Below the pieces are notes generated by a model, which searched no databases, was not told the DNA's origin, and saw nothing but the letters and a program-made list of their open reading frames with translations. Positions 1-32,623 of a stretch of DNA of 32,623 bases are shown one piece after another. Source of the stretch: Sphingobacteriales bacterium (GTDB lineage Bacteria > Bacteroidota > Bacteroidia > Sphingobacteriales > Sphingobacteriaceae). The first letter of the stretch is position 1; the number at the start of each line of letters is the position of its first letter. The stretch is from positions 1-32,623 of the forward strand of contig RDYW01000054.1 in NCBI GenBank assembly GCA_004293485.1. Direction: 5' to 3'. The translations under genes and the position numbers were made by a program.

Positions 1-93
1 ATAACAGACCTGTAAGAAAATTTGGTTATCTAACTCCTAATGAAGTATTTTTACAGCTTAAGGTAAGTGTTGCACTTATCAGTTGAACACAGC
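1..93 (+). mobile_element. 3' end of an IS30-family insertion sequence (left copy)
   Basis: Reading from base 3, the DNA encodes NRPVRKFGYLTPNEVFLQLK and six more residues, with a stop at 84-86. This matches the C-terminus of IS30-family transposases, where an 'NNRPRK-LG-TPNEVF' block is conserved. The rest of the element lies outside the window. The same 93 bases recur, inverted, at 32529-32621, and the sequences diverge right after base 93, so the IS terminal inverted repeat probably ends there. The family call rests on motif recognition; the boundary is inferred from the two copies. Confidence 0.85.
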
Positions 94-302
94 TAATACT
101 AAATTTTGAAAATAAAGAAACTAAAAATATATTTACATATAAGTGCAACTGTTTGTTAAACTTTTCAGAATCCAATATTTCATATTTTAACATCACAGCA
201 CCATTAATAAAAGGTAATTATAAATGTATTTTTTCGATTACTTTTAACAATCAAAATTTCACAGGATTTAATAGTGATATATATCATGTCAAAATTATCT
301 AA
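93..302 (+). pseudogene. 5'-truncated hypothetical gene abutting the IS30 end
   Basis: An open frame runs from the IS edge to a TAA at 300-302, about 69 codons with no start codon near its 5' end. Its C-terminal part is rich in aromatic and Asn residues (for example ITFNNQNFTGFNSDIYHV), like the end of a beta-rich secreted or surface protein. I do not recognise the family. The frame begins exactly where the IS sequence stops, so the likely reading is the 3' remainder of a gene split by the IS insertion. It could also be a chance open frame in AT-rich DNA. Confidence 0.4.
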
Positions 303-320
303 ATTCCGCTGTTCCAATTA

Positions 321-355
321 TAACGCTCTTCGTGGTTTGCAACCTTGAAGAACGA
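321..355. repeat. Dispersed intergenic repeat, partial copy A
   Basis: It begins TAACGCTCTT and continues with a 'TTTGCAACCT-GAAG' segment. Both parts also appear in the fuller copies at 448-516 and 1130-1199. It lies immediately downstream of the YoeB remnant (minus strand). Together with copy B it brackets that remnant. Confidence 0.5.
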
Positions 356-359
356 ATTT

Positions 360-458
360 CTATTTATAATGCCCTTTAGCAGAAAGCAAATTGATAGAAT
401 CATTTAAAACTTCGTAAACTAATCTATGTCCTCGGCTCTTCCACATATAACCGCTCTT
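360..458 (-). pseudogene. C-terminal remnant of a Txe/YoeB-family toxin
   Basis: The minus strand reads GYMWKSRGHRLVYEVLNDS, then INLLSAKGHYK and a stop at 360-362. The signature 'R--HRLVYEV ... (S/A)-KGHY' is the conserved C-terminal third of Txe/YoeB endoribonuclease toxins of the RelE superfamily, including the catalytic-region His and the terminal His-Tyr. The N-terminal two-thirds and any partner antitoxin are missing. Upstream, the frame runs into dispersed repeat copy B at 448-516. The fragment is too short to be functional, so I call it a relic of a type II toxin-antitoxin module. Confidence 0.7.
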
Positions 459-516
459 AAAAATTTGCAACCTCGAAGCTTAAATCCTAGGGTTTGTAAC
501 CCGTAAAACAAATGCC
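448..516. repeat. Dispersed intergenic repeat, copy B
   Basis: This is close to copy D (1130-1199): both have TAAC(C)GCTCTT, an AAATTTG-AA--TCGA block, TAAATC, the core TAGGGTTTGTAACCCGT (488-504 here) and CAAATGCC at the end. The core contains the small palindrome GGGTT-TGT-AACCC. Such short hairpin repeats are scattered between genes in many Bacteroidota and resemble REP-like elements. Which transposase, if any, mobilises them cannot be told from here. Confidence 0.7.
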
Positions 517-551
517 TAATAAAATGTGCATATGCTTGATTGTTTTAGCTA

Positions 552-576
552 AGTTTATTTTCGGATTGTAAATCCT
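552..576. repeat. Short palindromic repeat fragment (GGATT-gt-AAATCC)
   Basis: The segment TTCGGATTGTAAATCC forms a small hairpin and resembles the other dispersed repeats here in style, with a palindrome around a 'TGTAA' centre. It lies in the gap between the YoeB remnant and the antitoxin gene, about 180 bases that otherwise show nothing recognisable. Confidence 0.3.
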
Positions 577-642
577 GTAGAGCAGGGTAAAAAGGAAATT
601 TTTAAACCTATTTATTAAAAATTATTTTTATAAATTTGACTT

Positions 643-807
643 ATGAGAAAGTTAAAAAATGCTGAAACTAATTATGCTATACCCTCAAATGCAATGACCG
701 AAAAAGAAATGCAATTGATGGTAACACAAGCGCAGGCAGGTAAGTTTTATTCTATGCAGGTGTTAAAGCAAAAAATTGCCCTGTGGAAACTGAAATACGC
801 CCAGTAA
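643..807 (+). CDS. Small antitoxin of a ParE/RelE-type module
   Basis: This is a 54-residue protein starting MRKLKNAETNYAIPSNAMTE and ending QKIALWKLKYAQ. Its 3' end overlaps the start of the adjacent ParE-like toxin by 25 bases in a different frame, the usual antitoxin-toxin arrangement. The pattern 'MTEKEMQLMVTQAQAGKFYSMQ...' followed by a Trp-Lys tail resembles short Bacteroidota antitoxins paired with RelE/ParE toxins; I recognise the style rather than a named family. The expected role is to bind and neutralise the toxin and repress its own operon. It is intact although its toxin is broken, so it may persist as a stand-alone antitoxin. Confidence 0.65.
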   Translation: MRKLKNAETNYAIPSNAMTEKEMQLMVTQAQAGKFYSMQVLKQKIALWKLKYAQ

Positions 808-1115
808 TTGTAAGCGAAATTGCGCTAAAAAGCTTAGCGCAAATTTATAATTACGGTGTCGAAACATTTGCTTATAATGCCGCAACGCTGTTTATAGATG
901 AATTATATTTTCGCATTTCTCAGCTATCTTCGGCTTACTTATTGCACCCCGAGTGTCATTTTTAAACTACCAAAACCAACATTTATAGAAATTTAATTCA
1001 CGGTAATTATATGGTTATATATCGTATTACAGCTAAAAAAATCGAAGTTTTAAATGTTTTACACAGTAGTAGAAGTCCAACTAAAATTAAGGCATCAAAA
1101 AAAATTAAAGTATAA
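783..1115 (+). pseudogene. ParE/RelE-family toxin with a single in-frame stop codon
   Basis: Codons 1-60 read METEIRPVIVSEIALKSLAQ... to HPECHF, then TAA at 963-965. The same frame continues after the stop with TTKTNIYRNLIHGNYMVIYR, ITAKKIEVLNVLHSSRS-PTKIK and a final stop at 1113-1115. The two halves together give a normal ParE-like toxin of about 110 residues with the family's '(Y)RN-I-G-Y-VIYRI' strand and 'VL-V-HS-R' C-terminus. No frameshift is needed; one base change (for example TTA to TAA) explains it. It sits directly behind its antitoxin, overlapping by 25 bases. It is probably inactive unless the stop is a sequencing error or is read through. Confidence 0.85.
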
Positions 1116-1129
1116 GTTGTAGATTTTAT

Positions 1130-1199
1130 TAACGCTCTTTGAAATTTGTAATTTCGATTATAAATCGTAGGGTTTGTAACCCGTTAAAAGCAAATGCCC
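1130..1199. repeat. Dispersed intergenic repeat, copy D
   Basis: This is the fullest partner of copy B (448-516), with the identical core TAGGGTTTGTAACCCGT at 1168-1184 and similar flanks on both sides. It lies between the broken ParE gene and the 3' end of mnmE. Two copies 680 bases apart that bracket the toxin-antitoxin genes suggest a repeat-rich accessory insertion spot. Confidence 0.7.
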
Positions 1200-1206
1200 C
1201 ATTGCC

Positions 1207-1229
1207 GTAGTGCGTGTCCCACGCACTAC
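1207..1229. terminator. Perfect 10-bp hairpin between convergent genes
   Basis: GTAGTGCGTG pairs perfectly with CACGCACTAC around the loop TCC. It lies six bases beyond the mnmE stop codon and downstream of the ParE gene, so it could end transcription from either side. It lacks a strong T-run, so it may instead be part of the dispersed repeat family. Confidence 0.5.
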
Positions 1230-1234
1230 TAATT

Positions 1235-2617
1235 TTACTTTCCTATACAAAACTTACTAAATATAGTCTCCAGCAAATCATCAGTAGTAATTTCGCCTGT
1301 TATTTCACCTATAAAATAAAGGGCTTGTTTAATATCGGTTACTAAAAAATCGGAGGTTATGGGGTTATCAATACCGTACAATACATTATTTAAAGCAGTT
1401 TCGGTTTTTTGTAAGGCTTCTAAATGGCGTATGTTACTTACAATTACTTCGTCGGTATTTATGGCGTTAATATTGGCGGCTTTTATAAGTGCTTGTTCTA
1501 AAACAGCGATGTTTATCAATTCCCTGGCCGATATATAAATAAAATTACTAGCATTGGTAAAAGTATGCGAAACTGTTGTAACGTTTTCATCATCAGCTTT
1601 ATTGATAATTAAAAGTAGTTTGCTATTATTGCTATTTGAGTTTTGTAGGTCGTTCACAATCTGCGTTAGCTCGGCTTCGGAGGTTTCTCTAGGGTCTAAA
1701 AGGTAAAGCACTATTGATGCTTGTTTTATTTTTTCAAAAGTACGTTCTACGCCTTTTGCTTCAATAACATCGGTAGTTTGGCGTATGCCAGCGGTATCAA
1801 TAAACCTAAAACGGATACCGCCGAGGGTAATTTCGTCTTCAATAGTATCGCGGGTGGTGCCTGCAATTTCTGATACAATAGCCCGTTCTTCGTTTAAAAG
1901 AGCGTTTAAGAGTGTCGATTTCCCCACATTAGGTTTCCCCACTATGGCAACAGGTACACCATTTTTTATCACATTACCCATCTCGAACGATTGTATTAAA
2001 CGAGAAATTACTTTCGAAATATTTAGTATTAAAGTTTTCAGTTGCGCTCTGTTGGCAAATTCTACATCTTCTTCTCCAAAATCTAGCTCCAGCTCAATCA
2101 TCGATGCAAAATAAACCAACTGTTCTCGTAGGTTTTTTAACTCGCTCGAAAAGCCGCCTCGCATTTGCTGTAAGGCCAATTGGTGTGATGATTTTGAACC
2201 CGATGCTATCAAGTCGGCAACGGCTTCGGCCTGTGATAAATCTAAACTCCCGTTAAGGAAAGCCCGAAGCGTAAACTCACCTGGCTTAGCCGCTTGGGCA
2301 CCATTTTTTATACAAAGTTTAATGATACTTTCGATAATATAAGGCGAACCGTGGCAACTTATTTCTACCACGTTTTCTTTGGTGTAAGATTGTGGTGCAA
2401 TAAATAAAGCAAGCAATACTTCATCAATAAGCAAGTCGCCATCTTTTATAGTACCAAAATGCAGGGTATGCGAAGGCAAGTTTTCGAGGTTTTTGCTGGT
2501 AAAAATTTTATTGGCAATGTGTATAGCATCAATCCCCGAAAGGCGAATAACAGCAATAGCACCCACGCCAGTGGCGGTGGCTAAAGCTACAATAGTAGGG
2601 TGTATGTGGTTTTGCAT
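1235..2617 (-). CDS. mnmE: tRNA uridine-5-carboxymethylaminomethyl modification GTPase MnmE
   Basis: MnmE (TrmE) works with MnmG to install the carboxymethylaminomethyl group on wobble U34 of certain tRNAs. The protein is 460 residues with the start used here, normal for the family. The N-terminal folate-binding domain begins TIVALATATGVGAIAVIRLSG. A central G domain inserted in a helical domain shows the P-loop GKPNVGKST at about residues 227-235, then GTTRDT, DTAG and NKAD. The C-terminus is the family signature C-(I)-G-K (CIGK). A longer reading from TTG/ATG at 2635 adds MRTFAT, but those codons overlap a promoter -7 box (2623-2630), so ATG 2617 is preferred. The gene is monocistronic here and divergent from panB. 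Confidence 0.97.
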   Translation of the reverse strand: MQNHIHPTIVALATATGVGAIAVIRLSGIDAIHIANKIFTSKNLENLPSHTLHFGTIKDGDLLIDEVLLALFIAPQSYTKENVVEISCHGSPYIIESIIKLCIKNGAQAAKPGEFTLRAFLNGSLDLSQAEAVADLIASGSKSSHQLALQQMRGGFSSELKNLREQLVYFASMIELELDFGEEDVEFANRAQLKTLILNISKVISRLIQSFEMGNVIKNGVPVAIVGKPNVGKSTLLNALLNEERAIVSEIAGTTRDTIEDEITLGGIRFRFIDTAGIRQTTDVIEAKGVERTFEKIKQASIVLYLLDPRETSEAELTQIVNDLQNSNSNNSKLLLIINKADDENVTTVSHTFTNASNFIYISARELINIAVLEQALIKAANINAINTDEVIVSNIRHLEALQKTETALNNVLYGIDNPITSDFLVTDIKQALYFIGEITGEITTDDLLETIFSKFCIGK

Positions 2618-2622
2618 GGTGG

Positions 2623-2630
2623 CAAATGTA
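2623..2630 (-). promoter_or_regulatory. -7 promoter box (TACATTTG) of mnmE
   Basis: On the minus strand TACATTTG matches the Bacteroidota -7 consensus TAnnTTTG. Only five bases separate it from the ATG at 2617, which implies a leaderless or nearly leaderless mRNA. No good -33 TTTG at the usual spacing was seen. Confidence 0.55.
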
Positions 2631-2759
2631 CGCAATTGGCAGCGTAGCTTTTAAAACATAATTTAACCTTAATGGCACTAAAATTATGTACAATAAATTT
2701 AATTTTTTGATCGTAGCTAGTGGGTAAATTTTTGATAAAAAAAGCAGTATTATTTATTA

Positions 2760-2767
2760 TAAATTTG
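2760..2767 (+). promoter_or_regulatory. -7 promoter box (TAAATTTG) of panB
   Basis: This is an exact match to TAnnTTTG, 21 bases before the panB ATG. A TTTG at 2731-2734 could serve as a -33 element, but the 25-base gap is a little long. The box decides against the upstream GTG start at 2720. Confidence 0.6.
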
Positions 2768-2788
2768 CCAAGCAATACAATAAACCTC

Positions 2789-3604
2789 ATGCAGCAAAAT
2801 AAACAAACTAAAAGAGTAACTACCCATACTTTACAGGAAATGAAAAACGCTGGCCAAAAAATTGCCATGCTTACCGCCTACGATTATTCGATGGCTACCG
2901 TAGTAGATAGTGGTGGTATTGATGTGATATTGGTGGGCGATTCGGCATCGATGGTAATGGCAGGTAACGAAACCACTTTACCCATCACGCTCGATAATAT
3001 GATATACCATGCCAATTCGGTAGTTAAAGCAACTAAAAGGGCCTTAGTAGTGGTTGATTTACCCTTCGGTTCGTATCAAGGAAACTCTAAAGAAGCCCTA
3101 AATTCGGCCATTCGTATGATGAAAGAATCGGGGGCACATGCCGTAAAGCTCGAAGGTGGCAAAGAAATTGCCGAATCGGTCGAACGTATTGTAACCGCTG
3201 GCATCCCAGTAATGGGGCATTTGGGCTTAACCCCTCAATCTATCTATAAGTTTGGTACTTACACCGTACGAGCCAAAGAACAAGCCGAAGCCGAAAAGCT
3301 AAAACAAGATATTAAAATTTTAGAAACTATTGGATGTTTTGCCGTAGTGCTCGAAAAAATACCCGCATCGCTTGCTGCCGAGGTTACACAATCGGTACAC
3401 ATACCCACAATTGGTATAGGGGCGGGCAATAATTGCGATGGGCAGGTGCTTGTAGTTAATGATATGATAGGACTTACCAAAGGCTTTACCCCTCGTTTTT
3501 TGCGGCAATACCTTAATCTATTCGATGAGATAAATAATGCCGTTGCCAGTTATGTAAAGGATGTAAAAACTGGAAATTTCCCGAACGATAAAGAACAATA
3601 TTAA
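2789..3604 (+). CDS. panB: 3-methyl-2-oxobutanoate hydroxymethyltransferase PanB
   Basis: This is the first step of pantothenate (vitamin B5/CoA) synthesis: transfer of a hydroxymethyl group from methylene-tetrahydrofolate to 2-oxoisovalerate. The protein is 271 residues, typical length, and starts [20 protein letters not shown]. Family hallmarks are [52 protein letters not shown] and IPTIGIGAG. The likely Mg2+ ligands are D51, D90 and E122. An in-frame GTG at 2720 would add 23 residues, but the promoter -7 box lies inside that stretch. No other pantothenate gene is in the window. A strong hairpin follows at 3623-3651. Confidence 0.96.
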
Positions 3605-3622
3605 TAAATAACCTGTCGATAA

Positions 3623-3651
3623 AATATCTTTCATTGTAAATGAAAGATATT
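3623..3651 (+). terminator. Perfect 13-bp hairpin after panB
   Basis: AATATCTTTCATT pairs with AATGAAAGATATT around a GTA loop, 18 bases past the panB stop. It is AT-rich without a clean U-tract, so it is a likely but weak terminator. Confidence 0.55.
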
Positions 3652-3785
3652 ATTCATTTGTAATGGATAATATATTTTATTTGAGCTAATATATTTTCGA
3701 TATGATATTAGAAAGCCCAATAGCCCTAGTTTTTAGATACACAAAATGCAAATTTAAAAATACAAGCTTGGGTTTTATACGGTAA

Positions 3786-4007
3786 AAATTACAAAACTTG
3801 CAACTTGTTGATAATTTTGCCCTCATTATAACAGGTATTAGGCGGTGCGGAAAAAGCATATTGCTTTATCTATTGTTGCGGCAAAATTTGGTTTAAACTT
3901 TGTTTTTATATTTTAAAGATACCCGTTTTGCTGATTTTGAAACCGAAGAATTTATCCGACCAGGTAAAATAATAAAAGTAATGCCAGCTTACCTTTATAT
4001 GGGTTAA
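3786..4007 (+). pseudogene. Remnant of an AAA_14/DUF4143-type ATPase
   Basis: The frame encodes KLQNLQLVDNFALIITGIRR, then CGKSILLYLLL, a stop at 3894-3896, and in the same frame TLFLYFKDTRFADFETEEF before a final stop at 4005-4007. 'ALIITG-RRCGKS-LL' is the Walker A region, and 'LYF-D-R-ADFE' the following strand, of the AAA_14 ATPases that usually carry a C-terminal DUF4143 domain. Only about 50 recognisable residues of a normal protein of about 400 remain, no start codon is evident and a nonsense codon interrupts it. It is clearly a relic. The remaining bases of this 480-base gap hold the panB hairpin and the trxB promoter. Confidence 0.65.
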
Positions 4008-4059
4008 TTTTACTGATAAATATCATGTGTAAGCGCTACCTTAATACACTCAATTTTTT

Positions 4060-4067
4060 TAAGTTTG
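4060..4067 (+). promoter_or_regulatory. -7 promoter box (TAAGTTTG) of trxB
   Basis: Exact TAnnTTTG match 20 bases upstream of the trxB ATG, a normal distance for a Bacteroidota promoter with a short AT-rich leader. Confidence 0.6.
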
Positions 4068-4087
4068 CAAACACAATATAAAAAAAA

Positions 4088-5035
4088 ATGACACCAGAAA
4101 CCGAACACGTACAATGCTTAATTATAGGCTCGGGGCCAGCAGGATATACCGCAGCTATTTATGCGGCTAGGGCCGATTTAAAACCACTCATGATAACAGG
4201 TTTAGAAATGGGTGGCCAACTTACCAAAACCACCGATGTAGAAAATTTTCCTGGCTACCCTAACGGCGTTATGGGGCCCGATATGATGGAAGATTTTAGA
4301 AAACAAGCCGAGCGTTTTGGTACCGATATTAGGTTTGGTTACGTTTCGTCGGTTGATTTTTCGGGGGGCGTACACAAAGTAGTGGTTGATGATAGCAAAA
4401 CCATAACTGCCGATACGGTTATTATTTCTACCGGTGCATCGGCAAAGTGGTTAGGTTTACCTTCTGAAGAAAAGTACAATGGTTTTGGCGTTTCGGCATG
4501 TGCTGTATGCGATGGTTTCTTTTTTAAAAACCAAAACGTGGCTATAGTAGGTGCTGGCGATACCGCCGCCGAGGAGGCAACCTACCTTGCCAAATTATGT
4601 AAAAAAGTATATATGATTGTAAGGCGAGATGAGTTCAGAGCCTCTAAAGCAATGGTAAACCGTGTGTTAAACACCCACAATATCGAAGTACTTTACAATA
4701 CCGAAACCAAAGAAATTTTAGGCGATGGAAAAGTAGTTACCGCCGTTAAAGTTTTTAATAACCAAACCCAACACGAGCAAGATTTAGAAATAACAGGTTT
4801 TTTTGTAGCCATTGGCCATAATCCCAACACCAAAATATTTAAAAATTGGTTAAAAATGGACGATACAGGCTACCTAATTACCAAGCCCGATAGTACCGCT
4901 ACCGATATTGAAGGCGTTTTTGTATGTGGCGATGCACAAGATAAACTATGGCGACAAGCCGTAACAGCTGCAGGCACAGGCTGTATGGCGGCTTTAGAAG
5001 CCGAACGTTATTTGGCTGCTAAAGAGTTTGCATAA
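4088..5035 (+). CDS. trxB: Thioredoxin-disulfide reductase TrxB
   Basis: An NADPH-dependent flavoenzyme that reduces thioredoxin in the cytoplasm. The protein is 315 residues, the usual low-molecular-weight TrxR length. The FAD-binding Rossmann motif GSGPAGYTAAIYAARA lies at residues 14-29. The redox-active disulfide is C138-A-V-C141 in SACAVCDGFFF. The NADPH-binding motif GAGDTAAEEATYL follows, and the C-terminal FAD motif GVFVCGDAQD is present. The start fits the promoter box at 4060-4067. A cobalamin adenosyltransferase gene follows 55 bases later on the same strand and may be co-transcribed. Confidence 0.97.
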   Translation: MTPETEHVQCLIIGSGPAGYTAAIYAARADLKPLMITGLEMGGQLTKTTDVENFPGYPNGVMGPDMMEDFRKQAERFGTDIRFGYVSSVDFSGGVHKVVVDDSKTITADTVIISTGASAKWLGLPSEEKYNGFGVSACAVCDGFFFKNQNVAIVGAGDTAAEEATYLAKLCKKVYMIVRRDEFRASKAMVNRVLNTHNIEVLYNTETKEILGDGKVVTAVKVFNNQTQHEQDLEITGFFVAIGHNPNTKIFKNWLKMDDTGYLITKPDSTATDIEGVFVCGDAQDKLWRQAVTAAGTGCMAALEAERYLAAKEFA

Positions 5036-5090
5036 ACTATTTTTTAATCCCAACATTTTTTGTATGTATGGGTACTTAACTAAAAACGAA

Positions 5091-5639
5091 ATGAAAATTT
5101 ATACCAAAACAGGCGATAAAGGCCTTACATCGCTTATTGGCGGTACACGCGTACCCAAAAGCCACATCCGTATAGAGGCTTACGGCACTGTAGATGAGCT
5201 AAATGCCTATATAGGATTAGTAAGAGACCAAGTAGTTGGCCAAAACGAAATACAGGTTTTAAAAGAAATACAAGATCGCTTGTTTACCATTGGTGCCGTT
5301 TTAGCTGCCGATTACGAAAAAACCAAACAAAAATTACCCGATTTATTAAACTCGGATATAGAGCTGCTAGAAAAAGAAATAGATACCATAAACCAATACT
5401 TACCCCCATTAAAACATTTTATTTTGCCTGGTGGCCATGTTTTAATAGCACATTGCCATATTGCCCGTTGTGTATGCCGCAGGGCCGAAAGAGCTGTAGT
5501 TTACCTTGCTCAACAAAATTTTGTAGACGATAAAGTGATTGTTTATTTAAACAGATTATCCGATTATCTTTTTATACTATCTCGCAAAGTAGCTTTTGAT
5601 TTAAAAGTACCCGAAAATATTTGGGTGCCAAGAATGTAA
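5091..5639 (+). CDS. PduO-type ATP:cob(I)alamin adenosyltransferase
   Basis: It transfers the adenosyl group from ATP to cob(I)alamin or corrinoid to make adenosylcobalamin. The protein is 182 residues, normal for the PduO/MMAB type. The N-terminal ATP-binding motif KIYTKTGDKGLTSLIGG and the helical core motifs EAYGTVDELNAYIGL, ARCVCRRAERAVV and LNRLSDYLFILSR match the family, with the Arg/Glu and Asn-Arg residues that bind ATP. An upstream in-frame start at 5028 overlaps trxB and gives a non-homologous N-terminus, so MKIYTKTG at 5091 is chosen. Bacteroidota commonly use the cofactor for methylmalonyl-CoA mutase, which is not in the window. Confidence 0.95.
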   Translation: MKIYTKTGDKGLTSLIGGTRVPKSHIRIEAYGTVDELNAYIGLVRDQVVGQNEIQVLKEIQDRLFTIGAVLAADYEKTKQKLPDLLNSDIELLEKEIDTINQYLPPLKHFILPGGHVLIAHCHIARCVCRRAERAVVYLAQQNFVDDKVIVYLNRLSDYLFILSRKVAFDLKVPENIWVPRM

Positions 5640-5679
5640 AAATGTGGATAAGTTTTTTAGGTTAAACCGATTTTTAAAT

Positions 5680-5687
5680 TATTTTTG
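5680..5687 (+). promoter_or_regulatory. -7 promoter box (TATTTTTG) of the DUF2795 gene
   Basis: Exact TAnnTTTG match 26 bases before the ATG at 5714, showing that this small gene has its own promoter. Confidence 0.55.
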
Positions 5688-5713
5688 CGAAAACAAATAA
5701 AATCACATAAAAT

Positions 5714-5935
5714 ATGTATTGGACACTAGAATTGGCATCACACTTAGAAGACGCTCCATGGCCAGCTACAAAAGACGAATTAATAGATTACGGCATACGT
5801 TCTGGTGCCCCAGTAGAAGTAATCGAAAATTTGCAAGCACTTGAAGATGATGGCGAACCTTATGAAAACATAGAGGAAATTTGGCCCGATTATCCTACCA
5901 AAGACGATTTCTTTTTTAACGAAGACGAATATTAA
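5714..5935 (+). CDS. DUF2795 family small acidic protein
   Basis: A 73-residue protein starting MYWTLELASHLEDAPWPATK, followed by an acidic C-terminus with IEEIWPDYPTKDDFFF. The 'LE-APWPATKDELIDYA/G-R-GAP-EVIENLQ-L-DDG-PYE-IE-IWPDYP' pattern is the widespread DUF2795-type protein of Bacteroidota, almost always this length. Its function is unknown. It is cytoplasmic (no signal or membrane segment) and strongly acidic. It has its own promoter box and a very strong terminator, so it forms a single-gene unit that is probably well expressed. Confidence 0.9.
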   Translation: MYWTLELASHLEDAPWPATKDELIDYGIRSGAPVEVIENLQALEDDGEPYENIEEIWPDYPTKDDFFFNEDEY

Positions 5936-5974
5936 TCATAAAAGGCTCGGTACGTTTATCGAGCCTTTTATGAT
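5935..5974 (+). terminator. Strong 15-bp stem terminator after the DUF2795 gene
   Basis: ATCATAAAAGGCTCG (5935-5949) pairs perfectly with CGAGCCTTTTATGAT (5960-5974) around a 10-base loop. It begins at the stop codon of the gene, and the descending arm carries the T-run. Confidence 0.85.
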
Positions 5975-5975
5975 C

Positions 5976-6303
5976 ATATTTATTAATACTACGCTTTATC
6001 ACAATGCTTATCTAAAATTATTTATTACTACCTAACCTAAAACCAAAGCCAAACGTAGATTTAAAAAAGCGTAAGCCAAGGGCAAAAACTTAAGCCTACA
6101 AGCGGTATCTGATACCCTTGCGCAACACAATTTTAGTGTACTACCCTTTTTGTAATCCCCCAGTAATACTACCGATGCTTTAATATTAGGTTTATACCAA
6201 GCTGAGCAGTTGGCATTTGCAATAGTTTATTTGCCTTTAATTTTTTATTTACATTTATTTTGACCATTAAAATTTAGCGTACTATTAAAATCGTTAGGTG
6301 TAA
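5976..6303. other. Gene-free stretch with possible decayed gene fragments
   Basis: No intact gene was found. The minus strand at 6018-6089 reads VFALGLRFFKSTFGFGFRLG plus SNK and a stop. That resembles the last strand of an outer-membrane beta-barrel protein, but it is short and preceded by stops. The plus strand at 6162-6263 has an open frame of about 33 codons, rich in Leu and aromatic residues, ending in a stop; I do not recognise it. Together with the regulator remnant at 6304-6420 this looks like the debris of old insertions. Both fragment readings are tentative. Confidence 0.35.
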
Positions 6304-6420
6304 AACACAAAAAAATATACAGCTAATAATGTACGTAGCGAAGTAAATATTACCCTAATAACGGCCATTGCACTAGCAAAAGCATTAAACATTGCGTTAA
6401 AAGATTTTTATGATTTTTAA
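6304..6420 (+). pseudogene. C-terminal remnant of an XRE-type helix-turn-helix regulator
   Basis: The end of the frame reads VNITLITAIALAKALNIALK, then DFYDF and a stop. This matches the last helix of XRE/Cro-like HTH proteins ('-LITALALAKALNI--KDLF-F'). The DNA-recognition helices upstream are missing or unrecognisable, and a stop codon lies just before. It is probably a relic; a chance match cannot be excluded. About 196 bases separate it from thrS and hold only AT-rich DNA with the thrS promoter. Confidence 0.4.
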
Positions 6421-6605
6421 AAAGCCGTAAATGTTAATAGCCCCTCCCCCATTTTAGCTATTTTTAAATAAAAATGTAAAAATAATTTTTATACCATCAG
6501 CGATTTACAAAATCACATAATTCATTTTTTAGTTTTATGAAACAATATTGAAAAAAAAATTAGTTAGCCTACCACCTCTAATTTTAAAACCCCATAAAAA
6601 AAAAT

Positions 6606-6613
6606 CATATTTG
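6606..6613 (+). promoter_or_regulatory. Likely -7 box (CATATTTG) abutting the thrS start codon
   Basis: It matches TAnnTTTG except at the first base. It lies three bases before the ATG, so transcription from it would begin at or inside the start codon and give a leaderless mRNA. An unrecognised upstream promoter is the alternative. Confidence 0.4.
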
Positions 6614-6616
6614 TAA

Positions 6617-8548
6617 ATGATTAAAATTACCCTTCCCGATGGTTCGATAAAAGAATTTGAACAAGGAATTACTGCACACCAAATTGCTTTATCTATATCC
6701 GAAGGCTTGGCCCGCAATGTATTGGCTGCCGAAGTTGATGGCCAAACTTGGGATAGCAACCGCCCAATAACCGACGATGCCATTGTTAAATTACTTACGT
6801 GGAATGATGCTGGTGGTAAAGCTACTTTTTGGCATTCATCGGCTCATGTATTGGCCGAAGCATTAGAAGCCTTATACCCAGGCACTAAATTTGGTATTGG
6901 CCCCGCTATTGAAACTGGTTTTTATTACGATGTTGATTTTGGCGACCACGAAATATCGTCCGACGATTTTAAACGTATTGAAGATAAATACTTAGAATTG
7001 GCAAGAGCCAAAGCCGAATTTTCCCGTACAGCGGTAACAAAAGCCCATGCCATAGATTATTTTACCCTTAAAGGGGATGAGTATAAGTTAGATTTGATTA
7101 AAGACTTACCCGATGGCAGCATAACTTTTTACCAGCAAGGCAACTTTACCGATTTATGCCGAGGGCCACACATACCTAATACCAGTTTTATAAAAGCGGT
7201 TAAACTAACCAATATTGCGGGTGCGTATTGGCGTGGCGACGAAACTAAAAAACAACTAACCCGTATTTATGGCGTAACTTTCCCTAAACAAAGCGAACTT
7301 ACCGAGTATTTACTGATGATAGAGGAAGCCAAAAAACGCGACCACCGCAAGTTGGGTAAAGAGCTGGAATTGTTTACGTTTTCGGATAAAGTAGGTATGG
7401 GCTTACCGCTTTGGTTACCCAAAGGAACGGCTTTGCGAGAGCGATTGGTATCGTTTTTACAAAAAGCACAACAAAAAGCAGGTTACGAACAAGTAATTAC
7501 GCCACATATTGGGCATAAAAATTTGTACATCACATCGGGCCATTACGAAAAATATGGTGCCGATGCTTTTCAGCCGATAAAAACACCACAAGAGGGCGAA
7601 GAATTTTTTTTAAAACCAATGAACTGCCCACACCATTGCGAAATTTATAAATTTAAACCACGGTCGTACAAAGATTTACCCATTAGGTTGGCCGAGTTTG
7701 GTACCGTTTACCGTTACGAGCAAAGTGGCGAATTACACGGCCTTACCCGTGTACGTGGTTTTACGCAGGACGATGCGCATATTTTTTGCCGCCCCGACCA
7801 AGTAAAAGATGAGTTTAAAAAAGTAATTGATTTGGTATTATATGTTTTTAAAGCTTTAGGATTTGAAAACTATACCGCACAAATTTCATTACGCGACCCA
7901 GCCAAAAAAGCAAAATATATAGGTAGCGACGAAAATTGGCATCTATCTGAAACTGCCATTATTGAAGCCGCCGAAGAAAAGGGCTTAAACACGATTACCG
8001 TTTTAGGCGAAGCCGCATTTTATGGCCCTAAATTAGATTTTATGGTTAAAGATGCCTTGGGGCGTAAATGGCAATTAGGTACCATACAGGTTGATTATAA
8101 CCTACCCGAACGTTTTGAACTGGAATACACGGGTAGCGATAATTTAAAACACCGCCCAGTGATGATACATAGAGCACCTTTTGGTTCGCTAGAACGTTTT
8201 GTAGCTGTATTGATAGAGCATTGTGCAGGTAATTTTCCGCTTTGGTTAATGCCCGAACAATTTATTGTATTGCCAATTTCAGAAAAGTACGAAGAATATG
8301 CAAAAAGTGTTTTAGATTCACTAAATAATAACGATATTTGCGGGCTTATTGATTTGAGGGACGAGAAAATTGGTCGTAAAATTAGAGATGCAGAAATCAA
8401 AAAAATACCTTATATGATAGTTATAGGGGAAAAAGAAATGCTAAGTGGCATTGTTTCTGTAAGAAAACATAGTGAAGGAGATATAGGAGAAATGACGATT
8501 GATGCGTTTGCAAATCATTTAAAGCAAGAAATAAAAATTAGTAATTAA
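6617..8548 (+). CDS. thrS: Threonine-tRNA ligase ThrS
   Basis: It charges tRNA-Thr and edits Ser-tRNA-Thr. The protein is 643 residues, full length. An N-terminal TGS domain ([20 protein letters not shown]) is followed by the editing domain with H73-x3-H77 ([18 protein letters not shown]). The class II catalytic core shows a zinc site that includes C337 in [11 protein letters not shown], motif 2 around [26 protein letters not shown], and motif 3 [13 protein letters not shown]-terminal anticodon-binding domain ends the protein. It opens the conserved thrS-infC-rpmI-rplT cluster, with the infC coding region starting 12-15 bases after its stop. Confidence 0.98.
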
Positions 8549-8552
8549 AACT

Positions 8553-8557
8553 GGAGG
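8553..8557 (+). promoter_or_regulatory. Perfect Shine-Dalgarno GGAGG of infC
   Basis: GGAGG lies five bases past the thrS stop, six bases before ATC 8564 and three before ATT 8561. SD sequences are rare before genes in this phylum, and the other genes here show AT-rich leaders instead. This site therefore stands out and fixes the infC start region. Confidence 0.8.
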
Positions 8558-8563
8558 ATTATT

Positions 8564-9118
8564 ATCAGACCAAAATTAAACCCGAATAGAGCAAGAAGAG
8601 TTACCGAACCACTGCACAATATCAATAAGCGTATTAGAGCTAAGGAAGTTAGAGTTGTTGGGGAAGATATTGAGCAGGGGATTTATCCCATAGAAAAAGC
8701 CTTAGAAATGGCTATTGAAATGGATTTGGATTTGGTAGAAATTTCGCCTAACGCTATACCGCCTGTTTGTAAAATTGTTGATTATAACAAATTTGTTTAC
8801 GAACAAAAGAAAAAGCTAAAGGAAATAAAATCGAACGCTAAGCAAACGGTAATTAAGGAAATACGATTTGGCCCTAATACCAGCGACCACGATTTTCAGT
8901 TTAAGCTAAAACACGCCGTGGCCTTTTTAGAAGCTGGCGAAAAAGTGAGGGCTTACGTTCACTTTAAAGGCCGAGCAATTGTTTACAAAGAGCAAGGAGA
9001 AATTTTACTTTTAAAATTTGCCCAAGCCTTAGAAGATGTAGGTAAAGTAGAATTACTACCTAAATTAGAGGGTAAACGAATGTTTTTAACAGTAGCACCT
9101 AAATCATTAAAAAAATAA
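8564..9118 (+). CDS. infC: Translation initiation factor IF-3, non-ATG start
   Basis: IF-3 binds the 30S subunit, prevents 50S joining and checks start codon and initiator tRNA. Homologous sequence starts right after the thrS stop: [20 protein letters not shown], then [32 protein letters not shown] and the C-terminal domain with [24 protein letters not shown] and [13 protein letters not shown]. The frame between the thrS stop and this block is AAC TGG AGG ATT ATT ATC, with no ATG, GTG or TTG. The first ATG (8708) would delete the conserved N-terminal domain. The start must be ATC 8564 (six bases after GGAGG) or ATT 8561. E. coli infC uses AUU and is autorepressed through it; the same logic is inferred here. 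Length is about 184 residues. Confidence 0.95.
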
Positions 9119-9144
9119 ATAACAGGTAATTTAAAATTAATTTT

Positions 9145-9345
9145 ATGCCAAAAATGAAAACCAATTCCAGTGCCAAAAAGCGTTTTTCGCTTACTGGAAC
9201 CGGTAAAATTGCAAGAAAAAGTGCTTATAAAAGCCACATTCTTACCAAAAAAACCACCAAACAAAAACGTAACTTAACTAAAACTAGTTACGTATCGGAT
9301 GGTGATATGGGCAATGTAAAGCGTATGCTTTGCATTGGAAAATAA
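9145..9345 (+). CDS. rpmI: 50S ribosomal protein L35
   Basis: A 66-residue basic protein of the large ribosomal subunit. It begins [20 protein letters not shown], the invariant L35 opening, and continues with the Lys/Arg-rich [20 protein letters not shown] and a tail with the usual (M/V)KRML. It follows infC by 26 bases in the conserved infC-rpmI-rplT order. The spacer after it (9346-9421) can fold into a hairpin that may regulate the downstream gene. Confidence 0.97.
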
Positions 9346-9361
9346 CAAATTTTTTTAACCA

Positions 9362-9405
9362 GGTATGCGGTTACAAGTTTCTTTTAATTAAGAACACCGT
9401 ACACC
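9362..9405 (+). promoter_or_regulatory. Possible leader hairpin between rpmI and rplT
   Basis: GGTATGCGGT (9362-9371) can pair with ACCGTACACC (9396-9405): nine of ten positions pair if one G-U is allowed. It encloses a 24-base AT-rich loop and ends 16 bases before the rplT start. L20 represses its own operon by binding mRNA in E. coli and B. subtilis. A similar role here is a guess; covariation has not been tested. Confidence 0.35.
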
Positions 9406-9421
9406 AAAAAACTTAATTACT

Positions 9422-9766
9422 ATGCCACGTTCGGTTAACGCAGTTGCGTCAAGAAGAAGAAGAAAAAAAATCCTTAATATGGCCAAAGGCTATTGGGGAT
9501 CCAGAAGCAAGGTTTACACCATTGCTAAAAACACCGTTGAAAAAGGTTTACAATATGCCTTTAGAGATAGAAGAGTAAAAAAACGCGAATTTCGCTCGTT
9601 ATGGATTCAACGTATTAATGCTGCCACTAGGCAATATGGCATTTCGTACAGCCAATTTATTGGTAAAGTAGCTGCCAAAAATATTGGTTTAAACCGTAAA
9701 GTATTGGCCGATTTAGCAATGAATCATCCAGAAGCTTTTAAAGCCGTTATTGAGGCTGTAAAATAA
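9422..9766 (+). CDS. rplT: 50S ribosomal protein L20
   Basis: A 114-residue basic protein needed for early 50S assembly. It starts [20 protein letters not shown], and contains [37 protein letters not shown] and a C-terminal globular part ending [12 protein letters not shown], all typical of L20. It is the last gene of the thrS-infC-rpmI-rplT cluster and is closed by a long perfect terminator hairpin at 9785-9830. L20 is a known autoregulator of this operon in other bacteria. Confidence 0.97.
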
Positions 9767-9784
9767 TAAAATTTAGATTTAGGG

Positions 9785-9830
9785 TTTGTATAAAAAAGGA
9801 GTGCGGAAACGTACTCCTTTTTTATACAAA
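9785..9830 (+). terminator. Perfect 18-bp stem terminator after rplT
   Basis: TTTGTATAAAAAAGGAGT pairs with ACTCCTTTTTTATACAAA around a 10-base loop, 18 bases past the rplT stop. The descending arm supplies the T-run. It would end the thrS-rplT transcript. Confidence 0.9.
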
Positions 9831-9922
9831 TATTTTTTAGCCTGAGTTAGATGATTAAACTTTAGAGCAATTTTTTGTTAATCAATGTTATTAACGATTT
9901 TAGAGCGTTAACGATGGGAGCG

Positions 9923-9944
9923 GCCTGCCGGCTGGTAGGCGGGC
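9923..9944. repeat. GC-rich palindrome in an AT-rich gap
   Basis: GCCTGCC (9923-9929) pairs with GGCGGGC (9938-9944), with one G-T pair, around GGCTGGTA. Islands of CCTGCC/GGCAGG are common REP-like intergenic elements in Bacteroidota. It is compositionally unlike its surroundings and sits next to the larger palindrome at 9948-10005. Confidence 0.5.
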
Positions 9945-9947
9945 ATC

Positions 9948-10005
9948 CTTTTTATTTATTGCCCCCAATTTACCCATTTTGGGGTTAGGGGCAATAAATA
10001 AAAAG
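9948..10005. repeat. Perfect 18-bp inverted repeat with a C/G-rich centre
   Basis: CTTTTTATTTATTGCCCC (9948-9965) is the exact reverse complement of GGGGCAATAAATAAAAAG (9988-10005). The 22-base spacer contains a second possible CCCCAA/TTGGGG pairing. It could act as a bidirectional terminator between rplT and dapA, but rplT already has one at 9785-9830. A small MITE- or REP-like element is an alternative. Confidence 0.65.
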
Positions 10006-10086
10006 ATATAGCGGACAGCGTGTTAAAACGCCCAAATCATAATTAAAAGTATAAAAAACAATGGTTTAATAATATAACTCGGGTTA

Positions 10087-10971
10087 TTAAACGTTTTTGA
10101 TTTTATTAATTTCAACCAATAATTTTTCACGTGTAGGCTGGGTAACATTAACCAATGGTAAACGTAAATAATCATTACAAAGGTTTAAATGCTGCATGGC
10201 GGCTTTTATGCCTGCGGGGTTACCATCGGCAAAACATAAACGAGTGAAAGGTAAAAAACTATAGTGTGCTGGCTTTGCCTCGTTAAAATTACCAGCAAGG
10301 CAATTACGAACCATGTGCGAAAACTGCGCTGGTATAGCATTAGCTATTACCGAAATTATACCATCGGCACCTAAGGCTATCATAGGTAACGAAATAGGAT
10401 CGTCACCTGATACGAGCTGAAAATTTGCAGGTTTTTTTTCTAAAATCTCATTTATTTGTTCGAAATTACCCGAAGCTTCTTTGATACCTATAATGTTATT
10501 TACATTGATTGCTAGGCGTAAAGTAGTTTCGGCACTTATATTCATACCCGTACGAGGGGGTACATTATACAAAATTATTGGCAGTAGCGATGCATCTGCA
10601 ACAGCTTTATAATGCTGATATATTCCTTCTTGAGTTGGCTTGTTGTAATAGGGAGATACTGAGAGTATAGCCACATAACCTGGTGTATTAAAATTATTTA
10701 CTTGCTTTACAATTTCGGCTGTATTGTTGCCCCCAATACCCGCTACAAGGGGTACTCGGTTATTTACTATTTTAGTTGTAAAAGTAAAAATAGTTTCTTT
10801 TTCTTTATCTGTTAAAGTAGCAGTTTCGCCTGTAGTGCCTAAAACAACAATATACTCTACACTACCTTTTAATATATGTTCGATACAGCGTTCGAGTGAA
10901 GCATAATCTATTTCTAAATTTGCCAAAAATGGGGTTATCAATGCTACTCCAGTACCTTTTAGGTTAATCAT
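10087..10971 (-). CDS. dapA: 4-hydroxy-tetrahydrodipicolinate synthase DapA
   Basis: It condenses pyruvate with aspartate semialdehyde, the first committed step to lysine and diaminopimelate. The protein is 294 residues, typical length. A TIM barrel starts LKGTGVALITPF. The GTTGE pyruvate-binding loop lies at residues 45-49, the catalytic Y135 in YNVPPRTG with R140, and the Schiff-base K164 in GIKEASGN; 'VSGDD' and the GADGIISV loop follow. The gene stands alone with a good -7 box (11004-11011, minus strand). It converges with the rplT operon across about 250 bases that hold terminator-like palindromes. Confidence 0.97.
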   Translation of the reverse strand: MINLKGTGVALITPFLANLEIDYASLERCIEHILKGSVEYIVVLGTTGETATLTDKEKETIFTFTTKIVNNRVPLVAGIGGNNTAEIVKQVNNFNTPGYVAILSVSPYYNKPTQEGIYQHYKAVADASLLPIILYNVPPRTGMNISAETTLRLAINVNNIIGIKEASGNFEQINEILEKKPANFQLVSGDDPISLPMIALGADGIISVIANAIPAQFSHMVRNCLAGNFNEAKPAHYSFLPFTRLCFADGNPAGIKAAMQHLNLCNDYLRLPLVNVTQPTREKLLVEINKIKNV

Positions 10972-11003
10972 TTTGTGGTTTTAAGGAGGTTTTATAATTT
11001 TCA

Positions 11004-11011
11004 CAAAAATA
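11004..11011 (-). promoter_or_regulatory. -7 promoter box (TATTTTTG) of dapA
   Basis: Exact TAnnTTTG on the minus strand, 32 bases upstream of the dapA ATG at 10971. Confidence 0.55.
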
Positions 11012-11135
11012 TAAAAAAATTTGATTGAATACAATCTACTTTTAGCATTAAAATAGTAAGCTAAAACAATGTTAACCATAAAAATATTTTTTTTATGGCA
11101 GAAATATTTTTTGTAACAAAAAAGTTACGCTATAT

Positions 11136-11150
11136 TTAACCAATGGTTAA
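11136..11150. promoter_or_regulatory. Palindrome TTAACCAATGGTTAA upstream of the glycosidase
   Basis: A 7-bp perfect inverted repeat around a single base, 76 bases before the start of the secreted glycosidase. A partial copy (GTTAACCAT) lies at 11071-11079. A probable promoter box TATTTTAG lies between the palindrome and the gene (11198-11205). Position and symmetry suit a repressor or activator site, but no regulator gene is adjacent. Confidence 0.35.
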
Positions 11151-11225
11151 TTAAGTTATAAATTTTATAAAATATTTTTTAATTAGCTGTAAATAAATAT
11201 TTTAGTTTAAATAAATTATCAAATT

Positions 11226-13511
11226 ATGAAACAAATATTCAAACTTTTATTTGCCATTAATCTTGTTTTTGGTGGCATTGCTTTCGGCCAAACGGTTTCT
11301 ATTGATGCAAGCCAAGCTGGCAGGCAACAATTAATAGATGGTTTTGGCACTTGTTTATCGGGCAACTCGGGCGAACAGCAATGGTTTCAAAACCTTTATT
11401 TTGATGATGCTGCTTGTTCGATACTTAGGTTTGATATGACACCTACCTTTAAAGCACCATATTCAGATAATACTTATAATTCTCCATGGTTTCACGACAA
11501 TCCATCGTTACCTGGGCCTGATGATAACAATGTACGTACATACACCAATGCAAGCGATTATACCAAAACGTTTGCGGGTAAAAATGCGCAAATAGCCATT
11601 ATGGGCCCCGATATAAATAGTAATATTAATTTTTTCGATTTTAGTGCTACTGCACCTAATGCGGCAGGTATAATGTCGGCTTTGGGTGATACAAAAAAAA
11701 TTGCGCTTGGCGATTTCAAAATTACGGGTTCAATTTGGTCGCCTATGCCTTGGATAAAAATAGCTTCGGGCAATACGTATCAAAATTCAAGCGGTATATT
11801 GCCAGCTAATAATACACCATTTCCTTTTATATGGGGGGGTAATTTTGTTGGTGGAAAAATTGATGTAAGTAACATACCTTTACCAGTATTTTTTGATGGA
11901 GTACAAAACACTAGTGCATTAACACAATTTGCTAGAGCCACAGCCGCTTTTATACGAGGATTTCAAAATATTAATAATGTTAAGATGTATTCTTTTAGTA
12001 TTCAAAATGAGTTAAATTTTGAAACTTTTTACAATAGTTCGTTTTATCCACTTTCGTCTCAATATATTACCGCTTTAATAGCTGTAAGAAAAGAGTTAGA
12101 TAAATATGATGATTTAAAAGATATTAAAATAATGGGGCCCGAGGATTTGTTAAGCGACGCAACCTATGCCCTATGGCAGTACGGCGGTGGCGAAACCGAG
12201 GTGCATAAAAATCTTCAATATTTACAAAATATAGCTGCCGATGCCGAGGCTACTAATGCGCTAAGTTATTTTAATATACATGGTTACGCTGTAGATGGCA
12301 TAGGTTCGGCTGGTGCCAACCCTGTATCGTGGGATAGGTGGGCTAACGGCTGGACAACATCGCCCGCCCCAGGGCTACCCGATAAAGTAAGTGGGTTTAA
12401 AGCTTATGGTAAAAAATCGTGGATGACCGAAACTTCGGGCGAAAACCCAGCGTGGATATGGCCAACAACGGGTTTTCCTAACGGTGGAGGATTTAGTATT
12501 GCTTTAAATATTTACCAAGCATTAACTACAGGCTATCAAAGCGGTTACGTATATTGGCAAATGTCCGATGATGGGAATAATGCAAGCGAATCTACACTTA
12601 CAGGCTCGTCTGTTGAGGCAAATTCGCCTAAATATATTGCTTTTAAGCATTTTTCTAAATATATACGGCCTAATGCTATAAGGTTAAATGCTACGTTTAC
12701 AGGAAGTTCAGATAATATTGCTGCTACGGCTTTTGTTCATGATGCCAATAAATCGCTCACTTACGTTTTAATAAATTCTGAAAATTCAGCTAAAAATGTT
12801 ACCATTAATGTACCCACAAATTTAGGTTTTACCTTAAACAAATTAGATGGCTACAACTCTAGCAACAATACTTACTGGCAAAATACCCAATACTATATTG
12901 AAGCAAATAAAATTAATATAACCATGCCAGCATATAGTGTAACCACACTTTATGGCAGTGTACCTAATGTGTTAAGCGTAAGTTTAATTGATTTTACTGC
13001 AAAAAACACCCTAGCCGGAATCCAATTAAATTGGAAAACTACCAGCGAACGTAATAATATAGGTTTTGAGGTTTTAAAATCAACTGATGGTGTAAATTAT
13101 AGTAATATTAATTACGAAAAATCTAAGTCTACAAACGGTAGTAGCGCTACTACGCTTATATACAAAATTTTAGATAAAGAATCTAGCCCTCAAGTGGTAT
13201 ATTACAAATTAAACCAAGTAGATGTAAATGGTAATAAAACATCTTATGGCCCTATAAAAGTAAAACCAGTTTTTAATACTAACGAAGTAAAGTTATATCC
13301 AAACCCAGCTACAAATATTTTTTATATTAGTACAACACAAAATTATGCCGAGGTAAGTATAACTTCATTAAGCGGTAAAGTAGTAAAAACTTTTATCGCC
13401 CAAGATAAAGTTACACCTATAGATGCTAGTAACTGGGCAAATGGTGCTTATATTGTACAAATAAAAAATGATTTACAAACAGTAATAAAAAAATTAGTGC
13501 TTAGTAAATAA
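11226..13511 (+). CDS. Secreted GH30-like glycoside hydrolase with T9SS sorting domain
   Basis: A 761-residue exported enzyme predicted to cut beta-linked polysaccharide; the substrate is unknown. A signal peptide covers residues 1-21 (MKQIFKLLFAINLVFGGIAF). The (beta/alpha)8 clan A domain spans about 25-480, starting QLIDGFGTCLSG. The probable acid/base is E262 in FSIQNEL and the probable nucleophile E402 in SWMTETSGE. A beta side domain (about 485-580) follows. Next comes an LNWKTTSERNNIGFEVLKST module (about 583-680), common before T9SS tails, and a type A sorting domain (about 688-761, KLYPNPATNIFYI... to GAYIVQI...KKLVLSK). GH30 is the best match for layout, but the usual WSPP-WMK motif reads WSPMPWIK, so the subfamily is open. 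No SusC/SusD pair is nearby. Confidence 0.85.
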   Translation: MKQIFKLLFAINLVFGGIAFGQTVSIDASQAGRQQLIDGFGTCLSGNSGEQQWFQNLYFDDAACSILRFDMTPTFKAPYSDNTYNSPWFHDNPSLPGPDDNNVRTYTNASDYTKTFAGKNAQIAIMGPDINSNINFFDFSATAPNAAGIMSALGDTKKIALGDFKITGSIWSPMPWIKIASGNTYQNSSGILPANNTPFPFIWGGNFVGGKIDVSNIPLPVFFDGVQNTSALTQFARATAAFIRGFQNINNVKMYSFSIQNELNFETFYNSSFYPLSSQYITALIAVRKELDKYDDLKDIKIMGPEDLLSDATYALWQYGGGETEVHKNLQYLQNIAADAEATNALSYFNIHGYAVDGIGSAGANPVSWDRWANGWTTSPAPGLPDKVSGFKAYGKKSWMTETSGENPAWIWPTTGFPNGGGFSIALNIYQALTTGYQSGYVYWQMSDDGNNASESTLTGSSVEANSPKYIAFKHFSKYIRPNAIRLNATFTGSSDNIAATAFVHDANKSLTYVLINSENSAKNVTINVPTNLGFTLNKLDGYNSSNNTYWQNTQYYIEANKINITMPAYSVTTLYGSVPNVLSVSLIDFTAKNTLAGIQLNWKTTSERNNIGFEVLKSTDGVNYSNINYEKSKSTNGSSATTLIYKILDKESSPQVVYYKLNQVDVNGNKTSYGPIKVKPVFNTNEVKLYPNPATNIFYISTTQNYAEVSITSLSGKVVKTFIAQDKVTPIDASNWANGAYIVQIKNDLQTVIKKLVLSK

Positions 13512-13535
13512 ATTTCTTAAAAATAGGTTGCATAA

Positions 13536-13571
13536 AAAAAACGCTTTTTACACAAATAAAAAGCGTTTTTT
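13536..13571 (+). terminator. Perfect 14-bp stem terminator after the glycosidase
   Basis: AAAAAACGCTTTTT pairs with AAAAAGCGTTTTTT around an 8-base loop, ending in a T-run, 24 bases past the stop codon. Confidence 0.9.
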
Positions 13572-13598
13572 GTAGGCATATGTTGCTTAAAATATAAA

Positions 13599-13739
13599 CT
13601 ATTGAGCAAATTCAACATCTGAGGCTGTTTTTTCTGCTTTAGCTTTTTTTGTTGTTTTAACTACTTTTGTTTTTTGCGGTAATCTTAGCCCTGCCACTAA
13701 AAGGTGTACCAAATATTTTTTTAAAAAATCACTTAACAG
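13599..13739 (-). pseudogene. Short Lys-rich open fragment downstream of the IS982 remnant
   Basis: The minus strand is open for 46 codons (DFLKKYLVHLLVAGLRLPQK, then a Lys/Ala-rich tail ending DVEFAQ) with no ATG start. A hydrophobic '-FLVHLL-AGL' segment near the C-terminus of IS982-type transposases is somewhat similar. The position directly 3' of the remnant at 13767-14066 would fit an internally deleted element. The Lys-rich tail does not fit well, so the assignment is weak. Confidence 0.25.
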
Positions 13740-13766
13740 TTACGATATAAAATTTAAAATTATAAA

Positions 13767-14066
13767 TCAACCCAAATTAGATGTGCCTTTAAATACCTTA
13801 TATGTTTTAATTTGTTTGTGTTTACAACTTGTGTAGGTATAATAAGCAACAAAAATTCGCGTACAAGTACCTAAACAACGGGTTTTTAAAAAAATTAGTA
13901 GGACCAAAATAACGCTTTTACTAAGCTTAACAAAACGATTATAAAAAACCGTTACAGGAAACTCGGCTTCCATAAGTTGTTGTACATAAAAATATATAAT
14001 GAAGCTTAAAACAGTTAAATCCAACCATTCGTAACAAAAAAAAGCGATAAACATGCTTTTAAACAA
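13767..14066 (-). pseudogene. IS982-family transposase remnant
   Basis: The minus-strand frame contains MEAEFPVTVFYNRFVKLSKS, VILVLLIFLKTRCLGTCTRI and KQIKTYKVFKGTSNLG. IS982 transposases carry the same colinear blocks: 'EFP-(L/T)VSYNRFVEL', 'L--FLKTRCLG-CTGI-FVDST-L-VC-N-RI--HKVFKG'. The catalytic 'FVDST' strand is degraded to FVAYYTY, so the DDE Asp is lost. About the first third and the last half of the protein are absent, and a stop follows SNLG. It is a dead IS. The rest of the 750-base gap between the glycosidase and the sugar transporter holds the terminator and AT-rich DNA. Confidence 0.7.
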
Positions 14067-14260
14067 TTTAGGAGGCTGCCTAGTATTGGTACTAATAATG
14101 AAGTTTTTAGAAATACTTTCAAAACCTTTGCAAAATTAATCATCTAAGCAAAAAAAATGGCTAATTTTTTAGTTTGAACAGTAGTTTACAATGTTAATTG
14201 CCTATTTTCTAAAAAATAGCTATGTTAGCAAATTAATAATCCAGTAAACCATAAAATATA

Positions 14261-15691
14261 ATGAATAACATCAAAAACAAAAACTATGGCTCAGCATTGT
14301 ACACGCTTATTATTGTTTTCTTTTTTTGGGGCTTTGTAGCCGCCAGTAACGATATACTGATACCTGTTTTTAAAAAAGCATTTAATCTTTCTCAGTTTCA
14401 AAGTCAATTAGTATCGTTTGCATTTTATATTGCATACACTATAGGTTCGATAATATATATGGGTATATCTTTTATATTGAAGCAAGATTTAATCAATAAA
14501 ATAGGCTATAAAAACGGATTAGCCTTAGGTTTGTTGATATCAGCTATAGGTACACTGTTGTTTTACCCAGCTGCAAACTTAGCATCATTTCCGCTAATGC
14601 TATCAGGGTTATTTGTAGTAGCTTTAGGTTTTGCACTCCAACAAACCGTTGCTAACCCCTTAGCAATTGCTTTAGGTTCTATAAATACTGGTTCACAAAG
14701 GCTTACTTTAGCTGGTGGCATTAATAATTTTGGTACAACCATTGGTCCGCTAATCGTAAGTTTTGCCATATTTGGCAGTAACGCATCAAGTGATATTAGT
14801 ATCGAAAGTGTAAAAATACCTTATTTGGTATTAGGTGTAGCTTTTATATTGGTAGCTGTACTGTTAAAATTCTCGGCAATACCAGATAAGCCAGCTATTG
14901 GAGACGAAACAAACCATAGCGATATAAACGCAAAAAATTCGGCGCTTAAATACCCACAATTGGTGTTAGGAATGATAGCCATTTTTGTTTATGTAGGTGT
15001 TGAGGTTTCTACTGCCAGTAATTTACCCGCATATATGGAAAAAGATTTGGGCTTTACTATAAAAGATGTAGCGCCTTATATTTCGTTGTATTGGGCAAGT
15101 TTGATGATTGGCCGCTGGACAGGTGCCGTAGAAGCATTTACCGACAAAATTAGCTTGCAAAAAACATTACGATTTATTGCTCCGTATGTAGCTTTTGGCG
15201 TATTTTTAATAGTAAATGCGTTAGCAAAAAATAACTTAACTCCTTTTTATATTTATGGCGTAGTAATACTGGTATTAATAGCTGCAGATATAAGTAGCCA
15301 GGGAAATCCTGCCCGTATGCTATTGATATTTTCGGCTTTAGGTATTTTAGCTTTATTAATCGGTATTTTTACAAAAGGAATAGTAAGTGTTTATGCTTTT
15401 ACCAGTGTAGGTTTATTTTGTAGCACCTTATGGCCATGTATTTTTACTTTAGCAGTAAGTGGGCTAGGCAAAAATACCAGTCAAGGCAGTAGTTTTTTAA
15501 TTATGATGATTATGGGTGGTGGTATGATAAGTATATTACAAGGTTATGTATCAGAGTTTATTGGTATACAATATAGCTATGTTGTTGGTATTTTATGTTT
15601 CGCTTACTTGGCTTATTATGCTGTTAAGGCTAGTAAAATACTTAAAAAGCAAGGTATTAATTTCGAAAGTAAATTAACTGCTGCACATTAA
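14261..15691 (+). CDS. FHS-family (FucP-like) sugar MFS transporter
   Basis: An inner-membrane H+-coupled sugar importer of the fucose/glucose/galactose permease family. The protein is 476 residues with about 12 hydrophobic segments and a central hydrophilic loop near residues 205-230. Family features include FFFWGFVAASNDILIPVFKK in TM1, the FQSQLVSFAFYIAYTIGS segment of TM2, ALGFALQQTVANPLAIALG in TM4 and INNFGTTIGPLIVS in TM5. The next upstream intact gene is the secreted glycosidase, about 750 bases away, so the transporter could take up its product. The substrate cannot be told from sequence alone. Confidence 0.9.
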   Translation: MNNIKNKNYGSALYTLIIVFFFWGFVAASNDILIPVFKKAFNLSQFQSQLVSFAFYIAYTIGSIIYMGISFILKQDLINKIGYKNGLALGLLISAIGTLLFYPAANLASFPLMLSGLFVVALGFALQQTVANPLAIALGSINTGSQRLTLAGGINNFGTTIGPLIVSFAIFGSNASSDISIESVKIPYLVLGVAFILVAVLLKFSAIPDKPAIGDETNHSDINAKNSALKYPQLVLGMIAIFVYVGVEVSTASNLPAYMEKDLGFTIKDVAPYISLYWASLMIGRWTGAVEAFTDKISLQKTLRFIAPYVAFGVFLIVNALAKNNLTPFYIYGVVILVLIAADISSQGNPARMLLIFSALGILALLIGIFTKGIVSVYAFTSVGLFCSTLWPCIFTLAVSGLGKNTSQGSSFLIMMIMGGGMISILQGYVSEFIGIQYSYVVGILCFAYLAYYAVKASKILKKQGINFESKLTAAH

Positions 15692-15718
15692 GGAGTAATT
15701 TTTTTACAAATTATATAC

Positions 15719-16168
15719 ATGGCAAAACTAGCTTTCGATGATATCTTTATGAATCTGGCAACAGATTTGGCCCAAAAATCTCATTGCGTAAAAGCTAAAG
15801 TAGGTGCGGTGCTTACTAAAGATACCCGAATTATATCAATCGGTTATAATGGGCCACCTGCAGGCACACACAATTGTGATGAAGAGTGGCCAACTGAGGG
15901 TTGCGCTCGCGATTCTCGAAATTCTTGTTCCTTAGCTTTGCATGCCGAAGAAAACGCTATTTTATATGCCGTAAAAAACGGGGCGCAAATACAAGGGGCA
16001 ACTTTATATTGTACCCTTTCGCCCTGTATTGCTTGTGCTAGGTTAATACTTACTTCAGGTATAAAAAAAGTTTTTTATAAACATTCCTATGCCCAATACA
16101 AAGGCTTAGCCAGCGATGAAGGCGTTGATTTTTTATTACGATTTGGGGTAAATTGCTTTAAATTATAG
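15719..16168 (+). CDS. dCMP deaminase family protein (ComEB-like)
   Basis: A zinc-dependent cytidine-deaminase-fold enzyme, probably converting dCMP to dUMP for thymidylate synthesis. The protein is 149 residues. Zinc and catalytic residues are visible as H75-A-E77-E-N-A and P-C103-x2-C106 in LSPCIACARLI. Other family blocks are VGAVLTKDTRIISIGYNGPP, the Cys-bearing HNCDEEW and the tail GVDFLLRFGV. The ATG is 28 bases after the transporter stop, so the two may be co-transcribed, though their functions differ. It belongs to a different subfamily from the deaminase at 18448-18924. Confidence 0.92.
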   Translation: MAKLAFDDIFMNLATDLAQKSHCVKAKVGAVLTKDTRIISIGYNGPPAGTHNCDEEWPTEGCARDSRNSCSLALHAEENAILYAVKNGAQIQGATLYCTLSPCIACARLILTSGIKKVFYKHSYAQYKGLASDEGVDFLLRFGVNCFKL

Positions 16169-16302
16169 TATTAAAAATATTTATGTATAAAAAAATACAG
16201 TATCATAAACCCAATTTAATCATACTTTCATCCAAAATATTAAAACTAATTTTAACCTTAACTGTATAACCTATTAATTAAGGTGCACACTAAATAATAA
16301 CT

Positions 16303-17043
16303 ATGTTTTTTGATTTTTTTAAAAAAAATGACACTCTGCCAAAACTTGATTTTAGCAGCCTTAAAACCGATATGCACTCGCATTTTATTCCGGGTATAGA
16401 TGACGGAGCGCAAACGATGGAACAATCTATCGTCCTAATCAAAAAGATGTTGGATTTAGGCTATACCAAAATTATAACTACACCGCACATTATGGCCGAT
16501 TATTACCGCAATACGCCCGAAATTATCCTATCGGGATTAGATAAGGTTAGGGCCGAGCTACAAGCTCAATCCATTGATATAGAAATAGATGCCGCTGCCG
16601 AGTATTATCTCGACGAAACATTTGAAAATAAGCTCAACTCTGGTAACATTTTATCATTTAGTGATAAATACCTTTTGTTCGAACTATCATTTGTAAACCC
16701 ACCAAGCAATATCGAATACATGATTAAAAAAATGAACGATAAAGGCTATAAACCTATATTGGCACACCCCGAGCGATACAGCTATTTTAAAAACGGTTTA
16801 GATGATTATTACCGAATAAAAGAATATGGTTGTTATTTCCAACTAAATACCATGTCATTAATTGGCTATTACGATAAAAATTCGCAACGTACCGCCCGCG
16901 ATTTAATAACCAACAATATGATTGATTTTTTGGGTAGCGATATGCACCATACCAAACATGCTTCAGCACTTAAAGAAACACTTAGCAGCAAATACGTTAT
17001 CGAAGCTTTACAAGAAAATTATTTAATGAACGACGAGTTGTAA
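16303..17043 (+). CDS. CpsB/YwqE-type PHP-domain tyrosine phosphatase
   Basis: A metal-dependent phosphatase of the PHP superfamily that in other bacteria dephosphorylates capsule/exopolysaccharide tyrosine kinases. The protein is 246 residues, usual length. Metal-binding motifs are D-M-H25-S-H27 in KTDMHSHFIPGIDDG, TTPHIM, the E in AAAEYY, LAHPERY and GSDMHH. There is no signal peptide or membrane segment. No cognate BY-kinase or capsule export gene is in the window. The gene converges with the permease gene across only 26 bases, with no room for a conventional terminator between them. Confidence 0.92.
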   Translation: MFFDFFKKNDTLPKLDFSSLKTDMHSHFIPGIDDGAQTMEQSIVLIKKMLDLGYTKIITTPHIMADYYRNTPEIILSGLDKVRAELQAQSIDIEIDAAAEYYLDETFENKLNSGNILSFSDKYLLFELSFVNPPSNIEYMIKKMNDKGYKPILAHPERYSYFKNGLDDYYRIKEYGCYFQLNTMSLIGYYDKNSQRTARDLITNNMIDFLGSDMHHTKHASALKETLSSKYVIEALQENYLMNDEL

Positions 17044-17069
17044 TAAAACTACACAAGGTATTACGCAGG

Positions 17070-18302
17070 TTATTCGTATCTTAATGCCTCCACAGGATCA
17101 AGTTTAGATGCCTTTGATGCTGGTATAAAGCCAGCTAATAAACCCGTTAACACACAAGCAGCAACACCGCCTAATATCCAAAACCATGGAATAATAAAGC
17201 CAGCGGTCATTGCAAAAGCCAATAAATTACCAATAACTATACCCAAAAAAATACCACAAAAACCACCCATCAGGCATATCATAATTGATTCGTACAAAAA
17301 TTGCTGCCTAATAATGGCAGGCGTAGCCCCAATTGATTTGCGTAGCCCAATTTCTTTTATACGTTCAGTAACCGAAACCATCATAATATTCATTAAAGCA
17401 ATTGCGGCTCCCAGTAGCGTAATAAAGCCAATTGAAATACCCGCCCATTTTACATATTTTAAGTTTTCCATAAGCGTTTGTGCAACGGCATCGCTTTTGC
17501 TAATTTCAAAATTATCATCTTGCTGTATGGCTAATCCTCTAATATTACGCATTAATGCCCTAGCTTCGCCCACCATATTATCCATAATTAAAGGGTTATC
17601 AACCTTTACAGCAATGGTGTAACTAGGGCTTTTAGAGGTAGTTATTTGTTTTCCTTTTAGTACTGGTATAACGCATACTTTATCGCCACCAAAACCCATA
17701 CTTGAGCCCTTGGGGGCATACACTCCTATTATTTTAAACCTATGGCTGCCAATCGAAATAATTTTATCTAATGCACTTACTCCTCCAAAAAACTTATTTT
17801 TAATTTCATCGCCTATTATTACCACACTGCTTGCAAACTGTGTTTCGCGTAACGAAAAATTTCTACCCTCTGCAAGTGTATATCCTCCGGTAACCATATA
17901 TTCAGCATCGGCACCTAGCAAAGTAATATTAGGATTGGTTTTTTCGTTACCATATTTTACCGTTGCCGCCATCGAGGCAAAAGTGTTTATCGAAATAGTT
18001 TTTGCTAAACCAAACCTGTTTTTAAATGCCTCGGCTTCGGTAAATTTAATGGCTGCATATTTTTTAACCCTTTTTCCTGCCCCAGCAATTCTGATACCAG
18101 TACCACGGTTACGAATAGTAAACGAATTGGAACCCATGCTCGAAAAAGTATTGTTTAACGAACTTTCGATAGCCCCTATGGATGTTAAAATGCCTACCAA
18201 TGCCATTAAACCAATGGCAATTATTAGTGCAGTAAGCAATGTACGCATTTTATTACCCGCTATCGATTGCAAAGCAACCTTTACATTTTCTTTAGTACCC
18301 AT
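17070..18302 (-). CDS. MacB/FtsX-family ABC transporter permease
   Basis: A 410-residue inner-membrane protein of type VII ABC systems. One TM helix lies at about residues 20-42 ([20 protein letters not shown]). A periplasmic MacB_PCD domain spans about 45-270, and three TM helices from about 285 form the FtsX domain. The conserved cytoplasmic motif [15 protein letters not shown] and the C-terminal [13 protein letters not shown] are present. Such permeases couple ATP hydrolysis to mechanical work or efflux of lipoproteins, peptides or toxic compounds. The partner ATPase and membrane-fusion protein are not adjacent. It is a distant paralogue of the gene at 29383-30627. Confidence 0.92.
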
Positions 18303-18447
18303 GTACGATTTTGATTTTTTAAATTATAGGTAAGACCTTATCAAGTACCGCTTTGTTACATTATATTGTAGTTAGGCTTTAATGTAAAGTAAATAAAAAG
18401 AAAGTAATAAGTTGAGTATTTATTTGTAACTTGTATAGCTCTAAATT

Positions 18448-18924
18448 TTAATAATGTGTTTTAGCCTCGGTTGTTTGCCATAACTTAAACACCTCAAAGG
18501 CTTCTTTTGCCATTATCCTGGTGGATTTTAACTTCCTAATTTCGGGCTTTATATCCATTTCGGCGTAAATAAAAGCATCATCAAAACCTATTTTTGCTGC
18601 ATCATTTTTGTTATTAGCGTAATACATGGTATCAATATGTGCCCAATAAATTGCCCCAAGACACATAGGGCAAGGCTCGCAACTGGTATATATAGTGCAG
18701 CCAGTTAAATCATAAGTATTTAATACTTTGCAAGCCAAACGTATTGCCACAATTTCTGCGTGTGCGGTAGGGTCGTTGCTGGGTACTACCTTGTTGGCAC
18801 TTTGTGCAATAAGGTGGCCATTTTTAGTAATTACCGCTCCAAAAGGACCTCCCAATTTATATTTTACATTAGCCTTCGATAATTCAATGGCTAACTGCAT
18901 AAATTTTTGGTGTTGCGGTTGCAT
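18448..18924 (-). CDS. Nucleoside deaminase, guanine deaminase (GuaD)-like
   Basis: A zinc-dependent deaminase of the CDA fold, probably hydrolysing guanine to xanthine and ammonia. The protein is 158 residues. The active site is H55-A-E57-I with zinc ligands C85 and C88 in EPCPMCLGAIYWA. GuaD-like blocks include GGPFGAVITKNG, a YYAN motif followed by DAAKIGFDDAFIY, and a C-terminal FKLWQ. These distinguish it from tRNA adenosine deaminase TadA. It lies between the permease and an OmpH-like gene on the same strand, with 145- and 92-base gaps, so it is probably its own unit. Purine salvage fits with the PurF-like gene nearby. Confidence 0.9.
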   Translation of the reverse strand: MQPQHQKFMQLAIELSKANVKYKLGGPFGAVITKNGHLIAQSANKVVPSNDPTAHAEIVAIRLACKVLNTYDLTGCTIYTSCEPCPMCLGAIYWAHIDTMYYANNKNDAAKIGFDDAFIYAEMDIKPEIRKLKSTRIMAKEAFEVFKLWQTTEAKTHY

Positions 18925-19016
18925 AAAAATTTTTTAAACAAGTTATTTAGTTAACATTTAGCATAAAAAAAGCTTAAACATTAAAAAATAAATAAAAGAT
19001 TTTACATTTGGTTTAC

Positions 19017-19607
19017 CTACTTCGAAGGTATATATTCATCGTTTAATCCTTTAATTACCTCTTTGGTAACATCTAAGCTTTCATCAGCAAATAAAAGCGC
19101 ACTATTTGATTTCGAATAAGTAAGTACCATTTTGTAGCCTTTAATTTTGGCGTGTTTTTTTAAATATTCGGCTACTTTATTATAAAGCTTTTCGTTTTCA
19201 GTAGCTTCTTCGTTTTGCAATGCGGCTCCAGCATTTTGCTGATAACCTTGTAATTCTTGTTGTTTACGGGCTAGTCTTTTTTCTGTTTCGGCTCTTTGCT
19301 CGGCACTCATGGTACTAGCTCCTTGTTGATAAGCACCTACTTCACGTTGAAAGGCTGCACCTTTTTGTTTTAAATCATTTTGAGCCTTTTCTGATTTTGC
19401 TTCAAATTTAGCTTTGATTTCTTTAAAATAAGTATAGTTATTTAGTAACGAATCAGAATTTACATAAACGATGGTAGCAGTTACGTCTGTGGTAACTTTT
19501 GTTGTTTTCGAGGTTTCTGTATTTTTGGTTTGTTCTTTACACCCTACTGCAATAGCCGCCAATAAAATAACAGTAAATGATTTAGAAAAGCAAAATTTAA
19601 AGTTCAT
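19017..19607 (-). CDS. OmpH/Skp-family periplasmic lipoprotein
   Basis: A 196-residue exported protein. The N-terminal hydrophobic stretch ends in a lipobox-like AAIAVGC (Cys at about 23), suggesting a lipoprotein. A short Thr/Lys-rich linker is followed by the Skp core: strand ATIVYVNSDSLL, a long charged coiled coil with Gln/Glu/Lys repeats (about 65-150), and the final YKMVLTYSKSNSALLFADES strand with a DVTKEVIKGLN helix. Skp/OmpH proteins chaperone outer-membrane proteins in the periplasm. A promoter -7 box lies upstream at 19625-19632. Confidence 0.93.
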   Translation of the reverse strand: MNFKFCFSKSFTVILLAAIAVGCKEQTKNTETSKTTKVTTDVTATIVYVNSDSLLNNYTYFKEIKAKFEAKSEKAQNDLKQKGAAFQREVGAYQQGASTMSAEQRAETEKRLARKQQELQGYQQNAGAALQNEEATENEKLYNKVAEYLKKHAKIKGYKMVLTYSKSNSALLFADESLDVTKEVIKGLNDEYIPSK

Positions 19608-19624
19608 ATATAAAAAAATTTGTG

Positions 19625-19632
19625 CAAATATA
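19625..19632 (-). promoter_or_regulatory. -7 promoter box (TATATTTG) of the OmpH-like gene
   Basis: Exact TAnnTTTG on the minus strand, 17 bases upstream of the ATG at 19607. Confidence 0.55.
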
Positions 19633-19746
19633 TAATTTTCAAAACGCTTTAACTAGGTTTTACAAAAAATTAACCAACAAAAAAAATTAAAAAAATTTAA
19701 TTTTTATATTTTACAAGTTTGCATTTTTCAATACATAATAAAATCT

Positions 19747-19754
19747 TAAATTTG
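19747..19754 (+). promoter_or_regulatory. -7 promoter box (TAAATTTG) of the PurF-like gene
   Basis: Exact TAnnTTTG 21 bases before the ATG at 19776. A TTTG at 19718-19721 could be the -33 element, with a 25-base spacing as seen at panB. Confidence 0.6.
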
Positions 19755-19775
19755 TTAGCTTATTAAAAGCAGTAC

Positions 19776-21680
19776 ATGAGCGACTCTATAAAACACGAAT
19801 GCGGCATAGCATTTATCCGACTTTTAAAACCTCTTTCTTTTTATCAACAAAAATATGGCACAGCACTTTATGGGCTTAGTAAACTGTATTTATTGATGGA
19901 GAAGCAGCATAACCGTGGTCAAGACGGTGCCGGAATTGCAACCATAAAGCTAGATGTTAAACCAGGAAATCGCTACATTAGTCGCCACCGATCTATGGAA
20001 AAAAATGCAGTACAAGATATTTTTTCGTACGTAATGAAACGTTTTGTAGCCGTAGAAAAAGAATATCCTGAGCTTTTAAACAATGCCGAATGGTTAAAAG
20101 AAAATATAAGTTTTACGGGCGAAGTATTGCTAGGCCACTTGCGCTACGGCACACATGGTAAAAATAGCATCGAAGCATGTCATCCGTTTTTAAGACAAAA
20201 TAACTGGATGAGCCGTAACTTAGTTATTGCTGGTAATTTTAATATGACTAACGTAGATGAGTTACTACAACAACTGTACGACTTAGGCCAGCACCCTAAA
20301 GAAAGAGCCGATACCGTTACAGTGTTAGAAAAAATAGGCCATTTTTTGGATGACGAAAATCAGTTATTATTCGATTATTTTAAAAAAGAAGGATTCGATA
20401 ATATCGATATTTCGGATTTGATTGCCCGTAATTTAGATGTAATTAAAATATTAAAAAAATCGGCAAAATCGTGGGACGGAGGTTATACCATTAGCGGTAT
20501 TTTTGGCCACGGCGATGCCTTTGTATTGCGTGACCCAGCAGGTATTAGGCCAGCTTATTATTACCACGACGACGAAATTGTGGTAGCAGCATCGGAACGC
20601 CCAGCCCTGCAAACTGCCTTTAATATTAAAATAGGGCAAGTAAAAGAAATTAAACCCGGCCATGCTTTAATTATTAAAAAAGACGGTACTTTTTCTGAAG
20701 AAATGTTTAGAAAACCTACCATTCAAAAATCATGCTCTTTCGAGCGCATTTATTTTTCGAGAGGTAGCGATGCCGATATTTACCGCGAGCGAAAAAAACT
20801 AGGTAGACTGCTATGCCCCAAAATATTACAAGCTGTAAACCACGATATTGAAAATACTGTTTTTACCTACATACCCAACACAGCCGAAGTTTCGTTTTAT
20901 GGTTTGGTAGAAGGTTTACACGCTTACACCAAGCAAACACAGCGAGAAGCACTATTAAATCACCATCGAAATTTTACAAAAGAGGAGCTAGATAAGATTT
21001 TAAACCTTACACCAAGGGTCGAAAAACTTGCCATTAAAGATGCTAAAATGCGTACTTTTATTACCCAAGATGCCGAACGTAGCGATATGGTAGCTCACGT
21101 TTACGATACTACTTACGGTTTGATAAAGCGAGATATAGATACTTTAGTAGCCGTTGACGATTCGATTGTACGAGGTACCACCCTTAAACAAAGTATTTTA
21201 CGTATTTTTGATAGGCTAGGCCCTGTAAAAATTATCATTGTATCATCGGCACCGCAAATACGCTACCCCGATTGTTACGGTATTGATATGAGTAAAATGG
21301 GCGAATTTGTAGCCTTTGAAGCAGCGGTGCAATTGCTTAAAGAAACCGGACGAGAAAATATATTGTTTGATGTATACGATAAATGTAAAGCCCAAGCCGA
21401 TACCGCAAAAGAAGATGTTATTAATTATGTAAAACATATTTACGAGCCTTTTAGTCCTGAAGAAATATCTGCCAAAATAGCCCAAATTATTACCCCAAAA
21501 GAAGTGCAAGCCAAGGTAGAGGTAATTTACCAAAGCCTCGAAAATCTACATGAAGCATGTCCAAATCATTTGGGCGATTGGTACTTTTCGGGCAATTACC
21601 CCACTCCTGGTGGCAATAAAGTGGTAAATAAAGCTTACATTAACTGGATGGAAGGTAAAAACGCTAGGGCGTATGTGTAA
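19776..21680 (+). CDS. Long PurF-like amidophosphoribosyltransferase
   Basis: A 634-residue glutamine amidotransferase/phosphoribosyltransferase. The class II amidotransferase nucleophile is C9 in KHECGIAFIRLL, which needs removal of an 8-residue propeptide. QHNRGQDGAGIA and LGHLRYGTHGK are the glutamine-site motifs. The PRPP loop is VAVDDSIVRGTTLKQS, followed by VSSAPQIRYPDCYGID. It is about 130 residues longer than classic PurF (about 500). The extra length includes insertions within the amidotransferase half and a tail CPNHLGDWYFSGNYPTPGG, which lines up with the Fe-S region of Bacillus-type PurF but keeps only one of its paired Cys. Bacteroidota often carry this long form beside ordinary purF, so its exact reaction is uncertain. 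Confidence 0.88.
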   Translation: MSDSIKHECGIAFIRLLKPLSFYQQKYGTALYGLSKLYLLMEKQHNRGQDGAGIATIKLDVKPGNRYISRHRSMEKNAVQDIFSYVMKRFVAVEKEYPELLNNAEWLKENISFTGEVLLGHLRYGTHGKNSIEACHPFLRQNNWMSRNLVIAGNFNMTNVDELLQQLYDLGQHPKERADTVTVLEKIGHFLDDENQLLFDYFKKEGFDNIDISDLIARNLDVIKILKKSAKSWDGGYTISGIFGHGDAFVLRDPAGIRPAYYYHDDEIVVAASERPALQTAFNIKIGQVKEIKPGHALIIKKDGTFSEEMFRKPTIQKSCSFERIYFSRGSDADIYRERKKLGRLLCPKILQAVNHDIENTVFTYIPNTAEVSFYGLVEGLHAYTKQTQREALLNHHRNFTKEELDKILNLTPRVEKLAIKDAKMRTFITQDAERSDMVAHVYDTTYGLIKRDIDTLVAVDDSIVRGTTLKQSILRIFDRLGPVKIIIVSSAPQIRYPDCYGIDMSKMGEFVAFEAAVQLLKETGRENILFDVYDKCKAQADTAKEDVINYVKHIYEPFSPEEISAKIAQIITPKEVQAKVEVIYQSLENLHEACPNHLGDWYFSGNYPTPGGNKVVNKAYINWMEGKNARAYV

Positions 21681-22306
21681 ATCGTATTTTTATATTTGAT
21701 TGGTTTTAGCTTATTTAAACTAAAAAACTACAAATAAATATTTACAATATAAAATGCTTTTTGAAGTAGCTTTTTAACAACACACAATTTAAGCAACAAA
21801 AATAATATTTAAAACTTTTGTTTGAACAAAATTCAAATTTACCCAAACTTGGTAAAGTCTAAAATCTTTTAGCTTTATTTAAATATTTTGTAACCTTTAT
21901 TTGTTGTGGCGCAATTAGGTTTTAAATTATTTTAATTACCAAATAGAATCAAAAATAATAAAACAGAAAAAAAGCAGAAGAATGATACCCTCAAACAATT
22001 TTTTTACAATTTAATTTCAATTAAAAATATTTTAGCAAGCTAATTTTTATTTATAAACTATCGATAATTTTCGATTCGATAATTTTACATTAGATATTTA
22101 TTAGCAAAATATCGAAATGTAAGTTCAATTGATAAGGGTTAAAAAAGTAAATAACTCAAGTATAAAAATTACATCCATATATTTTTATATACTCATTTTG
22201 TTGATTCCTTGTTCAAAAATCATAGGTTTTAAATATTTTTTAAATCCAAAAGGCAGGTTTTGCTACAACCTACAGCTATAAAGCAAACGCAAAAAGTAAC
22301 AATTAT
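21681..22306. other. Gene-free AT-rich gap between convergent genes
   Basis: I see no coding sequence, tRNA or strong terminator. Small features are a direct repeat TCGATAATTTT at 22061-22071 and 22076-22086 (15-base period) and the short inverted repeat TTTACC-caaactt-GGTAAA at about 21838-21856. It is unusually long for a gap between two gene 3' ends and may contain decayed sequence beyond recognition. Confidence 0.5.
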
Positions 22307-22792
22307 CTATAAAATTAACTCTAATATCTCGCCTAAAGGCTGGTCAATCTCGATTAATATACCATTAATTCCAGCAGCTTTGGCAGCTTCTACATCGGTA
22401 GTTTTATCGCCAATAAAATAGCAAGAAGCAGGTTTTAAATTAAACTTTTCGATACCACGCAATAGCATCCCAGGCTTAGGTTTTCGGCAATCGCATTCGC
22501 CTGTAAATAATGGGTGGTGAGGGCAAAAATAAATATCGGCAAGCTCAATCCCTTCTTCGCGGTAAACGCTTGATAAGTGATTGTGCATTTTATTTAATTC
22601 ATCCAAAGTGTACCAACCTTTAGCAATTCCTCCTTGGTTGGTAGCTATAATCAATAAATAGCCTTTATTTTGTAAAATTCGCAATGCCTCAAAATTATGT
22701 TCGTGGATAACAAAATCTTCGAATCTACACACGTAATCGCCCAGCTCTTTATTAATTACCCCATCTCTATCTAAAAAAACTGCTTTATTCAT
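22307..22792 (-). CDS. gmhB: D-glycero-D-manno-heptose-1,7-bisphosphate 7-phosphatase (GmhB-type HAD)
   Basis: A HAD-IIIA phosphatase that removes the 7-phosphate in ADP-heptose synthesis for lipopolysaccharide core. The protein is 161 residues. The catalytic motif is FLDRDGVIN (nucleophile D8, acid D10). ATNQGGIAKG is motif II with its flanking loop, KPKPGM carries the motif III Lys, and GDKTTDVEAAKAAGI is motif IV. The zinc-binding loop CPHHPLFTGECDCRKPKPG has the Cys/His pattern of GmhB. Other heptose genes are not in the window, and closely related histidinol-phosphate phosphatases share this fold, so substrate is inferred. Confidence 0.88.
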   Translation of the reverse strand: MNKAVFLDRDGVINKELGDYVCRFEDFVIHEHNFEALRILQNKGYLLIIATNQGGIAKGWYTLDELNKMHNHLSSVYREEGIELADIYFCPHHPLFTGECDCRKPKPGMLLRGIEKFNLKPASCYFIGDKTTDVEAAKAAGINGILIEIDQPLGEILELIL

Positions 22793-22987
22793 CTTAGTTT
22801 AAAATTTATCAAAAAAAATTTATTGCTGGCAAATAAAAGATTTTAATCATATATTTTAATAGTTAATGTGCGTACAGTAGGTTAAAATTATATTTTAAAA
22901 ACAATTTTACCTAAAAAAATATTTGTAAAGTGTAGTATTTACTAAAATTTAATTTTTTTTAATTTACGTATTTTAAAATTATTTGAC

Positions 22988-23005
22988 AATTATTTGCAAA
23001 TAATT
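22988..23005. promoter_or_regulatory. Perfect 18-bp palindrome upstream of gltB
   Basis: AATTATTTGCAAATAATT is fully self-complementary and lies 122 bases before the gltB start. A second inverted repeat, ACAATT-N6-AATTGT, lies at 23028-23045. A likely -7 box TACTTTAG (23088-23095) follows. Glutamate synthase is nitrogen-regulated in many bacteria, so an operator role is plausible but unproven. Confidence 0.4.
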
Positions 23006-23127
23006 AATATAGTTGCGGTAAAATGTAACAATTATTTTCAATTGTGTAATTTTTTTACAACGTTTATAAATTTCTTCAAATTATTTGTACTTTAGTAATC
23101 CAACATAAATTATACTCTTTATTTTAA

Positions 23128-26100
23128 ATGAATCAATCAAAAAATATCCAAGAAGGATTATATGACTCAAATTTTGAACACGATGCGTGTGGTACAGGAT
23201 TTATAACCCATATAAATGGTAACAAAACACACGATATTGTTCTTAATGCCCTTACCATTTTAGAAAATATGGAGCACCGTGGAGCTTGTGGTTGCGACCC
23301 AAACTCGGGCGATGGCGCAGGTTTACTTTTACAAATCCCTCACGAGTTTTTTTTAGAAGAATGTACAGCCTTAGAGTTTAATATTGGCGAACCTGGCGAT
23401 TACGGTGTGGGTATGGTATTTTTTCCTAGCGATACATCTGTTAAAAAAGCATTAAAAAAAACCATTAGTTTATGCGCTCAAAAAATAGGTTTAAATATAC
23501 TGGGTTACCGCAAAGTACCTGTTAACTCATCATCAATTGGCATAACAGCCCTAGAAGTTGAGCCCGCAATACAACAAATTTTTGTACAAAAACCCGCATT
23601 TATTACTACTGATGAAGATTTTGAACGAAAGCTATATATTTTTAGAAGGTTAATTACCAAAACAGTTAAAGAAAGCTATAAATCACCAGCCGATCATTGT
23701 TATTTTGCTTCATTATCGTGTAAAATAATCGTATATAAAGGGCAATTAACCACTTACCAAGTACGTCAGTATTATACCGATTTAGCCGATAGCCGTATTA
23801 TTTCGGCATTTGGGATGATACATTCACGCTTTTCTACCAATACTTTTCCATCTTGGAAATTAGCACAACCATTCAGGTATTTATCGCACAATGGCGAAAT
23901 AAATACATTAACAGGCAACCTAAACTGGTTTTTTGCAGGCGTAAAATCCTATGCATCGCAATATTTTACAGGCGAAGAAATGGAAATGTTAATGCCTGTA
24001 ATTGATGATAATCAGTCAGATTCAGCTTGTTTAGATAACATTGTTGAATTATTAATGCACTGCGGACGCTCGTTACCACACGTAATGATGATGCTAGTAC
24101 CCGAAGCTTGGGATGGTAACGAATTAATGGATCCGTTAAAAAAAGCATTTTACGAGTTTCATGCCACATTGATAGAACCTTGGGATGGCCCAGCCGCTTT
24201 AACTTTTACCGATGGCAAACTTATAGGCGCCTTGCTTGATAGAAACGGCTTACGCCCACTACGTTATGTAATTACCAGCGAAGGAACCGTAATTGTAGCC
24301 TCCGAAGCAGGTGTACTTAGTATAGATGAAAGTAAAGTGCTTAAAAAAGGACGCTTACAGCCGGGTAAAATGTTTTTAATTGATACCGAAAAAGGCGAAA
24401 TAATAACCGACGAAGAAATAAAACTACAAGTAGCTAGCCGCCAGCCTTATGGCCGTTGGCTCGAAAACTATAAAATAAAAATCGAGCAACTTCCCGAGCC
24501 CAGGGTTTCGTTTACAGGCTTATCAAGCGAATCGGTTTACCGCTACCAAAAAGTATTTGGTTATAGCCGCGAAGATTTAGAAACCATAGTTAAACCCATG
24601 GCTGTTGATGGTAAAGAACCCATCGGCTCAATGGGTACCGATGTTCCTTTGGCTGTATTATCCGACCGTCCGCAACATATATCTTCGTACTTTAAACAAT
24701 TTTTTGCACAAGTTACCAACCCACCCATCGACCCAATCAGAGAGCGCTTAGTTATGAGTTTGGCTACTTTTATTGGCAATAATGGTAATATATTGGATGA
24801 AGATAAAATGCATTGCCACTGCGTAACTTTAAAACAACCCATACTTAATGATTACGAATTAGAAAAACTACGCAGTATTGATACAGGTTTATACCATTCA
24901 AAAACCTTACAAACCTATTTTAAAGCCGATGGTCTATCAGGTTCATTACAAAAAGGGATTGATAGGCTATGTCGTTATGCCGAAGATGCTGTAAACGATG
25001 GTTTCCAAGTATTGATACTATCAGATAGAGCCATCGATTCAAATCATGCTCCTATACCCTCATTACTAGCCGTTTCGGCAGTACATCACCACCTAATAAA
25101 GCAAGGTTTCCGAGGTTCGGTAGGTTTAGTTGTTGAAGCAGGCGACCTTTGGGAAGTGCATCACTTTGCTTGTTTACTTGCTTTTGGTGCTACCGCAATA
25201 AACCCTTACTTGGCATTAGCTTCTATAAATGCTATGCACAAAGAAGGCAAACTAGAAACCACTTTAGATAGCACAAAATTATCTAAAAACTACATCAAAG
25301 CTATATGCGACGGATTATTAAAAATATTCTCTAAAATGGGAATTTCAACCCTACAATCGTACCACGGTTCGCAAGTGTTTGAAATATTAGGTATTAACAA
25401 AGATGTTGTAAAAAAATACTTTACCGGAGGAATTAGTCGTATCGAAGGGATGAGTTTGGATGACTTAGCTCGCGAGGCATTAATGAAACATGTTACAGGC
25501 TTTGCTGGCGAAAACAGCAACCAACATTTATTAAACGAAGGGGGTATTTACCAATGGAAACGCCGTGGCGAAGCACATTTATTTAACCCCGAAACCGTAC
25601 ACTTACTGCAACAAGCCACCCGAACCAATAGCTATGAAGTATATAAAAAATACGCCAAAGTTATTAACGAACAAACCGATAAATTATACACCATTAGAGG
25701 CTTATTATGTTTTGCACACCATCGCGAAGCTATAAGTATTGATGAAGTAGAACCCGCCGAAAACATTATGAAACGTTTTGCAACAGGTGCTATGTCGTTT
25801 GGTTCAATTTCGCATGAAGCCCACAGTACATTGGCCATAGCCATGAACCGTATTGGTGCCAAAAGCAATACAGGCGAAGGCGGCGAAGATGAAATGCGTT
25901 ACGAAATAATGCCTAATGGCGATTCGATGCGGTCGGCTATAAAGCAAATAGCATCTGCAAGGTTTGGCGTAACCATTAATTACCTTACCAATGCCGATGA
26001 ACTACAAATAAAAATGGCGCAAGGTGCAAAACCAGGCGAAGGTGGGCAATTACCCGGCCACAAGGTAGATGATTGGATTGCTAAAACCCGCCACTCTACC

Positions 26101-27654
26101 CCAGGTGTGGGCCTAATATCGCCACCACCACACCACGATATTTACTCTATTGAGGATTTAGCACAGCTTATTTTCGATTTAAAAAATGCCAATAGAGCCG
26201 CTCGTATTAATGTGAAGCTAGTTTCAAAAGCTGGTGTAGGCACTATTGCTGCAGGCGTAGCCAAAGCCCATGCCGATGTAATACTAATAGCCGGTTACGA
26301 TGGTGGTACAGGCGCATCGCCCATAAGTTCGGTAAAACATGCTGGCTTACCTTGGGAGCTTGGCCTAGCTGAAGCCCACCAAACGCTTGTAAAAAATAAA
26401 TTGCGCAGCCGTGTAGTATTACAAACAGATGGGCAATTAAAAACAGGTAAAGATTTGGCCATTGCTGCACTTTTAGGTGCCGAAGAGTGGGGCGTAGCCA
26501 CCGCAGCCTTAGTTGCTGGCGGTTGTATTATGATGCGTAAATGCCACTTAAATACCTGCCCAGTAGGCGTGGCCACACAAGACCCAGAGCTTCGAAAGCT
26601 ATTTAGCGGTAAGCCCGAACATGTGGTAAACTTGTTTAAATTTTTAGCCGAAGAGTTACGCGAAATAATGGCCGAATTAGGCTTTAAAACCATTAACGAA
26701 ATGGTAGGTAGGGTTCAGTTTTTAAAGAAACGGGATAATATTACCCATTGGAAAGCCAAAAAAGTTGATTTATCAGCTATATTGTACCCCGTTGTTAATC
26801 CTAAAGGATTAACCCTTTACAACAGCGAAAGCCAAAATCACGGCATGTCCGATATTATTGATTGGCAATTATTAGCACAAGCAAAAGCGGCTATTGAAGA
26901 TAAAACACCTGTATTTGGTTCATTTACTGTTAAAAATACGGATAGAACCATTGGAACGCTTTTATCAAACGAAATTGCCAAAAAATATGGTTCGTTAGGT
27001 TTGCCCGATAATACCATTAATTATAAATTTTCAGGCTCGGCAGGGCAAAGTTTTGGTGCATTTGCATCAAAAGGAATATCATTTGAGTTAGAAGGTGAGG
27101 CAAATGATTATGTAGGCAAAGGCCTTTCGGGTGCACAAATAGCTATTTATCCTTCTAAAGAAAGCACTTTTGCCCCCGAACAAAATATAATTGTAGGTAA
27201 TGTAGTATTGTATGGTGCTACATCGGGCGAGTTATTTATTAGAGGACTTGCAGGCGAGCGATTTGCTGTACGTAACTCGGGTGCTGTAGCTGTAGTAGAA
27301 GGTGTGGGCGACCACGGTTGCGAGTATATGACAGGCGGGAAAGCCTTAATTATAGGTAAAACAGGCCGCAACTTTGCTGCAGGCATGAGCGGAGGGATAG
27401 CTTGGATTTACGATGTGGATGGACACTTTGTAGAAAACTGCAATATGGAAATGGTAGATTTAGACCCACTATCGCCACAAGATGAAGAGCAAATTGTAGC
27501 CTTATTAAAAAAACATTATAGTTTAACAGGAAGTAATGCCGCCGAATATTTAATTAATAACTGGGCAGATGAATCGCATAAGTTTATTAAAGTATTCCCT
27601 AAAGAATACAAAAAAGTGTTATTAGACAAAAAACAATTTCAAAAAACAAGCTAA
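23128..27654 (+). CDS. gltB: Glutamate synthase large subunit GltB
   Basis: It makes two glutamates from glutamine and 2-oxoglutarate, with electrons supplied through GltD. The protein is 1508 residues, full length. The class II amidotransferase nucleophile is C21 in DACGTGFITHI, exposed after removal of a 20-residue propeptide. HNGEINTLTGNLNW and MEHRGACGCDPNSGDGAG are glutaminase motifs. The FMN/synthase domain contains AMSFGSISHEAHSTLAIAMN, AGYDGGTGASPISS and the 3Fe-4S cluster ligands C1133, C1139 and C1144 (CIMMRKCHLNTC). A C-terminal GXGXG beta-helix domain (SGAQIAIYPSKE and GGKALIIGKTGRNFAAGMSG) closes it. The gltD gene follows six bases after the stop. Confidence 0.98.
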   Translation: MNQSKNIQEGLYDSNFEHDACGTGFITHINGNKTHDIVLNALTILENMEHRGACGCDPNSGDGAGLLLQIPHEFFLEECTALEFNIGEPGDYGVGMVFFPSDTSVKKALKKTISLCAQKIGLNILGYRKVPVNSSSIGITALEVEPAIQQIFVQKPAFITTDEDFERKLYIFRRLITKTVKESYKSPADHCYFASLSCKIIVYKGQLTTYQVRQYYTDLADSRIISAFGMIHSRFSTNTFPSWKLAQPFRYLSHNGEINTLTGNLNWFFAGVKSYASQYFTGEEMEMLMPVIDDNQSDSACLDNIVELLMHCGRSLPHVMMMLVPEAWDGNELMDPLKKAFYEFHATLIEPWDGPAALTFTDGKLIGALLDRNGLRPLRYVITSEGTVIVASEAGVLSIDESKVLKKGRLQPGKMFLIDTEKGEIITDEEIKLQVASRQPYGRWLENYKIKIEQLPEPRVSFTGLSSESVYRYQKVFGYSREDLETIVKPMAVDGKEPIGSMGTDVPLAVLSDRPQHISSYFKQFFAQVTNPPIDPIRERLVMSLATFIGNNGNILDEDKMHCHCVTLKQPILNDYELEKLRSIDTGLYHSKTLQTYFKADGLSGSLQKGIDRLCRYAEDAVNDGFQVLILSDRAIDSNHAPIPSLLAVSAVHHHLIKQGFRGSVGLVVEAGDLWEVHHFACLLAFGATAINPYLALASINAMHKEGKLETTLDSTKLSKNYIKAICDGLLKIFSKMGISTLQSYHGSQVFEILGINKDVVKKYFTGGISRIEGMSLDDLAREALMKHVTGFAGENSNQHLLNEGGIYQWKRRGEAHLFNPETVHLLQQATRTNSYEVYKKYAKVINEQTDKLYTIRGLLCFAHHREAISIDEVEPAENIMKRFATGAMSFGSISHEAHSTLAIAMNRIGAKSNTGEGGEDEMRYEIMPNGDSMRSAIKQIASARFGVTINYLTNADELQIKMAQGAKPGEGGQLPGHKVDDWIAKTRHSTPGVGLISPPPHHDIYSIEDLAQLIFDLKNANRAARINVKLVSKAGVGTIAAGVAKAHADVILIAGYDGGTGASPISSVKHAGLPWELGLAEAHQTLVKNKLRSRVVLQTDGQLKTGKDLAIAALLGAEEWGVATAALVAGGCIMMRKCHLNTCPVGVATQDPELRKLFSGKPEHVVNLFKFLAEELREIMAELGFKTINEMVGRVQFLKKRDNITHWKAKKVDLSAILYPVVNPKGLTLYNSESQNHGMSDIIDWQLLAQAKAAIEDKTPVFGSFTVKNTDRTIGTLLSNEIAKKYGSLGLPDNTINYKFSGSAGQSFGAFASKGISFELEGEANDYVGKGLSGAQIAIYPSKESTFAPEQNIIVGNVVLYGATSGELFIRGLAGERFAVRNSGAVAVVEGVGDHGCEYMTGGKALIIGKTGRNFAAGMSGGIAWIYDVDGHFVENCNMEMVDLDPLSPQDEEQIVALLKKHYSLTGSNAAEYLINNWADESHKFIKVFPKEYKKVLLDKKQFQKTS

Positions 27655-27660
27655 ATAAAA

Positions 27661-29142
27661 ATGGGAAAAGTTACAGGTTTTATGGAATTTGGAAGAGAAC
27701 TTCCAGAAAAAATATCTCCGCAAGAGCGTAAAAAAAATTATAAAGAATTTGTTGGGCTTTACAGCGATGAAAAACTAAACCAACAATCGGCAAGGTGTAT
27801 GAACTGTGGCATACCTTTTTGCCATTCGGGTTGCCCACTAGGCAACGTGATACCCGAGTTTAACGATGCCGTGTATAAAAAAAATTGGGAGGAGGCCTAC
27901 GAAATATTAAGCTCGACAAATAATTTCCCCGAATTTACTGGCCGTATTTGCCCTGCACCTTGCGAAGCTGCTTGTGTGCTAGGAATAAACAAGCCAGCCA
28001 TTGCCATCGAAGAAATCGAAAAACATATTATTGAAATAGCCTTCACAAAAGGTTTGGTTAAAGGTAACTCGCCGATATTAAAAACAGGCAAAACTATTGC
28101 GGTGGTAGGTAGTGGGCCAGCTGGTTTAGCTGCTGCAGCGCAATTAATAAAAGTGGGCCATGAGGTTACAGTTTTCGAGCGTGATGATAAACCTGGAGGC
28201 TTGTTACGATACGGTATCCCCGATTTTAAACTTGAAAAAACAGTGGTTGAACGCCGTATAAAAGTAATGGAAGATAGCGGTATTGTGTTTAAATGCAATA
28301 CCGAAATTGGTAAAGACATTGATGCAAACGATTTGGTAAAAGATTACGATGCTGTAATTTTGGCTGGTGGTTCTACCATTCCACGCAATTTGCCCATCCC
28401 CGGTAGGGAATTAAAAGGCATATATTATGCCATGCAGTTTTTAAAACAGCAAAATAAAAGGGTGAGTAATATTGCTGTAGATGCCGAAGATATTTTAGTA
28501 ACCGATAAAAATGTGGTAGTTATTGGTGGTGGCGATACAGGTTCGGATTGTGTAGGCACATCAAACCGCCAAGGAGCAAAATCTATTTTACAATTCGAAT
28601 TAATGGTGCAACCACCAAAAGAACGTAATTTGGCTATGCCTTGGCCCCAATACCCCATGATTTTAAAAACAACCAGTTCACACGAGGAAGGTTGCCAACG
28701 CCATTGGGGTGTAAATACCAAAGAATTTATTGGCGATGCTGATGGTAATTTAAAAGGCTTAATGCTGGTAGATGTAGAATGGGAAACTGATTTTTTAGGC
28801 AGACCAACAAAGTTTAAAGAAGTAGAAGGTAGCCTAAGAGAAATACCCTGCGAACGTGTATTTTTGGCTATGGGTTTTGTAAACCCACAATACGATGGTA
28901 TGCTGGCTCAGTTAGGTGTAAACCTTGATGCCCGTAAAAATGTGGATGCCCAAGAAGGTGACTATAAAACTAATGTAGGTAAAGTATTTACAGCTGGTGA
29001 TATGCGCCGTGGGCAATCATTGGTAGTATGGGCAATTTCCGAAGGGCGTGAAGCAGCCCGCAAGGTAGATCAGTTTTTAATGGGCTTTTCGGTACTTGAA
29101 AGTAAAGATACCGTTGATGTTTACGAAAGTTCGTATAGGTAA
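27661..29142 (+). CDS. gltD: Glutamate synthase small subunit GltD
   Basis: An NADPH/FAD protein that passes electrons to GltB through 4Fe-4S clusters. The protein is 493 residues, normal length. N-terminal cluster cysteines are C46, C49, C54 and C58 (CMNCGIPFCHSGCPLG) and C97, C101 and C105 (CPAPCEAAC). The FAD motif VVGSGPAGLAAAA lies at about 148-160, and the NAD(P)H motif VVIGGGDTGSDCVGTS follows in the second Rossmann fold. The C-terminus has VFTAGDMRRGQSLVVWAI. Six bases separate it from gltB, so the two form one operon. Confidence 0.98.
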   Translation: MGKVTGFMEFGRELPEKISPQERKKNYKEFVGLYSDEKLNQQSARCMNCGIPFCHSGCPLGNVIPEFNDAVYKKNWEEAYEILSSTNNFPEFTGRICPAPCEAACVLGINKPAIAIEEIEKHIIEIAFTKGLVKGNSPILKTGKTIAVVGSGPAGLAAAAQLIKVGHEVTVFERDDKPGGLLRYGIPDFKLEKTVVERRIKVMEDSGIVFKCNTEIGKDIDANDLVKDYDAVILAGGSTIPRNLPIPGRELKGIYYAMQFLKQQNKRVSNIAVDAEDILVTDKNVVVIGGGDTGSDCVGTSNRQGAKSILQFELMVQPPKERNLAMPWPQYPMILKTTSSHEEGCQRHWGVNTKEFIGDADGNLKGLMLVDVEWETDFLGRPTKFKEVEGSLREIPCERVFLAMGFVNPQYDGMLAQLGVNLDARKNVDAQEGDYKTNVGKVFTAGDMRRGQSLVVWAISEGREAARKVDQFLMGFSVLESKDTVDVYESSYR

Positions 29143-29382
29143 AGTAAAGATTAACCATGTGCTAAATAATTTTAAATAGAATAAGTATTCGTTCCTTTTA
29201 CGTTTTTTGCGAAAAATTATAAAGTTTATGATGTGTAATTATCTTGTAAAAACACAAAATATTTAATACAAAAAATCAGATAATATACCCCACAATTATT
29301 TTTTATATTGGCGAAATAAAAAAAATAAACTACAAAATACACATGTTGTAACTTTCTTATCAATAAAACGTCATACTAAAGT

Positions 29383-30627
29383 ATGTTGTACTTAAAACTG
29401 TTTACAGAAAATTTAATTTTTGCATTAGACGCCTTACGCCAAAATCGTACGCGTACATTTTTGTCGCTATTAGGTATCACTATAGGTATTTTTACCATTA
29501 TTTCGGTATTTGCTGCGGTTGATACTTTTAGGGCAAACCTGCAAACAAGCGTTGATAAACTAGGTAGCAAAACCATATACATACAAAAATGGCCCTGGGG
29601 AGGAGGTAGCGATTATCCTTGGTGGAAATACTTTCAACGCCCAGTACCCTCGTACCGAGATTATAAAATGCTAACCGAAAGAAATACCTCGTTTACAGGT
29701 ATTTCATTTGATATACAGATTAGTAATAGAACCGTAAAATATCTTAACAACAGTGTTGAAGGCATTTCGATTTTAGCATCAACTGGGTATAATAAAACGC
29801 AAAATTTTGAATTAAGCCAAGGCAGATATTTTACCGATAACGAGGTTAATGCCGGCAGTGGCTTGTGTATTTTAGGTGCAGATATTGCCGATGGATTATT
29901 TGCTAAAATAAACCCAATTGGTACAACTATAAAAGTTATGGGGCGCAACCTTAAAGTAATAGGAGTTTTTGCCAAAGAAGGCGAAGATATGCTTGACATA
30001 ACATCCGATAAAATGTTGCTAATGCCCTTAAACTTTGCCAAAAATTTAGTGGATATACAAAGCGACCGTTACGACCCACAAATAACCGTAAGAGGGAAAG
30101 AAAAAGTAGCTGTAGATGATGTAGAAAGCGAACTTAGGGGAATTATGCGTTCGATTAAACGACTTAGCCCTGCCGTAGAAGATAATTTTGCTCTTAATAA
30201 AACTACCATTATTAGTGCCCAGCTCGACCAGCTTTTTGGAATTGTAGATATTGCAGGTATTGTTATAGGTGGTTTTTCGATTTTAGTGGGAGGGTTTGGT
30301 ATAGCTAACATTATGTTTGTTTCAGTAAAAGAACGCACCAATATTATTGGAATTCAAAAATCGTTAGGAGCTAAAAACTATTTTATTTTGTGGCAATTTT
30401 TATTTGAAGCTATTGCATTATGTTTAATTGGCGGCCTATTAGGCCTTACGGTAGTGTATTTTTTAACCACTGCAGCTACCTATATTTTCGATTTTAAAAT
30501 TGTGTTAGATATTGCAAATGTTTTACGAGGCATAGCCATATCGGTGGTTATTGGGGTTATTTCGGGGTTTTGGCCTGCATTTTCGGCTTCTCGTTTAGAT
30601 CCTGTGGAAGCAATTCGTTCTAAATAA
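29383..30627 (+). CDS. MacB/FtsX-family ABC transporter permease (second copy)
   Basis: A 414-residue inner-membrane permease with the same plan as the gene at 17070-18302. An N-terminal TM helix (TFLSLLGITIGIFTIISVFA) is followed by a MacB_PCD periplasmic domain that includes a Trp-rich patch (KWPWGGGSDYPWWKYF). Three C-terminal TM helices carry the cytoplasmic motif KERTNIIGIQKSLGAK and the ending SRLDPVEAIRSK. No ATP-binding subunit or HlyD-like partner lies beside it. The 240 bases before it contain only AT-rich DNA. Function is presumably efflux or lipoprotein-type export; the substrate is unknown. Confidence 0.92.
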   Translation: MLYLKLFTENLIFALDALRQNRTRTFLSLLGITIGIFTIISVFAAVDTFRANLQTSVDKLGSKTIYIQKWPWGGGSDYPWWKYFQRPVPSYRDYKMLTERNTSFTGISFDIQISNRTVKYLNNSVEGISILASTGYNKTQNFELSQGRYFTDNEVNAGSGLCILGADIADGLFAKINPIGTTIKVMGRNLKVIGVFAKEGEDMLDITSDKMLLMPLNFAKNLVDIQSDRYDPQITVRGKEKVAVDDVESELRGIMRSIKRLSPAVEDNFALNKTTIISAQLDQLFGIVDIAGIVIGGFSILVGGFGIANIMFVSVKERTNIIGIQKSLGAKNYFILWQFLFEAIALCLIGGLLGLTVVYFLTTAATYIFDFKIVLDIANVLRGIAISVVIGVISGFWPAFSASRLDPVEAIRSK

Positions 30628-30823
30628 TTTTATAAACACAACATAGGAGTTTAAATTAATGGCTAACATCTAGCTTATAAAATATATAGCTATAGTTTTT
30701 TTACCAAAACAAATTAATTATACAACATCTAAATTTTTTTTGTTAAAAACTTAAACATGTAATGAACGAGTTTTAATCATATAAAGTTTAACAAAAAACC
30801 ATAAACATATCTAGTTATCAAAA

Positions 30824-32347
30824 TTACCCATTTTTTTCAATATCTTCTAAAATCCCTTTTACTGAAACCAAAGCCGACTCTAAGGCACCTTGAACCCAAG
30901 CATGATGTAACGAGCAATGTTCACCTGCAAAAAATATTCGGCCTTCGGGTTTTACAATATCGGCCTGTATGCTATTTTGCTGACCAGGCAAAAAATAGGC
31001 ATATCCACCTCCACTCCATCTGTGGTCGGCCCAATTCCAACTTACACTGTCTTCAATCATCCCTTTTTGTAATAACTGAGGATGTATTCGGCCTGTTTGT
31101 CGCTTTATAATATCCATTTTTTCTTTGTGGTTTAGTAGCGAAAGGTTTCGAGCAGGAGCTCCCCAACAATATGAAGCTAAAAATACCGAACTGCTATTTG
31201 AAACATCTGGGTTTTTGGTTTCAACATTGTCAGAGGGGTAATAAATTTTGGTAATTGGCATATCGGTTGCCGATGCGCCACCATAAATTTTATCTTCTTT
31301 CTCCCAAAATCTATTTTTGGTTTGCACAAATATTTTAGAACCTGTATCGTACCTTAACTCTCTAATAGCTCTTTGTTTTCCAGTAGAAAAACCAGGTAAA
31401 ATTTTCAGATTTTGAAGTGCAGGAAATGGAATAGTACAAATTACATAATCGGCTTCAATCATTTTTTCGGCGTTGTTTTGCTTATAAATAACGCTTACTT
31501 TTTTGGTATTAAGTTGATTAATACCAATTACCTCGCAGCCATTTTGTGGTTTACATTTCATTTTTGCTAAAAAAGCCTGTGGTAGCATTTTTGTACCACC
31601 ATCTAATTGATAAAAATCTTTGCTCCAAATTTGCTCTACCTCTTCCCTAAAAATTTCAGTAGCTGCCCCACCAGCCACTTCAATGTCAACCGCATTTGTT
31701 GCTAACAATAAATCAATCGCATCGGGCGAAAGATTGTACTTTTGTAAAAAAAGCAAAAAAGAACTTTTGTCTTCTTTAATTAATTTTTCGAATGAAAGCG
31801 AAGTGGCGTACAAATCTTTTTTTTCTGCTTCTGATAATTGAGCCATAAAATTACCAACTGTGTTTTCCCAAATTTCGGTTGGAGATTTTTTTTGCTCCTC
31901 AAAAGTTAAATTATATTCGCTATAAAGACTTAAAATATCTTTTTTGCGTACTTTTTTTCCTCTAAGAAAATAGTATCCATTAGGACAAGAGTTATAAAAT
32001 TTCGATTTTTTTAAACCAAATTTATTTACATAATGCATCGTAAGTGAGTGAATAGCTGGTAACCTCATTGCGCCAAACTCTACTGTTTGCCCATTCGCCA
32101 TTTTAGAGGTTCTAATTCTACCACCTACATGTTTTGGTTCTGCTTCTAAAATTGTACAATTATGCCCTCTTTGTTCGAGTTCGTAAGCCGAGCATATCCC
32201 GGCAATGCCTGCTCCTAAAATCACAATCTTTTTTGGATTTTCAACATTAGCTAAAGCATTTAATTGATTTAAAAAAGTAGCATTTAAAAAAAATCCGCTG
32301 CTTGCTAAACCTATATTTTTAAGAAAAGATCGTCTTCCGAATTCCAT
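30824..32347 (-). CDS. Tat-exported flavin monoamine oxidase / L-amino-acid oxidase family protein
   Basis: A 507-residue FAD-dependent amine oxidase. The twin-arginine signal MEFGRRSFLKNIGLASSGFF (R5, R6) predicts export of the folded flavoprotein. The FAD-binding motif KIVILGAGIAGICSAYELEQ is followed by EAEPKHVGGRIRT, then FGAMRLP, and the C-terminal GRIFFAGEHCSLHHAWVQGA typical of the family. A longer reading from TTG 32380 would overlap the -7 box at 32378-32385, so ATG 32347 is chosen. Substrate (amino acid or polyamine) is not evident. It lies next to the right-hand IS30 end with no partner genes. Confidence 0.9.
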   Translation of the reverse strand: MEFGRRSFLKNIGLASSGFFLNATFLNQLNALANVENPKKIVILGAGIAGICSAYELEQRGHNCTILEAEPKHVGGRIRTSKMANGQTVEFGAMRLPAIHSLTMHYVNKFGLKKSKFYNSCPNGYYFLRGKKVRKKDILSLYSEYNLTFEEQKKSPTEIWENTVGNFMAQLSEAEKKDLYATSLSFEKLIKEDKSSFLLFLQKYNLSPDAIDLLLATNAVDIEVAGGAATEIFREEVEQIWSKDFYQLDGGTKMLPQAFLAKMKCKPQNGCEVIGINQLNTKKVSVIYKQNNAEKMIEADYVICTIPFPALQNLKILPGFSTGKQRAIRELRYDTGSKIFVQTKNRFWEKEDKIYGGASATDMPITKIYYPSDNVETKNPDVSNSSSVFLASYCWGAPARNLSLLNHKEKMDIIKRQTGRIHPQLLQKGMIEDSVSWNWADHRWSGGGYAYFLPGQQNSIQADIVKPEGRIFFAGEHCSLHHAWVQGALESALVSVKGILEDIEKNG

Positions 32348-32377
32348 ATTTTTTATTGATTTAAAATCTAAAAAATT

Positions 32378-32385
32378 CAAATATA
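32378..32385 (-). promoter_or_regulatory. -7 promoter box (TATATTTG) of the amine oxidase gene
   Basis: Exact TAnnTTTG on the minus strand, 30 bases upstream of the chosen ATG at 32347. It rules out the upstream TTG start. Confidence 0.6.
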
Positions 32386-32528
32386 TTTTTATGAATTAAA
32401 CTTAAAACACAAAAAACAATATTATTTAGCTTAAAAAAAATATTTTCTTAATATTTTAAAAAAAATTATGTGAATTTAAGCGTAAAACTATACTAAATTA
32501 AATGATTTTTTTAAAAAGACAACAAATT

Positions 32529-32621
32529 GCTGTGTTCAACTGATAAGTGCAACACTTACCTTAAGCTGTAAAAATACTTCATTAGGAGTTAGATAACCAA
32601 ATTTTCTTACAGGTCTGTTAT
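32529..32621 (-). mobile_element. 3' end of an IS30-family insertion sequence (right copy, inverted)
   Basis: This is the exact reverse complement of bases 1-93, encoding the same IS30-family transposase C-terminus on the minus strand. Two further bases at 32622-32623 extend into the element. The sequence inward of 32529 differs from that inward of base 93, so this is a separate insertion. The 140 bases between it and the amine oxidase promoter hold AT-rich DNA and no recognisable gene fragment. Confidence 0.85.
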
Positions 32622-32623
32622 TT

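Follow-up and report, generated by a model that had tools for sequence, protein, structure and literature searches.

Where does translation of infC begin in a genome of the Bacteroidota when the gene has no ATG, GTG or TTG codon ahead of its conserved N terminus, and what is a GGAGG doing in front of it? The question is raised by the infC gene of the window, by which we mean the whole stretch of 32,623 nucleotides analyzed here. The frame from 8549 to 9118 encodes translation initiation factor IF-3, with matches to PF05198, PF00707, and TIGR00168 that are all above cutoff; numbered in the frame that opens at 8549, Pfam IF3_N covers residues 25 to 92 and IF3_C residues 101 to 185. Since thrS and infC lie in one reading frame, infC can extend no further upstream than the thrS stop. 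After it the codons read AAC TGG AGG ATT ATT ATC AGA CCA, and no ATG, GTG or TTG occurs in the infC frame between the thrS stop and 8708. The sequence is as the original prediction gave it, both for these codons with their GGAGG and for the cost of beginning at 8708, which it had put at about 48 residues: counted from the ATC at 8564, such a start loses 48 codons and cuts into IF3_N. The features of the locus are collected in Table 1.

Table 1. Features of the infC locus, in positions of the window
Feature	Coordinates	Strand	Basis and remarks
thrS	6617..8548	+	TIGR00418, PF00587 and others; ORF list; its TAA (8546-8548) bounds infC upstream, in the same frame
Shine-Dalgarno sequence GGAGG	8553..8557	+	Present in 17/17 genus members with infC; -9.3 kcal/mol against the 16S tail of relatives
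6-nt spacer ATT ATT	8558..8563	+	In the genus, constant in length and variable in sequence
Inferred start codon ATC	8564..8566	+	Genus members: ATC 5, ATT 11, ATA 1 (n = 17)
infC (IF-3, 184 aa plus stop)	8564..9118	+	PF05198, PF00707, TIGR00168
First in-frame ATG, rejected as start (within IF3_N)	8708..8710	+	Sequence, ORF list, domain match
rpmI (L35)	9145..9345	+	Downstream of infC, same direction
rplT (L20)	9422..9766	+	Downstream of infC and rpmI

We searched 18 genomes of the window's genus and found infC in 17 of them, one having no match. GGAGG followed by 6 nt and an ATH codon (ATA, ATT or ATC) is present in all 17, and the spacer is always 6 nt long. When the 17 sequences are aligned with the GGAGG motif as anchor, agreement in the spacer columns goes down to 8/17, and in the 12 nt upstream of GGAGG it ranges from 9/17 to 17/17. 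The first codon after GGAGG varies among ATT, ACC, ACA, CCG, ACT, ATA, and AAT; the second is ATT or ATC in 16 of the 17 and CTT in one (L241); the third is the ATH codon of Table 1. Because this third position alone is occupied by a start-type codon throughout the 17, the infC start of the window is most likely ATC 8564 and not ATT. The original prediction had left the choice between ATT and ATC; its rare AUH start stands, and the relatives sharpen it to one codon. Five genus members, the window among them, have no NTG ahead of the domain. Four codons past the AUH codon there is TTG in 12 members, TTA in 4 (including the window), and ATT in 1, and we rejected this TTG as a genus-wide start since it is not conserved. 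Sequencing error was rejected as an explanation, as the arrangement recurs in 17 genomes. The same TTG bears on the expectation that automated gene callers will truncate the protein: an ORF list confined to ATG, GTG, and TTG does begin infC of the window at 8708, but in the 12 members with TTG the truncation would be slight.

The GGAGG of the window pairs with the 16S tail of relatives, AUACCUCCUUUCU, at -9.3 kcal/mol, a value equaled or bettered by 30 of 2,000 random 20-mers from the window; among 12 other genes of the window, the strongest pairing is -5.2 kcal/mol. Over the 17 genus members the infC pairing runs from -9.3 to -11.9 kcal/mol. This is within the limit for a strong Shine-Dalgarno (SD) sequence (-7 kcal/mol or lower), our values coming from another program and another tail stretch than those of PMC9976891, and short of the extended pairing of the rpsU type (below -13 kcal/mol). 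The 16S search of the window's own assembly gave no match, and the tail was taken from relatives; it ends in GGAATACCTCCTTTCT in all four genomes read (two genus members and two other members of the family) and keeps CCUCC. Traced through a 16S family search, the tail reads GGAATACC, which is why a first tail pattern found nothing in the 18 genus genomes or in the window's genome. As a background, we counted GGAGG 4 to 9 nt ahead of the first ATG over 400 kb of the complete genome of one genus member. It occurs at 2 of 306 ORFs of at least 100 aa, or at 3 of 306 when any NTG within the next 40 codons is also accepted, and seven control motifs in the same 400 kb give 0 to 2 ORFs each; in the window it occurs at none of 21 ORFs. 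GGAGG ahead of genes is near chance in the sampled genome, with no general use. An Rfam scan of the window returned no family at gathering score. The fold of the infC start region is weak (z score of 1.04, with 170 of 200 shuffles at least as stable), and we therefore claim no structural element.

We investigated infC starts at 302 Bacteroidia loci, comprising 141 from a class sample, the window, 44 from the family, 14 from the genus, 25 from a phylum sample, and 77 named loci. The named loci come from the best 80 of 589 matches, and the 25 phylum-sample loci were drawn from a list ranked by E value and lean to good matches. No match was found in 6 of 149 genomes of the class sample, 2 of 51 of the family, and 19 of 395 of the phylum. 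Five rows were dropped, L032 (the same as L001), L242 (a partial second match in G575), and the duplicates L263, L270, and L281; G485, with a split gene, was left out, and L148 stayed in and was counted as having no start. Within the class sample, some infC matches were split over two pieces (G482 and G485) or carried in-frame stops (G449, G503, and G467).

GGAGG is present in the region examined at 99 of the 302 loci. In the interval 4 to 9 nt after the first GGAGG, 89 ATH codons are in frame and 8 are out of frame, both other frames taken together; no in-frame NTG occurs there. These are counts of codons, and one locus may count twice. Control motifs gave, in frame and out of frame, 3/2 for GAGGG, 1/2 for AGGGG, 0/0 for GGGGA, 0/2 for CCTCC, 0/0 for GGTGG, and 1/1 for GGCGG, and motifs that overlap the SD sequence also score (GGGAG 8/1, GAGGA 59/8, and AGGAG 56/14). 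A second rule, which picks the start partly with the help of the SD sequence, places 92 loci in a class with GGAGG and an in-frame ATH codon 4 to 9 nt on, and none in a class with GGAGG and NTG; the loci without GGAGG have NTG (139), only ATH (70), or neither (1). By codon, the 92 loci divide into 52 ATA, 22 ATT, and 18 ATC, and 49 of them have no NTG at all ahead of the domain. At least one such locus is found in 26 of the 62 coded families, and by genus majority the arrangement holds in 36 of 128 coded genera. Loci placed in the NTG class are not all secure, since at 9 of them an ATH-GCN pair lies upstream of the NTG and, judged from the sequence, may be the true start.

Since the loci are related, these raw class counts are not independent and are descriptive only. 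Independent pairs on the 302-locus tree, with the SD-aided coding, came to only 5 supported pairs, with a mean of 3.6 agreeing and 0 opposing (P = 0.125 at best); a coding made without the SD sequence gave no signal (1.6 agreeing versus 1.1 against). Outside Bacteroidia, the strict GGAGG arrangement was found at 1 of 30 loci, the best-scoring ones of the phylum sample. When the rule was relaxed to GAGG, GGAG or AGGA 3 to 10 nt ahead, the same 30 best-scoring loci gave ATH at 16, TTG at 2, and nothing at 12; the 16 comprise 11 ATC and 1 ATT where no NTG was available and 2 ATA and 2 ATT where one was.

The Flavobacteriaceae (coded f4 or named) show the rare codon by itself. The first ATH-GCN pair stands without GGAGG at all 39 of their loci, as ATAGCA (35), ATAGCC (3) or ATCGCA (1), so the rare start and the SD sequence are separable and such a start does not need an SD sequence. 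An AUA start lacking an SD sequence in this family would be remarkable by itself. The codon preceding the pair is GCC at 20 loci, GTC at 10, ACC at 4, and another at 5 (for example, L244, L255, L275, L279, and L293). The whole-genome SD screen described in the available part of PMC9976891 covered Flavobacteriales, the order in which our own infC loci from Flavobacteriaceae have no GGAGG.

In Sphingobacteriaceae, the family of the window, infC lacks GGAGG and has an NTG, mostly as TTG GCA TTA (for example, L033, L064, and L265), in 19 of 23 coded genera, which makes the arrangement dispensable. We built a family tree of 70 rows and 12 outgroup rows from the ThrS and IF-3 pieces. The window's genus (g1, 17 rows), with GGAGG and ATH, is sister to a 43-row NTG clade without GGAGG, with TTG in those rows of the clade that were inspected. 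Three further genera with GGAGG and ATH (g255, g261, and g269; 8 rows) branch outside these two groups, and so does g258 (2 rows, TTG, without GGAGG). The tree requires 2 SD changes in all, a count that is itself blind to gain versus loss; the deciding forks have SH-aLRT values of 81 to 93, none starred, and the outgroup rows are heterogeneous as well as long, with GGAGG and ATH in 7 of 12. From these sequences we lean toward GGAGG with AUH as the older state of the family, and so toward retention rather than recent gain. The pattern fits replacement of this state by TTG, with loss of GGAGG, along the branch leading to Pedobacter, Mucilaginibacter, and Sphingobacterium. The nearest named relative of the window, among the best 80 of 589 matches, is Pedobacter glucosidilyticus DSM 23534, at 91% identity; the start region of its infC matches that of L063 exactly.

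Judged by these sequences, close relatives seem to keep or drop GGAGG and the rare start together. The original prediction held that the arrangement had been kept in the phylum; the family tree leans weakly that way, but the 39 Flavobacteriaceae loci separate its two parts. Alignment across Bacteroidota, which it proposed as a check, finds GGAGG with the rare codon throughout the genus and in 92 of 302 loci of the class, but not in most genera of the family. The contrary evidence that it named, relatives in which an ordinary start stands without GGAGG, is thus real for 19 of the 23 coded family genera and absent from the window's own genus.

Rare starts are familiar in infC of other bacteria. 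The E. coli gene has an SD sequence and follows thrS. It starts with AUU and is under autocontrol by IF-3, as stated in the available part of PMC5472188. Both it and the window gene encode IF-3 and have an AUH start, AUU in one and AUC in the other; the feedback, described for E. coli, is proposed for the window gene. Unlike E. coli infC, the window gene belongs to a class with a reportedly sequestered anti-SD and to a genus whose sampled genome makes no general use of GGAGG. According to the accessible sections of the respective papers, infC of Staphylococcus aureus, a species that relies on SD motifs, has an AUA start with an extended SD sequence and Ribo-Ret density (PMC13009471), that of Streptomyces starts with ATC (PMC5472188), and that of Bacillus subtilis is stated to start with AUU (PMC1805508). 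All three share the rare AUH start with the window gene, and the S. aureus gene shares the SD sequence as well. Ribosomes of Streptomyces and B. subtilis read SD sequences. Rare infC starts with an SD sequence are already known in other phyla; the novelty here is that they have persisted where the anti-SD of the class is reportedly hidden. Judged from titles and the first lines of abstracts, our limited literature set contained no paper dedicated to the infC start in Bacteroidota, and the term infC is absent from the text available of PMC9976891, PMC6847099, PMC8710568, and PMC10783764.

We consider it likely that SD-anchored initiation at AUC 8564 with feedback by IF-3 is the best explanation of the locus. 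A 30S subunit anchored by the SD sequence would start infC at this AUC, with GGAGG pairing with CCUCC of the 16S rRNA tail and placing the AUC in the P site. The AUC would pair imperfectly with initiator tRNA and would thus tend to be rejected by subunits loaded with IF-3. At low IF-3 levels it would be accepted, raising IF-3 synthesis and closing a homeostatic loop like that of E. coli infC. We infer the use of the AUC, the SD pairing in the cell, the rejection by IF-3, and the feedback, the autoregulation of the window gene by analogy with E. coli. What the sequence offers in support is the frame, the GGAGG, the spacer constant at 6 nt in the genus, the AUH codon, and a GGAGG that stands before AUH and not before NTG, to which the lean of the family tree toward this arrangement as the ancestral one adds weakly; with the frame closed by the thrS stop and no NTG ahead of the domain, no other start fits. 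Ribosomes of Bacteroidia are reported, in the part of PMC9976891 available to us, to fail to recognize SD sequences, so a 5-bp SD sequence may do little on normal ribosomes.

The same facts could reflect compensation without regulation, GGAGG rescuing an inherited weak start under selection for low IF-3 output, with no feedback. This would account for a GGAGG that precedes AUH and never an NTG at the loci read and that has disappeared from the family's 43-row TTG clade, but AUH persists over much of the class though one base change gives a common start, and mere rescue does not explain why Flavobacteriaceae keep AUH without GGAGG; we regard it as unlikely. Somewhat less likely again is that ribosomes finishing thrS mainly deliver the translation of infC, the SD sequence and the rare codon being secondary. 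The short distances from the thrS stop, 4 nt to GGAGG and 15 nt to the ATC, suit such coupling, but across the genus GGAGG keeps a constant distance to the ATH codon and a variable one to the in-frame stop upstream.

Initiation at ATT 8561 or ATT 8558 instead of ATC 8564 is improbable. Both codons are in frame and are legal rare starts, the position of 8561 is ATT or ATC in all but one of the genus members, and 15 in-frame ATH codons lie 3 nt behind GGAGG class-wide, probably the second codon of the window's own genus. The spacers from GGAGG would be only 3 nt and 0 nt, however, whereas in-frame ATH codons class-wide peak at spacers of 5 (38), 8 (27), and 6 (16); the 8561 position is CTT in L241, and that of 8558 takes seven codons across the genus. 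A downstream start in actual use, with the upstream reading accidental, is scarcely credible, whether at ATG 8708, where the mechanical ORF list begins infC but IF3_N is cut, or at CTG 8612, which would keep IF3_N whole but whose position is occupied by CTG in 4 of the 17 genus members and by GCT in 13, as upstream of both lies an SD sequence at a spacing fixed in the genus.

With initiation at AUC 8564 as the preferred reading, a class reported not to recognize SD sequences nevertheless has, at the infC loci read, GGAGG only before AUA, AUU or AUC. These loci form a natural set of relatives, with AUH plus an SD sequence, AUA without one, and TTG or ATG without one. Such a set allows a direct test of two questions, what maintains a canonical anti-SD in Bacteroidia and whether autocontrol by IF-3 is of enough value to be retained. 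The infC starts of Bacteroidia are liable to be miscalled, so SD surveys that use annotated starts may miss infC.

In Bacteroidia the 16S 3' tail is held by bS21, bS18, and bS6, and rpsU of Flavobacterium johnsoniae is autoregulated through an SD sequence served best by 30S subunits with the anti-SD free and bS21 missing, according to the available part of PMC9976891. This system and infC of the window are both SD-bearing genes for translation components in Bacteroidia. They differ in that rpsU combines an ordinary start with an extended SD sequence (-18.7 kcal/mol for rpsU of the window's genome), and infC a rare start with a 5-bp GGAGG (-9.3 kcal/mol); the regulator is bS21 for rpsU and would be IF-3 for infC. 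By analogy, infC might join rpsU (bS21) and rpsR (bS18) as SD genes best served by 30S subunits that lack bS21 and have a free anti-SD, a suggestion that we put forward tentatively and think doubtful. If it is true, the supply of IF-3 would answer two signals, IF-3 shortage through the AUC and the state of the platform through GGAGG.

Tyr54 of bS21 is kept in 16 of 16 genus members. GGAGG lies 10 to 13 nt ahead of the rpsR ATG, a long spacer, in 5 of 6 genus genomes (L379 and L381 to L384), and L380 has GCTGAGG in its place. The full extended SD sequence of rpsU is present in 2 of 16 genus members, the window's genome included; the other 14 have GGTGG instead of GGAGG, and the two of these whose pairing was calculated still reach -14.6 and -14.7 kcal/mol. 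The extended SD sequence GAAAGGAGGTATT is that of the rpsU loci L377 (G000:C11, in the genome of the window) and L378. A CCTCC lying immediately before it could cover it in a 5-bp stem of the predicted fold, with a z score of only -0.83.
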